Position numbers and translations under genes: made by a program. This document shows positions 1 to 64,000 of a stretch of 64,000 bases of DNA, in pieces. Each line of letters begins with the position of its first letter. Within the stretch, counting starts at the first letter, position 1. Source of the stretch: Dehalococcoidia bacterium (GTDB taxonomy: Bacteria; Chloroflexota; Dehalococcoidia; Bin125); assembly GCA_022826965.1 (NCBI GenBank), contig JAJDTU010000009.1, positions 1-64,000 on the forward strand, given 5' to 3'. Under the pieces are notes generated by a model. The model did no database searches and had not been told where the DNA came from. It was given only the letters and a program-made list of their open reading frames with translations.

Positions 1-2
1 TT

Positions 3-515
3 GAAGGCATGGTGCTCTATGTCACCCTGGACAACGAGCACAGCTGCGGGGGCTGGTACAAGAACGGCACTATCGTTTGGGATTGGTACGAGTACGACGT
101 TGCTGTTGGTGGGGACTTGCGCGGTCGCTTGCCCATTGAAGCCTATACGGAACAAGACGGGCGATTCACGATCGTGTTAACTGACGACTTTTGTCGCCGG
201 TTCCTGGGAAGAGTCGTCGACGACGAGGAAAGGCCATTGGCCGGCGTCGAGGTTGCTATCCGCCCTTATAGGTCACGAAGTGGGCTCAGCTTCGACCAAG
301 GACGAGCTATTGCGTGGACGGATCGTGACGGCAAGTTCGACGTCTTAGTGCCGACTAGCGGTAGCTATGTGGCGTGGGTGTCGCAATGGCGTCAGAAAGG
401 CCCGGAATGGTCGCGATGTCTCGTGAAGTCCGGGGAGATTGCGATAGGAGAGGGTACCCCGGGCGAGCTGCTTGTCGTCGTTCCACAGTGCAGGGTCTGG
501 CAATCGGTACCTTGA
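3..515 (+). CDS. Partial protein with carboxypeptidase regulatory-like domain
   Basis: The frame is open to the left edge of the window, so the N-terminus is probably cut off; an ATG at position 9 exists but lacks a visible ribosome site. Residues of about 65-130 read as one carboxypeptidase-regulatory-like beta-sandwich: a GRVVDDEERPLAGVEV strand-turn followed by a TDRDGKFDVLVPTSGSY segment, the usual 'turn-Asp-Gly-x-Phe' pattern of these domains. Such domains normally sit in secreted or surface proteins as structural modules. No enzymatic motif is visible. The gene ends at a TGA 190 bases before the next credible gene. Confidence 0.55.
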   Translation, partial: EGMVLYVTLDNEHSCGGWYKNGTIVWDWYEYDVAVGGDLRGRLPIEAYTEQDGRFTIVLTDDFCRRFLGRVVDDEERPLAGVEVAIRPYRSRSGLSFDQGRAIAWTDRDGKFDVLVPTSGSYVAWVSQWRQKGPEWSRCLVKSGEIAIGEGTPGELLVVVPQCRVWQSVP

Positions 516-708
516 GGCACTGGGACGGAGAAACGGAGGCCGACGCGCGGATATCTGGTAGCGTGCCTTGCTTCAGGATCGATGATATGAGAGGGATCAC
601 GCCTCTCGTCTTCCGATCCGGCTGTATCTGGGGTGAACGACGCAATCGGAATGGCTGCAGGGAGCGGGACCGTGCGTGGAGCGGGGACTGGAAAGCCGCC
701 GTTGGAAG
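516..708. other. Spacer without a recognisable gene
   Basis: Several short frames are open here on both strands, but none shows a recognisable family, a ribosome site or coding-like composition. I see nothing else to report in it. Confidence 0.4.
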
Positions 709-960
709 TTAGTCGAGACGGGCGTAGGCGAGTTCCCTGAGTTCATCCATATCTGGGAAGCGGCCCATGGCGGCTTTGCTGAAGACGTGGTCTCCGTTGA
801 CCTTCCACTCGAAAAGGCCCTTGGTGTCGGGGATGAGCTTTACGTCGGAGACAAGATGCTGGATATCGGTCATGAGTTCGCAAAGCATCCAGGTGGTGCG
901 GCGCCAGTAACCGCAGCCGGCGCAGTAGACCACTTCGATGGCGATCTGGCACTGGTCCAT
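709..960 (-). CDS. Rdx family (SelT/SelW/SelH-like) protein, Cys form
   Basis: An 83-residue protein that matches the Rdx/SelW thioredoxin-like fold throughout its length. It shows a CxxC redox motif near residue 14 (VVYCAGCGYWRR), then a helix, the strand VKLIPDTKGLFEWKVNG, and the closing VFSKAAMGRFPDMDEL, which is the family signature. In selenoprotein W the second Cys of this motif is selenocysteine; here it is plain Cys. The family is thought to act in thiol redox chemistry, but bacterial substrates are unknown. The gene stands alone, with gene-poor sequence on both sides. Presence of an Rdx protein fits an organism that also appears to use selenocysteine (see the radical SAM gene ending near 20.3 kb). 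Confidence 0.85.
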   Translation of the reverse strand: MDQCQIAIEVVYCAGCGYWRRTTWMLCELMTDIQHLVSDVKLIPDTKGLFEWKVNGDHVFSKAAMGRFPDMDELRELAYARLD

Positions 961-1314
961 TGGCGGACCCTCGCCCTACCCTGTTCAAGCCAGGGGCGGG
1001 CAGATGCGGCCGGCTAAGTACCGGGCCACGGCGAGACCTGGCTCATCTCGGCGCTGCACGATTCGCTGCGCATCACCGATCGACGCCGTCTTCGTCTCGA
1101 CTAGCTGCTCTGTCCGGGACGGCGTCATGCTTGTCAAGCGAGCCAAGCAGGCGATTGTCGAGGCTGACGAACACGTGATCCGCGGCCTTCGCGACTACTG
1201 GCGCCATGTCCGCGAAAAAGATCGATCTCTCCCAGCCGATTCGCTGGCTACGGCAAACCTGAACAACCCTGAGCCGACCCTAGTCGAGAAGCGCCGAAGC
1301 CGTTCAATCCGCAA
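961..1314. other. Gene-poor stretch
   Basis: About 350 bases between two leftward genes. A rightward frame of 129 codons (938-1327) crosses it, but it overlaps the Rdx gene, is rich in Arg/Ser/Pro as expected of a shadow frame, and resembles no family I know. A segment near 1130-1210 has a helix-like composition and might be a gene remnant, but I cannot name it. Confidence 0.35.
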
Positions 1315-1929
1315 TCACCTGGTGTAATCCGTCAGGTCTCGAACAGCGTCGTAGGCTTCCCGATCAAGACGGTGATTCCACACCCGCGGCTTCAGCTTTT
1401 GACCAAGTTCTCTCGCCCAATGTCCCTTGATCCACCAACATGCCGTCTCCACAATCACGCCCAACTCTCTGGCTTTATCAAGCGCTGAGAAGAAGTCCGT
1501 ATCAGTTGAGAAGATCACGCCTACCTCGAACTCGCCCTTATGTGCGCCATCCACGAAATCGACCGCCAGGTTGACGTCAACACCCTTTTCCCGAAGCCCG
1601 CTGATGTTGCCATCGCGATCAAATGACGGTTTCAGTGTGTGGGGCCGGACCTCCACTAGCGGATCCCGCAGCCATGCTTCCATCTGCGAACGGGCCGCGC
1701 GACGGGCCGTCGGGAGTTGGGCATGTGAGGGCACCCCGCGGTACACACGAACGTGCTCCAGCTTCCGCTCGGACTGGCTCAGCTTCGAGTTGTTGGCGAT
1801 GAGTTCACCCACTTCTCGCGGCCAGATCTGGCCGTGCCAACGCCAATCTCTTCGCGAATATCCGAATGCCTCCCGCGCGCCCTGATAGACGTTCTGGTAA
1901 TCGATGAACACCACAACTCGCTGAACCAT
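1315..1929 (-). CDS. NYN domain protein (LabA/DUF88-like putative RNase)
   Basis: A 204-residue protein with a complete NYN (PIN-like) nuclease core. The first acidic motif is FIDYQN at residues 8-13, the middle one is KGVDVNLAVDFVDGA near residue 114, and the third is STDTDFFSALDKA near 141; together they place the conserved Asp residues that bind metal. Members of this group are predicted RNases, and LabA-type proteins are known in cyanobacteria. No partner domain is fused. It starts with ATG and ends in a Tyr-Thr-Arg tail. A hairpin with a T-run lies just upstream and would insulate it from the genes to its right. Its cellular role cannot be read from context. Confidence 0.85.
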   Translation of the reverse strand: MVQRVVVFIDYQNVYQGAREAFGYSRRDWRWHGQIWPREVGELIANNSKLSQSERKLEHVRVYRGVPSHAQLPTARRAARSQMEAWLRDPLVEVRPHTLKPSFDRDGNISGLREKGVDVNLAVDFVDGAHKGEFEVGVIFSTDTDFFSALDKARELGVIVETACWWIKGHWARELGQKLKPRVWNHRLDREAYDAVRDLTDYTR

Positions 1930-1977
1930 GGCCTCAATCTAACGAACAAGCGGAGCTACGGACAAGCCGAAGAAACG

Positions 1978-2015
1978 AAAAACCCCGCCAGAGGACGCAA
2001 GCGCCGTCGGCGGGG
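1978..2015 (-). terminator. Rho-independent terminator
   Basis: Read on the minus strand, a 7-bp stem CCCCGCC/GGCGGGG (2015-2009 with 1989-1983) is followed at once by five T residues (1982-1978). An inner GACG/CGTC pairing inside the loop can strengthen it. It lies downstream of the leftward secreted-protein locus and upstream of the NYN gene, so it most likely ends transcripts coming from the right. Confidence 0.65.
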
Positions 2016-2198
2016 AGCATTAGCGAGTCTCTCGACCCGCAAGCTCATGTTGCCACACTCGGGCACGGTAGTCAACATGAAGCTCCATAAGCTCTCTGTA
2101 AACTCCTGGCGACACCTCCCTCAGCCGTACGCAGCACCTCCTCCCTCCCACTCGCCTCACAGCCGGCACGAAAAACGGGCGTCCTCTCCCCCGCATTC

Positions 2199-2696
2199 CT
2201 AGTCCTCACGCAAATGACGCCCCAATATCGGCGGAGGCGGCCTTCCACGATCCGGCGGACCGAGCAATCGATACCATCTTGCCAGCACCAAACCGCACAA
2301 GATCCCAAACCCGACTCCCATCAGCACCAGCCAATAGATGTGCGCCGCTCCCCAAGGCCACCACCACTCGGCAGCTCCCCATACCGCCACAATGATGAGG
2401 ACCAACAACCACGCACCAAAGCCCCAATGTCTCGTCAACACTTGCCAACCAACAGATAACACTGTCCTAAAGCGTTCACCGTACGGCCGACGATTAGCAA
2501 AAATGAGCCAACCCACGCCAGTGACTATACCAAGCGACACGGCAATCGCTATTGCCTCCAGCATCAACCACTCGAATGCCTTCCCCGCATCATTAAACGG
2601 ACTGACATCATCAATCGCATCGTCAATGTACTCTTCACTGACTGCTTCGTCTACATCTGGAACCAGCAAAACATCATGCCAGCTCCCGTACACCAA
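2199..2696 (-). CDS. Three-helix membrane segment, likely C-terminal part of the broken surface protein
   Basis: The 165-codon frame starts only with TTG and has no convincing ribosome site. It contains an acidic lead (residues 12-35) and three strong hydrophobic stretches: about 42-68, 94-112 and 120-142, followed by a basic-proline tail. Codon reading upstream of the TTG stays open in the same frame back to the amber codon at 2724-2726, which ends the preceding segment. The eight codons between them read as an acidic Gly-rich linker (DGDGQGEE). I therefore read this piece as the membrane anchor of one larger protein split by a nonsense codon. A separate small membrane protein is the alternative. 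Confidence 0.5.
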   Translation of the reverse strand: MVYGSWHDVLLVPDVDEAVSEEYIDDAIDDVSPFNDAGKAFEWLMLEAIAIAVSLGIVTGVGWLIFANRRPYGERFRTVLSVGWQVLTRHWGFGAWLLVLIIVAVWGAAEWWWPWGAAHIYWLVLMGVGFGILCGLVLARWYRLLGPPDRGRPPPPILGRHLRED

Positions 2697-2723
2697 CGGT
2701 TCCTCGCCCTGGCCGTCTCCGTC

Positions 2724-3059
2724 CTAGACCACCCAAACATCCAACCTATACTCCTGACCTTGCCTCATGCTACGACCGTTGCTAAACACACCAAACCGCA
2801 ATACTACCTCCACTGAACACCCTGGCGCCAACTTAGGCAACCCCATCCCCGATGACCACGCATCATTACTCTCCATATCATCCTCTTCAGCAACAATAGC
2901 ATCGCTGGCACAACCCAACACACCATTTCCCCAGTCAGGCATCCCACCCGATTTCATGTTCCTATGCACGACAGGCTCTCTACTCAACAACACAGATCCG
3001 TCAGGCGGTAAAGCAACTAACCCCAAATCCTGAACCTCATTCCGACTCTCATTCGTCAC
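2724..3059 (-). pseudogene. Frameshifted continuation of the secreted DUF11-like protein
   Basis: This 111-codon frame begins with a GTG inside the last codons of the larger frame to its right. It continues that frame's final beta-domain: the larger frame ends in GDVLTYCIF and this frame resumes as VTNESRNEVQDLGLV, which together give the usual 'GD-x-L-T-Y-x-(I/V)-x-V-T-N' pattern of DUF11-type repeats. Removing one T from the T6 run at 3060-3065 joins the two frames exactly. The frame ends in a TAG codon at 2724-2726, after which the same frame is open again. It has no start of its own that I would trust. Confidence 0.6.
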
Positions 3060-4986
3060 AAAAAATGCAATAGGTCAATACATCGCCCACCGCACCAAGT
3101 GCACCTGATCGACGCCCATCAACACGTATTTCTTCTGGCCAATGCGCACGGGATTCTGAACCATCCCAATCACACTCTCCCACATACACTCCTGGTCCAC
3201 CCGAAGCGAGCGGAAAGTCATTGATGTCAAACGCGCGAACAGCAGCCCGGAAGCTCAGTTTGGTCGAGGAACACTCTTGATAACCCACACCTCCGAGACT
3301 CTCCACAACCCGGTTGCCGCCTGCTATGACTTCTAAGGCTCCCCGCTGTAACACGCTTGTCCCACTGACAGTTACACGAAGTGGAATGCGCGGCACCGAA
3401 AGTTGTACCTGTTTAACCGTACTGCCACCATCTGCTTCACGGACTAATGCGGTTATCGAGACCAATTGGCCGCCGTGCCACTTTGCCACAGGGAAAGCCG
3501 TGAACCGATAGTGAGACTGGAAGCCCGCCCGCGTCGATGGTATCAACAGGCCCTCATGTAGCTCATGTAGCAACAGGCCCTCATTCAGCCAACCATCAGG
3601 AACAAATGCCGCTCCCGATCCCAGCCGGCACCAACCTCCGTCACCACTGAGTACCTGCAATGAGCCGCTGTTGTATCCGTAACGCATTACAGCTGGCAAG
3701 GTCACGTGAAGACGGCTACCCAGAGTAGGCTCGGCATTGGTGTGATCGAGTACGACGTTGATGATGTACGGGCCTTCGGCATGAGCTCTCAACGAGTCGA
3801 CCCACATGTTCATTTCCATGCTGGCCTCCGCCTCTGAAAGTGTGACCAAGACGGAGCTGCAGTGCACTTCAGGTTCGTTGCTCACGCCTACGACTGTCGT
3901 CACACAAAACTCCGGTTCTACTTGCACTCCCTCGGTGATTCCGTCACGGACCACAGCATCGAACGCCAAAGTTAAGGTCTCACCCGGGGGCAATGGTCCG
4001 AAGAAGCTTATGACTGTGCCTAGTGCCACATCATCTGAGGGTGCCAGGCGTTCAGAGAACGTACCTCTATAGCCGGACGTGTCGGAGAACAGCCATCTGC
4101 TGGTCCCCTGCCGGACGTCCAGCCACTCTACATTGTTCCTGGCATCCTGATTGAAATGAAGATCAATGCGCCGAAGGGCACCGGAACTGTGATTGTGGAA
4201 GGATGCTGCAACGACTATCATGTTCCCAGGGGTGGGTGTACGGTCGCTGACCTCTAGGTCAGATATGGCAGCACGCCGAAGGAAAGCAAGTTCCGGCGGT
4301 TGGACCACGATTTCGCTCTCCAACTCGCAATGGATACTCGGTCCGCTGTCCCTTTCTTGTTGAGAACGGATGGTGACCGTGAGCGTTATTGTTTGTCCAA
4401 TGGTAGTGTGTTGTGTTGTCTTCCAAGTAACAAGAGCGTGTCGGTAGTGTCCGGAGTTAACGGTTTCTAAGTTCTGGGTCCCATATCCTGGCGAGAGAAT
4501 CGACGGACCAGCAATCAAGGTCGCATGTTCGGGTTCCCACTCATAGTTAACCCAAAGGTCTCGAAAATCAGAACTGGTTTGGTTACTTACCTCTAGCATG
4601 AAGGAAAAGTTGCGACCAGGGAGGGTGGTCTTTGGTGACTGTGGGGCAATTGCGAACGTGAAATGGGAACATGCGATGTCAGTTGCGGCTGTTGTGGAAG
4701 GGGAGCCGTTGGTCGTGCCGCCCTCAGGGAACAGGGAAGACGGTGGATACTGTACGTACTTGTCGACTGGTCCAGTGACGGCCCCATCGGCCGGTCGCTG
4801 TTTGGTGACTGGAGAGTCTGTAGGGCCAAATCCGTGTTCAGCTGCGACGGCGCCGACACTCGAGGTTGGATGAAGTCCCGCAGCTTTGTGTGATGCGTCA
4901 ACGGAGTCGATTCTTGCGAGGCAGATTGCAGTGAGGACGAGCACTGCCATGAGAACATGCGCAGTTATGGGGCGAACTCGTGTCAT
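3049..4986 (-). CDS. Secreted repeat protein with DUF11-like domains (main part of a broken gene)
   Basis: A 645-residue exported protein. Residues 1-31 look like a signal peptide (basic start, hydrophobic core VLMAVLVLTAICLA, then a cleavage-like region). After a Ser/Thr/Pro-rich spacer to about residue 105 come several beta-sandwich units of about 130 residues, with recurring patterns such as LPGRNFSFMLEVSNQTSSDF and TPTPGNMIVVAASFHNHSSG, typical of DUF11-like 'conserved repeat' domains. The start is supported by GGAGGA seven bases upstream of the ATG. The end is odd: the last domain stops in mid-strand and continues in another frame at a T6 run. Two more segments to the left, including three membrane helices, look like the rest of the same protein. 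Base composition is less GC-rich than the core genes. Confidence 0.7.
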   Translation of the reverse strand: MTRVRPITAHVLMAVLVLTAICLARIDSVDASHKAAGLHPTSSVGAVAAEHGFGPTDSPVTKQRPADGAVTGPVDKYVQYPPSSLFPEGGTTNGSPSTTAATDIACSHFTFAIAPQSPKTTLPGRNFSFMLEVSNQTSSDFRDLWVNYEWEPEHATLIAGPSILSPGYGTQNLETVNSGHYRHALVTWKTTQHTTIGQTITLTVTIRSQQERDSGPSIHCELESEIVVQPPELAFLRRAAISDLEVSDRTPTPGNMIVVAASFHNHSSGALRRIDLHFNQDARNNVEWLDVRQGTSRWLFSDTSGYRGTFSERLAPSDDVALGTVISFFGPLPPGETLTLAFDAVVRDGITEGVQVEPEFCVTTVVGVSNEPEVHCSSVLVTLSEAEASMEMNMWVDSLRAHAEGPYIINVVLDHTNAEPTLGSRLHVTLPAVMRYGYNSGSLQVLSGDGGWCRLGSGAAFVPDGWLNEGLLLHELHEGLLIPSTRAGFQSHYRFTAFPVAKWHGGQLVSITALVREADGGSTVKQVQLSVPRIPLRVTVSGTSVLQRGALEVIAGGNRVVESLGGVGYQECSSTKLSFRAAVRAFDINDFPLASGGPGVYVGECDWDGSESRAHWPEEIRVDGRRSGALGAVGDVLTYCIFCDE

Positions 4987-5110
4987 CGCAAGTCCTCCGG
5001 AGGGCCTTCAGGCTGTGTGATTCGAAGCCAATCACCTTGGCCTTGATGTCAGCGTTCGTCGAGTCCGACGAGCAGAGTATCAGGCCATGGCAAGGTCCCA
5101 CTCGCTTGCT
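4987..5110. other. Leader of the secreted-protein gene
   Basis: Short gene-free stretch between the secreted-protein gene and the transposase remnant. It holds the GGAGGA ribosome site of the leftward gene next to 4986; no clear promoter boxes could be fixed by eye. Confidence 0.35.
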
Positions 5111-6080
5111 GTCCTGAGTTGGGCGCGCAGTTGAGATAGTCGGCGACGTTGTGACGATTCTGCTCGGCGGTCTCGTGGCAGACGAAGGGATGCTGAATCT
5201 GGTTCCAGCCAGCGACCCATCGCTCGGCGGCTGACGTGAGCTCGGCCGCGCTACGACGGGTACCGCGCCGGAGCCACTTCGTGGTCAGTTCCGCGAACCA
5301 ACGCTCCAGCAGAACGATTCAGGAGTTGCAGGTCGGGCTGAACTGGAACCTGAAGTGGGTAAGTCGCTAGAGCCAGCGTTGAATCGCCGCGGTGCGGTGG
5401 GAGGAGACGCTTTCCAAGACGACGTGCACGACCAGGACGTCGGGCACAGTCTGGTCAACCAGGTCGAGACAGGGCTGAATCTCACGAGCCCGGCGTCTGG
5501 AGACCAGCTCGGCGTTCACATGCCGGGAGGCGACCGCGCGTCAAGTGCGGACCAGCTGCTGGATCTGGTTCATCTCGTCGACACACAAAAAGATCGCCGC
5601 CTCGGGTGGATTGAGACAGGGGCCGGTGACATCGGCGACTTGTCGATGGAGTGTGGAGCGGGTGAAAGCCGAAACTGCTGGACCAGGTACGGATTGAGGT
5701 CGAAGGCGCGCCAATACCTCGAGACACTGGGCTGCAGCGGTTTCGTGGCCTGGACGGCGTCGTTCGCGGGGACGGGACCGATGATGCTGAGTCGCTCTAT
5801 TTCCTCGATTGATGGGCGGACGATCAACGTGGTGTGGATGCTCTGTCCCGGCGGCGAAACTCAGATCCGGCCCTCGGTACTGCGTCCAGCGGTCTGTTCG
5901 TCGGCGACGACGACGGCACCAGGCGGCGCGCCGTCTTCTGCGAGGCGGCGGGCGTTGTCCATGGTGGACGTGGTCTGGACGAAGTAGTGGACGTCGTGGC
6001 CGAACTAGGTGGTCGTGAGGAGAGAACGCACCTAGTCGATGTTGAGGCGTTGATCCTGCGGGAGGAGGTCGTGGTGGGAC
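5110..6080 (-). pseudogene. IS630-family transposase remnant
   Basis: No long frame survives, but translating the minus strand in alternating frames recovers an IS630-type transposase in order. From right to left: a segment ending SVSRYWRAFDL (near 5715), then NPPEAAIFLCVDEMNQIQQL (near 5570-5630) matching the family's first catalytic Asp region, then a degraded second-Asp region near 5430, then FSPTCNS and LLERWFAELTTKWLRRGTRR (near 5280-5345) carrying the catalytic Glu, and a C-terminal helix region to about 5110. At least three frame changes and several stops separate these parts, and the second Asp motif appears lost. The element is dead. I could not define its terminal repeats. Confidence 0.7.
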
Positions 6081-6499
6081 ATGCGGCGAGGCTAGTGAGT
6101 TAAGCGGGACGGCGCCTAGCTGGGCGGCTCGGGGTCGTCGTGGTTCAACCGGGCGACGTTTGGTGTCAGCGGCTAGGAGGCGCCCGCCTTCACTGCGCTG
6201 CGTCGTCGGTACTTGGGCGAAAGCTGACTATGTCCCAAGTTGGATCACCTTCTTTCCCGCCTCAGAGGCTGGCACGGACTGGCATCTACTGCACCAGTGC
6301 AGGCGGTAAACTTCGTGGTTTCTGCTGTAAAGTGGGCTGTATCAGTAGAGCATGGCGGATGGCCAGTCTAGGCGAGACAATCGGTCATTAGTGCGTGGCT
6401 CGAGTTCGATGTAAGCCGATTGAAGAGATCGATCACTGAATGACGTGCGTGCTAGACCAAGCATGGTGGTTCTCGTCTTGGTGCCAGTGAAATCCAAAC
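6081..6499. other. Gene-free stretch
   Basis: About 420 bases beside the transposase remnant. Short frames exist on both strands but none is recognisable. It may include the right end of the old insertion element. I see no RNA gene or clear regulatory site. Confidence 0.35.
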
Positions 6500-6982
6500 T
6501 CACAATCCAACAGCCCAGCCGCAATCGGGGTAGCTGTGGCTACGGTCACGTTCTTCGGAGACCTTCAGCACTCCGCCTACACACGCAAGGACTCCGCCTC
6601 CGGCTGCGATACCGATAACCAACTCAAGAATCAAATCAGTGGGAATCAATCCTGTGATTGCTAGAGCACCACCGGTGAGAGCACCCAAGACTGCACCAGT
6701 GGTTGCACCAGCGCAAAAGAATGTGGCACAGGTCAGAATCGCTTGCAAGAAACCCGCAAGCACTTGCTGGATCTTCCAACCAACGAAAGCGACCACTACC
6801 GAGGAAGCCACACACAAGATGGCTCGGGTCCAGTCTTCTTTGACGGCAAGGACAGCCTCTACAGTGCCGCAGTCGAACGCTCTCTGATGGATCTCATTGA
6901 GCAAGAGAACGGCGATCGCAGCACAGAGCAGTGCCAAGAACTGGGCTGGACCATGCATTCGCTCGAAGATGTGGCTATCCAT
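6500..6982 (-). CDS. Small membrane protein of unknown function
   Basis: About 160 residues from the ATG at 6980-6982; an upstream alternative start at 7015 would add eleven residues. Hydrophobic stretches lie near residues 15-30, 55-75, 78-100 and, as a long Gly/Ala-rich pair, 100-150 (AGATTGAVLGALTGGALAIT then IGIAAGGGVLACVGGVL). The glycine-rich part resembles the hairpins of small-pore or glycine-zipper proteins, but I do not recognise a family. The protein ends with a short polar tail. It is isolated between the transposase remnant and an aminotransferase fragment, so context gives no role. Confidence 0.5.
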   Translation of the reverse strand: MDSHIFERMHGPAQFLALLCAAIAVLLLNEIHQRAFDCGTVEAVLAVKEDWTRAILCVASSVVVAFVGWKIQQVLAGFLQAILTCATFFCAGATTGAVLGALTGGALAITGLIPTDLILELVIGIAAGGGVLACVGGVLKVSEERDRSHSYPDCGWAVGL

Positions 6983-7129
6983 GTCAACTCCAGACTTGCC
7001 GCGCGTGTATGCCAAGTGTGCAGCACATCAGATGTCGGAGATTAACAGGCGGTAAACGGGGCGTCTGTTTGAATGGCTTGATGCTTGCGCAAGGCTGGCA
7101 CAGAGACGGGCCAAAGCCGCAAACGCAGC

Positions 7130-7644
7130 ACTCCTCCTTGCTTCGCAGCCGTCACCTCGCGGACGGAGTCTTCGACGATGGTGAGGATTTCGTTGACTTC
7201 TTCCTCGGTGGCGACGAGGGGCGGGGCGAGGAGGTAGCCGTCGTTTCGGACTCGGCTGATCAGGCCTCGGGATTAACAGGCTTTGAGGAGCTTGGCTCCC
7301 ATCTCGTCCTCGGCGAGGAAGGCTTCGTCGGTCTCGGGGTCCTTGAGAACGTCGAAGCCGCACATGAAGCCGAGACCTCGGACGTTGCCGATGTGCGGAT
7401 TCTCCTTCAGGCGCTGGAGGCCGGAGAGGAGCTGATCACCGCGGGCGGCGGCGTTTGCGACCAGGTTCTCGTCCTCGAAGATCTGCAGGTTGCGCAGGCC
7501 GACCGCGGCTCCACTGGCGTGGCCGGAGTTGGTGTAGGCGTGCATGAATGTGGCGGGACCGTCGGTGATGGTCTCGTGGACTTCCTTCGACCATATGGCG
7601 GCGCCCATCGGCACGTAACCGGACGTGATCGACCCCGCGCCCAC
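7130..7644 (-). pseudogene. Class III aminotransferase fragment (copy 1)
   Basis: This is the C-terminal third of a PLP-dependent class III aminotransferase (AGXT2/4-aminobutyrate type). It is a close copy of the matching part of the larger fragment at 9.0-10.0 kb. Homology starts abruptly near 7632 with ITSGYVPMGAAIWSKEVHET, so the active-site Lys that should come just before is missing. An in-frame TAA (7273-7275) then cuts the frame where copy 2 reads PS; beyond it the same frame still reads SRGLISRVRNDGY and on to the expected C-terminal VEDSVREVTA near 7150. It is clearly non-functional. Confidence 0.8.
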
Positions 7645-7778
7645 GTATCTGAGCGGAGATTGGGCTGAGGCGGCGTCGATTCACGTCATTGGCAGCGCTG
7701 TCCCAGCCAGGGCGCCGAGTGCCAAGATTCGAGAAACTTAGTCATGGGTCGGCACTTTCGCTACGTCCATGGCTTGAC

Positions 7779-8948
7779 TCATCTCTCGTGGCTAGCCGTG
7801 ACGGAGGGGTAGAGGTAATCGATCGGATCAATCGTGCCTGTGTCGTCGGCACCGTTAGAGGAGTCGCACGGATCAGTCCCCGGCTCTGCGACTTCGACAT
7901 GGACGTGAGCACCGAACTCCAGCCGGTTCCCCCGGCCCAGGCCGGAAGTGATGCCGAGCTGGTCATACAGAGCGATCTGCTGGCCGGAGTACAGGTCGCT
8001 GTCGACTTCGCCGTGCAGGTATCTGGTGATGTATCCGTCGTCGCTCTTGACGGCGATCAGGCCGTAGTCGCTGCCGAGACAAGCGATCTCTCCCGCTGTC
8101 AGTGAGTGAAACGCGTGACGGCGATGGCCACCGCTCTCGCGGTAGGAGTCCCAGCCCGAATGACCACCGATGTAACCGGGAAGCGCGGGATGTTCACCCT
8201 CGCCGCAGAAGTTGGTGTAATGTTCATCGCTGGCGCGAGGGTGAGAGCCGACCGGGCAGGCTTGGTAGTCGTTGTAGGTGAACACCAGATCTGCGCCGTA
8301 CTGGTAGAGCATCTCCGCGAGGAGCGCTTGCTTTTCTAAGCGAGTGACCTGGGCGTCCGGCGATGCGGCTTCCGGCTCGGTTGATTCGGCCTCGTCTACG
8401 CTCGAGGTACCCGTGAAGTCGTCAACATCAAAATCAGTGCTACTTGCAGTCGTTACAGGTCGGGGAATTGGCGACACAGAGCTACGCAGCCAGCGATTGT
8501 GGTCAGGCCCTTCCGAAGGGAAGAATCGCGCCCTCGGCAGGATATCCTCGTGCCCCTCGACCCGGAATCCGAACTCGACTCGGCCGTCGTCCGCTCTACG
8601 GGCAATGATCTGACCGAGGTAACCGTCCTCGAGCTCAAGCTCCGCGCTCTCTAGCCATCGCCCGTGGTTAGGACCAGTGGCAGGGAAGAAACGCCTTTGC
8701 GGGAGGGCGTTCTTCTGATCGACTCGCATTCCGAACTCGATGCGGCCGTCGTCCGCACGGCGCGCAATGATACGAGCTTCGACAACTTCGTCGTCGGCTT
8801 GATACCAATTGATGCCCGCTGTCTCACCCGCCTCATCCAGTCCTTCGGCCTGCCCTGCCAACAGCCACAGTCCCAAACCAGACACGGCAAGCAGCATGAC
8901 CGCAAGAAAAATCCTACTCCCCAAGATCTGCACATAGATGCTAGTCAT
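7779..8948 (-). CDS. Membrane-anchored M23-type (LytM-like) peptidase with two N-terminal repeats
   Basis: A 389-residue protein. Residues 12-31 form a signal anchor (FLAVMLLAVSGLGLWLLAGQ). Two copies of a 40-residue unit follow at about 59-98 and 112-153: each has ARRADDGR(I/V)EFG, then a L-P-x-x-RFFP segment and a N-x-RWL ending. After an acidic Ser/Thr linker and a helical segment comes a C-terminal M23-like domain. HSGWD supplies the HxGxD zinc motif, and FGAHVHVEV supplies the HxH motif. M23 enzymes cut peptidoglycan cross-bridges or act as scaffolds outside the membrane. Both zinc motifs are present, so activity is plausible. The gene sits between two truncated copies of an unrelated aminotransferase. 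Confidence 0.8.
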   Translation of the reverse strand: MTSIYVQILGSRIFLAVMLLAVSGLGLWLLAGQAEGLDEAGETAGINWYQADDEVVEARIIARRADDGRIEFGMRVDQKNALPQRRFFPATGPNHGRWLESAELELEDGYLGQIIARRADDGRVEFGFRVEGHEDILPRARFFPSEGPDHNRWLRSSVSPIPRPVTTASSTDFDVDDFTGTSSVDEAESTEPEAASPDAQVTRLEKQALLAEMLYQYGADLVFTYNDYQACPVGSHPRASDEHYTNFCGEGEHPALPGYIGGHSGWDSYRESGGHRRHAFHSLTAGEIACLGSDYGLIAVKSDDGYITRYLHGEVDSDLYSGQQIALYDQLGITSGLGRGNRLEFGAHVHVEVAEPGTDPCDSSNGADDTGTIDPIDYLYPSVTASHER

Positions 8949-9035
8949 ATGGCTCTCCTGGTTTGCTCACGGTTCGCGGCCGCAGGGAAAGGTATAGATG
9001 ATTTCGATGTCGCTCAAGGTGAGATTCAGGCGAAT

Positions 9036-10031
9036 CTACAGGGCAGCCGTCACCTGGCGGACGGAGTCTTCGACGATGGTGAGGATCTCGTCGACCTCTG
9101 CCTCGCTGGCGACCAGGGGCGGCGCGAGGAGGTAGCCGTCGTTACGGACTCGGCTGATCAGGCCTCGGCTCGGGCAGGCTTTGAGGAGTTTGGCGCCCAT
9201 GGCGTCGGCGGCGGGGAAGGCTTCGTCGGTCTCGGGGTCCTTGAGGATGTCGAAGCCGCACATGAAGCCGAGACCTCGGACGTTGCCGATGTGCGGGTTT
9301 TCGGTCAGGCGCTGGAGGCCGGAGAGGAGTTGGTCGCCTCGGGCGGCGGCGTTCTCGACCAGGTTCTCGTCCTCGAAGATCTGCAGGTTGCGCAGGCCGA
9401 CGGCGGCGCCGGTTGCGTGGCCGGAGTTGGTGTAGGCATGCATGAACTTGCCCGGGCCGTCGGTGATCGTCTCGTGGACTTCCTTCGACCAGACCGCGGC
9501 GCCCATCGACACGTAGCCGGAAGTGATCGCCTTGGCGATCGACATCATGTCGAGCTGGACGTCGAAGTGCTCAAGCGCAAACCACTTGCCGGTGCGACCG
9601 AAGCCGGTGATGACTTCATCCACGACGAGCAGCACCTCGTAGCGGTCGCAGACCTCACGCAGGCGGGGGAAATAATCGTCGGGCGGCGGGTAGACGCCGC
9701 CCGCTCCCTGGACCGGTTCGGCAATCACAGCGGCGACCGAGTCCGGACCTTCCTGCTCGATCGTGGCGACGATGTTGTCAATCATCAGGTTGCCGCTGTC
9801 GATCCGGCCTCCGCCGGTTGGCGTGACGTTGGGCGTGGTGGCGTTGATGATGTCGGGCACCGGTCGGCCAAACTGGGGCTTGAAGACTTGCATCCCGGTG
9901 GCGGCGGTCATGGCGACGGTGTTGCCGTGGTAGGCCTCGACGCCGGTGATGATCTCCTGCCTTTCTCGGTGGACCTGAGTTCGACGACGGCCATCTGAGG
10001 TACGGGTGTCTTTGAACAGTCGAGACCTCAA
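9036..10031 (-). pseudogene. 5'-truncated class III aminotransferase (copy 2)
   Basis: The open frame of 331 codons covers only the last three quarters of a class III aminotransferase. Recognisable parts are AYHGNTVAMTAATG, then LLVVDEVITGFGRTGKW with the PLP-ring Asp, SIAKAITSGY with the Schiff-base Lys, and a complete C-terminal domain. The first 110 or so residues of the family, including the phosphate-binding SGSEAN-type loop, are absent. They are replaced by about 15 unrelated residues (the frame starts MRSRLFKDTRTSDG). The break lies near 9970. Closest in style to alanine-glyoxylate aminotransferase 2. Without the N-terminal part it should not be active. Confidence 0.75.
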
Positions 10032-10181
10032 CGCCCATGACTGGGACGCCCGATCCCTCAGGCGTCGCTTCCTCCTCGGATCAACTGTCGAATGGATTCA
10101 GATCTGCGTCCAAGAGAATCGACCGGGGAGCTAAACATCCAAACTGAACCGCAACTCGAAGGTTCTTGATTTTGTCCAGTT
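10032..10181. other. Spacer before the tRNA gene
   Basis: Short stretch between the truncated aminotransferase and the tRNA. It is lower in GC than the core genes and shows no recognisable gene. It may hold a recombination junction between the decayed region and the core. Confidence 0.35.
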
Positions 10182-10257
10182 TGGTGGGCCGGGCTGGATT
10201 CGAACCAGCGACCGAGCGGTTATGAGCCGCCTGCTCTGACCCCTGAGCTACCGGCCC
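10182..10257 (-). tRNA. tRNA-CAU (elongator Met or Ile2)
   Basis: A complete cloverleaf on the minus strand. The acceptor stem GGGCCGG pairs with CCGGCCC; the D arm is GCTC/GAGC; the anticodon stem GGCGG/CCGCT encloses loop CTCATAA, giving anticodon CAU; the T arm is GCTGG-TTCGAAT-CCAGC. Discriminator A is followed by an encoded CCA. The anticodon stem lacks the three consecutive G:C pairs of an initiator, so this is an elongator Met tRNA or the lysidine-modified Ile2 species, which sequence reading alone does not settle. Confidence 0.93.
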
Positions 10258-10303
10258 GGTGCGGCTTCGCCAGTGTATCGGGCTCCTCCGATACTCTCCG
10301 ACC

Positions 10304-10879
10304 ATGAGCTGGCGACTCGGATTTGCCACCGCGATCAGCCTGGCCGCCCTGATCGTTCTCGCCTGCGGGCCGAGTGGCAACTCCTCGATAGAGTCGGGCA
10401 GCGGCACCGAAGTGATTCCGCCGGCGACCGAGCGCCCGGCTGGTCTCGACGGGTTCCTGCGACTGCCGGATAGCGTCGAACCCATCGCGTTTGCCTGGTC
10501 GGAGGTCACGGTTCGACGTGCGACAGGCGACCTCCGTGTCGGCGTGCTCGTCGCCGACAGCGGCACTCGGCGCACTCGCGGGCTGATGTACTGGTCGGGT
10601 CTGCCACCGCGGGCTGGAATGCTCTTCGTCTGGGAGGACCGACAGCCGCGGTCGCTCGGGTTCTGGAATCGCAACGTCCCAATGGACCTCCATGTCGCCT
10701 GGCTGGATGAGGACGGGACGGTCCTGGGATTCTCAACGTTGATCGCGTTCGACGAGCAGATCAAGCGGCCGCCCGGCGAGTACTACCACGTCCTTGAGAT
10801 GCCGCGTGGTCGATTCGAGGAGCTCGGCATCGGTGTCGGCGACCGGGTAGTAATCCCTCAGACGCTGCTCCCGCGCTGA
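10304..10879 (+). CDS. DUF192 family lipoprotein
   Basis: Start chosen at the second in-frame ATG (10304), which begins a lipoprotein signal peptide: MSWRLGF, a hydrophobic core, and a lipobox ending LIVLAC at residue 21. The C-terminal 110 residues are a DUF192 domain, with the signature RTRGLMYWSGLPPRAGMLFVW, then GFWNRNVPMDLHVAWLDEDG and a closing VGDRVVI. DUF192 proteins are small exported beta-barrel-like proteins of unknown function. The gene diverges from the tRNA and precedes glpK by about 200 bases. Confidence 0.85.
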   Translation: MSWRLGFATAISLAALIVLACGPSGNSSIESGSGTEVIPPATERPAGLDGFLRLPDSVEPIAFAWSEVTVRRATGDLRVGVLVADSGTRRTRGLMYWSGLPPRAGMLFVWEDRQPRSLGFWNRNVPMDLHVAWLDEDGTVLGFSTLIAFDEQIKRPPGEYYHVLEMPRGRFEELGIGVGDRVVIPQTLLPR

Positions 10880-10992
10880 GTGTTTAACCTGTGACGTGTG
10901 GCCTCACTGCGCCGCGCGCGTCGTGGTATCGTGCCGAGAAATACAGGCCGCATCCGCATTCGTACGCGGCCGCGAGCAGAACGGAACGCAAC

Positions 10993-11091
10993 ATGAAGCG
11001 AATCATTGGCGTCGGTGCATTGCTGGCCGTTTTGGCGGCAGTCGCGAGGGTCGTCATGGGTCGACGACGCGACGAGGAGGACGAGGCGTAA
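10993..11091 (+). CDS. Possible 32-residue membrane peptide upstream of glpK
   Basis: A short ATG frame encodes MKRIIGVGALLAVLAAVARV, then VMGRRRDEEDEA: a basic start, one hydrophobic helix and a charged tail. Its last codons contain the GAGGAGG element that looks like the glpK ribosome site, and its stop overlaps the likely glpK start, as in a translationally coupled pair. It has only a weak ribosome site of its own, so it may be a chance frame. Confidence 0.4.
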   Translation: MKRIIGVGALLAVLAAVARVVMGRRRDEEDEA

Positions 11092-12539
11092 CTCCGAGAT
11101 TCGTTCTCGCCCTCGATCAGGGGACATCCTCCAGCCGCGCGCTCGTCATCGACCAGCGCGGTCGCGTCATCGCTCGCGCACAACGCGGCCTCGCATCGCG
11201 CTTTCCAGAGCCCGGCTGGGTCGAGCAATCTCCACTAGACATCTGGCGTACACAGTTGGCCGCGGCTCGAGAGGCCGTGCGTCAGGCAGGCGTTGACCAA
11301 ATCCGAGCGGTCGCGCTGACGAATCAACGAGAGACCGCCCTCCTCTGGCATCGCGAAGGCCTGGAGCCGGTCGGCCCGGCAATCGTTTGGCAATGTCGGC
11401 GGACCACGGAGACCGCCGCAGCGCTTGAGCGAGCTCACGGAGATCAGATCCGCCATCGCTCCGGTCTCACGCCCGACGCGTACTTCTCGGGCCCGAAGAT
11501 CTCCTGGCTGCTTGACCACGCACCCGGGGCACGGAAACTTGCCGAGACCGGCGAGCTGGTTTGCGGAACCGTCGATTCCTGGCTGCTGGCCAATCTCACC
11601 GGCGGCAAGATCCATGCAACCGACACGACCAACGCCTCCCGCACGATGCTGTGGAATCTGCGAACAGGCAGATGGGACGAGCAGCTCTGCGACTGGCAGT
11701 CGGTTCCGAGCTCGCTGTTGGCAGACGTCTGTCCCAGCGGCCACGAATTCGGATTGACTGATCCCTCCTGTTTCGACAGTCCGTTGCCGATCCTGGCGGT
11801 AGCCGGTGACCAGCAGGCATCTCTCTTCGGTCACGGGATCACCGCGCCGGGCGCGGCCAAATGCACATACGGGACCGGCGCCTTTGTGCTGTCGCATGCA
11901 GGAGACTCTTCGCTGTCAGTCGGCGCTCCCGACGGTCTGCTGCTCACCGCTGCCGCAGACGGCGGTGTGGCGTTCGAGGGAGGGGTCTTCACGGCCGGTT
12001 CCGTCGTGCAGTGGCTGCGCGATGACCTCGGTTTGGCGGCGTCCGCACCGGAGATCTCCTCGCTGGCGGCATCGGCCGGAAGCTCCGGTGGCATATCGTT
12101 CGTGCCGGCGCTGGCAGGTCTGGGATCGCCTCACTGGGATGCGGACGCTCGGGGCGCGATGCTCGGGATTACCAGGGGCACGACGAAGGCGCAGATCGCG
12201 CGGGCCGCGCTGGAATCTGTGGCGTTTCGCGTACGCGAGATCGTGGAGGCGATGGAGTCAGCCGGGACAGTCATCTCGGAGTTGCGCGCCGACGGCGGTA
12301 TGACGTCCAGCGACGTGCTGATGCAGATCCAGGCGAACGCGTTGCAGCGTCCGGTCGTACGGCGATCGATCCAGGAGACGACCGCGCTCGGCGCAGCCCG
12401 ATTGGCAATGGAGACGGCAGGCGTACCGCCGGATTTCGAGATGGGCGAGCATCGGTTCTTGCCGGAAGGCGAGCTCGAGTCTGAGTTCGCGCGATGGACA
12501 CGAGCTCGGCAGGCGGTGCAGTCGATGGGCCGGAACTGA
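11088..12539 (+). CDS. glpK: Glycerol kinase
   Basis: FGGY-family kinase that phosphorylates glycerol to sn-glycerol 3-phosphate in the cytoplasm. Motifs in order: LALDQGTSSSRALV (ATP/Mg site) at the N-terminus, WVEQSPLDIW, VGPAIVWQCRRT, TDTTNASRTMLWNLRTGRWD, GDQQASLFGHG, KCTYGTGAFVL, and ELRADGGMTSSDVLMQIQAN near the C-terminus. The start is unusual: family length and a strong GAGGAGG at 11074-11080 point to position 11088, but that codon is GTA. The nearest ordinary in-frame starts are GTG codons 165 or more bases upstream, which would add a basic tail no homologue has. With a single G instead of A at 11090, the codon would be GTG, giving a GTGA overlap with the short frame before it. glpD follows 16 bases later. 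Confidence 0.93.
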   Translation, partial: VTPRFVLALDQGTSSSRALVIDQRGRVIARAQRGLASRFPEPGWVEQSPLDIWRTQLAAAREAVRQAGVDQIRAVALTNQRETALLWHREGLEPVGPAIVWQCRRTTETAAALERAHGDQIRHRSGLTPDAYFSGPKISWLLDHAPGARKLAETGELVCGTVDSWLLANLTGGKIHATDTTNASRTMLWNLRTGRWDEQLCDWQSVPSSLLADVCPSGHEFGLTDPSCFDSPLPILAVAGDQQASLFGHGITAPGAAKCTYGTGAFVLSHAGDSSLSVGAPDGLLLTAAADGGVAFEGGVFTAGSVVQWLRDDLGLAASAPEISSLAASAGSSGGISFVPALAGLGSPHWDADARGAMLGITRGTTKAQIARAALESVAFRVREIVEAMESAGTVISELRADGGMTSSDVLMQIQANALQRPVVRRSIQETTALGAARLAMETAGVPPDFEMGEHRFLPEGELESEFARWTRARQAVQSMGRN

Positions 12540-12555
12540 ATACACTCGAATCGAT

Positions 12556-14187
12556 ATGGCCACGGCAAACTACGACGTCATCATCATCGGCGGTGGCATC
12601 AACGGCGCCGCGACGGCCGCCGCGGTCGCGGCGCGCGGCTATCGCACACTGGTCCTCGAGCAAGACGATTTCGCCTCCGGCACGACATCAGCGTCGACCA
12701 AACTGATCCACGGCGGGTTGCGTTACCTGGAAACCGGCGATGCCCGGTTGGTGCACGAGTCGTTGCAGTCGCGGGAGCGGTTGCTGCGCGAACGTCCGCA
12801 TCTCGTGCGGCCGATGGAGTTCATCCTGCCGGTTTACGACGGCGACCCTCGCCCGCCTTGGTACATCCGGACGGGTCTGGCGCTCTACGATTTACTCTCA
12901 CCGCGCAAGGTGTCGCCCTGGCACTCCTCATTCTCCGAGCGCGAACTTCAACGCTTCGAACCGTCGATCTCGACGGATCACCTGAGAGCCGCATATCTCT
13001 ACCACGATGCACAGGTCTGGTCGCCCGAGCGTCTCACACTGGAGTACCTGGCCCAGGCCCGTGCCTCCGGCGCCGATTTGCGCAATCACGCCGCCGTCGA
13101 CTACATCATCGTCGACGGTGGCAGAGCACGCGGCGTGGACTTCCATGACGTCCTCACGGGTCGCCGGTCGACGGCCTCGGGTCGGTTGATCGTCAATGCA
13201 GCCGGCCCCTGGGTTGACGCCGTGCTCGACGCCACGGGGCGAGAGATGCGCCGGCGAATCGGCGGTACGCGAGGGTCCCACCTGGTCGTCAATCTGGAAG
13301 GTCGGGGTCCGAGGCACGCCGTACTGGCCAGCGCGCGCTCCGACGGCCGGCCAATGTTCGTCACGCCCTGGCTAGGCCACCACATCATTGGCACAACCGA
13401 CGTGCGCGACGACGAAGAACCTTCCGACGTCCGCGCGGCGGGCTGGGAGATTGACTATCTGATCGCCGAAGCAGCGCGAGTCCTGCCGGGCCTGGGAATC
13501 GAGCATCGCAATGTGCTCTACGCCTACTCGGGCGTGCGGCCGCTGGCACGGGCGGGTGAAGGCGTGTTCGAGGGCGCGATCTCAAGACGCTCAATCCTCG
13601 TGGATCATGCCTCTGAACGCGTCGAACGACTCGTCTCCATCGTCGGCGGCAAGCTGACGACCGCCGAAGAACTGGGACGCAAAGTCGCCGCCGCGATCTC
13701 CCAGCAGATCGGACGTCCGCGCGCTCGAGGCATCGCGGCGCTGCCCGAGACGCCAACCAGTCGCGCCGTCTTCCTGCCTCCTGAGACGCAGGAACATCTG
13801 CGCATGGTCTATGGTCCGAGGGTCCCGGAGGTCGCGGCATACGCGGCCAACGACTCCTCGCTCGCTCAAGCAATCTCACCGCTTCATCGCGACATCGGCG
13901 CCCAGGTGGCGTATGCCGTTGAACACGAAGGCGCTCGCACGGTCGCCGATGTGCTTCTACGGCGCACGGCCGTCGGATTGACCGGGGACATGGGTCGAGG
14001 CGCAGCCGCGCCAACGGCAGACATCATGGCAAAGCGGCTGGGTTGGTCCGAGGACCTACGCGATCAGTCTGTCCGCGATTATTTCGCCGAGTTGCATCGC
14101 AGGTTTGTAATCATCGATAGCGAGATTGGAATCCCCGCGGCCGAGCGTATGCCGGATGAAGACCTCGCCGAGGGTGGCGCCCGGTAG
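12556..14187 (+). CDS. glpD: Aerobic glycerol-3-phosphate dehydrogenase
   Basis: FAD enzyme of the inner membrane face that oxidises glycerol 3-phosphate to dihydroxyacetone phosphate and feeds electrons to quinones. The N-terminus has the dinucleotide fold YDVIIIGGGINGAATAAAVA, then FASGTTSASTKLIHGGLRYLE, the GlpD signature. Further along are IVNAAGPWVDAVLDATG and PWLGHHIIGTTDVRDDEEP, followed by YAYSGVRPL and the C-terminal cap domain (VEHEGARTVADVLLRRT). Length 543 is normal. It lies directly behind glpK, so the two form a glycerol-use operon; no facilitator gene (glpF) is next to them. Confidence 0.95.
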   Translation: MATANYDVIIIGGGINGAATAAAVAARGYRTLVLEQDDFASGTTSASTKLIHGGLRYLETGDARLVHESLQSRERLLRERPHLVRPMEFILPVYDGDPRPPWYIRTGLALYDLLSPRKVSPWHSSFSERELQRFEPSISTDHLRAAYLYHDAQVWSPERLTLEYLAQARASGADLRNHAAVDYIIVDGGRARGVDFHDVLTGRRSTASGRLIVNAAGPWVDAVLDATGREMRRRIGGTRGSHLVVNLEGRGPRHAVLASARSDGRPMFVTPWLGHHIIGTTDVRDDEEPSDVRAAGWEIDYLIAEAARVLPGLGIEHRNVLYAYSGVRPLARAGEGVFEGAISRRSILVDHASERVERLVSIVGGKLTTAEELGRKVAAAISQQIGRPRARGIAALPETPTSRAVFLPPETQEHLRMVYGPRVPEVAAYAANDSSLAQAISPLHRDIGAQVAYAVEHEGARTVADVLLRRTAVGLTGDMGRGAAAPTADIMAKRLGWSEDLRDQSVRDYFAELHRRFVIIDSEIGIPAAERMPDEDLAEGGAR

Positions 14188-14191
14188 CCGA

Positions 14192-16438
14192 TCACGCGCG
14201 CCAGCGGTTGAGTCGTAGCGCGTTCGTCAGCACCGAAATCGAACTGGCCACCATCGCGAGAGCAGCCGCGATCGGTTCGAACTGGCCGCGATCTCCGAAC
14301 AACCAGACCAGACCGCCGGGGACGCCTCCGACTGCGTCGAATATCGGCACGGCCAGGCCGGCTGCGAGCGGGATCAGCAGGATGTTGTAGCCGAATGCAA
14401 AGGCGAGATTCTGGCGAATCACGCGGCGGGTAGCTCTCGCCAGCAACACGGCTTCGGCCGCGCGCCGCGGATTGGATTGCATCAGCGCGACCTGGGCCGT
14501 TTCGAGCGCAATGTCGGAGCCGCTCCGCATCGCCAGCCCGAGGTCTGCCTGGGCCAGCGCCGGCGCGTCGTTGATGCCATCCCCGACCATCGCTACTCGC
14601 CGTTGCTCCGATTGCAGTCTCGAGATGACCTCCGCTTTGTCGGTCGGCAGCACGCGAGCGTGCAAACGCTCAATGCCCATCGCCCGGCCGATCGCTTCCG
14701 CGGCCGGCTCAGTATCGCCGCTGATCAGCGCCTGTTCGAACTCTCGGCGATGCAGCAGCTCGACCGCCTCGCGAGCGCTGTTCTTTGGCTGATCCGTAAG
14801 CCGAACGACGCCGAGCAACTCGCCGTCGCGAGCGACGTACACGGGAGTTGCAGCGCCCTCATTCTCGTTCACGGGCACGGACAGCTCCCTCATCAAGCGC
14901 AGACTGCCGACGGCAATCTCTCGGCCATCCACGCCCGCAGTCGCCCCACTGCCTGGTCGTGCCCGGAAGTTGGTGACTTCGGCGAGGTCTATCCCGCGCT
15001 CTTCGGCATGGGCCACGATCGCTTCCCCAAGTGGATGCTCCGAGTGACGTTCCACCGATGCGGCCAGTCTGATCAGTTCCGCCTCCGACACTGCGTTCGC
15101 CTCAATCGAATCAACGTCGTGACGACCCGTTGTCAGGGTGCCCGTCTTGTCCCAGGCGACCGTGTCAATGCGGCCGGCGGCTTCCAGCGCTTCAGCGTCT
15201 CGGAAGAGGATGCCCAGTCGGGCGGCGCGGCCCGAGCCCGCCGCGATCGCGGCAGGCGTCGCCAACCCCAGGGCGCAGGGGCAGGCGACGACCAAGACCG
15301 CGACGGAACTGAGCACCGCGGATGTCCAACTCGCACCGTCGCCGAATACCGCCCAGGCGATGAAGGTGACAATCGCGATCAACACGACGATCGGGACAAA
15401 GACACCGGCGATCCGGTCTGCGAGACGCTGAACAGGCGCTTTCGATGCCTGCGCCCGCTCGACCGTCTGCGTGATTCGAGCCAGCGTCGTCTCCGAACCG
15501 ACCTGGGTAGCGCGGTACGTAAAGGCGCCATCGAGATTGAGCGTCCCCGCGAATACATCGTCTCCGACGGACTTGCCGACCGGCACGCTCTCGCCGGTCA
15601 ACATCGATTCATCGACCGAGCTGTCACCGGCGGCGACCACACCATCGACGGGAATCTGCTCGCCGGGCCGCACCCGCACGCTGCCACCGATGGCAACATC
15701 GGAGGCGGGAATGTCACGCTCGAGCCCGTTCTCTACGACGCGAGCCGTCTGTGGAGCGAGTTCGAGCAGTCGCGTTAGAGCCGCCGCGGCGCGCAACCGG
15801 ACCCTGGCCTCCAGGGCCCGACCGAGGCTGACGAAGCCGACGATGATCAGCGCCGTGTCGAAGAACACATCGCGCGACGCGTCCGCACCTTCCAGCACGC
15901 TTGGGGCGAGTGCCGAGACTGCGCTGTAAGCCCAGGCGGCGGCCACACCGAGGACGATCAGGGTGTCCATGTCCGTGGACCGGCGCGAAGCCGCAAGCGC
16001 CGCCCGCCGAACCATCGGCCACAGACCCCAGGCCAGGGTGGGCGTTGCGACGGCGAAGAAGATCGGGAAGATGAGGTCTTGATTCCAACCAAGCTCGGCC
16101 CAGCGATTCGCCTGCATCGCAAAGAAGATCCCCCAGCCGGAGACCAGCGCCGGCAACGCTCGGCTGAGTTGTCGACGGATGTCCACGGAGTCGGCTGCGG
16201 TCTCCTCAGTCCCCTCGTCGACCAGCTCATACCCCGCGCCGCTAATGGCGGCGGTGACGCCAGCGTCGTCCAATACGCCGTCGAGCTCGATGATCGCGCG
16301 TCCGGCAATGAAGTCCGCAGATGCCTCGGAGACGCCGTCAACCTTGACCAGCGCACGCTCCACACGGCGCACGCAGGCGGCGCAATGCATGCCGTCGATT
16401 CGCAGGGTTTGGGTCTGAGGTTCGGCCGCCGTCGTCAT
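14192..16438 (-). CDS. copA: Copper-type P1B ATPase
   Basis: A 748-residue heavy-metal pump from the ATG at 16438, which has a TGAGGG ribosome site; the longer frame to 16483 would run into the divergent gene. One N-terminal HMA domain carries [12 protein letters not shown], the Cu(I)-binding CxxC. Downstream are TGESVPV (actuator domain), the intramembrane [10 protein letters not shown], the phosphorylated Asp in DKTGTLT, the SEHPLGEAI motif typical of P1B pumps, and [14 protein letters not shown] motif with this HMA type indicates Cu(I)/Ag(I) export. About eight membrane helices are expected. No copper chaperone or CopY/CsoR-type regulator is adjacent. Confidence 0.93.
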
Positions 16439-16481
16439 GACCCTCAGCATATGTGTCTCGGGTTGGCGATAGTCTGAGGCC

Positions 16482-17705
16482 ATGCCACGCGTGATGCTGC
16501 TGATTCCGACCGCTTCCTACCGCGCCCCCGATTTTATGTCGGCAGCCGACAAGCTGGGGCTTGATGTGGTGGTCGCTTCGGACGTCGATCAGCCGTTGGC
16601 CGACATGTATCCGGGACGCTGGCTGACCCTGCCCTATCACGACATCGAACGAGGGGCTCAGGCTGTTGCGCGCTACGCCGACCGCTTCCCGCTCGACGCA
16701 GTGGTGGCGGTCGACGATCCCGGCACGATCCTGGCGGCGCATGCCAGCTCCGAGCTCCAGCTCTCCGGCAATAGCCCTGAATCCGTCGTCGGGACGCGGG
16801 ACAAGTCCGAACTGCGACGAGCGCTTGATGCAAACGGGGTTCGATCGCCCGGATGGCAGGTCTGTCGATTTGCCGACGAACCGCCGATTGATGCGCTGGA
16901 CTTCCCCGTCGTCGTCAAGCCGCTCGGTCTCAACGGCTCGCGGGGAGTGATGCGCGCAAACGACGAAGCATCGTTCCGCAACGCGATCGCCCGACTGCAG
17001 CGTCTGCTTGGAACCAGAGCGGCAGCCGAGGAGTGCGGGGAACTCGCCGATCGGTACCTCGTCGAGGGATTCATCCCAGGAGTCGAAGTGGCGGTCGAAG
17101 GCCTCTTGACAGATGGCGAATTGCACACGCTGGCAGTGTTCGACAAACCGGATCCTCTCGATGGGCCATTCTTCGAGGAGACAATCTACGTCACGCCCTC
17201 CCGGTTGCCCGAGGAGCAGATTCAGGAAGTCGTCCAGACCGCGCGGCGTTCGGCAGAAGCGCTCGGCCTCCACGACGGACCGTTACACGCAGAGTTGCGG
17301 CTTAACGAAGACGGCGCCTGGCCCGTCGATGTCGCAGCCCGGACGATTGGCGGCCTGTGCGCCCGAACCCTGCGCTTCGGTGCCGGGATGTCGCTCGAGG
17401 AAATCGTCTTACGGCACGCGATCAATGCGCCGCTCGAGACGCTGAATCGCGAGACACGCGCCGCCGGCGTGATGATGATGCCAATCGTCGGTCGGGGCAG
17501 AATCAAGGCAATTCTCGGCCTGGACGAGGCTGCTGCCGTGCCACTCGTCGAAGACATCGAGATAGAGGCAAGGGTCGGCGACATGCTGATCCCGCTGCCC
17601 GAGGGTGCAGACTATCCCGGCTTCATCTTCGCCAGGGGCGAAGACCCAGCCGAAGTCGAGTCGGCGCTGCGACAGGCCTGGTCGAAGATCGAGTTCGTCC
17701 TCTAA
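16482..17705 (+). CDS. ATP-grasp carboxylate-amine ligase-like protein
   Basis: A 407-residue single ATP-grasp enzyme. The N-terminal region (residues 1-100) is a Rossmann-like preATP-grasp fold. The ATP-grasp core includes [17 protein letters not shown] (ATP-binding Lys and glycine loop), a [16 protein letters not shown] segment, and [20 protein letters not shown] with the Mg-binding acidic/Asn positions, then GGLCARTL. The C-terminal part (about 330-407) is like the cap of carnosine-synthase and BtrJ-like ligases. The substrate is unknown; the family joins a carboxylate to an amine using ATP. It diverges from the copper ATPase, 43 bases away. Confidence 0.85.
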
Positions 17706-17710
17706 CCGAC

Positions 17711-19087
17711 TCAGACCCCTTCCTCTCCGGTACGCTGCGGCGCCGGCCGTGTGACCAGCGGGCTCACAGTCCGGGCGAGCAGCGCTCTCGGCGGTTTGGC
17801 GAAGTACACGGGGATGATGGCAGCGAAGGTGAGAATCGCGACGAGGGTCAGTGGAGCCTCGTACGAGCCGGTCGCATCCTCGAGGGCTCCAATCATCAAC
17901 GGGCCGAAGCCGCTGGCAATCTGCGTCGCCATCGCGATCAGGCCGTAGATCGCTCCAAAGCTGACATAGCCGAACACATCTGACGTGAGCAGCGACTGCA
18001 GCATGTACACGTTGCCGATGGTGAAACCAAAGATCAGGATGGCTACGTAGGTCACCGCAATGTGTTCGACCTGGATGACCACCAGAGCCGCCGCGCCCTG
18101 GACGAGGAACATGATCACCGTCAGGATGCGCAGGTCGACCCGATCGGCGAAGTAGCGCCCGACGATCAGCCGCGCCACGATGCTGCCGAACGCGATGATC
18201 GAGAGACTCGTTGTCGCCGCGGTGAGCGAGCCGACCCGCTCCTGCACGAACGCGGTCTGGTGCAAGATGAACCCGGTCTGAGCGAGCAGCACAATCACGA
18301 AGCTGACCATGATCGACCAGAAGGAGAGCGTTCGCGCCGCGCCGCGGATGCTCCAGCGCCGAGTCTGATTAGCAACTGATCGAGCCACGCTCGTGCGCTG
18401 AGGGGCGACCGGCTCCAATCCGTCTTGTGGCAAGCCCATCTGACGCGGATCCCAAACAAGCACAAACGCCACGATCGGAAGCCCGACCAGCAGGATCAGG
18501 CCGGCCATCGCGGGTGTCGCGACTCCGAGACCAAACTGTTCGATCAGCACGCCGTTGACGGGAGACAGCACGACGCCGCCGAGGGACACACCAGTGGAGG
18601 AAATCGCCATCGCCCAGGCCCGGCGATGAACAAACCAGCGCGCAAGGGTCGCATTGACGGCGACACCGGCGCTCATCCCCGAGCCGAGCGCCATCACGAC
18701 GTAGGCGAGATAGAGCTGCCAGAGCTCCGTGACATGCCCGATCGCGGCGGCCGCGGCGATCAGCAGAATCAGGCCCGGCATCATCCATATGCGTGCGCCG
18801 TGCCGGTCGATGAGCGGACCGACCAACGCGGACGTGATGCCGGAGAAGACGAAGTACATCCCGGTTGCCAGCGACACATCGCTGTTCGACCAATCGTGCA
18901 GCTCCCTCAGCGGCCCCAGGTAGACCGCAATGCCGTAGTAGCCCACGCCGACCGAGACAAATAGCAGCCCTGCGCAGGCGAACACAATCGCCCAGCCGTA
19001 GTAGACGTTGGCCGGCCACAGACGCGCCGCCAGCGGCCGATGGGGCGGCAAGTCGAAGGGCTCACGGGAATTCGTCTGAGCGGACAA
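17711..19087 (-). CDS. MFS transporter, monocarboxylate/oxalate-formate type
   Basis: A 458-residue major facilitator with twelve predicted membrane helices. The first begins at NVYYGWAIVFACAGLLFVSV, a form common in MCT and oxalate/formate antiporter carriers. The loop between helices 2 and 3 has LIDRHGARIW, the MFS motif. A long basic loop near residues 225-245 separates the halves. Such carriers move small carboxylates by proton symport or exchange; the substrate cannot be read. The frame begins with TTG, and no better start is visible. It ends five bases from the convergent ATP-grasp gene. Confidence 0.85.
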   Translation of the reverse strand: MSAQTNSREPFDLPPHRPLAARLWPANVYYGWAIVFACAGLLFVSVGVGYYGIAVYLGPLRELHDWSNSDVSLATGMYFVFSGITSALVGPLIDRHGARIWMMPGLILLIAAAAAIGHVTELWQLYLAYVVMALGSGMSAGVAVNATLARWFVHRRAWAMAISSTGVSLGGVVLSPVNGVLIEQFGLGVATPAMAGLILLVGLPIVAFVLVWDPRQMGLPQDGLEPVAPQRTSVARSVANQTRRWSIRGAARTLSFWSIMVSFVIVLLAQTGFILHQTAFVQERVGSLTAATTSLSIIAFGSIVARLIVGRYFADRVDLRILTVIMFLVQGAAALVVIQVEHIAVTYVAILIFGFTIGNVYMLQSLLTSDVFGYVSFGAIYGLIAMATQIASGFGPLMIGALEDATGSYEAPLTLVAILTFAAIIPVYFAKPPRALLARTVSPLVTRPAPQRTGEEGV

Positions 19088-19189
19088 AGCCGATTCAGCA
19101 TATGACCGACGCGGCGCCGTCCTGCATCGGATAGCTGACTAGACTGCCTGCGAGTCAGGCTTCCGGCAGACGAACCAGAGGAGTTGCAG

Positions 19190-20317
19190 ATGGCCGAACG
19201 ACGGACTGGATGGGTCTACCACGAGTCCTACATGTGGCACGACACGGGCAGGACTCGCGCCTTCGACCCCGAACTGCGGCGTTGGATGCAGGCCTGGGAA
19301 CACTGGGAGAACCCCGACACGAAGCGTCGATTCAACAACTTGCTGGAGGTCTCCGAGTTTTCCGAGGAGTTGGTGCCGCTCAAGCCGCGCCCGGCAAATC
19401 TCGAGCAGGTGCTCCGCTTTCACACGCCGGATTACGTCGATCGAGTCCGCGAACTCTCCGCCGGCGACGGCGGCGACGCGGGAGAGGGCTCCCCGTTCTC
19501 CCATGGCGGCTACGAGATCGCACTGTTGGCCGCGGGAGGCACAATCACGGCGGTCAACGCCGTGCTCGATGGTGATGTCGACAACGCCTACGCGCTCGTA
19601 CGGCCGCCCGGACACCACGCCGAGCGCGATCGCGGGCGCGGCTTCTGCGTCTTCGGCAACGTCGCCATCGCCGCGATGCACGCGCTGGCGGAGCGCGGGA
19701 TCGACAGGGTCGCGACGTTGGATTGGGACGTCCACCACGGCAACGGCACCCAGCAGGCCTTCTACGACCGCAACGACGTGCTGACCATGTCGATCCACCA
19801 GGACCAGTGGTATCCCCGAGACAGCGGCCGGATGGACGAACAGGGCGAGGGCGAGGGAGACGGCTACAACATCAACATCCCGCTGCCGCCCGGCAGCGGC
19901 CATGGAGCCTATGTCGAGACGATCCGACAGGTCGTCGTGCCGGCACTACAGGCCTTCCAACCTGACCTCATCCTCGTCCCGTCCGGATTCGACGGCGGCA
20001 TGTACGACCCGCTCGGTCGGATGATGGCCTACTCGGAAACCTTCCGCGAGATGACCCGGTTGCTCATGGAGGCATCGGACGAGCTTTGTTCAGGTCGCTT
20101 GGTCCTGAGCCACGAAGGCGGCTACAGCCCGACCTACGTCCCCTTCTGCGGCCTGGCCGTGATGGAAGAACTCAGCGGCCGGCGGTCGATCGCTGGAGAC
20201 CCGTTCGAGGACAACTCGGCCACCGCCGGAGGTCAGGATCTGCAGCCACACCAGCAGGCGGTGCTGGACGACGCAAGGTTGCTGGTCGATCGGCTGCGCC
20301 GGCTCGAGGGGGTCTAG
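19190..20317 (+). CDS. Class II histone deacetylase-like amidohydrolase
   Basis: A 375-residue zinc amidohydrolase of the arginase/deacetylase fold. Visible motifs are RPPGHHAERDRGRGFCVFGN (the tandem catalytic His and charge relay), LDWDVHHGNGTQ (zinc Asp and His), and VPSGFDGGMYDPLG (second zinc Asp). Bacterial relatives remove acetyl groups from polyamines or other small amides rather than histones. The ATG at 19190 is preferred over a TTG six bases earlier because GAGGAG stands seven bases before it. Its TAG stop shares a CTAG palindrome with the stop of the selenoprotein frame coming from the other side. Confidence 0.92.
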   Translation: MAERRTGWVYHESYMWHDTGRTRAFDPELRRWMQAWEHWENPDTKRRFNNLLEVSEFSEELVPLKPRPANLEQVLRFHTPDYVDRVRELSAGDGGDAGEGSPFSHGGYEIALLAAGGTITAVNAVLDGDVDNAYALVRPPGHHAERDRGRGFCVFGNVAIAAMHALAERGIDRVATLDWDVHHGNGTQQAFYDRNDVLTMSIHQDQWYPRDSGRMDEQGEGEGDGYNINIPLPPGSGHGAYVETIRQVVVPALQAFQPDLILVPSGFDGGMYDPLGRMMAYSETFREMTRLLMEASDELCSGRLVLSHEGGYSPTYVPFCGLAVMEELSGRRSIAGDPFEDNSATAGGQDLQPHQQAVLDDARLLVDRLRRLEGV

Positions 20318-21693
20318 CTCTCGATCGGAACGATGGCTCCGGGGTCTCCGGAAGAGCTGAGGGGAGCCAACTGGTCCCCGGTTGGCTCCGCTCAACAAAA
20401 CCAGTCTTCGGTCAGGCCGGGCCGATGGACGTGCGGCGCGGCCACATCAGGCCAGGGCTCCACTTCGAGCCGTCTGCAAGCGGCATCCTTGATCTGCGCG
20501 AACGTTGCCTGGCGCTCCGCCAGTCCGGCAATCTCGCCCTGCAGATCGTCCATCCGCGCGTCTTCGTGCCGCCAGTTCCAGGTGAGGCCGTCCCTGTCGT
20601 AGGTCGTCAACGAACCCATCTCGCGCATCGGATCGACCAGTGGAGAGTCCGAAGGAACGAGCAGCCGCAATCCCAGTTGGACCGGCGGCGTCACGTCCAC
20701 AAGCTTCCGAGTCTCAACGAATCGAAGCAGGTCACGGAAGTGCGCCGGCGTGGTCCAGGGAGTGAACGGCAGCCACGTGGGTCTGAGGGCGATGCCTGCC
20801 CGTTCTGTATGTTGCAGCACGAGATCGAGGTCGTCGGCGGTATGGCCCTTGTCCAGTATCTCGAGCAGGCGGTCATCGATCGACTCAAACGCCGACGTGA
20901 TGAACGTGACCCCGAGTTCGGCCATCTCGGGGAGGAGTTCCTGATGCTCGATCAGGTGCTCAACCTTGATTGTCGTGTCGAACGTGGTGCCCGGATGCTG
21001 TCCCGACGTCTCGCGCAACAGATCCATCGCAAGTCCCGGCGCGTTGAGGAAGTCGGGATCGCCGAACGTGATGTGCTCCGCCCCGGCCAGAACTTGCTGG
21101 TCGATATCGGCAAGCACGGTGTCGGCGCCGTTGAGCCGCAGTCGTCCTGCGTAGATCGGCGTCAACGGGCAATGCGTGCACCGATGCGCGCAGCCGCGCG
21201 TGGCCTCAACGTAGCCCGCGACGTGAGAGCCGCCGGAAACGTCTCGATATCTCGCGTACTGCTCCAGCGGGGGCAAGATCGAACGATTCGGCACAGGGCG
21301 TAGCTCACGGTCGAACAGCGGCACATGGGACGCGTCCTCGCCCCCAGCGAGTCCGACGAGCTGCAGATCGGTGTCGCCGCTGATCGCTCGGCCCAGGCCG
21401 AGATCATGGAGCGAACTGGCCGCATGGCCGTAGAAGACGACCTTGTCTGACATCCCCGTCAGTTGTCGGGCGATCCGGATGCCAAGTCGGGCGGCGGTGT
21501 GCATCGGCGTCGAGATGCCGATCAGATCCGCTGCTACCGAAGCGGCATGCAATCGATCCGAACTGACCGATTCGACGGCGAGATCGAACGCGGAGACCTT
21601 GTGCCCCGCGGCAGTCAACGCGGCGGCCGGCGCAGCGATACTGAGCGGCTGGTGGCCTTGCTCGTAGGTCGAGATCAGCAGGACGCGCGCCAT
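20314..21693 (-). CDS. B12-binding/radical SAM selenoprotein with CUAEP tail
   Basis: A conventional reading gives 433 residues ending WFC at a TGA (20392-20394). Reading that TGA as selenocysteine extends the protein by 26 residues to a TAG at 20314-20316, giving Cys433-Sec434-Ala-Glu-Pro and a Pro/Ser-rich end. The N-terminal 130 residues look like a cobalamin-binding Rossmann domain (RVLLISTYEQGHQ, DLIGISTPMHTA). The radical SAM core has CAHRCTHC (CX3CX2C for the 4Fe-4S cluster) near residue 170, with GDPDFLN and FITSAFES strands. I know of a radical SAM family named for a CUAEP or CCAEP tail, whose function is not established. A hairpin directly after the TGA fits a bacterial SECIS element. 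The reaction catalysed is unknown. Its leftward neighbour upstream is an NfuA-like Fe-S carrier that could supply the cluster. Confidence 0.88.
20363..20389 (-). promoter_or_regulatory. Probable bacterial SECIS hairpin
   Basis: Two bases after the TGA, on the minus strand, GGAGCCAAC (20389-20381) pairs perfectly with GTTGGCTCC (20371-20363). The nine-base loop can add two G:C pairs, leaving a GGA triloop. A stem-loop just 3' of an in-frame UGA, inside the coding region, with G residues at the apex, is the layout of bacterial selenocysteine insertion elements read by SelB. Confidence 0.75.
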
Positions 21694-21721
21694 CGGACGG
21701 CTGTCCAGGGAATGGTCCGGT

Positions 21722-22330
21722 CTACTTCTTCGACGGCTTGTAGTACGGGTTGTCCCCCGACTGGTGGTCGGTGATATCGATCAACTCGTCGATTTCCGGG
21801 AGCTGTTCCTTGACCGCGACCTCGATGCCCTGTTTCAGCGTGACGTTGGCCATGCCGCAACCCTGGCAACCGCCGCCCATCTCGATGTAGGCCTTACTGC
21901 CCTGGACATCGAGGAGCTGCACGAACCCGCCGTGCGCAGCAATCTGTGGGTTGACCTGCTCGTCGAAGATCTTCTGGATGGCGAAGGCCAGCGGGTCGCG
22001 CCAGACAGGATTCGGGTTGTTGAACTCGAGCCCGGAGACGTTCGGCCCCTTGAACTCATAGTGAACCTCGGTGCCGCGTAGGTCTTCGATCCGCTCGCCC
22101 TCAACGTAGAGGACGAAATCCGGGTAATCGGCGGTGGCATCGCCTTCCGGTTCGTAGCCCTTCTCGACGATCGTCAGCACGTGCTCGAATCCGTTCGACG
22201 TGCGTCCGGTGATCTTGAGTCGCAGCCCGGCGACCTCCTCCGGATAACCGGTCAACACCTCTACCAGTTTCGACCGCGCAATCTCGGAAAATGTGATGCC
22301 TAGATCGCCTGTTGGCGCGTCGGTCGTCAT
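21722..22330 (-). CDS. nfuA: NfuA-like Fe-S cluster carrier protein
   Basis: A 202-residue protein with two domains. Residues 8-105 form an A-type (HesB-like) fold, recognisable by ITFSEIARSKLVEVL and YPDFVLYVEGERIEDL, apparently without the usual Cys ligands. Residues 115-190 form a NifU C-terminal domain with GGGCQGCGMANVTLKQGIE, whose CxxC pair bridges a 4Fe-4S cluster in the dimer. This layout is that of NfuA, which delivers clusters to target enzymes. Its place just upstream of the radical SAM selenoprotein gene, 28 bases apart and on the same strand, suggests that enzyme is a client. Confidence 0.88.
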   Translation of the reverse strand: MTTDAPTGDLGITFSEIARSKLVEVLTGYPEEVAGLRLKITGRTSNGFEHVLTIVEKGYEPEGDATADYPDFVLYVEGERIEDLRGTEVHYEFKGPNVSGLEFNNPNPVWRDPLAFAIQKIFDEQVNPQIAAHGGFVQLLDVQGSKAYIEMGGGCQGCGMANVTLKQGIEVAVKEQLPEIDELIDITDHQSGDNPYYKPSKK

Positions 22331-22402
22331 CGGATTCCCCCGTCCGGTTCTCGTTTCCTAGCATAGCGTTCGGTCAAGGTTGGATTGTGATTGGAGCGTG
22401 AC

Positions 22403-24136
22403 ATGACAGTCGAACGAGTAGTCGTGGAGAAGAACATCGAAATCCCGATGCGGGACGGCGTCGTCCTGCGCGCCGACCTGTACCGACCCGAGGATGCCGA
22501 TCAACCCGGCAACTCCGTCCCGGGCATCGTGACGCGAACGCCGTACGACAAGGAACAGTCCGGCGCCGGAGTGGTCGCGGTGATGCCCAGCGCACTCAAA
22601 CTGGCCGAGCGCGGGTACGCGGTCGTGGTCTGCGATTGCCGCGGTCGCTACGCGTCCGAAGGCGACTTCAAGCCGTTCCACCAGGAGGGCGCGGACGGCT
22701 ACGACACGATCGAGTGGATCGCGGCCCAGCCCTGGTGCGATGGCAACACCGCGATCTACGGCCCCTCGTACGTCGGTGCGACGACGATGCTGGCCACGCG
22801 AGAGCAACCGCCCTCGCTGCGCTGCGCGATCCCGATCATCACCGCCGACGACTACTACGACGGCTGGACCTACCAGGGCGGCGCCTTCCAGCTTGGGTTC
22901 ATCGGCCTCTGGGGCAGCGGCGTAGCAGCGACCGGATATCTGCAACAGAATCACACCCGGCCGATGGAAGCAGCCGAGGAGATGACCGAAGCCATCATGG
23001 GCAACGCGTTCCGCCTCTTGGGCAGCCGGCCGCTGAACACCATGCCCGGAATCTCGCAGGCAGGAGTCGCCGACTACTGGCACGAATGGCTCGAGCATGA
23101 GACCCGCGACGACTACTGGGAATCGGTCAGGCACTCGGCCGACTACTCACGCTTCCAGGTGCCGATGCTGCACATCGGCGGCTGGTTCGACATCTTCGGC
23201 ATCGGCACCGTGCGCAACTTCCGCGGCATCCGCGAAGATGGCAATCCCGATCAGAACCTGATCATGGGTCCGTGGGCCCACACCAACTACGACCGCTGGC
23301 TGGGCGAGATGGAGTTCGGCCCAACCGGCGCGGCGGCCGCAGCCAACGTGATCGCAGACATCAACGTCTTCCTCGATCGGCACCTTAAGGGCGGCGACGA
23401 TCAACTCCCGGGTGTCCGCTGGTTCCTGATGGGCGCGAACGAGTGGCGTACGGATGAGTCGTGGCCTCCGACCAACGCCGTGGAGCGATCGCTCTACCTG
23501 GCGTCCGACGGCGGCGCGACCATGCATTACGGCGACGGTCGCCTGCTCGACGAATGCCCCGACGACGACCGCCGCTGGGACGAGTTCATGTACACCGGCT
23601 ACAAGCCGGTGATCACCGAAGGCGGCTCGACGTTGCAACAGGGAGTTGGTCTGCCAGGTCCGCGAGATCAATCGAGGGCAGAGAGCCGAGACGACGTGCT
23701 GTGCTACACCACCGAACCGCTGACTGAAGCAGTCGATGTCGCCGGTCCGGTCGAGGTCGACATCTGGTTCTCAAGCAGCCAGCCCGACACCGACATCACG
23801 GCCAAACTGGTCGACGTTCATCCCGACGGCAAGCCGGTGTCGCTGATCGACGGCATCATGCGGGCCCGGTTCCGCGAGGGATTCGACAGCGAGGTGCTCA
23901 TGACGCCCGGCGAGGTGGTCAAGCTGACCGTCGATTTGGCCTCCCTCGGTCACCGATTCGACGTCGGACATCGGATCCGGCTGGAAGTGTCGAGCAGCAA
24001 CTACCCTCGCTTCATGACCAACTCGAACGACGGCGGCTCGGTCAACTCGTCAACCGAGATGCAGCCGGCGATCAACTCCATCCGGCGCGGCGGCGAGTAT
24101 CCGTCGGCCGTACGTTTCTACCAACTGAAGGACTGA
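22403..24136 (+). CDS. CocE/NonD family hydrolase (X-Pro dipeptidyl-peptidase-like)
   Basis: A 577-residue serine hydrolase starting at the ATG at 22403. The alpha/beta-hydrolase domain has the nucleophile in YGPSYVGATT (GxSYxG), a catalytic Asp in GGWFDIFGIG and a His in MGPWAHTNYD. The start MRDGVVLRADLYRP is typical of the family. The C-terminal 200 residues are the jelly-roll domain of this group (VEVDIWFSSSQPDTDITAKL). Characterised relatives cleave esters such as cocaine or acyl side chains, or peptides. The substrate here is open. The following NIPSNAP gene is probably co-transcribed. Confidence 0.9.
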   Translation: MTVERVVVEKNIEIPMRDGVVLRADLYRPEDADQPGNSVPGIVTRTPYDKEQSGAGVVAVMPSALKLAERGYAVVVCDCRGRYASEGDFKPFHQEGADGYDTIEWIAAQPWCDGNTAIYGPSYVGATTMLATREQPPSLRCAIPIITADDYYDGWTYQGGAFQLGFIGLWGSGVAATGYLQQNHTRPMEAAEEMTEAIMGNAFRLLGSRPLNTMPGISQAGVADYWHEWLEHETRDDYWESVRHSADYSRFQVPMLHIGGWFDIFGIGTVRNFRGIREDGNPDQNLIMGPWAHTNYDRWLGEMEFGPTGAAAAANVIADINVFLDRHLKGGDDQLPGVRWFLMGANEWRTDESWPPTNAVERSLYLASDGGATMHYGDGRLLDECPDDDRRWDEFMYTGYKPVITEGGSTLQQGVGLPGPRDQSRAESRDDVLCYTTEPLTEAVDVAGPVEVDIWFSSSQPDTDITAKLVDVHPDGKPVSLIDGIMRARFREGFDSEVLMTPGEVVKLTVDLASLGHRFDVGHRIRLEVSSSNYPRFMTNSNDGGSVNSSTEMQPAINSIRRGGEYPSAVRFYQLKD

Positions 24137-24150
24137 GAGAGGAACGAACG

Positions 24151-24477
24151 ATGATCTACGAACTTCGCATCTACACGGCGCATCCGGGCAAGATGGGCCA
24201 CTTGATGAAGCGCTTCCGCGACCACACGATGGAGCTGTTCGAGCGCCACGGGATCCACAACGTGGGCTACTGGACCAACTCGGTCGGCGGCCGCTCGGAC
24301 GAGCTCTGGTACATCGTCAGCTTCGAGAGCGCCGGACAGCGCGAAGAAGCGTGGAAGAACTTTGGGGCCGATCCCGAGTGGCAAGCGGCCCGAGCGGCAT
24401 CCGAAGAAAACGGCCCACTCGTCCACCACATCGAGAACCGGATCCTCCAGCCAACCGAGTGGTCGCCGATGCCCTAG
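24151..24477 (+). CDS. NIPSNAP family protein
   Basis: A 108-residue ferredoxin-like alpha/beta protein of the NIPSNAP family. It opens with MIYELRIYTAHPGKMGHLMK and contains FRDHTMELFERHGI and WYIVSFESAGQREEAWKNF, the family hallmarks. The ribosome site AGAGAGG precedes the ATG. It follows the CocE-like gene by 14 bases. In bacteria these proteins appear beside degradation genes, but no reaction is established. Its stop overlaps the end of the convergent methyltransferase by four bases. Confidence 0.88.
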   Translation: MIYELRIYTAHPGKMGHLMKRFRDHTMELFERHGIHNVGYWTNSVGGRSDELWYIVSFESAGQREEAWKNFGADPEWQAARAASEENGPLVHHIENRILQPTEWSPMP

Positions 24478-25289
24478 CCCCGATGCCGCAGCCTCGCCAC
24501 CATCACTGGTGGGATGTTCGGCATGTGATCCCAGCTCAGCCGACCCTCAGCATCCCCGTCGCCTCCGTCGGTGATTGACGGTTCGCGGATTCCGTCGAGC
24601 ACCCAGCCCCGATCGAAGGCGGTGCTGAACAGCTCCGTCAACGTTCGGTCGAAATAGGGTTGGATCGACGGTTGACCCTTGACGGCGATTCCATAGTTCA
24701 CCCTCGTGTCGAGGTAGTTGCTGATCTTCACGCCCGACTCCTCGATGAACTGTCCGTGTTCGGTCTCGATGCGCTCGCGGAACAGACGCACCTGCGGTCC
24801 CGGCCGGAAGACCGGATGCAAGACCGAAAAGACGAACGGCGCCTCGTCTGCCAAGGACAGCGGAAGCATGTCGAAGAGCGGTGTGATCTCGGCGATGTCC
24901 ATCAGCGCCATATTGCACACGGCCGCTCCGAACGGCGCTCCTGCCGCCCCAGATAGAGCTGCCAGCGCGGAACGGTCGGTGACATCGAGGCGAACCCACT
25001 TGATCTTGTAGCCGTCGGAACGCTGCCGAGCGCCCCTGAGTTGCGCTTCAGATGCGTCGGTGGCCGTGACAGCGATGCCTAGCCGGGATAGCTGCCGCGC
25101 GAAGTTGCCGTTGCCGCAAGCCAGTTCGAGCACTGTTGTCGGCACCGGCTGGAGCAGCTCGAGCGTGCCGGGAAACACCAGGGTCCGCTGCCAGTGATTG
25201 CCCTCATCGCCCTGGGCCTCGTCCCAGAACTCCGCATTCGCTTCCCAGGCCTCAACCGAGTCCGCGTTGTAGTCCGGGTAGTCGACCAT
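24474..25289 (-). CDS. SAM-dependent class I methyltransferase
   Basis: Start chosen at the ATG at 25289 (MVDYPDYNADSVEAWEANAE), because the 52 codons before it in the open frame look non-coding. The SAM-binding motif I is VLELACGNGNFARQLSRLG near residue 60, followed by an acidic strand end VTATDAS and KWVRLDV. The protein ends with MPNIPPVMVARLRHRG. Total 271 residues. It resembles small-molecule methyltransferases of the UbiE/TAM type. The substrate is unknown. It stands alone on this strand, convergent with the NIPSNAP gene. Confidence 0.83.
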   Translation of the reverse strand: MVDYPDYNADSVEAWEANAEFWDEAQGDEGNHWQRTLVFPGTLELLQPVPTTVLELACGNGNFARQLSRLGIAVTATDASEAQLRGARQRSDGYKIKWVRLDVTDRSALAALSGAAGAPFGAAVCNMALMDIAEITPLFDMLPLSLADEAPFVFSVLHPVFRPGPQVRLFRERIETEHGQFIEESGVKISNYLDTRVNYGIAVKGQPSIQPYFDRTLTELFSTAFDRGWVLDGIREPSITDGGDGDAEGRLSWDHMPNIPPVMVARLRHRG

Positions 25290-25370
25290 GTCGGGCTCGG
25301 CTTCGTTGGTACCGTAAGCGCAGACTGACGAGATTATCACCGTATCCCGATTGCGTGTGGGGGGATCATC

Positions 25371-26330
25371 ATGAGCGCACCACTTCCGGTCATCATCCAG
25401 GGCCTCGGTCCGATTGGGCTGCGAATCGCCGAGGCAGCGCAACACGACTCGTTCCTTGAAGTCGTCGGAGCAGTCGAGATCAACCCCGAGATGGTCGGCA
25501 GGCCGCTATCGGACTTCGTCGAGGGTTCGCCCGAGATCACCATCCGCCAGTCAATCGCCGCGGCGCGGGTCGACTCCCGCTCAGACGGCGGCATCCTGAT
25601 TCACTGCACCGGGTCATACCTCGAACAGGTTTCGCCCCAGATCGAAGAGGCTCTACGGCAGGACCTGCACGTCGTCTCGACCTGCGAGGAACTGGCCTTC
25701 GCCCAGGCGCGCCACCCCGAGATCGCGGCCGGCATCGACGTGCTCGCCCGCCGGGCCGAGCGGACCGTGGTCGGAACCGGCGTGAATCCGGGATTCCTGA
25801 TGGATGCGCTGCCGGCGTCGCTGTCGTCGATCTCGCACAGCATCAAGTCGGTCTCCGTTAAGCGAATCCAGGATCCGTCGCGGCGTCGGGTGCCGTTTCA
25901 GGAGAAAGTCGGGATGGGGATCTCGAAGGCGCAATGGGAAGCGAAACGCGACGCGGGCGGATTTGGTCACGTGGGACTGGTCGAATCGGCGAGACTGCTG
26001 GCCTACCCCCTGGGCTGGAAGATCGTCGACTGGCGACACGACATGGTGCCCTGCGAGGTACCGGGGCAGGAGTTGGTCGCTGGCACATTGGAGACGCTGG
26101 AAGGCTCGACCTACGACAGCCACACCGTCCGGCTCCACTTCGAGGCCAACGCGTCGGTCGAGGAGGAGTATGACGAGATCGTCGTTGAGGGCACGCCGCC
26201 GTTGAGGCTTCGTTTCGAGGGCGGGGTCTTCGGCGACGACGCCACAGCGGCATCGGTGTTGCGCGCCGCGCGGGTGATCCCGCACACGCGGCGCGGTCTG
26301 ATGACCGTGCTCGATCTTCCGCTGCGTTAA
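25371..26330 (+). CDS. DapB/2,4-diaminopentanoate dehydrogenase-like oxidoreductase
   Basis: A 319-residue NAD(P)-dependent enzyme. It has an N-terminal Rossmann fold (VIIQGLGPIGLRIAEAA), then ILIHCTGSYLEQVSPQI and VVSTCEELAFA. The central TVVGTGVNPGFLMDALPA marks the dihydrodipicolinate-reductase-like group that includes 2,4-diaminopentanoate dehydrogenase. Its own substrate is uncertain: a role in amino-acid breakdown is as likely as one in lysine synthesis. A DapB assignment is not supported, because the lysine-type catalytic region is not visible. Confidence 0.7.
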   Translation: MSAPLPVIIQGLGPIGLRIAEAAQHDSFLEVVGAVEINPEMVGRPLSDFVEGSPEITIRQSIAAARVDSRSDGGILIHCTGSYLEQVSPQIEEALRQDLHVVSTCEELAFAQARHPEIAAGIDVLARRAERTVVGTGVNPGFLMDALPASLSSISHSIKSVSVKRIQDPSRRRVPFQEKVGMGISKAQWEAKRDAGGFGHVGLVESARLLAYPLGWKIVDWRHDMVPCEVPGQELVAGTLETLEGSTYDSHTVRLHFEANASVEEEYDEIVVEGTPPLRLRFEGGVFGDDATAASVLRAARVIPHTRRGLMTVLDLPLR

Positions 26331-26380
26331 ACTGGCCTCCCGCCCGATACACGCCGGGTAGACGCCGAGAGGGGATCGAC

Positions 26381-26890
26381 ATGGATTTCGATGACCGAGA
26401 GTTCCGCAACGCACTGGGCATGTTCCCCAGCGGCGTCACCGTCGTTGCGACCGGCACGGAGCCGAACTTCGTCGGCATGACGGCGCAATCGTTCTCATCG
26501 CTCTCCCTCGACCCGCCGCTCGTCCTCGTCTGCGTCGACAAGGGCGCGAGCGTGTTGCCGCTGCTCAAGGAAACCGGCGCATACAGCGTCAACATCCTGC
26601 CGGACACGGCCATGGACACCTCCAATTTCTTCGCCAGCAGCAAGCGCCCCGCGCCGCCGCACCAATTCGACGACCATGAGCACGTGCTCGGTGAGACCGG
26701 TCAACCCCGCCTGGCCAGCGCGACGATGGTCTTCGACTGCACGATCCATTCGGTGCTCGATGGCGGCGACCACGAGATCATCGTCGGCGAAGTCAAGGCG
26801 TTCGAGAAACAGTCGGACGACGAACCGATCCTGTTCTACGGCGGCAACTACCGCAAGATGGGTCCGCCCGACCCATCGATGAGCTGGTAA
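26381..26890 (+). CDS. Flavin reductase-like FMN-binding protein
   Basis: A 169-residue split-barrel flavoprotein of the flavin reductase (HpaC/RutF-like) family. It opens with FRNALGMFPSGVTVVAT, followed by FVGMTAQSFSSLSLDPPLVLVCVD, which forms the FMN phosphate site. GDHEIIVGEV and LFYGGNYRKM close the barrel. Such enzymes supply reduced FMN to two-component monooxygenases or act on small substrates themselves. No monooxygenase is adjacent. GAGAGGGG precedes the ATG as ribosome site. Confidence 0.9.
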   Translation: MDFDDREFRNALGMFPSGVTVVATGTEPNFVGMTAQSFSSLSLDPPLVLVCVDKGASVLPLLKETGAYSVNILPDTAMDTSNFFASSKRPAPPHQFDDHEHVLGETGQPRLASATMVFDCTIHSVLDGGDHEIIVGEVKAFEKQSDDEPILFYGGNYRKMGPPDPSMSW

Positions 26891-26909
26891 CGCCCCGGCA
26901 TCCACACTC

Positions 26910-27467
26910 ATGTGCGTGCAGGAGATGGACGACCGGCCGCTGCTCGCGACCGATCCGCCGATGCCCGCCGACGATTTCGTTCCCGCTCTCTGGGTTCCGC
27001 TCACGAGGGCGCTACGCGCGCGGCGTCGCCTCATCCAGATGGTCGAAGTTCTTCCCGGAGAGCGTTGGCTCCAGGAGTCCGCCGCGCCGGCCTGGTCTCG
27101 GCGCGACGTGCTCGCGCATCTCGCCGCGTCCGATCGTCGCTATCACGACGTACTGAACGCCGTCCTCAACGGGTCGCCGTTGGACGAATGGAAGCCGGAC
27201 CCATCGGTACCGAGCCGCGAGCTCGATCTGGCCAACGCGCTGGGCTCCGAACGATTCCTCGGTCAGCCCGTGGTTGCCCTCGCCGAGCAACTGCAGGCCG
27301 GAGCGGAGAAGTCGACGATGCTGCTCGCAGCGTTGACCGAGGAACAGGTCCTAATGCGAATGGGATTTGCCGGGAACGCGCTCTCGCTGCTAGAGGCCTG
27401 GGCTGCGCACGACAACGATCATGCCGACGACATCATCAACGGGCCTAAAATGATGCGAACGCTGTGA
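26910..27467 (+). CDS. DinB-like four-helix metal-binding protein
   Basis: A 185-residue predicted four-helix bundle of the DinB/mycothiol-maleylpyruvate isomerase N-terminal type. Putative metal-binding His residues are in VLAHLAASDRRYHD and WAAHDNDHADD, the usual spacing for this superfamily. An in-frame ATG at 26925 is an alternative start. Members act as thiol transferases or are uncharacterised. It follows the flavin reductase by 19 bases and may be co-transcribed. Confidence 0.75.
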   Translation: MCVQEMDDRPLLATDPPMPADDFVPALWVPLTRALRARRRLIQMVEVLPGERWLQESAAPAWSRRDVLAHLAASDRRYHDVLNAVLNGSPLDEWKPDPSVPSRELDLANALGSERFLGQPVVALAEQLQAGAEKSTMLLAALTEEQVLMRMGFAGNALSLLEAWAAHDNDHADDIINGPKMMRTL

Positions 27468-27483
27468 CCAACCAGGTTCAGCG

Positions 27484-28338
27484 CTAACGGTTTAGCCGCA
27501 ACCGCGCTTCCAGCAGCCGCTCAACCCTCGACGCCTCCAGCCGGTCGACGAAGGCGTCAACGAACGCATTGGCGACGGAATCGGCGCCCTGCGTCATCAG
27601 CATCTGCAAGAGACCGCGCTTGGGTCGGACGAGCGTGGTGCGCTTCTCGATGCCGGCGGCGTCGGCAGCCCACTCGACAGCGTCGCTGAGATCACCGAGT
27701 CTGTCCACGAGTCCGAGCTCATGCGCCTCGGCCCCCGTGTGAATCTCACCGGAGGCGAGTTCAGCGACGCGATCGCGGTCGAGTTCAGGCCGCCCCTCAG
27801 CCACGATGTCAACGAAGCGCTCGTACACCGAGTGGATCAGCGCATCGAGCTTCTCGTCTTCCTCGGGCGTCGTGTCACGGAACAGCGAGCCCATGTCCTT
27901 GTACTCGCCTGCCGCCCGCGTGCGCATCTTGACCCCAACGCGATCGAGCGCCTCGGAGATCATCGGCGCCGTCCAGATCACGCCTATCGAGCCCACAACT
28001 GAAGTCGGCAGGGCGAAGATTGGGTTGGCGGCGCAAGCGATCATGTAGCCGCCCGAGGCGCCGACCCCGCGAATCGCCGCCGCCATTGGCTTCTTGTCGG
28101 ACAGCCGTTTGGCGGCCATATAGAGGGCCTCGGACGCCGCTGCGCCACCGCCCGGCGAGTCGATGTCGAGCACGACAGCGGGATAGCGGGGATTCTCAGC
28201 GATGCTGTTGAAGGTCCGGGCGAGTTCGCGCGGATTCAGGCGTGCGCCGATCTGGCCGGCCACTTCGACCACGGCGACGCGCGGCGGGAATAGATACTGC
28301 TCAAAGTCCATCACTGACCATCCAATCTTCATCGTCAC
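27484..28338 (-). CDS. sppA: Signal peptide peptidase SppA-like serine protease (S49)
   Basis: A 284-residue S49 peptidase of the short, single-domain type. The catalytic Ser lies in GVGASGGYMIACAAN and the general-base Lys in AGEYKDMGSLFRD; DIDSPGGGAAASEALY forms the oxyanion-side strand. Unlike E. coli SppA there is no N-terminal membrane helix in the frame, so it may be peripheral or attached through its amphipathic C-terminus (VERLLEARLRL). SppA degrades signal peptides or misfolded membrane proteins. The start is GTG; an ATG two codons later is possible. Confidence 0.87.
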   Translation of the reverse strand: MTMKIGWSVMDFEQYLFPPRVAVVEVAGQIGARLNPRELARTFNSIAENPRYPAVVLDIDSPGGGAAASEALYMAAKRLSDKKPMAAAIRGVGASGGYMIACAANPIFALPTSVVGSIGVIWTAPMISEALDRVGVKMRTRAAGEYKDMGSLFRDTTPEEDEKLDALIHSVYERFVDIVAEGRPELDRDRVAELASGEIHTGAEAHELGLVDRLGDLSDAVEWAADAAGIEKRTTLVRPKRGLLQMLMTQGADSVANAFVDAFVDRLEASRVERLLEARLRLNR

Positions 28339-28463
28339 TCGCTCAGTGTACGAGCGCCTGCCTTCTGCGTTGACTGTGTAACGGCGTCAGGCGATGATCT
28401 GTCACACTGGCCGCAGAGCAACCATCATGTCTTTGCGAGCCGTACCTCGCAGGGGAGGCCAAC

Positions 28464-28841
28464 GTGACCGAGACCGCCGTCTGTCCGCTGTCGGAACTGC
28501 CGCCCGGTGAGGTCACCGCCGCTGATCTCGACGGTACTCGGGTGTGTGTCGCGAATGTCCATGGCGAGATCTTCGCGGTGCAGGACAAGTGCCCGCACCT
28601 CTTCGCGCCGCTCTCAGTCGGAGAGCTCAAAAGCGCACACATCGTCTGTCCCTGGCACGACTCCGAGTTCGACATGCGAACCGGCCAGACCAAGTCATGG
28701 CTGCCCAACGGCATCTGGAACATGATTCACAAGCTGATGCCGCCGCCTCCGCCATTCATCAAGAACAAGATCGAGCCCGAGTACATCCAAACATTCAAGA
28801 CCCGCGTCGCCGACGGGACGATCTACGTCTCCGACGACTAG
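28464..28841 (+). CDS. Rieske-type 2Fe-2S ferredoxin
   Basis: A 125-residue single-domain Rieske protein. Cluster ligands are CPHLFAPL (CxH) and CPWHDSEF (CxxH), 21 residues apart. The GTG start is supported by AGGGGAGG upstream. The C-terminal region (residues 85-125) is longer than in plain dioxygenase ferredoxins and ends with GTIYVSDD. It probably carries electrons for an oxygenase or reductase, but no such enzyme is adjacent. Confidence 0.9.
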   Translation: MTETAVCPLSELPPGEVTAADLDGTRVCVANVHGEIFAVQDKCPHLFAPLSVGELKSAHIVCPWHDSEFDMRTGQTKSWLPNGIWNMIHKLMPPPPPFIKNKIEPEYIQTFKTRVADGTIYVSDD

Positions 28842-28895
28842 TGCCCGTTCAGTCGCTACGGAGCAGGTCTTCCGGACAGGAAGCGTTGTTCCGCC

Positions 28896-29702
28896 CTAGA
28901 ACCCTCTGAAATTCGGTTCTCGCTTCTCGGCGAAGGCCTTGGGGCCTTCCTTGGCGTCCTCGGTCGACCGGGCGATGACCATCGCATGATCAGCCATCTC
29001 GAGCGACTCGTGCAGGCCGGTCTCGGCCGAGCGGTAGGCCAGGCGCTTGATCATCTGCACCGAAACGGCCGGCATCTTCGAGATCTGCCCGGCCAACTCA
29101 AACGTCGTCGGCATCAACTCATCATGCTCAACGACCTGGCTGACGTAGCCCATCTCAAGCGCTTCCCAAGCGGTGAAGATCTTGCCCGTCCACATCAACT
29201 CGAGCGCCTTTGACATGCCGACGATGCGCGGCAGGTAGTAAGCCCCACCGTCCCCGGGAATCAGCGCCATGCGCACGTAGGCCATGCCGAACTTCGCTCG
29301 GTCCGAGGCGATCCGCAGATCGGCCATCGAGGCCATGTCCATGCCTGCGCCGACGGCCGCGCCGTTGACGGCGGCGATGTACGGCTTCTCGCAGTTGAAC
29401 AGCGCCCGCGGAACGCGCTGGACGGAGTTGCGCAGCGAGTTCCGATTGGCAGCCGGCGCGTTCGGATCGCCGCCGAGCACGTCCGCCCCGGCGCGCTCGC
29501 GGCTCACGTCGGCGCCCGAGCAGAAGCCGCGTCCCTCGCCGGTGACGATGATCACGCGCACATGCTGGTCGACCGATGCGCGCGTGATCGACTCCTGCCA
29601 CGCGTCGAGCATCTCGTTCGAGAACGCATTCAGTTTCTCCGGTCGATTCAGAGTGATCACGGCGATGTGATCCTGGACGTCGTAGAGCAGCTCGTCAGTC
29701 AT
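28896..29702 (-). CDS. Enoyl-CoA hydratase/isomerase family protein
   Basis: A 268-residue crotonase. Oxyanion-hole segments are RGFCSGADVSRE and AAVNGAAVGAGMDMASMADLR. A Glu in the catalytic loop is not obvious: the segment reads YYLPRIVGMSKALELMWTG. Crotonases hydrate enoyl-CoA or isomerise and cleave acyl-CoAs in fatty or aromatic acid breakdown. The gene lies behind an SDR gene on the same strand, with 58 bases between, and could be co-transcribed with it. Confidence 0.88.
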   Translation of the reverse strand: MTDELLYDVQDHIAVITLNRPEKLNAFSNEMLDAWQESITRASVDQHVRVIIVTGEGRGFCSGADVSRERAGADVLGGDPNAPAANRNSLRNSVQRVPRALFNCEKPYIAAVNGAAVGAGMDMASMADLRIASDRAKFGMAYVRMALIPGDGGAYYLPRIVGMSKALELMWTGKIFTAWEALEMGYVSQVVEHDELMPTTFELAGQISKMPAVSVQMIKRLAYRSAETGLHESLEMADHAMVIARSTEDAKEGPKAFAEKREPNFRGF

Positions 29703-29760
29703 GGCCGGGGAATTCCGCCTCTCGCTGTTCGGACCTGTTCGGTGTCGTTCGGGCTTGGAA

Positions 29761-30552
29761 CTAATTCATTCGCATGCCGCCGTCGACATTCAGGGACTGT
29801 CCCGTAATGTTGTTCGCTTCGTCGGAGGCGAAAAAGGCGACGGCGTTGCCGATGTCCTCCGGCCTCTGCTCGCGGCCGAGCGGCATGTTGGAGGCAATGA
29901 CAGCCTCGAACCGCTCACGGCGATCGACGACTTCCTCGGCGTGGTCGCCGGCAAACATGCCTTCGATCTGGCGCCAGAGGTCAGTCCAGAGCAGACCCGG
30001 GCAGATCGCATTGACGTTGATGTTGAAGCGTCCCAGCTCGGCGGCCTGCGACTGGGTGATACTGATCGCCCCGGCTTTGGAGGCCGAATACGATGCCATC
30101 CCGCCGCCAATACGTCCGGCGATTGAGGCGATGTTGACGATCTTGCCCCCGCCCTGCTCTTGCATCTTCGGCGCGACCGCGGACGTCACCTTCCAGATGC
30201 CCTTCAGATTGACCTCATAGCAGATGTCCCAGTCGGCCTCTGTCTCGGCCTGGCCGAAGTTCTCGGGCGGGACGCCGGCGTTGTTGACGAGAATGTCGAT
30301 CCTGCCGAACTCGGAGACTGCTTTCTCCACGTTGCTCGCGATTGAATCTTCGCTCGTCACATCCATTTCCAGGGCCAGCGTGCTCACCCCGTAGTCATTC
30401 CCAAGTTCGGCAGCGGTCTCGCCAGCCAGATCGCTGAGCAGGTCGGCGACGATGACGGTCGCGCCCTCTCTGGCCAACACGGTGGCGATGCCCTTGCCGA
30501 TGCCTCGGGCCGAGCCGGTCACCAGTGCAACCTTGTCATCCAGTCGTCCCAT
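29761..30552 (-). CDS. Short-chain dehydrogenase/reductase (SDR), copy A
   Basis: A 263-residue classical SDR. The cofactor loop is TGSARGIGKGIA, followed by the NNAG motif in DILVNNAGVPPE. The catalytic Ser is in VNIASIAGRIGG, and YSASKAG supplies the YxxxK pair. ADLLSDL after the second strand carries an Asp that favours NAD. It is a near twin of the next gene (same length, with shared ICPGLLWTDLW-type and GREQRPEDIG segments), so the two arose by tandem duplication. The substrate is unknown. Confidence 0.9.
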   Translation of the reverse strand: MGRLDDKVALVTGSARGIGKGIATVLAREGATVIVADLLSDLAGETAAELGNDYGVSTLALEMDVTSEDSIASNVEKAVSEFGRIDILVNNAGVPPENFGQAETEADWDICYEVNLKGIWKVTSAVAPKMQEQGGGKIVNIASIAGRIGGGMASYSASKAGAISITQSQAAELGRFNINVNAICPGLLWTDLWRQIEGMFAGDHAEEVVDRRERFEAVIASNMPLGREQRPEDIGNAVAFFASDEANNITGQSLNVDGGMRMN

Positions 30553-30712
30553 GATTCTCGTCCAGTTCTAGTGCCAGTGCTTTGACCATGGTGCTCCGAA
30601 CCTGCGTTTCTACGGTGCAGGTCGGCTCGCGATCAGACTAGCGGCCGATTGGCTCAGGGGCTCCACAGCTGCTGTCGACCGGGCATGATCGGAATCGCAG
30701 CCGAACTGCGAT

Positions 30713-31504
30713 TCAGTTCATCCGCATGCCGCCGTCGACGTTCAGCGCTTGTCCAGTGATGTTCTTGGCGTCGTCCGAGGCGAGGAAGACCACGGCCTTG
30801 CCAATGTCTTCCGGCGTCTGCTCACGACCGAGCGGCATATTGTTCTTCACCGCAGCCTCGAATGCCGCGCGACGGTCGACGACCTCATCGGCGTGGTCGC
30901 CGATCAGCATCCCCTCGAGCTTGCGCCACATGTCTGTCCAGAGCAGGCCGGGACAGACGGCATTGACGTTGACGTTGTGCGGTCCGAGTTCGATGGCCTG
31001 GGACTGGGTCATGCTCACCGCACCGGCCTTGGAGGCCGAGTAGGCGGCGATCGTGCCGCCCTGCCGAGCAGCGATCGAGGCGATGTTGACGATCTTGCCG
31101 CCGCCGTTCTCGATGAAGTGCGGCTTCAGCGCGCGGCTGACCTTCCAGATCGCCTTGAGGTTGACCTCGAAACAGCGATCCCAATCCGACTCGATCTCGT
31201 CCTCGCTGAGGTTGTCGGGGGCGACTCCGGCGTTGTTGACCAGGATGTTGATCCGGCCCAGCTCGGCGATTGCCTGCTCGACGTTCGTCGAGATCGAGTC
31301 ATCATTGGTGACGTCCATCTCGAGCGCCAGCGTCGTAACGCCATGCCGGTTCTGCAACTCTCCGGCGGTCTGGAAGGCCAGATCGATCAGTAGATCGGCG
31401 ATGATCACGTCCGCGCCCTCGTTGGCCAACTCAGTAGCGATGCCCTTGCCGATTCCTCGCGCCGAGCCCGTCACCAGCGCAACTTTGCCATCCAGACGTC
31501 CCAT
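30713..31504 (-). CDS. Short-chain dehydrogenase/reductase (SDR), copy B
   Basis: A 263-residue SDR, twin of the gene to its left. It has TGSARGIGKGIA, INILVNNAGVAPD, IASIAARQGG and YSASKAG. The second of two close ATG codons (31504) is the better start: AAGAGG lies at proper distance from it, and the resulting length equals that of copy A. The ends CPGLLWTDMWRKLEG and VDGGMRMN are nearly the same in both. Divergence is greatest in the surface helices. It is probably co-transcribed with the MFS gene upstream of it. Confidence 0.9.
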   Translation of the reverse strand: MGRLDGKVALVTGSARGIGKGIATELANEGADVIIADLLIDLAFQTAGELQNRHGVTTLALEMDVTNDDSISTNVEQAIAELGRINILVNNAGVAPDNLSEDEIESDWDRCFEVNLKAIWKVSRALKPHFIENGGGKIVNIASIAARQGGTIAAYSASKAGAVSMTQSQAIELGPHNVNVNAVCPGLLWTDMWRKLEGMLIGDHADEVVDRRAAFEAAVKNNMPLGREQTPEDIGKAVVFLASDDAKNITGQALNVDGGMRMN

Positions 31505-31513
31505 ATGTTCCAT

Positions 31514-32845
31514 CCTCTTTCAGCGAGGTTGACGCGTCGATCCCGGGTCGTACTCGCGTTTCTGCGGGGCATTTCGGCTGGCGATCAGGTTAGCGGCCCA
31601 CTGCTTCACCGGCCTGCCGTGAATCCTCGCCATCAGAATCAGCAACGCCAGCGTGAGCGCATTGACTCCCGCAATCATCACCAGAACCGGCCGGTAGTTG
31701 TCATCAACCAGGTCGAGCATCAGACCTGCGGCAAAGGGACCAATCGCCAGCGCCACGTTGCCCATTGCGGTCTGCAGCGCCATCAGGGTGCCTAGCCGGC
31801 GCAGACCGAACACATCGGAGGCGATTAGCCCCTGGAGCGGCATCGTCTGCCCCCAGACGAGACCCGCAATAATCGCGGAGAGGTAAATCCAGAAGGTCGG
31901 ACCCGCCGCGAGCAGCGCCAGGGTGCCCACCAGCATCACGCCGTATCCCACCCCGAGCGCGGGCCGCAGGCCGAGCAGCCCGGCCATCGGCCCAATCAGC
32001 GCGCGACCGGGGATCGAGAGGAAGCCGCGCAGCCCCGTCAACGCGCCGGCCGCAGTGATCGACATCCCCGCCGCCGTCGAGGCCGGCACGAAGTGATTGA
32101 GCAGCGCCCCCAGACCGAATGAACTCGCGATGACCATGGCCAGCATCACCTGAACCTCGCGCGAGCGCAGCGCGTCACGAACCCCGCTGAAGCCGTGCTG
32201 ATCCGTCCTCACGCCGCCGCTTGCCGCAGACGGATCGGGCGGCGGAATCGGCGGTAGACGACGAACCGACAACACGGCAGGCAGCGAGATGACAGCGGCC
32301 ACCACCAGCAGGATCCTGACCGCCCAGCGCCAGCCGAACTCGTCGGTGAACAGCCCGGTCAACGGCATGAAAATGACCGACGAGAATCCACCCGTGGTCA
32401 CGAGGACCGTCATCGCGGCTGTCTGACGCTTCGGGAAGAGGCGCGCCGCGATCGGCATCGTCACGTTGTAGAACAGCCCCGCGATCGTGACCGCGCCGCC
32501 CAGGGTCCAGAGGACGATGAACAACCAGATGTTCTCTGAGTACGAGGCAGCCATCAGGAAGACGGTGCCGACGATCAACCCGGTCCACAGCACCGGTCGG
32601 GGACCGAGTGCGTCAAGGACGCGCCCGGAGACCAGCGAAGCGGCAGCCCCCAACAGGTACGAACCCATGAATGCGGCGTTAACTGCCGCCGAGGACCAGC
32701 CTTCGTCCTCCTGGATCGGACCAGCGATGATCCCGAATCCGTACAGCACCAGACCGTAAGAACCGCACGTCAGGATGCCGAGGAAGATGATCTGCCGCCA
32801 GGCCAGGAGCCAGTTGCCGACGTCGCGGGCCGGTGGCAGCTTCAT
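31514..32845 (-). CDS. MFS transporter
   Basis: A major facilitator of about 440 residues with twelve predicted helices, from the ATG at 32845 (MKLPPARDVGNW). A further start at 32875 would overlap the divergent gene. The frame ends with TGA at 31520-31522; its basic tail (KREYDPGSTRQPR) is cytoplasmic. It resembles the MFS carrier at 17.7-19.1 kb in helix pattern (WLLAWRQIIFLGILTCGSYG start) and likely belongs to the same carboxylate-type group. It lies directly upstream of SDR copy B, which hints that the carrier imports a substrate those dehydrogenases handle. Confidence 0.83.
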
Positions 32846-32867
32846 GGGCGCAGGGTACGCTGCGCCT

Positions 32868-33377
32868 ATGCCCAATCAGCCTTCCAGTCAGTCCTTCAGC
32901 CACTCGGTAACGGTCGAGCGCCAGCGCTTGCGCTTCGCCGCCGGTCACTTCGCCACCTTCGCTGACGAGCTGGAACCGATCCATGGCCACAACTACGACG
33001 TCTTCGTCGAAGTCATCGGTCCCTTGACCGACGAATCCTGGGTTATCGACTTTTCCCTGCTCAAGCGCCTCACAAGAGAAGTCTGCGAGACGCTCGACCA
33101 CAAGTTCCTCCTGCAAATGGACTCCCGGGCGCTGACGATCACCGACGACGACACCCACTACGTCATCCAGTACCAGGACGAGCATTCGTATCGGTTGCCC
33201 AAACACGACGTCGCGGCCTTGCCGATTGACAACAGCACGGCGGAACGGCTGTCGCAGTACATCGCGGGTCGGTTGATCGAGTCACTGGAACACTCGGGTC
33301 CGTCGGGTCTGGCCCGGTTGCGGGTCGGGGTGGAAGAGATGCCCGGCCAGGCTGCCTGGTTCGAGACGGACATCTGA
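32868..33377 (+). CDS. 6-pyruvoyl-tetrahydropterin synthase/QueD-like protein
   Basis: A 169-residue T-fold protein of the PTPS/QueD family. Zinc ligands are the His in RFAAGHF and the two in IHGHNYDVFVEV; DHKFLL follows later in the usual place. The catalytic Cys normally found four residues before HGHN is missing: the segment reads ELEPIHGH, with Glu residues instead, a state described for the PTPS-III subgroup. It may act in pterin or deazapurine (queuosine) synthesis. No other queuosine gene is near. It overlaps the next gene by one base. Confidence 0.83.
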   Translation: MPNQPSSQSFSHSVTVERQRLRFAAGHFATFADELEPIHGHNYDVFVEVIGPLTDESWVIDFSLLKRLTREVCETLDHKFLLQMDSRALTITDDDTHYVIQYQDEHSYRLPKHDVAALPIDNSTAERLSQYIAGRLIESLEHSGPSGLARLRVGVEEMPGQAAWFETDI

Positions 33378-33904
33378 TGCCGGACGAAGCGGGGAACGTG
33401 GTGGTGTTGGTGCTGTACGACTCGCAGGGACTGGTGGCGGACCTCGCGAAGTCGATCGTCGAAGGTGCGGCATCGGTCGAGGGCATAGAAGTCTGGGATC
33501 GGCCACTTGACATGGCCGACAAAGACGAACTGGTCAGGTGCGACGCCCTGATTCTCGGCAGTCCCAATTGGACCGGCATCACGGGGCGGCTCAAGCACTG
33601 GTGGGACTACACCGGCGACCTCTGGGAGACGGGCGAGCTGGCCGACAAGCCGGCCGCCGCATTCAGCGCCGGCTGGAGCCCGTCGGGCGGCCTCGAAGCG
33701 ACGCTGCTCCAGCTTGTTCACCTCTTAATCGGTCACGGCATGCTGATCGTCGGACTCCCCTGGACCTCGACGATGAACCACTCCGGCAGCTACTACGGAG
33801 CCACAGCCGTCCGCAAAGTGACCGATCTCGACCGCGATCAGGCGCGCAAACTCGGCGCGCGGGTATCGGAGTACGCGCTGCGGCTGGCGAGAGCATCCAG
33901 TTGA
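33377..33904 (+). CDS. Flavodoxin-fold NAD(P)H-dependent reductase-like protein
   Basis: A 175-residue flavodoxin-like protein (WrbA/NADPH-dependent FMN reductase type). The phosphate loop is VLVLYDSQGLVADLAKSI, and the FMN-ring regions are ILGSPNWTGITGRLKHWWDY and FSAGWSPSGGLEATLL. The GxYYG at STMNHSGSYYGAT is typical of WrbA-like quinone reductases. Its start overlaps the previous stop and its stop overlaps the following start (TGATG), so the three genes form one coupled unit. Confidence 0.85.
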   Translation: MPDEAGNVVVLVLYDSQGLVADLAKSIVEGAASVEGIEVWDRPLDMADKDELVRCDALILGSPNWTGITGRLKHWWDYTGDLWETGELADKPAAAFSAGWSPSGGLEATLLQLVHLLIGHGMLIVGLPWTSTMNHSGSYYGATAVRKVTDLDRDQARKLGARVSEYALRLARASS

Positions 33905-34344
33905 TGCCTGACGCCTACGATCCCAACGAATTGCTCGGAATTGCGAGAGGCTCGTCGGAGGACGAAATCCGCAAGGCGTTTCGACGGAAGGCCAAGACGG
34001 TCCACCCCGACGTCTCCGACGCTCCCGACGCCGCCGAGCAGTTCACACGGCTGAAGGCGGCCCACGACCTGTTGCTCGAGCGCCTCAGCGATCCGCTGGC
34101 GCCGACGCCCGAGGACCTCTATCGCCGCGCCACACCGGTCAGTGAAGAGGAACAGGAACTGATCCTCCAGGCGCATCGACGGCGGCGAGAAGCCGCGCAG
34201 CGTCGACGAGCGCGTCGCCGCGGAGGCGCCAGCGGCAACACGCGACGAGCGATGCGCGAAAACGAACGCTTCCGAGCCGAGATGGCCCGCCGACGTGCAG
34301 CCTATGAAGCGCAGCAGCGCGAACAAGACGCGGGCAGCGAGTAG
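33904..34344 (+). CDS. J-domain (DnaJ-like) protein
   Basis: A 146-residue protein. Residues 4-62 form a J domain: DPNELLGIARGSSEDEIRKA, the diagnostic HPD in KTVHPDVSD, and a helix with AEQFTRLKAAHDLL. The rest is a long, very basic helical tail (RRRREAAQRRRARRRGG and on) that could bind nucleic acid or membranes. J proteins stimulate an Hsp70; which one is not visible. The true start is the ATG at 33904, inside a longer open frame. Confidence 0.87.
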   Translation: MPDAYDPNELLGIARGSSEDEIRKAFRRKAKTVHPDVSDAPDAAEQFTRLKAAHDLLLERLSDPLAPTPEDLYRRATPVSEEEQELILQAHRRRREAAQRRRARRRGGASGNTRRAMRENERFRAEMARRRAAYEAQQREQDAGSE

Positions 34345-34349
34345 GAACC

Positions 34350-35228
34350 ATGGCGGACTATCAGAACATCCTCGTCGACGTTGACGGTCCCGTCGCCACC
34401 ATCACCCTCAACCGTCCGGAAAAGCTCAACGCCCTTTCCGAGGCCCTGCGCGACGATCTGGCCGCGGCGCTGCGCGAACTCAATCCCGGCGACTCGGTGC
34501 GCGTCATCCGACTCAAGGCAGCCGGTCGAGCCTTCTGCGCCGGCTACGACATCACGCCCAGCGACAACGACTTCGACTTCACTCCGAGCCCGCGAAGGGG
34601 CGATCAGGCCTGGGAACTGGGCGAGTCCAACGTCGCCATGAATCGCGAGCACCTGCGTGACTCCATGGAGCGCTGGCTCTGGATCTGGTCGTATCGCAAG
34701 CCGATTGTCGCGCAGGTCCACGGCTGGTGCCTGGCCGGCGGCAATGACCTGGTCGGCGCCTGCGACATTATCTTTGCCGCCGAGACCGCCCGCTTCGGTC
34801 ATCCCGCCGGTCGAGCGCTGGGCCAACCGCCAACCCTGGGCATGTGGCCGATGAAGATCGGCATGCTCAAGGCGAAGGAGCTCTTGTTCAGTGGCGACAC
34901 GATCGACGGCCCCGAGGCCGAACTTATCGGCATGATCAATCGTGTCTATCCCGAAGAACAGCTCGATGAGCAGACGATGGCCTACTGCCGGCGAATCGCG
35001 AACGTCCCGCTCGACGGCCTCACCGTGCACAAACACTCCGTCAATCGTTGGGCCGAGCTCATGGGCCTGACGATGTCGGTCTACGAAGGCGCGGAATTCA
35101 ACGCCATCTTCGCCGAGACGGCCGCCATCGAAGAGTTCGGCAAGATCTCAATGACCAAGGGCCTGAAAGCCGCCCTCGAATGGCGAGACGACCCCTTCGG
35201 CGACGGCCGCGGCGCGCTGCGGCGCTAG
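34350..35228 (+). CDS. Crotonase family protein, tandem copy A
   Basis: A 292-residue crotonase. It starts DYQNILVDVDGPVATITLNR, has the oxyanion segments RAFCAGYDITP and VHGWCLAGGNDLVGACDI, and the loop GRALGQPPTLGMWPMKIGMLK. It ends with a C-terminal helix and RDDPFGDGRGALRR. A long insertion of about 30 residues after the first oxyanion segment is shared with the next gene and is unusual for standard enoyl-CoA hydratases. Substrate unknown; the pair likely arose by recent duplication. Confidence 0.88.
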   Translation: MADYQNILVDVDGPVATITLNRPEKLNALSEALRDDLAAALRELNPGDSVRVIRLKAAGRAFCAGYDITPSDNDFDFTPSPRRGDQAWELGESNVAMNREHLRDSMERWLWIWSYRKPIVAQVHGWCLAGGNDLVGACDIIFAAETARFGHPAGRALGQPPTLGMWPMKIGMLKAKELLFSGDTIDGPEAELIGMINRVYPEEQLDEQTMAYCRRIANVPLDGLTVHKHSVNRWAELMGLTMSVYEGAEFNAIFAETAAIEEFGKISMTKGLKAALEWRDDPFGDGRGALRR

Positions 35229-35294
35229 ACCTGCAACACGCCCGCGACGGAGTCGCGAAGTACCATTCGATTGATTCCCAACTAGGAGGCTTCA

Positions 35295-36179
35295 ATGACC
35301 GAATACGAAAACGTCCTGGTCGACGTCGACGGACCAGTGGCAACGATCACCCTGAACCGTCCCGAAAAGCTCAACGCGATATCGGGCGGCCTGCGCGATG
35401 ACCTGGAGGTGGCGCTACGCGAACTGAATCCCGGCGATTCGGTCCGCGTCATCCGACTCAAGGGCGCCGGACGCGCGTTCTGCGCCGGCTACGACCTCAC
35501 GCCGGGCGGCGGCGCGATGAACTGGCGGCCGAATCAGCGCACCGGGGATCAGGCCTGGGAGCTGGGCGAGTCGCGGATTGCGCTCGACCGCGAGAACCTG
35601 CGCGTCTCCGTTGACCGCTGGCTCTGGATGTGGGGCTATCGCAAGCCGATCGTCGCCCAAGTCCACGGCTGGTGTCTCGCCGGCGGCGGCGAGATGATCG
35701 GCGCCTGCGACATCGTCTTCGCCTCGGAGACGGCGCGTTTCGGCCACCCCGCGGGACGCGCCATCGGCATCCCGCCCACGCTCGGCATGTGGCCGGCAAA
35801 GATCGGCATGCTCAAGACCAAGGAACTGCTCTTCAGCGGCGACACCGTTGATGGAGTCGAGGCTGAGCGGATCGGCATGATCAACCGCGCCTATCCCGAG
35901 GAGCTGCTGGACGAGGAGACGATGGCCTACTGCCAACGGATCGCCAACGTGCCGCTCGACGGCCTCACGGTCCACAAGCACTCGACCAACCGCTGGTTCG
36001 AACTGATGGGCCTGCGTGTCGCCGCCTCCGAGGGCGCCGATTTCGACGCAATCTGGCACGAAGCGCCGAGCATCGACGAATTCGTCAACATCGGTCGAGA
36101 GAAAGGCCTCAAGGTCGCCCTCGAGTGGCGCGACGATCCGTTCGGAGACGGCCGAGGCGCGCTCCGGCGTCGGACGTAG
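35295..36179 (+). CDS. Crotonase family protein, tandem copy B
   Basis: A 294-residue crotonase, very close to the preceding gene over its whole length. It begins EYENVLVDVDGPVATITLNR and has RAFCAGYDLTP, VHGWCLAGGGEMIGACDI and RAIGIPPTLGMWPAKIGMLK. The ribosome site AGGAGG precedes its ATG. It is 66 bases from copy A and followed six bases later by an alpha/beta hydrolase. The copies differ most in the insertion (residues 70-95) and the C-terminal helix, which suggests diverging substrates or partners. Confidence 0.9.
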   Translation: MTEYENVLVDVDGPVATITLNRPEKLNAISGGLRDDLEVALRELNPGDSVRVIRLKGAGRAFCAGYDLTPGGGAMNWRPNQRTGDQAWELGESRIALDRENLRVSVDRWLWMWGYRKPIVAQVHGWCLAGGGEMIGACDIVFASETARFGHPAGRAIGIPPTLGMWPAKIGMLKTKELLFSGDTVDGVEAERIGMINRAYPEELLDEETMAYCQRIANVPLDGLTVHKHSTNRWFELMGLRVAASEGADFDAIWHEAPSIDEFVNIGREKGLKVALEWRDDPFGDGRGALRRRT

Positions 36180-36185
36180 TCGCCG

Positions 36186-37067
36186 ATGCGACCCCTTCCA
36201 ACCGCGTCGACGGCACAGGTCCGCGGCTACGCGCTCCGTGTCTGGGAGTGGCCGTCGTCTGCGGAACCGGTCCGCACGGCTGTACTGATTCACGCGACCG
36301 GCTTCCACTCCCGGACCTGGGACGCGGTCGCCCGCCAACTGCCCGAGGACTGGCGCGTCTTCGCGCTCGACATGCGCGGCCACGGAGCCTCGCAGGCGCC
36401 TCCGAACAAGGCGGAAGCGGATTGGCGTGAAATGGCCGCCGACTTGAACGAGTGGCTTGCTCAACGTGATCTAACCGAAGTGGTTGCCGCCGGACATTCG
36501 ATGGGCGGATGCGTTTGCACGATCGCTGCCGCCACCGGCGAGCGGATCGAATCGCTGGCGCTGATCGACCCGGTGTTGGTCAACCCGCGCGGGCCGATGC
36601 CACCAACACCTCCGGACAGCCTTTCTGTCGCTGCGCGCAAGCGCCGTCGGATCTGGAACAGTCCCCAGGAGATGTCGGAGTCGCTGCTCGGTCGCGGCGC
36701 CTTCACCCACTGGCCGAGGGACGCGGTCGAGAGTTATGTCCGCTACGGGCTCAACCCGACTGACCGCCTCGGCGAGTGGGAACTGGCCTGCGACCCGGAG
36801 GTCGAGGCCTGGTGCTTCGAGTACGCACCAACGGTCGATCCATGGCCGGACATGGCGCAGGTCACGCAACCGACGCTCATCCTCCGGGCTGGAGAGACGC
36901 AGGGACATGGTTCGCCGACCGGTCAGAGCGCCGTGGAGGTCTTTCCCAACGCGTTCGAGACGATCGTCGAGGACTCCGACCACTTCATCCCCATGCGCCG
37001 CCCCGACGCCGTGGCCGAAACAATCACGACCGTGGCGAGGGATTGCTCAGCAGATAGCCAGGACTGA
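36186..37067 (+). CDS. Alpha/beta hydrolase
   Basis: A 293-residue alpha/beta-fold hydrolase. HATGFHSRTWDAVARQL gives the oxyanion-hole region, DMRGHGASQAP the usual second motif, GHSMGGCVCTIAA the nucleophile elbow, and DSDHFIPMRRP the catalytic His. It follows the crotonase pair closely, so it may release CoA esters or lactones from the same pathway. Its last 44 bases overlap the end of the convergent radical SAM gene. Confidence 0.88.
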   Translation: MRPLPTASTAQVRGYALRVWEWPSSAEPVRTAVLIHATGFHSRTWDAVARQLPEDWRVFALDMRGHGASQAPPNKAEADWREMAADLNEWLAQRDLTEVVAAGHSMGGCVCTIAAATGERIESLALIDPVLVNPRGPMPPTPPDSLSVAARKRRRIWNSPQEMSESLLGRGAFTHWPRDAVESYVRYGLNPTDRLGEWELACDPEVEAWCFEYAPTVDPWPDMAQVTQPTLILRAGETQGHGSPTGQSAVEVFPNAFETIVEDSDHFIPMRRPDAVAETITTVARDCSADSQD

Positions 37068-37848
37068 AGCCAGCCTCCCCCTCGCGGATGTCGGGTGCGA
37101 GCCGGCTGACCAGTACATCTCGCGCCCGCTCGTACCGTTCGGCATCCCAACTGAATCGGTCGGCCAGACAGATTGCCTCCTTGCCTGTGCCCGCGCGGAA
37201 GTGTCCGGTTGTTCCGACGAACTGATCGACGACGAATCGATGAGCGCCGGTCGCGGCGACCTGCTCGGCGAACCGACGAGGCTCGTCGACCGGCAGCAGC
37301 GGCGTCATCGTGATTGCGGCCGGGATGCCTGCCTCGGCGACTTCGGCCGCCGCGTCAAGTCGAGCGCGAATCGGCGGGTTTCGCGGCTCGAATGCCCGTC
37401 GCACCTCCTCCGAGTCCGTCGTGATGCTGACGTTGACGCAAACCTTCTCGAACTGTCGGAGTAGGTCGATATCCCGCGTCACCAGCGGACTCCGAGTCTG
37501 GACAACGAGACAAGCGCCTCTCGCGGCCAGGATCGGCAGGAGCGATCTGGTCAGTTCCAGACGCTGCTCTATCGGCTGGTACGCGTCGGTGGCGCTGCTC
37601 ATGTAGATCGTCTTGCCCTCAAGCGAGCGGCGCATCCTCGACAGCTTCAGAACGGCATTCCGCTTGACCCGGACCCAGTCGCCCCAGGAGGCCTGCTTGT
37701 CGAACGGGGCGAAGAACGCCGCGTAGCAGTAGGAGCAACCAAAGGCGCAACCGACGTACGGGTTCAGCGAGTAGTCGTACTCGCCGAGATAGCCGGCGCC
37801 GGGAGTGAGGATCTGGGAGGCATCGTAGGCCTCGACGGTGAGGGACAC
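37024..37848 (-). CDS. Radical SAM protein, SPL/Rv2578c-like
   Basis: A 274-residue radical SAM protein related to the spore photoproduct lyase-like group. The cluster motif is CAFGCSYCYA (CX3CX2C with the Tyr typical of this group) at residues 33-42, preceded by LNPYVG. It has IYMSSATDAYQPIEQRLELT and ACLVVQTRSPLVTRDIDLL. No function is settled for this subgroup, although a DNA-repair-like role is often assumed by name only. It starts with GTG, six bases after the end of a CaiB-type gene. Confidence 0.85.
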   Translation of the reverse strand: MSLTVEAYDASQILTPGAGYLGEYDYSLNPYVGCAFGCSYCYAAFFAPFDKQASWGDWVRVKRNAVLKLSRMRRSLEGKTIYMSSATDAYQPIEQRLELTRSLLPILAARGACLVVQTRSPLVTRDIDLLRQFEKVCVNVSITTDSEEVRRAFEPRNPPIRARLDAAAEVAEAGIPAAITMTPLLPVDEPRRFAEQVAATGAHRFVVDQFVGTTGHFRAGTGKEAICLADRFSWDAERYERARDVLVSRLAPDIREGEAGFSPGYLLSNPSPRS

Positions 37849-37854
37849 GGCTCG

Positions 37855-39051
37855 CTAGTCAAACGCCCCCGACACCAGATGTTCCACGTACTCATCGTCC
37901 GACATGCCGACGATGTCCTTGTAGACGTACTCGTTGTCCTCGCCGAGCAATGGCGCAGCCTTCGTCAGTTCTGCGGGCGTCTCCGAGAGCCGGAAAGAGG
38001 GGCCGTCGTACGCGCGATGACCCATCGTCGGATGATCGAGCATCCAGTAGTGTTCCCGATGCTCGAGCTGCGGGTCGTTGCGCAGATCTTCCGGCGTTTG
38101 CACGACACCCGCTGCAACTCCGGCCTCTTGCAAAAGCTGCATCAACTCCTCGGCCTGCAGACTCCGAGTCCATTCGGCAATCGCGGTGTCCAGCGCGTCC
38201 GCTTCCAGCGACGTCCACGACGATTCCCCCGCGACGTCGGCCAACGCGGCCAGCTCGGCGTCGTTGGTGACGGTAATCGCAATCCAGCGGTCATCGTCAT
38301 CGCCGCGAGCGGCGCAGCGATAGGTGCCATAGGGGCGAAAGTCCGGGTGTCCCGCCCCGAGCGCATGTTGCTCACGGCCGTTGACCGTGTAGTCCAGCAC
38401 CATCGTCTCGGTTGCGTGGATCGCGGCTTCCATCTGGCCAAAGTCGATGTTCTGTCCTTCGCCCGTGCGCTGACGATGATCGAGCGCGGCGAGCAGCGCG
38501 GAAGCGGCGAAATGCGGCACGAGGAAGTCGGTGTACGCGACGCCGGTGCCGATCGGCTCCTCGCCCGGATACGCGGTCAGGTGCGAAATCCCCGCCGCCG
38601 CCTGCAGCACGTGGCCGTAGCCCTGCCACATCGACCACGGACCCGTCAGTCCGTACATCGGCATCGAGATCATGATCAGGTCGGCTCGAACTTCACACAG
38701 ATCCTCATACGTCATGCCCCAGCCGCGCATCGCCTTGGGCGTGAACGACTCGGTCACGATGTCGCAGTGTTCAACGATGCGCTTGGCAATCTTGACGCCG
38801 TCCGGATGCTGCAGGTTGAGCGAGACGCACTTCTTCGATGAGTTGAAATCGGCGTAGTAGCCGCTGTTGTCGAGACCGGGTTCGTCGTTGGCAAATGGCG
38901 GCGCGCGGCGCAACGGCTCCGGACGCACCGAGGATTCGATCCGAATAACCTCCGCCCCGTGGTCGGCGAGGTACTTGGAAACCAGCGGTCCGACGCCGAC
39001 CCAGGCGAAATCGGCGATGCGAATGCCTTCGAAGACCTTGCTGATCGCCAT
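37855..39051 (-). CDS. CaiB/BaiF family (class III) CoA-transferase
   Basis: A 398-residue class III CoA-transferase. It opens FEGIRIADFAWVGVGPLVSKY, then GAEVIRIESS, which places the CoA-adenine site. The catalytic Asp lies in GTGVAYTDFLVPHFAA, and the fold ends with a small C-terminal domain containing YDGPSFRLSETP. These enzymes move CoA between carboxylic acids. Next to a second CaiB gene (10 bases upstream on the same strand), it may form a heteromer or act on a different acid. Confidence 0.92.
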   Translation of the reverse strand: MAISKVFEGIRIADFAWVGVGPLVSKYLADHGAEVIRIESSVRPEPLRRAPPFANDEPGLDNSGYYADFNSSKKCVSLNLQHPDGVKIAKRIVEHCDIVTESFTPKAMRGWGMTYEDLCEVRADLIMISMPMYGLTGPWSMWQGYGHVLQAAAGISHLTAYPGEEPIGTGVAYTDFLVPHFAASALLAALDHRQRTGEGQNIDFGQMEAAIHATETMVLDYTVNGREQHALGAGHPDFRPYGTYRCAARGDDDDRWIAITVTNDAELAALADVAGESSWTSLEADALDTAIAEWTRSLQAEELMQLLQEAGVAAGVVQTPEDLRNDPQLEHREHYWMLDHPTMGHRAYDGPSFRLSETPAELTKAAPLLGEDNEYVYKDIVGMSDDEYVEHLVSGAFD

Positions 39052-39060
39052 CGGTCGCTC

Positions 39061-40323
39061 CTAGATCACCCCGTCGGCGGACATCTGCAGGATCTCCTCG
39101 TCAGAGATGCCGAGCAGGTTGCCGTACACGTAGAAGTTGTGCTCGCCGATCCGCGGGGCTCGGTGACGAATCGAGATCGGCGTCTTGCTCAGCTTGGCCC
39201 ACGGGCCCGGATACGTCACGTGGCCTTCCTCGTATTCGACCTCGGTCCAGTAATCCCGCGCAGCAAGGTGCTCGTTCTCGAGCAAGTCCCTCGGCGTGTT
39301 GACAACGCCCCAGCCATTGCGGATTTGCTGCGCCTCCGCCACGAGCTGGGCACGCGTGAACTGCTTGCAGAAGGCCACGAGGATGTCGTTGAGGTGATCC
39401 CCGTCCTCGCCGGTGGGCGGAATCAGAAGACCCTGCGTCGCGTCAAGCTTGGCCAGCCACTCGTCCGAGGTGAGGTCTTCGGCCATGCCGTGATGGTCGA
39501 GCCATTCGATCGTCTGGCGCGCCGTCAGTCCGAATAGTCCGCCGTACGACAGCGCGGCCACGTAGCCGTCCGCTGCCTCGTAGACGTACTGCCCCGACTT
39601 GTAGCCGCCAATCTCGCGGCCGTTGCCGGGACGCCCGTTGTTGATCCCGCGGATGTCCCAGGTCGGCGTGGCGTTGTCGTGCGTGAACGTGACGGCTTCC
39701 TGCATTGACTGGTCAACGTGCTGACCCTGACCGGACTTCGTCCGCTGGTAGTGCGCAATCAACGTGCCCACAACCGCCTGGGCCGATGCCTGGGTGAAGC
39801 CCTGCGATGCCGTCGGCCGAATCGGTGGCCGTCCCGGAGCGCCGCACATTGAGGACAGCCCACCCATCGCCGTGCCGACGAGATCCGTGGCCTTCCAGTT
39901 CGCGTACGGTCCTTCGCGGCCGAAGGGCGTGATCGACGTATGGACCAGCCTCGGATGCGATGCGCCGATGCGCTCGACACCCAGCCCCAATGCCGATGCT
40001 GCGTGCGGCGGACAGGTCTCGACCAGGAAGTCGGCCGTCGCCAACAGGCGCGTGAACAGCTCTTGCCCGCGAATCGATGTGAGATCAAGAGTGGCGCTCA
40101 GCTTGTTGGCGTTGAACGTCCACCAGTGGAGCGAATACTCCGGATCGACGACATCCGCGCGGAACGGACCGATAAACCGCGACTCATCCCCGCCCGGCGG
40201 CTCGACCTTGATTACCTCGGCGCCGAGGTCGCCGAGCATACGACCGGCGAGCTGTCCCAGCTCGTTGGTCAAGTCGATCACGCGAAACGGAGCCAGCGGT
40301 CCGGCGGCGGTCTGAGTCGTCAT
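39061..40323 (-). CDS. CaiB/BaiF family (class III) CoA-transferase
   Basis: A 420-residue class III CoA-transferase. It has APFRVIDLTNELGQLAGRML, GAEVIKVEPPGGDESRF, and LVETCPPHAASALGLG. The region that carries the catalytic Asp in relatives is less standard here (IRPTASQGFTQASAQAVVG), so this may be an inactive partner of the downstream CaiB protein in a mixed dimer. The region upstream holds direct GGTCAGAT repeats. Confidence 0.9.
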   Translation of the reverse strand: MTTQTAAGPLAPFRVIDLTNELGQLAGRMLGDLGAEVIKVEPPGGDESRFIGPFRADVVDPEYSLHWWTFNANKLSATLDLTSIRGQELFTRLLATADFLVETCPPHAASALGLGVERIGASHPRLVHTSITPFGREGPYANWKATDLVGTAMGGLSSMCGAPGRPPIRPTASQGFTQASAQAVVGTLIAHYQRTKSGQGQHVDQSMQEAVTFTHDNATPTWDIRGINNGRPGNGREIGGYKSGQYVYEAADGYVAALSYGGLFGLTARQTIEWLDHHGMAEDLTSDEWLAKLDATQGLLIPPTGEDGDHLNDILVAFCKQFTRAQLVAEAQQIRNGWGVVNTPRDLLENEHLAARDYWTEVEYEEGHVTYPGPWAKLSKTPISIRHRAPRIGEHNFYVYGNLLGISDEEILQMSADGVI

Positions 40324-40421
40324 GGGGAGGATGATACCTGCCGATCGCGGAGAATTTTCGACGGAAATCCAGTGTTTTGCGTGCGGTTGCTGCTGTGCAC
40401 TGGGAATCCATGCTCGCCGAT

Positions 40422-40469
40422 GTCAGATTTGGTCAGATCCGGTCAGATTGTGTCGAGCTGAGGTCAGAT
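40422..40469. repeat. Four GTCAGAT direct repeats upstream of a CaiB gene
   Basis: GTCAGAT occurs at 40422, 40432, 40442 and 40463; the last three carry an extra G at the front. The first three are spaced exactly 10 bases, about one helical turn, and the fourth is 21 bases on. They sit about 100-145 bases upstream of the leftward CaiB start at 40323. Their spacing suits a protein-binding site, but this is an inference. Confidence 0.5.
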
Positions 40470-40653
40470 ATTGGTGCGTGGCGTCGGACCAGGGCAGGTG
40501 ATGTCGCGGCATGTTGGGTGAGTCGGAGGGGTTCATGATTCGCTCCCGGATTAGTGGTCGGTGTTGGACGTAGCTGATTACATTCGGACTGGTGTTCTGG
40601 TGAGCGCCGGTGGTGTGTCGGGCGTGGCATTGGCCGGAGGGCCCGAACCCCAA

Positions 40654-40675
40654 CCCTCTCCCCTCGGGGAGAGGG
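40654..40675. repeat. Perfect 10-bp palindrome 3' of hflX
   Basis: CCCTCTCCCC pairs with GGGGAGAGGG around a two-base loop. It lies about 30 bases beyond the hflX stop on that gene's strand, so it could stop or stabilise the transcript, though no T-run follows. Its sequence belongs with the other CT/GA-rich hairpins scattered between 54 and 59 kb. Confidence 0.5.
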
Positions 40676-40706
40676 AGGCGGAGGCGGGAGGGTGCGCTGC
40701 TCGAGA

Positions 40707-41927
40707 TCAGCTTGCGGCGGCGGCGTGATCGCTCCGGCGGTGGATGATATGGACGCCCTCCAACGCGGGAATGATCCGCTCGATCGCCGCTCGCAGTTCG
40801 TCGAGATTGAGCTTCTCCTGCGCGGACACGGCGATCGGTCGTCCGTCGAGCTGTTCGCCGACTGCATCCAGGACGTCTCCCAGCGGCTCTTCGAGTACGT
40901 CGATCTTGTTGACCGCGGTCAGGGTCGGGCGTTGGTCCACGCCAAGGTCCCGCAGCGTTCGCTCGACGCTTTCAACCTGTTCGAGCACGTCGGGCGCCGT
41001 GCCGTCGACAACATGAAGAAGCAGGTCGGCCTCTTCCAGCTCCTCTAGCGTCGCGCGAAACGCGGCCACGAGCTGCGTCGGCAGCTTCTGGATGAAGCCG
41101 ACCGTGTCGGATAGCAGCACGGTGTGCTGTTCCGAGAGGCGACAGCGGCGGGTGGTGGGATCGAGCGTCTCGAAGAGCCGGTCGCGCGCCCGCACATTAG
41201 CGTTCGTCAGCGCGTTCATCAGCGTCGACTTGCCTGCGTTCGTGTACCCGACCAGCGCGACCAGTGGAATGCCCGCCCGGTCGCGCTTGTTCCGGTGTTG
41301 CTGACGGTGCGTGCGGACGCGCTCGAGGTCTTTCTTCAACCGCTTGATCTGATTGCGAATCAGTCGACGATCGGTCTCAAGCTGCGTCTCCCCAGGACCG
41401 CGAGATCCAATCGCGCCCTCCATCCGTTCGAGGTGCTCCCACTGCCCCGTCAAGCGAGGCAGCAGATACTCATGCTGGGCCAGCGCCACCTGGACCACAC
41501 CCTCGCGAGTGCGCGCGCGCTGCGCGAAGATGTCCAGGATCAGCGCCGTGCGATCAATCACCTTGATCCCGAGCCGCTGCTCAAGCGTCCGCTGCTGAGC
41601 AGGCGTCAGTTCATCGTCCAAGATGGCCACTGTCGCCCGAAGCTCGTCGCGCATCTCGACAATCTGCTCCAGCTTGCCCTTACCCACGTACGAGTTCGGA
41701 TCCGGATGTCGAAGCCGCTGCTTCACCCGAGCCAGCGGCATTGCGCCAGCCGTCACGGCGAGCTGCGACAGCTCCTCAAGCGAAGCGTCAATGTTCCAGT
41801 GAGCAGAGCGTCGGGAGTCGACGCCAATCAGGATGGCGCGCTCTCGAGGCGGGTGAGTGGGATGTTGTCGGCGGCGTCCGCCGCGAGGTCGTTTGTTGCG
41901 AATACGTGAGATGACAGTCTCCGTCAC
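40707..41927 (-). CDS. hflX: GTPase HflX
   Basis: A 406-residue ribosome-associated GTPase that splits or rescues stalled 70S ribosomes. The N-terminal HflX domain contains PDPNSYVGKGKLEQIVEM and RALILDIFAQRART-like text (RTALILDIFAQRARTREG). The signature GSRGPGETQLETDRRLI follows, then a coiled-coil linker. The G domain has GYTNAGKSTLMNAL (G1), DTVGFIQKLP (G3) and NKIDVLE (G4). Length and order are standard. It starts with GTG. Confidence 0.95.
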   Translation of the reverse strand: MTETVISRIRNKRPRGGRRRQHPTHPPRERAILIGVDSRRSAHWNIDASLEELSQLAVTAGAMPLARVKQRLRHPDPNSYVGKGKLEQIVEMRDELRATVAILDDELTPAQQRTLEQRLGIKVIDRTALILDIFAQRARTREGVVQVALAQHEYLLPRLTGQWEHLERMEGAIGSRGPGETQLETDRRLIRNQIKRLKKDLERVRTHRQQHRNKRDRAGIPLVALVGYTNAGKSTLMNALTNANVRARDRLFETLDPTTRRCRLSEQHTVLLSDTVGFIQKLPTQLVAAFRATLEELEEADLLLHVVDGTAPDVLEQVESVERTLRDLGVDQRPTLTAVNKIDVLEEPLGDVLDAVGEQLDGRPIAVSAQEKLNLDELRAAIERIIPALEGVHIIHRRSDHAAAAS

Positions 41928-42037
41928 TACGTCAGACGGCTGCCGCCGCCCGACGAGGTGCAGTCTAGTGAGAGCAAAAGACGGAGCCTAGAAGCGCATG
42001 TCGGCGCGGACCTCCCCTTGAAGTGATGAGCTCAAGC

Positions 42038-43207
42038 CTACTGCGAAGTGAACGCTGCGATCCGTTCGACGCCCTCGTCAACTTCGTCATCGGGCAACGT
42101 CAGACTCAGACGGATGTAGCCCTCGCCCGCCGGACCGTAGCCGTTCCCGGGAGTCACCACTACGCCCTGCTCCTCGATCAGCCGAGCCGCGAAGTCCGCC
42201 GACGTGTCCCCCTCAGGAATCCTGGCCCAGATATAGAGCGAGGCCTTCGGATTCGTCACCTCAAGACCAATCGAGCGCAACGCGTTGACCACCTTGTCTC
42301 GCCGTCGCTGAATGATCGCGTTGTTCGCCTCGATCACCGACTGGTCGCCGTCCAGAGCGGCAATCGCCATCTGCTGGATCGCCTGGGGAATGCCCGAGTC
42401 GATGTTCGACTTCACGCGCAGCAGCGGATCGACCAGATCGGCGTGACCGCAGGCCCAGCCCAGACGCCAGCCGGTCATATTGAAGGTCTTGGAAAGCGAG
42501 AAGTACTCCATCCCCGCAGCTTTGCCAGACGGCGCCTGCAGATACGCGGGCGCCTCGTAGCCGTCAAACGTGACGTCGCAGTACGCGTTGTCATGCAGCA
42601 CGGCGATCTCGTTGTCAAGACCAAACTGCGCGGCCCGCTCGAAGAAGTCGATGTCGGCCAGCGCGCCCGTCGGATTGTTCGGATAGTTGATCCACAACAC
42701 CCGAGCCCGCTCGCGCACGTCGGCGGGAATCGCATCGAGATCGGGCAGAAATCCGTTCTCCTCAGTCAGCGGCGTGTAGTGAGAGGTACCGCCCGCGAAC
42801 ATCGTGCCGATCGCGTACACCGGATAGGCCGGATCGGGCACGAGCGCAACATCGCCCGGATCGATAAAGCAAAGCGCCGAGTTGGCGATCCCCTCTTTCG
42901 CGCCGATCAGCGGCACGATCTCCGTAGCCGGATCAAGCGAGACCTCGAATCGCTGAGCCATCCAGCGAGCAATACACTCCCGCAACTCCGGCAAACCTTC
43001 GGTCTCCGGATACCGATGATTCGCCGGTACGTCAGCATGCTCGTGCAGAGCGTCGAGGATGTGCGGGTGCGTCGGCAGATCCGGATCGCCAATCCCGAAC
43101 GAGATCACGCGCACGCCCTTCTCACGCTGCGCGGCGATCTTGCGGGAAATCTCGACAAAGAGATATGGGGGAAGGTCCTGGACTCGCTGCGCGGTTCGCA
43201 TCGCCAT
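42038..43207 (-). CDS. dapL: LL-diaminopimelate aminotransferase
   Basis: A 389-residue class I/II PLP aminotransferase. It has VISFGIGDPDLPTHPHI, YPETEGLPELRECIA, LWINYPNNPTGA, the Asn-Tyr near VLHDNAYCDVTF, and the Schiff-base Lys in SLSKTFNMTGWRLGW. This set fits the DapL2-type subgroup, which converts tetrahydrodipicolinate straight to LL-diaminopimelate. The presence of dapF three genes upstream on the same strand supports that role. The next gene's stop lies immediately before its start, so they are tightly coupled. Confidence 0.88.
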   Translation of the reverse strand: MAMRTAQRVQDLPPYLFVEISRKIAAQREKGVRVISFGIGDPDLPTHPHILDALHEHADVPANHRYPETEGLPELRECIARWMAQRFEVSLDPATEIVPLIGAKEGIANSALCFIDPGDVALVPDPAYPVYAIGTMFAGGTSHYTPLTEENGFLPDLDAIPADVRERARVLWINYPNNPTGALADIDFFERAAQFGLDNEIAVLHDNAYCDVTFDGYEAPAYLQAPSGKAAGMEYFSLSKTFNMTGWRLGWACGHADLVDPLLRVKSNIDSGIPQAIQQMAIAALDGDQSVIEANNAIIQRRRDKVVNALRSIGLEVTNPKASLYIWARIPEGDTSADFAARLIEEQGVVVTPGNGYGPAGEGYIRLSLTLPDDEVDEGVERIAAFTSQ

Positions 43208-44140
43208 TTAGAAGCGCCCCCAGATCTTGCCGACCTTGACGTACGTGGTCACCTTGTCGTCGTACCGCCGTTGCACCTCGGCCGGGTCGGCGGGGCGCTG
43301 GTAACTCAGCTCGTTCGTCACATGACGGAAGTTGAACTCCCTGAGCAGTGGCTCCCCCGCGCTGTCGCCGGCGACGCGAAGCGTCATCGCTCGTCGGTTT
43401 GCGTCCGCCCCGCGCTGCATCGCCGTCGCCAGCAGAGCGCGCGAGACCTCGGTGAAGTCGTGGTCGGGATGGACCAGCAACTCCTCCGCGGCGATCCCGC
43501 GTTTCTCCGCCGGAACCGTTCGAATGTAGCCGGCCGGCGAGCCGTCCCGCTCGGCGATCCCAACCCATTCCGAGTCGCCGAAGAACTGCGTAGCCAACGG
43601 CGGAGCGTGCGCGCCTTCGCCCACGGCCCGCTGCTCAATCGCGACCACGGCGTCGGCGTCGTCCTCGGAAGCGTCGCGAACACTGATCCCCGGTGCAGTC
43701 TCGGGCAGCGCCTGGTCGCGAACATCGCGGCAGCGCATCACCGAGACCTCGGACGGCGAAACGAACCCCGCCCCGATCAGCATCGGCTCGACGTAGTGGC
43801 GATGGGGGAAGTCGGTGTAATCGATCACCATCAACTCGGAGTCCGAGTGCTCGGTGGCGAGTTCGCCCATCTCGTTGAGCAGGTTCGTCAGATGCAGACG
43901 AATGTGGTTGATCGTGTCGAACTCGTAGAAGATGCGCAGATGTCGGCCGTAGGGAATGCCGATCACGTAGCCGTCATCGCACTGCGTCGAAAGCATCCGC
44001 GGCAATCGGACGAGTGCATCGAAATCGACGTCGGGCTGATTGCGATACGCCAGCTGCTTCGTCGCCAACGTTTCGTGCAGTTCGCGCACAAAGCCCGGGG
44101 CGACATCCTGTGCATGCCGCGTGTAGTCAGGTGTGACCAT
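43208..44140 (-). CDS. GNAT-like acetyltransferase of unknown substrate
   Basis: A 310-residue protein. The C-terminal half (about 140-290) resembles a GNAT fold: ISVRDASEDDADAVVAIEQ, a GIAERDGSPAGYIRT strand pair, and ELLVHPDHDFTEVSRALLAT in the acetyl-CoA loop position. The N-terminal half has no match I recognise and may be a second, degenerate GNAT domain. It lies between dapF and dapL in a lysine-type operon, but nothing visible ties it to that pathway. Confidence 0.65.
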   Translation of the reverse strand: MVTPDYTRHAQDVAPGFVRELHETLATKQLAYRNQPDVDFDALVRLPRMLSTQCDDGYVIGIPYGRHLRIFYEFDTINHIRLHLTNLLNEMGELATEHSDSELMVIDYTDFPHRHYVEPMLIGAGFVSPSEVSVMRCRDVRDQALPETAPGISVRDASEDDADAVVAIEQRAVGEGAHAPPLATQFFGDSEWVGIAERDGSPAGYIRTVPAEKRGIAAEELLVHPDHDFTEVSRALLATAMQRGADANRRAMTLRVAGDSAGEPLLREFNFRHVTNELSYQRPADPAEVQRRYDDKVTTYVKVGKIWGRF

Positions 44141-44186
44141 CAGTTGTCCATTCGCTCATGAATCGGGGCAGTAGAGACTTGGGGCG

Positions 44187-45080
44187 TCACGTGACGCCCA
44201 GCAGGTGGGCGTCCAGTTGGCCCTCGTAGGAGAAGGAAGCAGGTCCGGTCATGTAGACCGAGGCCGACAGATCGTCGAGGCCGTCCCAGGCAATCTCAAG
44301 ATCGCCGCCGGGCAGCGAGACGATCGCAGACGCATCGCAGAGACCGCGCAAGCGCGCCGCGACCAGCACCGCGCAGGCGCCCGAGCCGCAGGCCAGCGTG
44401 ATCCCCACGCCCCGCTCCCAGACCCGCATCTTCAGATGGTCCCGAGCCAGCACGTTGACGATCTCAACGTTGGTCTTCCTGGGGAAGTCGGGATGCGTCT
44501 CGATCAACGGACCAATCTCGGTCAGCGGGAAGTCGTCGACCTCATCCTCGGTGAACCAGACCGCATGCGGATTGCCCATGCTGACGCAGGTCAGGTCGAA
44601 TCTGCGCCCGTCAACCTCAACCGTGTGATGCAGAATCGGGGCCGGACCTTCGTGGATCACGGGGACCTCGTCGGCCTGCAGCCAGGCTCGGCCCATGTCG
44701 ACGCGAACGCGGTCCACCAACTCGGACGTCGCGTTCGAGAGGTCGGCGTGAAGCACGCCGGCGCCGGTCTCGATCGCGAGCGCTCCGTCGGTCGGCATGA
44801 TCCCTGCTCGTTCGATGAGGTACTTGGTGAAGCAGCGGAACCCGTTGCCGCACATCTCTCCGTCGGAGCCGTCGGCGTTGACGATCACCATTCGCGCCTC
44901 GGCGACATCAGTGTCCTGCGCGATCAGGATGCCGTCCGCACCGACGCCGAAGTGCCGGTCGCAGATGCGCGGCGCGAGGCCGGACCAGTCGATCTCGTTC
45001 AGGTGGGCGTTCTCGCCCAGAGCGTCGATCAACAGGAAATCGTTACCCGCGCCTTGCACTTTGAGAAATGGGATGGACAT
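44187..45080 (-). CDS. dapF: Diaminopimelate epimerase
   Basis: A 297-residue PLP-independent epimerase that interconverts LL- and meso-diaminopimelate for lysine and peptidoglycan. It opens FLKVQGAGNDFLLIDAL. The first catalytic Cys is in GEMCGNGFRCFTKYL and the second in LACGSGACAVLVAARL. VSMGNPHAVWFTEDEVDDF lies between them. Both active-site Cys are present. It follows miaA by 27 bases on the same strand. Confidence 0.95.
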   Translation of the reverse strand: MSIPFLKVQGAGNDFLLIDALGENAHLNEIDWSGLAPRICDRHFGVGADGILIAQDTDVAEARMVIVNADGSDGEMCGNGFRCFTKYLIERAGIMPTDGALAIETGAGVLHADLSNATSELVDRVRVDMGRAWLQADEVPVIHEGPAPILHHTVEVDGRRFDLTCVSMGNPHAVWFTEDEVDDFPLTEIGPLIETHPDFPRKTNVEIVNVLARDHLKMRVWERGVGITLACGSGACAVLVAARLRGLCDASAIVSLPGGDLEIAWDGLDDLSASVYMTGPASFSYEGQLDAHLLGVT

Positions 45081-45107
45081 GCAAACACTCCGACGCCTGA
45101 CTGCATC

Positions 45108-45995
45108 TTACTCAAGCATCGCGAGCGGAACATCAGCCGCCCAACAAATGGCCGGATCGTCGCGCCGAAACCAGGCGCGCTGGCGTCGGGCGAAACGCCG
45201 GGTCGCCTGTGCGACACCGTCGATCGCCTGCTCGAGGCTCAACGCCCCACTCAAGTGGGCGAGCACTTCCCGGTAGCCAATCGAGTCGAAGCCCGGCGCG
45301 TCCTGCGGCACGCCCTCAGCGAGCAGACCGCGCACTTCGTCCACGAACCCCGCTGCGAACATCGCGATCATTCGTCGCCCAATTCGTTCGTCGAGTTCTC
45401 CCAGCGCGAAGTCCGGTGCGACAGCGCGGACATCCACCGGTTCGCGCAACTGCTGCCACTCGGAGATTGGCTTGCCCGTGAACTGATGGACCTCCAGAGC
45501 CCTGATGATTCGGCGAGCGTTCGTGGGGCCAATCTGCTCGGCCGCCGCAGAGTCAACGGCATTCAGCCGCTCGAACAGAGTCTCGACCGGCTCACGGGCG
45601 AGCGCGTCGCGGAACTCTACGTCCTCGGCAACGGGCGGAACCTGCCAGCCCCCCAGCAGCGCTCGCATGTGCTGTCCGCTCCCACCAACCGCGATCGGTC
45701 GTTTCCCCCTGCCTCGGATGTCGTCGATGGCTGCGCGGGCCGCCTCGAGGTACTCGCCAAGCGAGTAGCGCTCGCTCGGATCGACGATGTCGATGCACCA
45801 ATGTGCGACCTCCTCGCGCAATTCGATAGACGGCTTGGCCGTCCCGATGTCGAGGCGGCGGTAGATCTGCCGGGAGTCGATCGAGACGATCTCGCCGTCG
45901 AGATGACGTGCGATCTGCATCGCCCAGTCGGACTTGCCTGAGGCGGTCAGCCCAACCACCGCGATCAGCGGTGGGACGTCAGGCGCTGGTTGCAT
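45108..45995 (-). CDS. miaA: tRNA dimethylallyltransferase
   Basis: A 295-residue MiaA, which adds an isopentenyl group to A37 of tRNAs that read codons starting with U. The start is the ATG at 45995 (MQPAPDVPPLIAVVGLTASG); the open frame runs much further upstream, but that part is antisense to tpiA. Motifs: GLTASGKSDWAMQIA (P-loop), VSIDSRQIYRRLDIGTAKP, VGGSGQHMRALL and, near the end, QATRRFARRQRAWFRRD. All are standard for the family. Confidence 0.93.
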   Translation of the reverse strand: MQPAPDVPPLIAVVGLTASGKSDWAMQIARHLDGEIVSIDSRQIYRRLDIGTAKPSIELREEVAHWCIDIVDPSERYSLGEYLEAARAAIDDIRGRGKRPIAVGGSGQHMRALLGGWQVPPVAEDVEFRDALAREPVETLFERLNAVDSAAAEQIGPTNARRIIRALEVHQFTGKPISEWQQLREPVDVRAVAPDFALGELDERIGRRMIAMFAAGFVDEVRGLLAEGVPQDAPGFDSIGYREVLAHLSGALSLEQAIDGVAQATRRFARRQRAWFRRDDPAICWAADVPLAMLE

Positions 45996-46002
45996 GACGC
46001 AC

Positions 46003-46758
46003 TTACGTGCTGGCGGCGATGGCTTGGGTGATCGCGAGGAAGGCATCGGCCTGGAGTGACGCGCCGCCGACGAGCGCGCCGTCAACGTCGGGCTGGGCCA
46101 TGAACTCTGCAATGTTGCCGGGATTGACGGAGCCGCCGTAGAGGATGCGCACGCCCTCCGCAGCTTCGGAGCCGACCGTTTCCGCAACGACCGACCGGAT
46201 ATGGCCGCAAGCCGACTCCGCCTCGTCCGGCGAGGCGGCTTTGCCGGTGCCGATCGCCCAGACCGGCTCATAGGCGATCACCAGTCCGGCGGGAGCCGGT
46301 GCGTCCCCGAGCGCAAGTGAAACCTGTCGGGTCAGCACGGCCTTCGTTCGATTGTTCTCTTGCTCCGCTTCCGACTCGCCGACGCAGAGGATGGGTGTCA
46401 ATCCATACGCTTCGGCGGCGCGAAGCTTGAGCGCCAGGGCCTGATCGTCCTCGCAGAAGAACTGGCGACGCTCCGAATGCCCGAGCACAACCCAGTCGGC
46501 GACCTCGGCCAACTGCACCGGGGACACCTCGCCCGTGAATGCGCCCGAAGGCTGCGTGTGCATGTTCTGGCCGGCGATGTGCACGTCGGTCCCGCACCAG
46601 AAATCCCAGACCAGCAGGAGTTGCGTAAAGCTCGGCGATAGCACCACGTCGACGCCCGCAATCGCGTCAATTCCAGCCAGACCGCGGCAGAGCGCTCGCG
46701 CCTCAGCGTTGGTCCCGTTCATCTTCCAGTTACCGGCCGCGATCGGAATCCGGGCCAT
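46003..46758 (-). CDS. tpiA: Triosephosphate isomerase
   Basis: A 251-residue TIM barrel that interconverts glyceraldehyde 3-phosphate and dihydroxyacetone phosphate. It has IAAGNWKMNGT with the catalytic Lys, VVLGHSERRQFF with the His, and VIAYEPVWAIGTGKAASPDEA with the catalytic Glu and loop 6. ILYGGSVNPGN and DGALVGGASLQA hold the phosphate. Its start overlaps the stop of pgk by one base. DHAP made by GlpD elsewhere in the window would enter here. Confidence 0.96.
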   Translation of the reverse strand: MARIPIAAGNWKMNGTNAEARALCRGLAGIDAIAGVDVVLSPSFTQLLLVWDFWCGTDVHIAGQNMHTQPSGAFTGEVSPVQLAEVADWVVLGHSERRQFFCEDDQALALKLRAAEAYGLTPILCVGESEAEQENNRTKAVLTRQVSLALGDAPAPAGLVIAYEPVWAIGTGKAASPDEAESACGHIRSVVAETVGSEAAEGVRILYGGSVNPGNIAEFMAQPDVDGALVGGASLQADAFLAITQAIAAST

Positions 46759-47969
46759 CAGTCCTCACCCCGTTCGTCATTGGCATCGGGTAGCACTGCG
46801 ATGCCGGGCAGCTCGAGTCCCTGCAGATACTCCAGCGCCGCGCCGCCGCCGGTCGAGACATGCGACATCTTCGATGTCATGCGGAACTGCGCGACCGCCG
46901 CTGCGGTCTCGCCGCCGCAGATCACGGTGTTCGTGTCTTCCAGCTTCGATAACGCCTCGGCCATCGCCCGCGTGCCACCCGAGAACGCCTCTCGTTCGAA
47001 CAGACCCAGCGGTCCGTTCCAGACGATCGTGTCGCACTCCTTGACCGCCTCGGCAAAGGCCTCCACGGTGGCCGGCCCGACATCGAGAATCTGCCACTCA
47101 TCCGGCAGATCTTCCTCGCCGAAGACCAGCGGTTTCGCGCGCGGCGGCTCGTCCGCGCCATGCGCGATGACGCAGTCAGTCGGAATCAGCAGATTGCAGC
47201 TCTCGTCCTGGGCGATCGCCGAGATCTCGTTGGCCGCCTCGACCATCTCCTGCTCCAGCAACGACGCACCCGTTGGCAGACCGCGCGCGAGCAGGAAGGT
47301 ATTGGCCATTGCGCCACCGATGGCAATGACATCGGCGATCTCGGAGAGCCGCTCGAGCAGCGCGAGCTTGTCTGAGACCTTCGCGCCGCCACAGATAAAC
47401 CCCAGCTTGCCCGCCTCACCGTTGCGGATCGGCTCGAGCGCTGCGAGTTCGCGGTCGAGCAGCAGTCCGCCCGCCGCCGGCAGCATCGTGGCGACGGCAT
47501 GCGTAGAAGCATGCGCTCGATGCGCCGCGCCGAACGCGTCGTTCACGTAGATCTCGGCCAGCTCAGCGAGTTGCGCCGCGAAATCGTCGTCGTTCTCTTC
47601 TTCCTCCTCGTGGAAGCGGAGATTCTGCAACACCATCACTTCGCCCGGCTTGAGTTCGTGCGCCATCTCAGTGGTGACATCGCCGATGCAGTCCGGCGCC
47701 ATGCGCACGCTCATCCGCAGCGCGCGAGCCAGGCGAATCGCGGCCGGCGTGAGGTCGAATGCGGCGTTCCGTTCCCCTTTGGGTCGGCCGAGATGCGAGC
47801 AAACAACGACAGACGCCCCGTGCTCGAGGAGGTACTTGACGGTCGGAACCGACGCGCGGACGCGCGTATCGTCCAGCACGCGGCCGGCATCCATCGGCAC
47901 GTTGAGATCCAGTCGCAAGAGGACGCGCTTGCCCGCCAGATCGAGATCGCGGATGGACATCTTGCTCAT
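46758..47969 (-). CDS. pgk: Phosphoglycerate kinase
   Basis: A 403-residue kinase making ATP from 1,3-bisphosphoglycerate. N-terminal RVLLRLDLNVPMDAGRVLDD, then VVVCSHLGRPKG. The hinge-side motif GGAKVSDKLALLERL and GGAMANTFLLARG follow, and VSTGGGAALEYLQGLELPGI closes the nucleotide site. A second ATG three codons in is an alternative start. It is coupled to tpiA by a TGATG overlap. Confidence 0.96.
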   Translation of the reverse strand: MSKMSIRDLDLAGKRVLLRLDLNVPMDAGRVLDDTRVRASVPTVKYLLEHGASVVVCSHLGRPKGERNAAFDLTPAAIRLARALRMSVRMAPDCIGDVTTEMAHELKPGEVMVLQNLRFHEEEEENDDDFAAQLAELAEIYVNDAFGAAHRAHASTHAVATMLPAAGGLLLDRELAALEPIRNGEAGKLGFICGGAKVSDKLALLERLSEIADVIAIGGAMANTFLLARGLPTGASLLEQEMVEAANEISAIAQDESCNLLIPTDCVIAHGADEPPRAKPLVFGEEDLPDEWQILDVGPATVEAFAEAVKECDTIVWNGPLGLFEREAFSGGTRAMAEALSKLEDTNTVICGGETAAAVAQFRMTSKMSHVSTGGGAALEYLQGLELPGIAVLPDANDERGED

Positions 47970-48062
47970 CGGGACTCAGCCTCTGCGATGACCCGCGCTC
48001 TGGTTGGCTCTGTCCTGCCGATCACCCGCCCACTACCTAACTTGCGCGGCGCGTCAATTCGC

Positions 48063-48566
48063 TCAGGCCATCGGCGAAAGTTCCGCCTCGGCCTGCCGTT
48101 CGTTCTCTTCGTCTCGCGTATCGGAGTGCTTCGACTCCACGGCCGCCAGCTTGGCCAGGCGTCGCACGTGCCGACCGCCTTCGAACTCCGACTCGACGAA
48201 GGCGTCCACGATCTCGCCGGCCAGCGCGTGACCGATCACGTACGAACCTAGGGCGAGCACGTTGCAGTCGGTGTGTTGACGAGCGCGTCGGGCCGACCAG
48301 GTGTCGCTGCAGAGCGCAGCGCGTGCCCCGCGTACCTTGTTGGCCGCAATGCTGACGCCGACGCCGTTGGAGCAGATCACGATGCCGAGCTGATGCTGGC
48401 CATCCACGACCGCCTCTGCCAGCGGCGCGGCGACATCGGCGTAGTCCGTCGGCTCGTTGGAGCCGGGGCCAAAGTCGTAGACCTGGTGACCCTGTCCGCT
48501 GAGTCGTGCTCGGAGTCGCTCCTTCAGCTCAAATCCGGCATGGTCGCTGCCAATCGCGATACGCAC
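48063..48566 (-). CDS. rpiB: Ribose-5-phosphate isomerase B
   Basis: A 167-residue RpiB/LacAB-type isomerase for the pentose phosphate pathway. The start is the GTG at 48566, giving VRIAIGSDHAGFELKE; the frame upstream of it is not coding-like. The active-site region is IVICSNGVGVSIAANKVRGAR, where the catalytic Cys is kept and the usual Gly-Thr is Ser-Asn, followed by LCSDTWSARRARQHTDCNVL. A charged tail of about 20 residues (KHSDTRDEENERQ) extends beyond the usual end. Confidence 0.92.
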   Translation of the reverse strand: MRIAIGSDHAGFELKERLRARLSGQGHQVYDFGPGSNEPTDYADVAAPLAEAVVDGQHQLGIVICSNGVGVSIAANKVRGARAALCSDTWSARRARQHTDCNVLALGSYVIGHALAGEIVDAFVESEFEGGRHVRRLAKLAAVESKHSDTRDEENERQAEAELSPMA

Positions 48567-48603
48567 CTGTCGCTGCCCCTGTCCAGATGTCCAAGCAGTG
48601 AGT

Positions 48604-49272
48604 TCAGGAAGCCGAGTCCAAATCGGAAAGCCCCCAGTGCCGCATGAGCAGCTCTCCGACTGTTGCACTGAGCATCGGTCCCCGGCGTAGAACGCGCGGC
48701 ATCCGGCCCGTGCAATCCAAGATAGTAGAGGCGATACCCGCAGGCATCACCCCGCCTTCACCGACAATGTGAAGTGATTCACTATCCTCAGTCGGCCGCT
48801 GCAACGATCCAAACTGTCGGCCAACATCGTCGGCCGTGAGCGACGCCGGTTCACCATGAATGTTCGCCGACGTGCCCGTCAGCGGAGCATCAACCAGATC
48901 GAGCACCGCTGACGCAACCGGATGACCCGGGATGCGCAGCGCGATGGTCCCGCCGTCAACCGCACTGGTGCGCCAGTCGGATCGCTTGTTCACGATCAGT
49001 GTCACGGCGCCAGGCCAGGCCGATTCGGCCAGCGCCATCACGCGCTCATCCAGCGGCTCAGCGATCTGCGCGAGGTGCTCGCGCCAACGAGTCGGCGGCA
49101 GGAACACGGGCAGGTTTTCGCCCCCGGGTCGGCGCTTGAGCCGAAACACGGTGACCACCGCCTGATCGTCGTTTGCAATCCCGCTGAGCGCGTACTGCGT
49201 GTCGGTCGGCAGAGCGACGACGCCGCTTCGGCGTAAATGTTCAACGGCTTGATCAAGTTCCCCGTTAGACAC
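48604..49272 (-). CDS. tsaC: L-threonylcarbamoyladenylate synthase (TsaC/Sua5/YrdC)
   Basis: A 222-residue YrdC-domain protein that makes threonylcarbamoyl-AMP for the t6A37 modification of tRNA. It has GVVALPTDTQYALSGIANDD, FRLKRRPGGENLPVFL with the KRP-type motif, AWPGAVTLIV and TGTSANIHGEP, all in order. It lacks the C-terminal Sua5 domain. It starts with GTG and is divergent from guaA, 33 bases apart. It heads the leftward cluster with rpiB and pgk. Confidence 0.92.
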   Translation of the reverse strand: MSNGELDQAVEHLRRSGVVALPTDTQYALSGIANDDQAVVTVFRLKRRPGGENLPVFLPPTRWREHLAQIAEPLDERVMALAESAWPGAVTLIVNKRSDWRTSAVDGGTIALRIPGHPVASAVLDLVDAPLTGTSANIHGEPASLTADDVGRQFGSLQRPTEDSESLHIVGEGGVMPAGIASTILDCTGRMPRVLRRGPMLSATVGELLMRHWGLSDLDSAS

Positions 49273-49305
49273 GGATCTATCTTACTGCGCGCATATCATT
49301 ATGAC

Positions 49306-50874
49306 GTGAAGTCTGTTGAATCCCAGCACGAATCGATTGTCATCGTCGACCTCGGCTCCCAGACCGCGATGCTCATCGCACGTCGAGTCCGCGAACTCAA
49401 TGTCTATTGCGAACTGGTCCCGCCGAACGCGACCTGGAGTCGCGTCAAAGAACTGAATCCTCGCGGCGTCATCCTCAGCGGCGGACCCGCCAGCGTCCAC
49501 GACGACGGCGCGCCCATCGCTCCGGACTGGGCCCTCGACGGCCGGATGCCGGTGCTTGGCATCTGTTACGGCATGCAGACCATGGCCAACCAGCTCGGCG
49601 GCCGGGTCGAGAGCGGCCGGGAGCGCGAGTTCGGAGCCGCCCACATCTATCCGCGAGACGAGTCTCCGCTGCTCGACGACCTCCCCCGCCCGATGCCCGT
49701 CTGGATGTCGCACGGAGACCGAGTCGACCGGATGCCTAACGGCTTCCGCACCCTCGCCGGAACCGACAGCATCCCCATCGCCGCCATGGGCGACGACCAA
49801 CAACGCTTCGGCATCCAGTTCCACCCCGAGGTCGTCCATACCCCCCACGGGCTGCACCTGCTGAGCAACTTCGTCTACGAAATCTGCACCTGCACGGGCG
49901 ACTGGGACGCCGCCCACTTCATCACCGAGACGGTCGAGGAGATCCGCGAGCAGGTCGGAGACAACCACGTCGTCTGCGGCCTCTCCGGAGGCGTCGACTC
50001 ATCCGTCGCCGCCGCGCTGGTGCATCGAGCCGTCGGCGACCAACTCACCTGCATCTACGTCGACAACGGACTCATGCGCCTGGGCGAGACCGAGCAGGTC
50101 GTCGACACCTTCGAGCGCAACATGCAGATGAACCTCCGCGTCGCGCGATCGGGCGACCGCTTCCTCGAGGAACTGGCCCGCGTCGACGATCCCGAGACCA
50201 AACGCAAACGAATCGGCGAAACGTTCATCTCCGTCTTCGAGGAGACGGCGATCGAAATCACCAGAGACGACCACGGCGCCGACTTCCTCGTCCAGGGCAC
50301 CACCTACCCCGACGTCGTCGAGAGCGCCGGCTCGGGTCACGGCTCCGCAACCGCCATGATCAAGTCGCACCACAACGTCGGCGGCCTGCCCGACGACCTG
50401 CGCTTCGAACTGATCGAGCCCCTCCGCCACTTGTTCAAGGACGAGGTCCGCGAGGTCGGCCGCGAACTCGGCCTGCCCGAGGAGATTGTCGGACGACAGC
50501 CCTATCCCGGTCCCGGCCTCGCCATCCGCATCATCGGTCCCGTGACCCACGAAAAGGTCCGCGTCCTCCAACTCGCTGACGCCGTCGTCATGGACGAAAT
50601 CCGCGACGCCGGCCTCTACGACCAGCTCTGGCAATCCTTCGCCATCCTCACCGACACCCGCACCGTCGGAGTGCAGGGAGACGCCCGAACCTACGGCTGG
50701 GTCTGCGCGATCCGAGCTGTTACCGCCGACGACGCCATGACCGCCGACTGGGCCCGGCTCCCCTACGACGTCCTCGGAACCATCGCCAACCGAATCGTCA
50801 ACGAAATCCCGGAAATCAACCGAGTCGTCTACGACATCACCTCAAAACCCCCCGGCACCATCGAGTGGGAGTGA
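49306..50874 (+). CDS. guaA: GMP synthase (glutamine-hydrolysing)
   Basis: A 522-residue enzyme converting XMP to GMP. The N-terminal class I glutamine amidotransferase has GVILSGGPASVHD, the nucleophile in GICYGMQTMANQLGG, and the catalytic pair in GIQFHPEVVHTPHG. The ATP-pyrophosphatase domain has CGLSGGVDSSVAAALVH, and the C-terminus ends VYDITSKPPGTIEWE, the classic GuaA ending. The GTG at 49306 is the best start by family length; the open frame upstream overlaps tsaC. Confidence 0.96.
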   Translation: MKSVESQHESIVIVDLGSQTAMLIARRVRELNVYCELVPPNATWSRVKELNPRGVILSGGPASVHDDGAPIAPDWALDGRMPVLGICYGMQTMANQLGGRVESGREREFGAAHIYPRDESPLLDDLPRPMPVWMSHGDRVDRMPNGFRTLAGTDSIPIAAMGDDQQRFGIQFHPEVVHTPHGLHLLSNFVYEICTCTGDWDAAHFITETVEEIREQVGDNHVVCGLSGGVDSSVAAALVHRAVGDQLTCIYVDNGLMRLGETEQVVDTFERNMQMNLRVARSGDRFLEELARVDDPETKRKRIGETFISVFEETAIEITRDDHGADFLVQGTTYPDVVESAGSGHGSATAMIKSHHNVGGLPDDLRFELIEPLRHLFKDEVREVGRELGLPEEIVGRQPYPGPGLAIRIIGPVTHEKVRVLQLADAVVMDEIRDAGLYDQLWQSFAILTDTRTVGVQGDARTYGWVCAIRAVTADDAMTADWARLPYDVLGTIANRIVNEIPEINRVVYDITSKPPGTIEWE

Positions 50875-51308
50875 ACAGCTTGATCATCACCATCTGCATG
50901 AGCATGTCCCTCCGACACCGCCTGCCCGAAGTCTGCCGAGTCCTGGAGTCGGCCGGTCACGAAGTCCTCACCCCGGTCGACACCCGCGAATTCGACTACG
51001 AGGGCGCCAACGACCATCAACGCGCCGATCTGAAGCGTGACAAGGACCTGATCCGCACCCATTACGAGAAGATCAAGGTCTCCGACGCGATCCTCGTCCT
51101 CAACGAAGACCTGCCCGAGAAGCCCCGATACATCGGAGGCAACAGCTTCCTCGAAATGGGCTTCGCCCACATCCTCAACATCCCCATCTACCTGATGCAG
51201 GACGTCCCCGAATCCCCCTATCGCTCGGAAATGCTGGCCATGGACCCAACCGTCATCGACGGTGAGCTCAGCCGGATCCCGGCCGAGATTCGAACCGCTG
51301 TGGGATAG
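50871..51308 (+). CDS. Nucleoside 2-deoxyribosyltransferase-like protein
   Basis: About 145 residues. It opens LIITICMSMSLRHRLPEVCR and has a D-x-I-L-V-L-N strand (SDAILVLNEDLPEKP) and GGNSFLEMGFAHILNIPIYL, which resembles the glycan/base-binding Glu region of nucleoside 2-deoxyribosyltransferase-like folds. The start is uncertain: the GTG at 50871 makes a GTGA overlap with the guaA stop, and another GTG lies six bases before. It sits between guaA and purD, so a nucleotide-salvage or house-cleaning job would fit, but this is inference. Confidence 0.65.
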   Translation: MNSLIITICMSMSLRHRLPEVCRVLESAGHEVLTPVDTREFDYEGANDHQRADLKRDKDLIRTHYEKIKVSDAILVLNEDLPEKPRYIGGNSFLEMGFAHILNIPIYLMQDVPESPYRSEMLAMDPTVIDGELSRIPAEIRTAVG

Positions 51309-51317
51309 TCTCGCCTC

Positions 51318-52583
51318 ATGAGAGTCCTGATCGTCGGCGGCGGAGGACGCGAGCACGCCCTGGCCTGGAAGCTGACCCAATCGCCTTCATGCGAGGCCAT
51401 CTACGCGGCGCCGGGCAACGCCGGAACTGCCGATCTGGGCGAGAACCTCCAGATCCACGACTCCGACATTGACGGCATCTGCGAGGCCGCTGAGGAGCGC
51501 CGGATCGACCTCGTCGTCGTAGGACCCGAGGCGCCCCTCGCCGCCGGCCTCGTCGACGCACTGGCGGTCCGCGACATCCCCGCCTTCGGCCCGAGCCAGG
51601 CCGCCGCACAGATCGAGTCCTCGAAGTGGTTCGCCAAGTCGATCATGCAGGCCGCCGGCGTGGGGCACGCCGGCGGCGAACTCTTCGAAACCGCCCAGGC
51701 CGCCCACAAGTGGCTCGAAATCCTCGGCCCCGACGATTTACCCGTGCTCAAGGCCGACGGCCTCGCCGCCGGCAAAGGCGTGATCGTCCCTGACGACATC
51801 GACGACGCCCACGCAGCCATTGATCAGATGTTTGCCGGGGCCTTCGGCTCGGCCGGCGAGCGAGTCGTGATTGAGGACCGTCTCTCTGGCATGGAAGCCT
51901 CCGCGATGGCGATCGTCTCCGGCGCCGACATCCTGCCGCTCCCGCTGAGCTGTGACTACAAGCGGATCATGGACAACGACCAGGGACCCAACACCGGCGG
52001 CATGGGCGTCTACGCGCCGCCCGGCTTCGTTGGCAATCCCGACCAGGTCTTCTCCTCCATCCACCAACCGGTCGTCGGTCAGATGGCCGCCGACGGCATC
52101 GAGTTCCGCGGCCTGCTCTACGCCGGACTGATGATCGACGACGGCACCATGAACGTCCTCGAGTTCAACGCCCGTTTCGGCGACCCCGAGACGCAGGCCG
52201 TCCTCCCCCTCCTCGACGGCGACCTGCTCCCCGTCCTCGCCGCCTCCGCGCGCGGAGAGGTCATGCCGCATAACGCGATCTCGCACTCCGGCCGCGCCTC
52301 GGTCAGCGTCGCCATCGTCAGCGGCGGGTATCCCGGCCACTACGACACCGGCAAGCCGATCCACGGCCTCGACGCAGTCGACGATTCCGTCGACGTCTTC
52401 CACGCCGGAACCGCGATCGACGATGATGGACGCACCATCACCGCCGGCGGACGCGTGCTCGCCGTGACTGCCGTCGCCGATACGCTGGCGGAGGCGCGTG
52501 GGATCGCCTACGACAACGTCAAACGCATCACATTCGACGGCTCCTTCCACCGCGCCGATATCGCGCTCCGAGAACTGACCTGA
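51318..52583 (+). CDS. purD: Phosphoribosylamine-glycine ligase
   Basis: A 421-residue GAR synthetase, second step of purine synthesis. The N-domain is VLIVGGGGREHALAWKL and APGNAGTAD. The ATP-grasp core includes VLKADGLAAGKGVIVPDD and VIEDRLSGMEASAMAIV. DYKRIMDNDQGPNTGGMGVY and NVLEFNARFGDPETQAVLPL hold substrate and metal. The C-terminal domain is complete. It follows the nucleoside-type gene by nine bases. Confidence 0.96.
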   Translation: MRVLIVGGGGREHALAWKLTQSPSCEAIYAAPGNAGTADLGENLQIHDSDIDGICEAAEERRIDLVVVGPEAPLAAGLVDALAVRDIPAFGPSQAAAQIESSKWFAKSIMQAAGVGHAGGELFETAQAAHKWLEILGPDDLPVLKADGLAAGKGVIVPDDIDDAHAAIDQMFAGAFGSAGERVVIEDRLSGMEASAMAIVSGADILPLPLSCDYKRIMDNDQGPNTGGMGVYAPPGFVGNPDQVFSSIHQPVVGQMAADGIEFRGLLYAGLMIDDGTMNVLEFNARFGDPETQAVLPLLDGDLLPVLAASARGEVMPHNAISHSGRASVSVAIVSGGYPGHYDTGKPIHGLDAVDDSVDVFHAGTAIDDDGRTITAGGRVLAVTAVADTLAEARGIAYDNVKRITFDGSFHRADIALRELT

Positions 52584-52596
52584 GAGAGGCGCAGAC

Positions 52597-52944
52597 ATGA
52601 CGACTCGCACGATCAAGCCCAACCTGCAGGCGCACGACGATGTCCCGCCGATTGAGATGTTCCCCGGCGTCTCCCGACGCACGCTCAACGCCGGCGAGCG
52701 CACCTCGATCCACGAGATCCAGATCGCCGCAGGCTGCGTCGTGCCGATGCACACGCATCCGCACGAGCAGATCGGATACCTCGTCGCAGGACGCGTCAAG
52801 TTCGAACTCGGCGACGAGGTCAAGGAACTCTCCGCCGGCGACTCCTGGATCATTCCCTCCGAGGTCCCGCACGAAGTCACCGCGCTCGATGACGCCGTCG
52901 CGCTCGACATCTTCTCCCCCGCCCGCGAGGAGTACATCCCCTGA
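52597..52944 (+). CDS. Cupin domain protein
   Basis: A 115-residue single cupin. Cupin motif 1 is CVVPMHTHPHEQIGYLVAGR, with His and Glu metal ligands, and motif 2 is DSWIIPSEVPHEVTAL with a further His. A single divalent metal is likely. Role unknown. It lies between purD and purB and overlaps purB by one base, so it is co-translated with purine genes without an evident part in the pathway. Confidence 0.87.
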   Translation: MTTRTIKPNLQAHDDVPPIEMFPGVSRRTLNAGERTSIHEIQIAAGCVVPMHTHPHEQIGYLVAGRVKFELGDEVKELSAGDSWIIPSEVPHEVTALDDAVALDIFSPAREEYIP

Positions 52945-54236
52945 TGATCCCCCGTTACCAACGCGCGGAGATGGCCGCGCTCTGGACCGATGACGCCAAG
53001 TGGCGGCGCTGGCTCGATGTCGAGATCGCCGTCGTCAACGCCTGGGCCGACGAGGGCGTCGTGCCCCGCGAGGACGCCGAACTCGTCGCCGCCAACGCCG
53101 GCTACAACGTCGCCGACATCGACCGCTACCAGGCCGAAGTCCACCACGACACGCTCGCCTTCCTCCATTCCGTCGCCGACACCCTCGGCTCCGAGTCGCG
53201 CTGGGTCCACCACGGCCTGACCACCTCCGACGTCTGGGACACCGCCTCCGCCCTCCAGATCCGCGACGCCGCCCGAATCATCGAGGACGACCTCGAACGA
53301 CTCGAAGCCGCAATCACGAAGCGCGCCGTCGAGCACAAGCACACGCTCTGCATCGGACGCACGCACGGGATCCACGGTGAGCCGACCACCTTCGGCCTCA
53401 AACTCGCCAGCTGGGTCGACGAGACCCGCCGCAACCGACGGCGTCTGGCCGACGCCATCGAGTCGGTCGCCGTTGGCAAGATCTCCGGCGCCGTCGGCAC
53501 CCACGCCACCGTTCCGCCGCACATCGAGGAGCGCGTCTGCCGCGAACTCGGCCTCGGCGTCGAGGCCATCTCGACCCAGGTCGTCCAGCGCGACCGGCAT
53601 GCGTACTTCCTCTCCACCCTCGCCGTGATCGCCGCATCGCTGGAGCGCTTCGCCACCGAGATCCGACATCTCCAGCGCACCGAGGTCCGCGAAGTCCGCG
53701 AGCCGTTCGCCGAGGGCCAGGCCGGTTCGTCCGCCATGCCCCACAAGCGCAACCCCGAGAAGGCGGAGCGCGTCTGCGGACTCGCCCGCACAATCCGAGC
53801 CAACGCGCTCACCGCGCTCGAGAACGTCGCCCTCTGGCACGAGCGCGACATCTCGCACACATCGGCCGAGCGCATCGCCATCCCCGACGCCTGCTTCGCC
53901 CTTGACTACATCACCGACATGCTCGCCTGGATCATCGACGGCCTCGTCATCGACGCCGACCGGATGCAGGCCAATCTCGAGTCCTCCTACGGCCTGATCT
54001 ACAGCCAGCGCGTCATGCTCGCCCTGACCGAAGCCGGAGTCGGCCGTGACGACGCCTACAAGCGGGTCCAGTCCTACGCCATGCAAGCCTGGGACGAAGG
54101 CATCCAGTTCCGAGATCTCATCGAAGGCGACGAACTCATCACCGCCGCCCTCAACCCCGAAGCCATGGACGCCGTCTTCGATCCCACCTCCTTCACCCAG
54201 CACATTGACGCCTCCTTCGCCCGCCTCGGTCTGTAG
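52944..54236 (+). CDS. purB: Adenylosuccinate lyase
   Basis: A 430-residue lyase of the fumarase/aspartase superfamily. It acts on SAICAR and adenylosuccinate. It opens YQRAEMAALWTDDAKWRRWL. Motifs are VHHGLTTSDVWDTASALQI (catalytic His region) and the signature GSSAMPHKRNPEKAE, near the flexible Ser loop. GRTHGIHGEPTTFGLKLA carries the other catalytic His. Length is standard. Its start overlaps the stop of the cupin gene. Confidence 0.95.
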   Translation: MIPRYQRAEMAALWTDDAKWRRWLDVEIAVVNAWADEGVVPREDAELVAANAGYNVADIDRYQAEVHHDTLAFLHSVADTLGSESRWVHHGLTTSDVWDTASALQIRDAARIIEDDLERLEAAITKRAVEHKHTLCIGRTHGIHGEPTTFGLKLASWVDETRRNRRRLADAIESVAVGKISGAVGTHATVPPHIEERVCRELGLGVEAISTQVVQRDRHAYFLSTLAVIAASLERFATEIRHLQRTEVREVREPFAEGQAGSSAMPHKRNPEKAERVCGLARTIRANALTALENVALWHERDISHTSAERIAIPDACFALDYITDMLAWIIDGLVIDADRMQANLESSYGLIYSQRVMLALTEAGVGRDDAYKRVQSYAMQAWDEGIQFRDLIEGDELITAALNPEAMDAVFDPTSFTQHIDASFARLGL

Positions 54237-54286
54237 CACGCCGTCTCAACCCCCGCTCCGGGTGAACACCGTCCCCTCCGCCTTCC

Positions 54287-54320
54287 GATGCCCCGCGCTC
54301 CGACGCGGGGTCCAGGCCTC
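54287..54320. repeat. Palindromic repeat, family 2 (copy 1)
   Basis: GATGCCCCGC, an eight-base loop, then GCGGGGTCCAGGCCTCC. The CCCCGC/GCGGGG stem and its flanks recur at 55378-55411, and an inverted relative occurs at 55303-55326. Confidence 0.6.
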
Positions 54321-54384
54321 CCAACTGCGTCAGGGCGATCCCCGCCCGCCTCCCCTCAGACACCGCAGCCCGGGCTTCCTATTT

Positions 54385-54432
54385 TCTCTCCCGCTTCGCG
54401 GGGGAGATGTCACGAAGTGACAGAGGGGGTCC
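54385..54432. repeat. Palindromic repeat, family 1 (copy 1)
   Basis: A CT/GA stem (TCTCCCGC-TTC-GCGGGGGAGA) is followed by GTCAC-GAA-GTGAC and a G-run (AGAGGGGGT). The same two-hairpin layout recurs at 57320-57430, and a variant occurs at 55908-55945. Such elements are typical repeated extragenic palindromes. Confidence 0.65.
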
Positions 54433-54562
54433 CTCCGACACTGGCCCCGGAAGGGCAGACTTCGCTCTCGGGGAGAGGCGGAAGCCGGGTGTGAGCGCCC
54501 GCCGACAACAGCCCCAAACGACTACGCTGAACCTGCCGGAATCGGAGCAGGGGCCAGAAACG

Positions 54563-54874
54563 GTGATTGCGCTGATCGACCAGCACCTCGACGAGCTGTC
54601 GGACCTTTGCCGCCGATACCAGGTGGACAGGCTCGACTTGTTCGGTTCCGCGGCCACCGCCGACTTCGACCCCGCCTCCAGCGACCTCGACTTCATCGTC
54701 GCCTACCAGCCACACGCCGACCTCGGGCCCTGGGCGGGACGGCACTACGAACTGCGCGACGCTCTGGCAGAACTCTTCGGCCGGCCCGTTGACTTGATCA
54801 TGGACCGCCGGTTCAGCAATCCCTACTTCCGACGCTCGGTCGAGGCCTCCAGGACGAGGCTCTATGCAGCCTAG
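54563..54874 (+). CDS. mntA: MNT-domain nucleotidyltransferase (MntA-type antitoxin)
   Basis: About 103 residues from the GTG at 54563; a GTG at 54491 is possible but would include repeat-derived sequence. It has LDLFGSAATADFDPASSDLD, the GS-x10-DxD signature of minimal nucleotidyltransferases, and VDLIMDRRFSNPYFRRSVE at the end. In known MntA-HepT pairs the MNT protein inactivates its HEPN partner by adding AMP to a Tyr. The HEPN gene follows with an 11-base overlap. The pair sits in a repeat-rich gap of the purine cluster. Confidence 0.83.
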   Translation: MIALIDQHLDELSDLCRRYQVDRLDLFGSAATADFDPASSDLDFIVAYQPHADLGPWAGRHYELRDALAELFGRPVDLIMDRRFSNPYFRRSVEASRTRLYAA

Positions 54875-55208
54875 GTCCGCCGCCTACCTGTACGACATTC
54901 TCGAGAACGCCAACTTGATCCGGCAAAGCGTTGTTGGCAGGACGCTAACGGATTTTCGGACCGACATCCGGTTACGCCACCAGATCGAGCGAGAGTTCAC
55001 GATCATCGGCGAAGCGGTCGCGCGGCTGAATCGCACAGACGCAGAGGTCACCGCGCGAATCACCAGCGCAGGCGGCGTCATCGCCTTCCGCAACACGATC
55101 GTGCATGAGTACGAGGAACTGAGCGACGAGACCGTCTGGAACATCATCCAGCAGCACGTGCCCGTGCTGATTAGCGAAGTGGAGGCCCTGCTCGCGGAGC
55201 AACGCTGA
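54864..55208 (+). CDS. hepT: HEPN-domain RNase toxin (HepT-type, DUF86)
   Basis: A 114-residue helical HEPN protein. The catalytic and target motif is FRNTIVHEYEELSDETVWN, which contains the R-x4-H-x-Y pattern of HepT RNases; the Tyr is the AMPylation site in characterised pairs. REFTIIGEAVARLN supplies the other conserved helix. It overlaps the MNT antitoxin gene upstream. The toxin motif is intact, so the pair may be active. Confidence 0.87.
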   Translation: MQPRSAAYLYDILENANLIRQSVVGRTLTDFRTDIRLRHQIEREFTIIGEAVARLNRTDAEVTARITSAGGVIAFRNTIVHEYEELSDETVWNIIQQHVPVLISEVEALLAEQR

Positions 55209-55302
55209 AGCCGGCCGTCGTCCAATGGTTGAATCGCCCCGCTCCATCTCCGTTCCGATCCCCTGTCCGCGCGGGAGGGAGCCTGCCTGGCCCTGGCAGC
55301 AC

Positions 55303-55326
55303 TGGCCCCCGCGTCAAGCGCGGGGG
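55303..55326. repeat. Palindromic repeat, family 2 (inverted copy)
   Basis: GCCCCCGCGTCAAGCGCGGG and a short continuation: a near-perfect CCCCGCG/CGCGGGG hairpin whose complement resembles the family-2 copy at 54287. It faces the direct copy 50 bases to the right. Confidence 0.5.
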
Positions 55327-55377
55327 ATCGAATCAGCGCCCCACCCACTGCCCCTCCCGCCACCGCAAGCCCCTCCC

Positions 55378-55411
55378 GATGCCCCGCACTTGATGCGGGG
55401 CCCAGACCTCC
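55378..55411. repeat. Palindromic repeat, family 2 (copy 2)
   Basis: GATGCCCCGCACTTGATGCG, then GGGCCCAGACCTCC. The order of stem, loop and 'CCAGxCCTCC' tail matches the copy at 54287-54320. Confidence 0.6.
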
Positions 55412-55502
55412 ATCCGTCAACCACACCACACAACGACTCCCCACATAGAACACCAGTACGCATACAATCGATCGCCCGCCATTCCCGAGAGGACCGCCAA
55501 CC

Positions 55503-55880
55503 ATGACCGCCATGACAGCCATCAACGCCGCCACCAACCAACTCAAACCCCCGGTCCCCTACACCGATGCCGCGATCAAAGCCGGCATCGCCCACGAAGC
55601 CGCCAACGGACCGTCGCACGTCCGCATCAAGGCCCTGGGCATGATGGCCCGCGTCAACGGCCTGTTCGAACTCGGCACCCAACTGGCCAAACAACTGGCC
55701 CAGCAACTCACCCAGCGCGCCCAGCGCGACATCCAGTCGCAGCGGGAGCCGTTGGGTCCACTCGCGCAGGCCCTCGCCGACGGCGTCGACCTGACCGACT
55801 TCTCCATGTACGCCACCCAGGAGGACTCCGAAGCGGACGACGAGGAGGCCGCCCGGCAAGAGGATGACGATGTCCCCTAA
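55503..55880 (+). CDS. Hypothetical protein of 125 residues
   Basis: I do not recognise a family. An Ala/Asn-rich start is followed by a segment with helix pattern (YTDAAIKAGIAHEAANGPSH, then VRIKALGMMARVNGLFELG) and a long Gln/Ala-rich helix that could form a coiled coil. The end is strongly acidic (about 15 Asp/Glu in the last 25). The first segment has a faint look of small terminase-like or helix-turn-helix proteins. GAGAGGA precedes the ATG. It lies between two repeat-rich gaps, so it may belong to a small accessory island. Confidence 0.5.
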   Translation: MTAMTAINAATNQLKPPVPYTDAAIKAGIAHEAANGPSHVRIKALGMMARVNGLFELGTQLAKQLAQQLTQRAQRDIQSQREPLGPLAQALADGVDLTDFSMYATQEDSEADDEEAARQEDDDVP

Positions 55881-56149
55881 TCCCCATTCCCCGCTCCCCC
55901 CATCCAGGGCGGAGAGAGATGCCGCAGGCAGTGGGGGCATCCCCTCCACGACGAGCGCAGTTTTTTTCAGCTCGCGCCAACGCAAGCCCAGCCAGACTCT
56001 CCTTGGTACCCCTTATCCCGATTCCATCGAGAGGCGGACGGGCCGTCGGTCCCACGTGCCCACGCCGCTACTACGCTCGGCAATCCGCCCGTCCACAGCA
56101 GCCGATTATTCTGTCAACTTCACCTAAGATCGCCGCAGAGGAGTTTGCG
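55881..56149. other. Leader region of purC with a repeat
   Basis: About 270 bases. A family-1 variant hairpin occurs at 55908-55945. GAGGAG eight bases before 56150 is the purC ribosome site. No clear riboswitch fold was found by eye; a purine-type core was looked for and not seen. Confidence 0.45.
55908..55945. repeat. Palindromic repeat, family 1 variant
   Basis: GAGATGCCGCAGGCAGTGGG followed by GGCAT: the TGCC-GCA-GGCA stem replaces the GTCAC-GAA-GTGAC stem of copy 1, as in the 57403-57428 copy. Confidence 0.5.
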
Positions 56150-57061
56150 ATGACCGTCATGATGGAATCCAACCTCGACCTGCCCAAACATTCGGGCAAG
56201 GTGCGGGATATCTACGACCTCGGCGACCGGCTGCTGCTGGTCGCGACCGACCGCGTGTCTGCCTTCGATGTGGTCCTGCCCAACGGCATCCCCGACAAGG
56301 GCTGCGTGCTGACGCAAATGTCGGCGTTCTGGTTCGACGCGACCGAGACTGTGGTGCCCAATCACATGATCCGCGTGATTGACTCGACCGACAATCCTGA
56401 TATCCCGGTTGAGCTGGGGCCGGAGTACATCGGCCGCTCGATGCTGGTCACCAAGGCGCAGCCGGTCAAGCTGGAAGCGATCGTGCGCGGCTACCTGGCC
56501 GGTTCTGGCTGGGCGGAATACCAGCGCGACGGCACCGTCTGCGGGATTCCGCTGCCCGCCGGTCTGACCGAATCGGAGCCGCTGCCCAATCCGATCTTCA
56601 CGCCCTCGACCAAGGGCGAGGTTGGCGAGCACGACGAGAACATCACCTACGAGCAGGCCGTCGGGATCGTCGGCGAGGACGTGGCCAACACGGTCAAGGT
56701 GCGCTCGATGGCGCTCTACACCTATGGCCTCTCGCGAGCGCAGGAGGCCGGCTTCTTCCTGGCCGACACCAAGTTCGAGTTCGGCGTCACCCGCAATGAC
56801 CAGGGCGAGGACGAAGTCATCCTGATCGACGAGGCGCTGACGCCCGACTCATCACGCTTCTGGGATGCCGAGATCTACAAGCCCGGGAAATCGCAGCCGT
56901 CCTACGACAAGCAACCGCTGCGCGACTGGCTCACGGGAACCGGCTGGGACAAAGAACCGCCCGGACCACCCCTGCCCGATGAGGTCATCGAGAACATCCG
57001 CAGCCGTTACCGAACTGCCTATGAGCGCGTCACCGGCCGCGAACTGATCACTGCCGGCTGA
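56150..57061 (+). CDS. purC: SAICAR synthetase
   Basis: A 303-residue enzyme that joins CAIR to aspartate. It opens with HSGKVRDIYDLGDRLLLVAT and has DRVSAFDVVLPNGIPDKG. The body contains RGYLAGSGWAEYQRDGTVCG and KFEFGVTRNDQGEDEVILID, then DEALTPDSSRFW. The ATG at 56150 is supported by GAGGAG. The version is of the longer type. purS follows 14 bases later. Confidence 0.95.
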   Translation: MTVMMESNLDLPKHSGKVRDIYDLGDRLLLVATDRVSAFDVVLPNGIPDKGCVLTQMSAFWFDATETVVPNHMIRVIDSTDNPDIPVELGPEYIGRSMLVTKAQPVKLEAIVRGYLAGSGWAEYQRDGTVCGIPLPAGLTESEPLPNPIFTPSTKGEVGEHDENITYEQAVGIVGEDVANTVKVRSMALYTYGLSRAQEAGFFLADTKFEFGVTRNDQGEDEVILIDEALTPDSSRFWDAEIYKPGKSQPSYDKQPLRDWLTGTGWDKEPPGPPLPDEVIENIRSRYRTAYERVTGRELITAG

Positions 57062-57075
57062 CCGAGAATCCAACC

Positions 57076-57342
57076 ATGCGGTACAAGGCCGAGATCCACG
57101 TCACGCTCAAGCGAACAGTCAACGACCCCCAGGGCCTGGCCATCCGCGGCGGTCTGCACTCGCTCGGCTACGAGTCGGTCGATTCCGTCCGCGCCGGCAA
57201 GTTCATCGAGGTATGGCTGGAGGCCGACTCGGCAGAGGAAGCCGAACGCCAGGCCGGCGAAATGTCCGACCAGCTCCTCGCAAATCCCGTAATCGAGGAC
57301 TACTCGGTCGCGATTGAAGCGACCCCCTCTGTCACTCCGTGA
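57076..57342 (+). CDS. purS: Formylglycinamide ribonucleotide amidotransferase subunit PurS
   Basis: An 88-residue PurS, the small partner of PurL and PurQ in FGAM synthesis. It opens MRYKAEIHVTLKRTVNDPQG and has DSVRAGKFIEVWLEADSAEE, then LLANPVIEDYSV. The last residues (EATPSVTP) and the TGA stop are encoded inside an inverted palindromic repeat, so the true end may have been changed by the repeat. purQ and purL are not in this window. Confidence 0.94.
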   Translation: MRYKAEIHVTLKRTVNDPQGLAIRGGLHSLGYESVDSVRAGKFIEVWLEADSAEEAERQAGEMSDQLLANPVIEDYSVAIEATPSVTP

Positions 57343-57430
57343 CAACCCCCACTTCGCGAGGGAAAGCGGGAACAACCCAACTCTCCCCCCGCTTCGCGGG
57401 GGGAGATGCCGAAGGCAGAGGGGGGCATCG
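57321..57430. repeat. Palindromic repeats, family 1 (inverted and direct copies)
   Basis: The left part holds ACCCCCTCTGTCAC-TCC-GTGACA, the inverted form of the copy at 54385-54432, and overlaps the end of purS. The right part has a perfect 25-base palindrome at 57382-57406 (TCTCCCCCCGC-TTC-GCGGGGGGAGA), followed by TGCC-GAA-GGCAGAGGGGGGC. Together they form a spacer between two convergent genes that could act as a bidirectional terminator. Confidence 0.65.
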
Positions 57431-57448
57431 CATGGTGGCGAGGCCTGT

Positions 57449-58036
57449 TCAGGAGCTCAACGTCCCCTTGGTGCTCGGAGCACCCGACTCCTCAACCACC
57501 CGCACCGCGTCCCGCAGACACCGAGCCAGCGCCTTGAACGTCGCCTCGATGATGTGATGCTCGTTCTCCCCGGCCAGTTGTCGCACGTGCAGTGCGAGCC
57601 GCCCCTCGTGCGCGATCGTCTCGAGGATGTGCTTCGCCATTGACGACGGCAACTCGCCGATCATCGGCGCGGGAAAATCCAGGTCGATCGCCGCATATGG
57701 CCGCCCGCTGAGGTCGAGCGCGACCTGGATCAGCGCCTCATCGAGCGGCACGGTCCGGTCGGCAAAGCGGGCGATGCCCGCCCGCTCGCCGAGCGCCTCG
57801 TCGAGAGCCCGTCCGACGGCGATCGCCACGTCCTCGGACGTGTGGTGCGCGTCAACATGGAGGTCGCCGCTCGCCTGGACCTTGAGGTCGAACCCCCCGT
57901 GCCGAGCCAGCTGATGCAGCATGTGGTCCAGCATCCCAACCCCGGTCTCGACCGAGGCCGCACCGGAGCCGTCGAGCTCGAGCTCGACACGAATCGAGGT
58001 CTCGCCGGTCTCACGGATCACGGATGAGTTGCGCAT
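57449..58036 (-). CDS. hisB: Imidazoleglycerol-phosphate dehydratase
   Basis: A 195-residue HisB, sixth step of histidine synthesis. The start is the ATG at 58036 (MRNSSVIRETGETSIRVELE). Manganese-binding motifs are HVDAHHTSEDVAIAVGRALD and ENEHHIIEATFKALARCLRD. GVGMLDHMLHQLARHGGFD is also in place. The open frame runs much further upstream but has no family content there. It is divergent from the ferritin-like gene, with 105 bases between, which must hold both promoters. Confidence 0.95.
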   Translation of the reverse strand: MRNSSVIRETGETSIRVELELDGSGAASVETGVGMLDHMLHQLARHGGFDLKVQASGDLHVDAHHTSEDVAIAVGRALDEALGERAGIARFADRTVPLDEALIQVALDLSGRPYAAIDLDFPAPMIGELPSSMAKHILETIAHEGRLALHVRQLAGENEHHIIEATFKALARCLRDAVRVVEESGAPSTKGTLSS

Positions 58037-58141
58037 GCGCCCACTGTGTCGCAGATGGCGAGCATTGTCCAGTGGCCTCCTATATTGAAATGAGACACGA
58101 GATTGGTCTTGGCCGAACGACTGGCGCGGGTGGAGGTATCG

Positions 58142-58567
58142 ATGGAACGTGCGGAGCTGATCGAGAAGCTCAACGAAGACCTCGCGTCCGAACTGGCCGC
58201 GATCGTCACGTACATCACCTACGCGGCCCGCGTCGATGGTCCCCATCGACCGCAGCTTTCGCAATTCTTCACCGCCGAGGTCAACGGCGAGCAGATCCAC
58301 GCGACCTATCTGTCCAACAAGATCGTCTCCTTGGGCGGCGAACCGACCACCGTTCCATCTGCGGTGCCCCTGCCCGAAGGCAATCGAGCCATGCTCGAAG
58401 AGGTCCTGAGCATGGAACGTGACGCCGTCAGTCGCTACACCCAACGCATCCAGGACGCCGAAGCCTTCGGCGACATCGCGCTCAAGGTCACGCTCGAAGA
58501 CTTCATCCGAGACGAAACCAGCCACGTCGAGGAAACCGAAGCCATCCTGCGCCACTGGGACCTCTAG
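58142..58567 (+). CDS. Ferritin-like diiron domain protein
   Basis: A 141-residue four-helix protein, likely of the ferritin/bacterioferritin type. Helix 1 has LNEDLASELAAIVTYITYAA with the first Glu; helix 2 has NGEQIHATYLSNKIVSLGG (Glu and His ligands). Helix 3 has MLEEVLSMERDAVSRYTQRI, and helix 4 has FIRDETSHVEETEAILRHW with Glu and His. The ExxH pairs support a dimetal site. It probably stores iron or detoxifies peroxide. The start is the ATG at 58142. Confidence 0.87.
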   Translation: MERAELIEKLNEDLASELAAIVTYITYAARVDGPHRPQLSQFFTAEVNGEQIHATYLSNKIVSLGGEPTTVPSAVPLPEGNRAMLEEVLSMERDAVSRYTQRIQDAEAFGDIALKVTLEDFIRDETSHVEETEAILRHWDL

Positions 58568-58598
58568 CCATCTTGCCCCCGCTCCCTCTGAGAGAGGG
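58568..58598. repeat. CT/GA-rich hairpin between convergent genes
   Basis: The segment near 58580-58598 (CTCCCTCTGAGAGAGGG) folds back on itself (CCCTCT/AGAGGG) and is followed by a G-run. It lies between the stops of the ferritin-like gene and the lyase-like gene, where a terminator for one or both would be expected. It belongs to the same loose family as the hairpin near 40654. Confidence 0.45.
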
Positions 58599-59462
58599 TT
58601 ACGGTGGGGGTCCCCGCTCGGTCGTCCGCTCCTCGATCGCATAGAGCTCGTCCATGCCCGCCATGTCCTGAACGTCGCGGTACAGCGACATGATCTCGTC
58701 CACCTCGCGGCCGGACGTTCCGTCAGCGACCATGCTGCGATAGGCGTCGCGCATCGCGCCGTACGCGGCGACCTGCCCGGTGAACGGGTCGATCAACACG
58801 TTGAAACCGTTCTCCGCCAGCATCACCCGGTCGAGTCGGTCGGCCTGGCCCATGAGCGAGAGCGGGCCGCCGAGCACCCGCCCGGCCTCTTCGATCTGCT
58901 CGGGATCGCCAGTGAAGAGCATCAGCACATCCGCACCTGCCTCCCGGTACGCAGCGCAGCGCTCCAAGGCCCGCTCGAACGACTCGTTCCGCACCGCACC
59001 CGTCCGCGCGATGATGATGAAGTCCTCATCCCGCCGAGCATCGACCGCCTCACGCACCTTGTCGACCATCATTTCGAGCGGAACCAGGTGCTCGACGCCC
59101 TTGTGATGATGAGCCCGCTTGGGCGCGACCTGGTCCTCGATCTCAATCGCCGCCGCTCCCGCCGCTTCAATCTCGCGCACCGCCCGCGTCGTATGCAACG
59201 CATCGCCAAACCCGACCCCGCCGTCAACGATCAGCGGCACCTCGGATCGAGCCGTGATCTGCCGAGTCAGCCCCGCAACCTCGGTAATCGTCAGCAGAGC
59301 CTCGGAAACCGAGAGCTGGAATCCGTATCCGCCCCCGGAAAGGTAGGCGGCTTCGAAACCAAGCGACTCAACGAGCCGAGCCGACAGAGGATCAAGCGCA
59401 ACCGGCGCCAGGATCGCCCCCCCGGAGCGGACAAGTTCAGCAAACGCAGCACGGTCGGTCAT
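58599..59462 (-). CDS. Isocitrate lyase/PEP mutase family protein with altered active site
   Basis: A 287-residue TIM barrel of the ICL/PEP mutase superfamily. It opens LVRSGGAILAPVALDPLSAR. The metal-binding motif is changed: LIVDGGVGFGDALHTTRA stands where relatives have D-A-D-T-G, so the second Asp is lost. The catalytic loop KRCGH of lyases reads PKRAHHHKG, so the Cys is also missing. AAIEIEDQVAPKR is otherwise typical. It is therefore not a normal isocitrate lyase; a decarboxylase, hydrolase or other carboxylic-acid role is possible. It overlaps the following CaiB gene by four bases. Confidence 0.85.
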   Translation of the reverse strand: MTDRAAFAELVRSGGAILAPVALDPLSARLVESLGFEAAYLSGGGYGFQLSVSEALLTITEVAGLTRQITARSEVPLIVDGGVGFGDALHTTRAVREIEAAGAAAIEIEDQVAPKRAHHHKGVEHLVPLEMMVDKVREAVDARRDEDFIIIARTGAVRNESFERALERCAAYREAGADVLMLFTGDPEQIEEAGRVLGGPLSLMGQADRLDRVMLAENGFNVLIDPFTGQVAAYGAMRDAYRSMVADGTSGREVDEIMSLYRDVQDMAGMDELYAIEERTTERGPPP

Positions 59463-60673
59463 TGCGGATCTCCTTCATCCAGCGAGACAACGCCATCCCC
59501 GGCTAATCCGTCGATCTCTTCCGCCGACCGCCCAATCAGTTCCAACGCCTCCCGCGTGTGCTCGCCGATCGCCGACGCTCCCCGCTTGAGCTTGATCGGT
59601 GTCCTGGAGAGGTGCACAGGAGAGCCCGAAACCTTGATCGTCTTCTGACTCTTGGCCACCGGTAACTCCGCGATCATCCCCCGCGCCGCGATGTGCGGAT
59701 CGTTGATGATTTCGGGGAGCGTGTTCATCGGGGCTGCGATGCAGACGCCCTCGAGCTCCGCCTCCCACTCGGCGGTGGTTCGTTTCTTGAACGCCTCATA
59801 CAGGATCGGTTCGAGCTCGGCGTGGTGCTCGGTACGGTCCGGGTTGGTCTGGAAGCGCTCGTCGTGGAGCAAGTCGTCGCGCTCAATCTTGGCGCAGAAG
59901 AGCTGCCAGTCCTTCACTCCGGCGATGACCATCCAGCCGTCGGCGGTCGGAAACGCCTGGAATGGGGTGACGAGCGGGTGGCGGGTGCCGATCGGGCCGG
60001 GGACCTCGTCGGTGTTGGCGGCTCGGACGACGGCATTTTCCAGCAGGGCCACCTGAGCGTCGAGCATGGCCACATCGACGTGCTGACCGAGGCCGGAGGA
60101 CTGGCGCTCGTGCATGGCGGCCAACACGCCGATGGCGGTGTACATGCCGCCGGCCATGTCGCCAATCGAGTAGCCGGGCCGCGCCGGCGGACCCCCGGGA
60201 TGACCGGTGATGCTCATCACGCCGCCCATGCCCTGGACGATCACGTCAACCGCCGGCCGGTGCTGGTACGGCCCGCTGTGCCCGAAGCCCGAGGTGGACG
60301 CGTAGATCAACCGCGGATTGACGGCCGAGAGGTCGTCGTAGCCCAGTCCGAGCCGCTGCATCGCGCCGGGACGGAAGTTCTCGGTCAACACGTCGATGCC
60401 GCCCGACGCAGGGTCGATCAGGTCCTTCACGATCTGCACGGCCTCCGGATGCTTGAGGTCGAGCGTGACCGACTTCTTGCCCCGGTTGACGCTGAAGAAG
60501 TAGGTCGAGACACCGTGGACGTAGGGTCCGGCGCCGCGGTGGCGCTCGTTCGTATCGACGTGCTCGACCTTGTAGACATCCGCGCCGAGGTCGGTGAGGA
60601 TCATCGAGCCATAAGGACCGGCGAGAGCCCAGGTGAAGTCGAGGATGCGGAGGCCGTCGAGCGGTCCGGGCAT
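59459..60673 (-). CDS. CaiB/BaiF family (class III) CoA-transferase
   Basis: A 404-residue class III CoA-transferase. It opens LDGLRILDFTWALAGPYGSM, then ADVYKVEHVDTNERHRGAGP and VTLDLKHPEAVQIVKDLIDP. The catalytic Asp is in PARPGYSIGDMAGGMYTAIG. Its stop and the start of the lyase-like gene overlap (ATGA), so the two are co-translated: this enzyme probably activates an acid, or passes CoA to one, that the lyase-like protein then handles. Confidence 0.92.
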   Translation of the reverse strand: MPGPLDGLRILDFTWALAGPYGSMILTDLGADVYKVEHVDTNERHRGAGPYVHGVSTYFFSVNRGKKSVTLDLKHPEAVQIVKDLIDPASGGIDVLTENFRPGAMQRLGLGYDDLSAVNPRLIYASTSGFGHSGPYQHRPAVDVIVQGMGGVMSITGHPGGPPARPGYSIGDMAGGMYTAIGVLAAMHERQSSGLGQHVDVAMLDAQVALLENAVVRAANTDEVPGPIGTRHPLVTPFQAFPTADGWMVIAGVKDWQLFCAKIERDDLLHDERFQTNPDRTEHHAELEPILYEAFKKRTTAEWEAELEGVCIAAPMNTLPEIINDPHIAARGMIAELPVAKSQKTIKVSGSPVHLSRTPIKLKRGASAIGEHTREALELIGRSAEEIDGLAGDGVVSLDEGDPQ

Positions 60674-60676
60674 GCG

Positions 60677-61237
60677 CTACTCCATTTCGAGGCCGGGAGT
60701 GCCGGGTTCGAGCTGGACGCCGAGGGTGTTGAGGGCCATCGAGACGAGGTTGTACTGTCCGGCGGCAAAGACGACATCCATCATCTGCTTCGTGTCGTAC
60801 CGCTCGGCCAGTGCATTCCACGTTTCGTCGCTGAGGAACGCGTCGGCGTGGAGCTCGTCGGCGGCTCGCAGCAACGCTGACTCATGCGAGGTCCAGGCAT
60901 CGTGATCCGGCCCCGCTTTGACCCGCTCGACCTCCTCCAGCGTCAGCCCGGCCTGCTGACCGATCCGACGGTGCTGACCGAACTCGTAGCCCGACCGGCA
61001 GTTCCAGCCCATGCGCAGGATGATCAATTCGCGCTCGCGCTCGGGCAGCGAGGAGCCGCCGAGGACATGCCGGGCGAAGTAGCCCCAGGCCGACGAAAGC
61101 TCGGGATAGTGAGCGAGCGTCCTGGTGATGTTGAGCACCGGCCCGCCCCGCGCTTCGGCCCGTTCGAGCTGCGCCTTCGATTCCCCCTCCGCTGTCTCGA
61201 CCGTCAACGGCTGCAGCCGTGGTTCCGAGAGCCGCAT
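60677..61237 (-). CDS. Carboxymuconolactone decarboxylase/AhpD-like protein
   Basis: A 186-residue protein of the CMD/AhpD alpha-helical family. RELIILRMGWNCRSGYEFGQ carries a Cys in the position of the AhpD active site; the second Cys of the AhpD CxxC motif is replaced by Tyr (CRSGY), so peroxidase reduction of the AhpD kind is unlikely. AGLTLEEVERVKAG follows. It heads the CaiB and lyase-like genes on the same strand, four bases apart, and is probably part of their pathway. Confidence 0.85.
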   Translation of the reverse strand: MRLSEPRLQPLTVETAEGESKAQLERAEARGGPVLNITRTLAHYPELSSAWGYFARHVLGGSSLPERERELIILRMGWNCRSGYEFGQHRRIGQQAGLTLEEVERVKAGPDHDAWTSHESALLRAADELHADAFLSDETWNALAERYDTKQMMDVVFAAGQYNLVSMALNTLGVQLEPGTPGLEME

Positions 61238-61301
61238 GTCGTCCCCCCCGATCTGTCGCTCAAACTTCGCTCAAGCGAGGGCAGGATAGAACGAATGAGG
61301 G

Positions 61302-62417
61302 TCAGAGAACCGATCCCAGCCGCTCCGTCAGCGTGTCGAGCTGATCGGCGCGGGGGATCGAGATGCGCAGATGCGAGGTCAGCAGCGGGTCACGGTAGGT
61401 GCGAGTGAACACGCCGACGCCGGCCAGCCGATCGTGGAGCTCCTGGCCGGTTCCGATGCCCGGATCGACACCGACCAGGATGAAGTTGGAATCGGAGGGC
61501 AACGGAGAGAGACCCTCGATTTCGAGCAACGCGTCGTAGAGATCGTTTCGAGTCCGGCGGACCGATTCAATCTGCTCAGAGATTTCGTCGGCGCATTCGA
61601 CCGCAGCAATCCCGGCGACCTCCGCCGCCTGATTGATGTTGTAGGGCTGCTTGACCTTGATCAGGTCCGCAACCAGATCAGGATGGGCCAGCGCGTAACC
61701 GAGCCGCAGTCCGGCGATCCCGGCCCACTTGCTGAACGTGCGCATGATGATCAAGCCGGAGTACTCGTTAAGCAATTCCTGCGCCGATGCATCAAACCCC
61801 GCGAACTCGATGTAGGCCTCGTCGAGCATGACCGTGGCGCCCCGAGCGAGCATCTCGCAGAGCACGTCTCCTGGGACAAGATCGCCGGACGGGTTGTTGG
61901 GCGAGGTGAGCACGACGACGCCCGCTGCCCCTACATCGTCGACCACCGTCAGCAACGCTTCACGGTCCAGCGCGAAGCCGTCGCCCCTGACCACTTCGAT
62001 CAGCTTGAGTTCATTCACATCGGCGAGGAATGGATACATGCCGAACGATGGCGGGCAGGACACGATCGACGCACCCGGCTGAAGCAACGCCCGCAGTGTG
62101 AGGTCGAGCAACTCGTCGGCCCCCGCGCCAGCGACGATCATCGACGGGTCGAGACCGGTGTAATGCGAAAGCGCAGCGCGCAACTCGGTCTGATTTGGAT
62201 CGGGATAGATCGAGCCGAAATGCGGGTCTGCGAGAGCGTCTGACAGCGCCGCTCTCACCTTCGGATGCATCCCGTAGGGATTCTCATTGGCGTCCAGCTT
62301 GAGGCAGTCTTCTGGATCGAGACCGGCCCGGCGGGCCCGCTCGGCCAACGGGACGACCGGTGCATATCCAGGCAGTTGCGCGAGATGTCGGCGAACCTGC
62401 GGAGGCTGGGACGTCAT
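61302..62417 (-). CDS. hisC: Histidinol-phosphate aminotransferase
   Basis: A 371-residue class II PLP aminotransferase. It has DPEDCLKLDANENPYGMHPK, YPDPNQTELRAALSHYTGL, VVVLTSPNNPSGDLVPGD, and the Schiff-base Lys in MRTFSKWAGIAGLRLGYALA. The initial ATG overlaps the hisD stop (ATGA). It forms a histidine operon with hisD; hisB lies a few genes away on the same strand. Confidence 0.93.
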   Translation of the reverse strand: MTSQPPQVRRHLAQLPGYAPVVPLAERARRAGLDPEDCLKLDANENPYGMHPKVRAALSDALADPHFGSIYPDPNQTELRAALSHYTGLDPSMIVAGAGADELLDLTLRALLQPGASIVSCPPSFGMYPFLADVNELKLIEVVRGDGFALDREALLTVVDDVGAAGVVVLTSPNNPSGDLVPGDVLCEMLARGATVMLDEAYIEFAGFDASAQELLNEYSGLIIMRTFSKWAGIAGLRLGYALAHPDLVADLIKVKQPYNINQAAEVAGIAAVECADEISEQIESVRRTRNDLYDALLEIEGLSPLPSDSNFILVGVDPGIGTGQELHDRLAGVGVFTRTYRDPLLTSHLRISIPRADQLDTLTERLGSVL

Positions 62418-63775
62418 CGATCGCGCCGGCGGCGTTCCAGCGAGCGCGCGTGCGCGTCGAGTTTCTCCGCGTGCGCGATCAGCTCGGCGTCGGCTGAGAC
62501 TTCGTCCAACAGTTCATCGCTGACCTGCACGACGGTCGTGATCTTCATGAACTCGCCGACATTGAGCGCCGAGGCGAACCGCGCCGACCCGCCGGTCGGC
62601 ATCACATGGGAGGGCCCGGCAACGTAGTCGCCCAGCGCCTCCGGCGACGCTTCGCCGACGAACAGCCCACCGGCGTTGCGGACTTCGCCAATGCGTTGGT
62701 CCGCGTTCTCGACGACCAACGCCATATGTTCGGGCGCGTAGTCATTGGCGATCGCGAGCGCCTCGTCCAGGTCCGCGACGAAGGCGAGTCCACCGCGGTT
62801 ACAGAGCGCATTGAGTGCAATCGCTCGTCGCGGGAGATCCGTCGTTTGCTCCAGCAGCTCATCCACCACCGACTCGGCCAGGGTCTCGCTGGTGGCGATC
62901 AGAATCGGCGCGGCGAAGTCGTCGTGTTCGGCCTGGGCGAGGAGGTCGGCAGCGACGAGCTCCGGATTGGCGGTCTCGTCAGCGACGATCAGCGTCTCCG
63001 TCGGACCGTAGATCGCGTCGATGCCGACCACGCCATAGAGGCGTCGTTTCGCCGCCGTGACGAAGCGGTTGCCCGGGCCGAAGATCTTGTCGACCGCGCC
63101 GATCGACTCGGTGCCGTAGGCGAGCGCGGCGATCGCCTGCGCGCCGCCGACCTTGTACACGGTCTGGACACCGGCGATCTCGGCGGCGACGAGCTTGAGC
63201 GCGTGGACCTTCGCGGATCCGTCCTCGCTCGGTACCGCTGGAGAGGCGATCACCACCTCCGGCACGCCGGCGACCTGCGCCGGGATCGCCGTGTGCAACA
63301 CGCTTGACGGATACACGGCGGAGGTGCCGGGAACGTAGAGTCCGACTCTTGCCAGGGGCCGAACCAGTTGGCCCAGCCCGTCGGCTGTGAACGACCTGGC
63401 CGCATGCTCAAGTTGCGTTTCGTGATAACGACGGACTCGATCGGCCGCGTGCTGAAGGGCGGAAACCAACTCGGCCGAGACCCCACCCCTCGCCTCGGCA
63501 AACTCCTGATCGCTCACGACCAACGAGTCGGGCGCGGCGCCATCGATCGCCGCTGAGATCTCGCGAACGGCCGCGTCGCCGCCGTTCCGCACGCGCTCGA
63601 TGATTCGGCGCACCGCCTCTTCGAAGTCCGGCTCGTCGTCGAACAGCCGGCGGAGGATCTGTCGCTCGATCTCGCTCAACTCGTCGTCATCGGGACGGCG
63701 GCGCGAGAGGAGCTGTTCTCGGGCAGCCTCCGCGCCGCGCCAGATCGGGATATCGATGTCGGTCGCGCTGACCAT
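62414..63775 (-). CDS. hisD: Histidinol dehydrogenase
   Basis: A 453-residue zinc enzyme that oxidises L-histidinol to histidine in two steps. The ATG at 63775 overlaps the stop of the upstream gene (TGATG) and gives MVSATDIDIPIW; a GTG-less ATG at 63793 is less likely. It has VGLYVPGTSAVYPSSVLHTA, the NAD-side PGNRFVTAAKRRLYG, AEHDDFAAPILIATS, and YAPEHMALVVE and LFVGEASPEALGDYVAGPSH with the zinc and catalytic residues. Confidence 0.95.
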   Translation of the reverse strand: MVSATDIDIPIWRGAEAAREQLLSRRRPDDDELSEIERQILRRLFDDEPDFEEAVRRIIERVRNGGDAAVREISAAIDGAAPDSLVVSDQEFAEARGGVSAELVSALQHAADRVRRYHETQLEHAARSFTADGLGQLVRPLARVGLYVPGTSAVYPSSVLHTAIPAQVAGVPEVVIASPAVPSEDGSAKVHALKLVAAEIAGVQTVYKVGGAQAIAALAYGTESIGAVDKIFGPGNRFVTAAKRRLYGVVGIDAIYGPTETLIVADETANPELVAADLLAQAEHDDFAAPILIATSETLAESVVDELLEQTTDLPRRAIALNALCNRGGLAFVADLDEALAIANDYAPEHMALVVENADQRIGEVRNAGGLFVGEASPEALGDYVAGPSHVMPTGGSARFASALNVGEFMKITTVVQVSDELLDEVSADAELIAHAEKLDAHARSLERRRRDR

Positions 63776-64000
63776 CAGGCGGCGCCCAACCATTCGCGCA
63801 GGACCATCGTCGTGCGTTCCGCCGTGGACTCGAAGAACCCGTCAAGCGCCGCCTGGTCGACCCGCGAAAGCGTGTCGTCGAGCAATGCGGGGATGGTTTC
63901 CATGAACTCTCGCAGGCCGGCTTCGCTCTCGATGCCAGCGCTCTTCAGGTGTCGCGAGGCAATGAACGAGAAGCGCTCCCAATCTGGCGGATGCTCGGTC
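63775..64000 (-). CDS. C-terminal part of an unidentified protein upstream of hisD
   Basis: The frame enters from the right edge and ends at a TGA (63775-63777) that overlaps the hisD start. About 74 residues are visible: helix-rich and charged, with WERFSFIASRHLKSAGIESE, FMETIPALLDDTL and VLREWLGAA near the end. I do not recognise the family. Tight coupling to hisD implies the same operon, but no histidine enzyme matches this end. Confidence 0.6.
   Translation of the reverse strand, partial: TEHPPDWERFSFIASRHLKSAGIESEAGLREFMETIPALLDDTLSRVDQAALDGFFESTAERTTMVLREWLGAA

What the first reader, a model, noticed from the sequence alone, without database searches (positions are those of the whole stretch)
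20314..21693. Radical SAM gene whose stop codon is very likely selenocysteine (CUAEP tail)
The B12-binding/radical SAM frame appears to end WFC-TGA. Reading on gives Cys-Sec-Ala-Glu-Pro and 22 more residues before a TAG. A paired Cys-Sec resembles known redox-active motifs, and I know of a radical SAM family named for exactly a CUAEP/CCAEP tail, with no established function. Automatic annotation would cut off the tail and with it the probable reaction centre. An NfuA-like cluster carrier lies directly upstream. What substrate such an enzyme works on is open.
Basis: partly seen in the sequence, partly recalled or inferred. Interest (0 to 1): 0.92.

Follow-up and report, generated by a model that had tools for sequence, protein, structure and literature searches.

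The report
Selenocysteine-tailed radical SAM enzyme (CUAEP)
A bacterial enzyme gene whose apparent stop codon really codes for the rare amino acid selenocysteine; comparing over a hundred relatives shows it works as a set with an amino-acid-joining enzyme and with iron-sulfur carrier proteins, which gives the first concrete lead to what this function-unknown family does.

Summary
Confirmed and extended. On the minus strand (21693→20314) an ArsL-like B12-fold radical SAM frame meets TGA at 20392-20394 and reads on as Cys-Sec-Ala-Glu-Pro plus 22 residues to a TAG. All 144 relatives extracted, from more than ten phyla, keep W-[FY]-C-[U/C]-[A/S]-E-P: Sec in 92, Cys in 52. Sec and Cys swapped at least 10 times on the tree. 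Behind the TGA lies a covarying SECIS-type hairpin, present in Sec forms and at background in Cys forms. The genome has selA, selB, selD (itself with an in-frame TGA) and tRNA-Sec(UCA). The family exists in NCBIfam (NF040546, no function); this genus falls just below its cut-off. New here: 97 of 99 CUAEP genomes, against 33 of 301 others in the phylum sample, carry one type of L-amino-acid ligase (window 16482-17705); NfuA or YggX, never both, sits beside CUAEP in over half of loci; some loci lie in SUF operons; arsenic genes are essentially absent. The nearest characterised relative is ArsL (arsinothricin), whose C-terminal Cys-Cys aligns with Cys-Sec. Best mechanism (inferred): an ArsL-type SAM-cleaving enzyme holding a soft atom on Cys-Sec, making an amino acid that the ligase couples. 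Chemistry is unproven.

The parts
20314..21693 (-). CUAEP-type radical SAM selenoprotein gene, 459 aa with Sec434 (TAG stop at 20314-20316)
   Evidence: NF040546 465.5 bits over positions 1-467/468 (cut-off 500); PF04055 radical SAM 42.4 bits; clade with all CUAEP proteins, support 99-100
20392..20394 (-). TGA read as selenocysteine (Sec434, after Cys433)
   Evidence: aligned residue is U or C in all 144 homologues; Sec machinery in genome
20361..20379 (-). SECIS-type hairpin, nt 16-34 counted from the T of the TGA, apical loop AGUU
   Evidence: covariation over 58 Sec homologues; own sequence folds at z -4.2; the window copy has one C-C mismatch or 1-nt bulge, shared with other members
21169..21192 (-). 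CX3CX2C radical SAM cluster motif (C168, C172, C175)
   Evidence: invariant in A1 and A4
21722..22330 (-). NfuA-like Fe-S carrier, 28 nt upstream, probably co-transcribed
   Evidence: PF01106 72.6 bits; TIGR03341 102 bits, below its cut-off of 269; such a neighbour in about 42 of 121 CUAEP loci
21725..21751 (-). C-terminal NPYYKPSKK extension of the NfuA-like protein
   Evidence: small-residue+Lys end in 37/40 NfuA and 24/25 YggX near CUAEP, against 45/459 other genes there; absent from E. coli and Pasteurella NfuA
16482..17705 (+). ATP-grasp L-amino-acid ligase, partner gene
   Evidence: PF13535 and PF18603 LAL_C2; PDB 3vot at 1e-43; in 97/99 CUAEP genomes against 33/301 others
17711..19087 (-). 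MFS transporter (conserved only in this genus; possible exporter)
   Evidence: PF07690 115 bits; in 10 loci, all of this genus
19184..20317 (+). histone-deacetylase-fold hydrolase, convergent with CUAEP (genus only)
   Evidence: PF00850 292.9 bits; in 10 loci of the genus

Best explanation
SHOWN by sequence: the gene encodes a CUAEP-family radical SAM selenoprotein; TGA at codon 434 is selenocysteine, directed by a hairpin just behind it, and Cys433-Sec434 is the invariant C-terminal pair. SHOWN as association: it works as a set with an L-amino-acid ligase of the ATP-grasp fold and with an iron or Fe-S carrier (NfuA or YggX). INFERRED mechanism: it works like its sister family ArsL. [quoted passage not shown] Cys-Sec at the end of the C-terminal tail holds a soft atom (sulfur, selenium or metalloid) or part of an auxiliary Fe-S cluster; the product is a methionine- or glutamate-like amino acid that the ligase joins to a second amine. 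NfuA, YggX or SUF proteins keep the clusters supplied, which would be needed if a cluster is damaged or consumed. Sec makes the pair a stronger soft-atom ligand and more reversible to oxidation than Cys-Cys.
For: Sec: motif, Sec/Cys swaps, SECIS covariation; selA, selB, selD with its own TGA, tRNA-Sec. ArsL kinship: NF040542 at 243 bits, next family 42 bits; ArsL and CUAEP share fold-wide invariant residues and the C-terminal Cys pair, CUAEP monophyletic beside ArsL. ArsL makes ACP transfer to As (PMC8552651; in vitro work cited in PMC12159101). Ligase partner: 97/99 against 33/301 genomes, beside CUAEP in 69 of 121 loci; three of the four ArsL plasmid loci read also carry an ATP-grasp gene. 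Fe-S context: NfuA 42 loci, YggX 24, both 0; SUF operon in L138 and L151, sufS/sufU in L099; in 12 genomes with the ligase but no CUAEP hit, the ligase lies beside NfuA (11) or YggX (1).
Against: No experiment. ACP chemistry, substrate and product are inferred from homology at about 30% identity. The ligases of ArsL and CUAEP loci are only about 20% identical, so that parallel may be convergent. Arsenic genes are essentially absent near CUAEP, so the ArsL substrate is not carried over. Fe-S neighbours could simply reflect a cluster-dependent enzyme in aerobes. Model coordinates could not be measured, so the distance from Cys-Sec to the cluster is unknown. Co-occurrence is not corrected for phylogeny.
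Confidence: 0.5

Rival explanations
1. Cys-Sec is a redox relay, as in the C-terminal Gly-Cys-Sec-Gly of mammalian thioredoxin reductase: a mobile tail that reduces the active site or a bound substrate after each turnover, while the radical chemistry itself is of the ordinary 5'-deoxyadenosyl kind.
For: Adjacent Cys-Sec on a C-terminal tail; most prokaryotic selenoproteins are thought redox-active (PMC13188914). Some Cys-type members carry further Cys-Cys pairs behind the first (L023-L028).
Against: The tail motif with E436 and P437 is invariant and modelled with fairly good confidence (pLDDT about 91 for 421-430, 79 for 431-440), which suits a fixed site better than a swinging arm. ArsL, whose chemistry puts a soft atom in the site, shares the Cys pair. 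No reductase or thioredoxin-type gene stood out among conserved neighbours.
Confidence: 0.22
2. Sulfur-insertion enzyme like lipoyl synthase: Cys-Sec helps bind an auxiliary Fe-S cluster that is cannibalised as sulfur source, and NfuA, YggX or SUF rebuild it after each turnover; the ligase then uses the thiolated amino acid.
For: NFU-type carriers support lipoyl synthase, whose auxiliary cluster is sacrificed (PMC9585516 and related papers found); NfuA/YggX/SUF context; LipB-LipA adjoin CUAEP in one clade (9 loci); MiaB and RimO are among the fold matches (Z about 22).
Against: Only Cys433 and residue 434 are invariant cysteine-type residues outside the radical SAM motif; known auxiliary clusters usually have three Cys. 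YggX is not known to deliver clusters.
Confidence: 0.18
3. TGA is a genuine stop or an error and the tail is untranslated.
For: The gene would end WFC without Sec insertion; nothing else.
Against: Conservation of U/C-AEP in 144 homologues, SECIS covariation, complete Sec machinery.
Confidence: 0.02

Closest known systems
NF040546 CUAEP/CCAEP-tail radical SAM (seleno)protein (NCBIfam)
   Same: Full-length profile match, same invariant tail, same Sec/Cys alternation, same clade
   Different: 465.5 bits against a cut-off of 500, long genus branch, tail 22 aa longer than CUAEP; the model itself names no function
ArsL, arsinothricin biosynthesis radical SAM protein (NF040542, RCCLKC tail)
   Same: Same fold by sequence, many shared invariant residues, C-terminal Cys pair aligned with Cys-Sec; several loci also have an ATP-grasp gene and an MFS gene
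   Different: 243 bits against a cut-off of 450; no RCCLKC; essentially no arsenic genes near CUAEP; Fe-S context instead; Sec instead of Cys
AprD4 (PDB 6fd2), OxsB, TsrM, MgmA, MiaB
   Same: Closest folds (VIA Z 27.9, 25.6, 23.5, 24.8, 22.4)
   Different: 11-19% identity; no C-terminal Cys-Sec tail known to me; different substrates
L-amino-acid ligase BL00235 (PDB 3vot) for the partner gene
   Same: ATP-grasp_4 and LAL_C2 domains, 1e-43
   Different: substrates of the partner unknown

Membership tests
NF040546 CUAEP/CCAEP-tail radical SAM (seleno)protein | C-terminal C-[UC]-A-E-P tail after W-[FY] | tested here: met
   WFCUAEP; same in congeners
NF040546 CUAEP/CCAEP-tail radical SAM (seleno)protein | Full-length profile match | tested here: met
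   positions 1-467 of 468, E 1.8e-139
NF040546 CUAEP/CCAEP-tail radical SAM (seleno)protein | Curated score cut-off of 500 bits | tested here: not met
   465.5 bits; congeners 465-479 bits. The cut-off serves automatic naming; the tree places the genus inside the family
Selenoprotein | In-frame UGA with conserved downstream hairpin | tested here: met
Selenoprotein | Sec insertion machinery in genome | tested here: met
   selA, selB, selD, tRNA-Sec
Selenoprotein | Selenium present in the purified protein | not testable with these tools
   needs mass spectrometry or 75Se
ArsL (arsinothricin) | Curated score cut-off of 450 bits | tested here: not met
   243.4 bits
ArsL (arsinothricin) | RCCLKC C-terminus | tested here: not met
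   only the Cys pair is shared
ArsL (arsinothricin) | Arsenic gene context (ArsM, ArsR, ArsQ, ArsN1) | tested here: not met
   no adjacent arsenic genes; only a weak ArsM-like hit in 1 locus and ArsB-like hits in 3 among 121
ArsL (arsinothricin) | Transfer of the ACP group from SAM | not testable with these tools
   needs enzyme assay
B12-dependent radical SAM enzymes | Cobalamin bound by the N-terminal domain | tested here: inconclusive
   PF02310 28.6 bits, below 32.1; closest fold AprD4
NfuA (TIGR03341) for the upstream gene | Equivalog cut-off of 269 bits | tested here: not met
   102 bits; Nfu domain PF01106 itself met; therefore called NfuA-like

The most novel reading that the evidence does not exclude
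CUAEP and its ATP-grasp ligase are a new protein-modification system: the selenoenzyme makes an unusual SAM-derived amino acid, and the ligase attaches it to lysines of the C-terminal tails of iron carriers. Two unrelated, mutually exclusive carriers beside these genes, NfuA and YggX, both end in small-residue+Lys units, sometimes repeated (PYYQPAKG..HHQPAKGGPQFTPAKG; SKGGGGAPQSKGGGGGAPRRK), which the relatives checked outside the system mostly lack.
Probability: 0.1. Interest if true: 0.92.

Novelty: new member of a known kind. Interest (0 to 1): 0.68.

Why it matters
A widespread selenoenzyme family without known function, absent from the 2026 table of 119 prokaryotic selenoprotein families (PMC13188914), gains a testable pathway: an ArsL-type radical SAM enzyme, an amino-acid ligase and an Fe-S or iron carrier, in bacteria with little or no arsenic context. 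It would put Cys-Sec into radical SAM chemistry. It also shows how annotation drops such tails: in T. roseum the listed gene ends at the Sec codon, and the window's genus scores below the family cut-off. At least two hosts are named isolates.

Tried and rejected
Arsenic as substrate: not supported, since arsenic genes of ArsL loci are essentially absent near CUAEP. Loss of Sec machinery as cause of Cys forms: not supported, 42 of 44 Cys-type genomes still have selA; selA is common in the phylum anyway (322/400), so its presence is necessary but not specific. Literature search for CUAEP and RCCLKC: no paper held. First neighbour clustering was swamped by shadow ORFs in GC-rich DNA and was redone with overlap filtering. 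Orthology of CUAEP and ArsL ligases: not shown (about 20% identity). Single-sequence folding energy alone separates Sec and Cys tails poorly (means -17.2 and -14.7); position-specific covariation does. The Nfu control in ligase-free genomes found mostly other Nfu subtypes, so it is an imperfect control for the tails. The place of Cys-Sec relative to the cluster could not be measured: the tools give no coordinates.

Full report
OBSERVATION. The frame is on the minus strand: ATG at 21693, in-frame TGA at 20394-20392, then Ala-Glu-Pro and 22 residues to TAG at 20316-20314. The TAG overlaps, in a CTAG, the stop of the convergent gene 19184-20317. The NfuA-like gene ends 28 nt upstream on the same strand.

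IS THE TGA SELENOCYSTEINE? Four independent lines say yes. (1) Homologues: 144 were extracted from the phylum search, region fetches and the genome-collection scan. All carry W-[FY]-C-x-[A/S]-E-P with x = TGA in 92 and a Cys codon in 52, and no other residue; the extraction pattern did require U or C there, but only three of the 120 fetched loci lacked a match to it. On a tree of 88 non-redundant proteins Sec and Cys need 17 changes, at least 10 of them forced by well-supported branches. (2) RNA: nucleotides 16-22 and 28-34 after the T of the TGA form a stem with loop AGUU. Over 58 Sec sequences 83.5% of cells pair, with 88 double changes (shuffled mean 34.6, 0/500 as high; covariation 0.541 against 0.204), and sliding the partner by one base destroys it. 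In Cys homologues the same positions pair at background (core pairs 2.4 of 5 against 4.5, Mann-Whitney p 2e-11). The window's own copy has one mismatch or bulge within this stem, shared by other members, and folds well (z -4.2). (3) Machinery: selA on C11, selB on C4, tRNA-Sec with anticodon TCA on C2, selD on C12. (4) The selD hit itself carries an in-frame TGA in CGGUGSK.

WHAT IS THE PROTEIN? NCBIfam's CUAEP model matches over its whole length at 465.5 bits, just under its cut-off of 500, as do the congeners. The next characterised family is ArsL at 243 bits, then nothing above 42. An AlphaFold2 model from 88 relatives has mean pLDDT 93.7; the closest solved fold is AprD4 (Z 27.9, rmsd 3.5 over 394 residues), then OxsB, MgmA, TsrM, MiaB. 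Outside the CX3CX2C motif the only invariant cysteine-type residues are 433 and 434. Aligned with four ArsL proteins the Cys pair of RCCLKC falls on Cys-Sec, with many further shared invariant residues.

DISTRIBUTION. 99 of 400 genomes drawn from the window's phylum have the family, and at least 579 loci are in the genome collection, a lower bound, in Chloroflexota, Thermomicrobiota, Rokubacteria, Acidobacteria, Planctomycetes, Actinobacteria, Nitrospirae, KSB1, Myxococcota, Gemmatimonadetes, Bacteroidetes, Ignavibacteria and Rhodospirillales.

PARTNERS. Among 121 loci an ATP-grasp ligase lies near in 69, NfuA in 42, YggX in 24, a formyltransferase in 25, DUF169 in 18, LipB/LipA in 9. These are lower bounds, as many contigs end nearby. 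NfuA and YggX never occur together within 6 kb (p 1.6e-5). Genome-wide the ligase is in 97 of 99 CUAEP genomes but in 33 of 301 others (Fisher 4e-61, not corrected for phylogeny); the two exceptions are fragmented assemblies. It is an L-amino-acid-ligase type enzyme (PF18603; PDB 3vot at 1e-43). In 12 sampled genomes that have the ligase but no CUAEP hit, it stands beside NfuA in 11 and beside YggX in 1. In Bacteroidetes and Ignavibacteria loci CUAEP lies inside a SUF operon, and in KSB1 near sufS and sufU (these gene names rest on my reading of the sequences, not on a profile search). Genes of the ArsL clusters for arsenic handling are essentially missing from the 121 loci. So the set is ligase + iron or Fe-S carrier + CUAEP.

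HOW IT MOST LIKELY WORKS. Shown: Sec, family, partner associations. Established for ArsL: transfer of the 3-amino-3-carboxypropyl group of SAM to arsenic (PMC8552651; a 2024 in vitro study is cited in PMC12159101). Inferred: CUAEP uses the same scaffold, with Cys-Sec holding a soft atom or part of a cluster, to make an amino acid for the ligase; the Fe-S neighbours keep its clusters supplied. The sulfur-insertion and redox-tail readings remain open and are given as rivals.

A FURTHER CLUE. NfuA and YggX proteins beside these genes end in small-residue+Lys units (37/40 and 24/25, against 45/459 other nearby genes), in some cases repeated. NfuA of E. coli and Pasteurella stops at the preceding Tyr-Tyr; Acinetobacter and Polaromonas lack the units; YggX-like proteins of ligase-free relatives lack the tail, though E. 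coli YggX ends Asp-Lys-Lys. This suggests, without proving, that the tails are modified; it is the novel case above. The pattern was seen before it was counted, so the counts are descriptive.

NOVELTY. The family name exists in NCBIfam; no paper held here mentions it, and the 2026 compilation of 119 prokaryotic selenoprotein families omits it. The gene is therefore a divergent new member of a named but functionally blank family; the pathway context is what is new.

Noticed in passing
window 21725-21751 (NfuA-like C-terminus); L082, L071, L079, L068 and others: NfuA and YggX beside CUAEP or its ligase share Lys-rich C-terminal tails (..PYYQPSKK; repeated AKG/SKG units), mostly absent from the controls looked at; possibly a modification tag.
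   Followed up: partly
L172-L183 (genomes with the ligase but no CUAEP hit): The ATP-grasp ligase pairs with NfuA (11) or YggX+formyltransferase (1) even without CUAEP, so ligase and iron carrier form a unit of their own.
   Followed up: partly
L138, L151, L099: CUAEP inside or beside SUF operons (sufD, sufS, sufU, sufT, HesB) in Bacteroidetes, Ignavibacteria and KSB1.
   Followed up: partly
L023-L028 (Cys-type CUAEP proteins): Some Cys-type members carry extra Cys-Cys pairs in a longer tail (..SSCCGVGG) behind CCAEP.
   Followed up: no
L166, L167, L168 (plasmids of Alicyclobacillus, Priestia, Pantoea): RCCLKC-tail (ArsL-type) clusters carry an ATP-grasp gene, in two of them also MFS and ArsM genes, suggesting peptide-linked arsinothricin-like products.
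   Followed up: no
L169 (own genome C12:264989-265930): SelD of this organism is itself predicted to be a selenoprotein (CGGUGSK).
   Followed up: yes
window 14192-16483 and 16482-17705: A copper-type P1B ATPase gene starts back to back with the ligase gene, overlapping by 2 nt; a genus-level neighbour pair.
   Followed up: no
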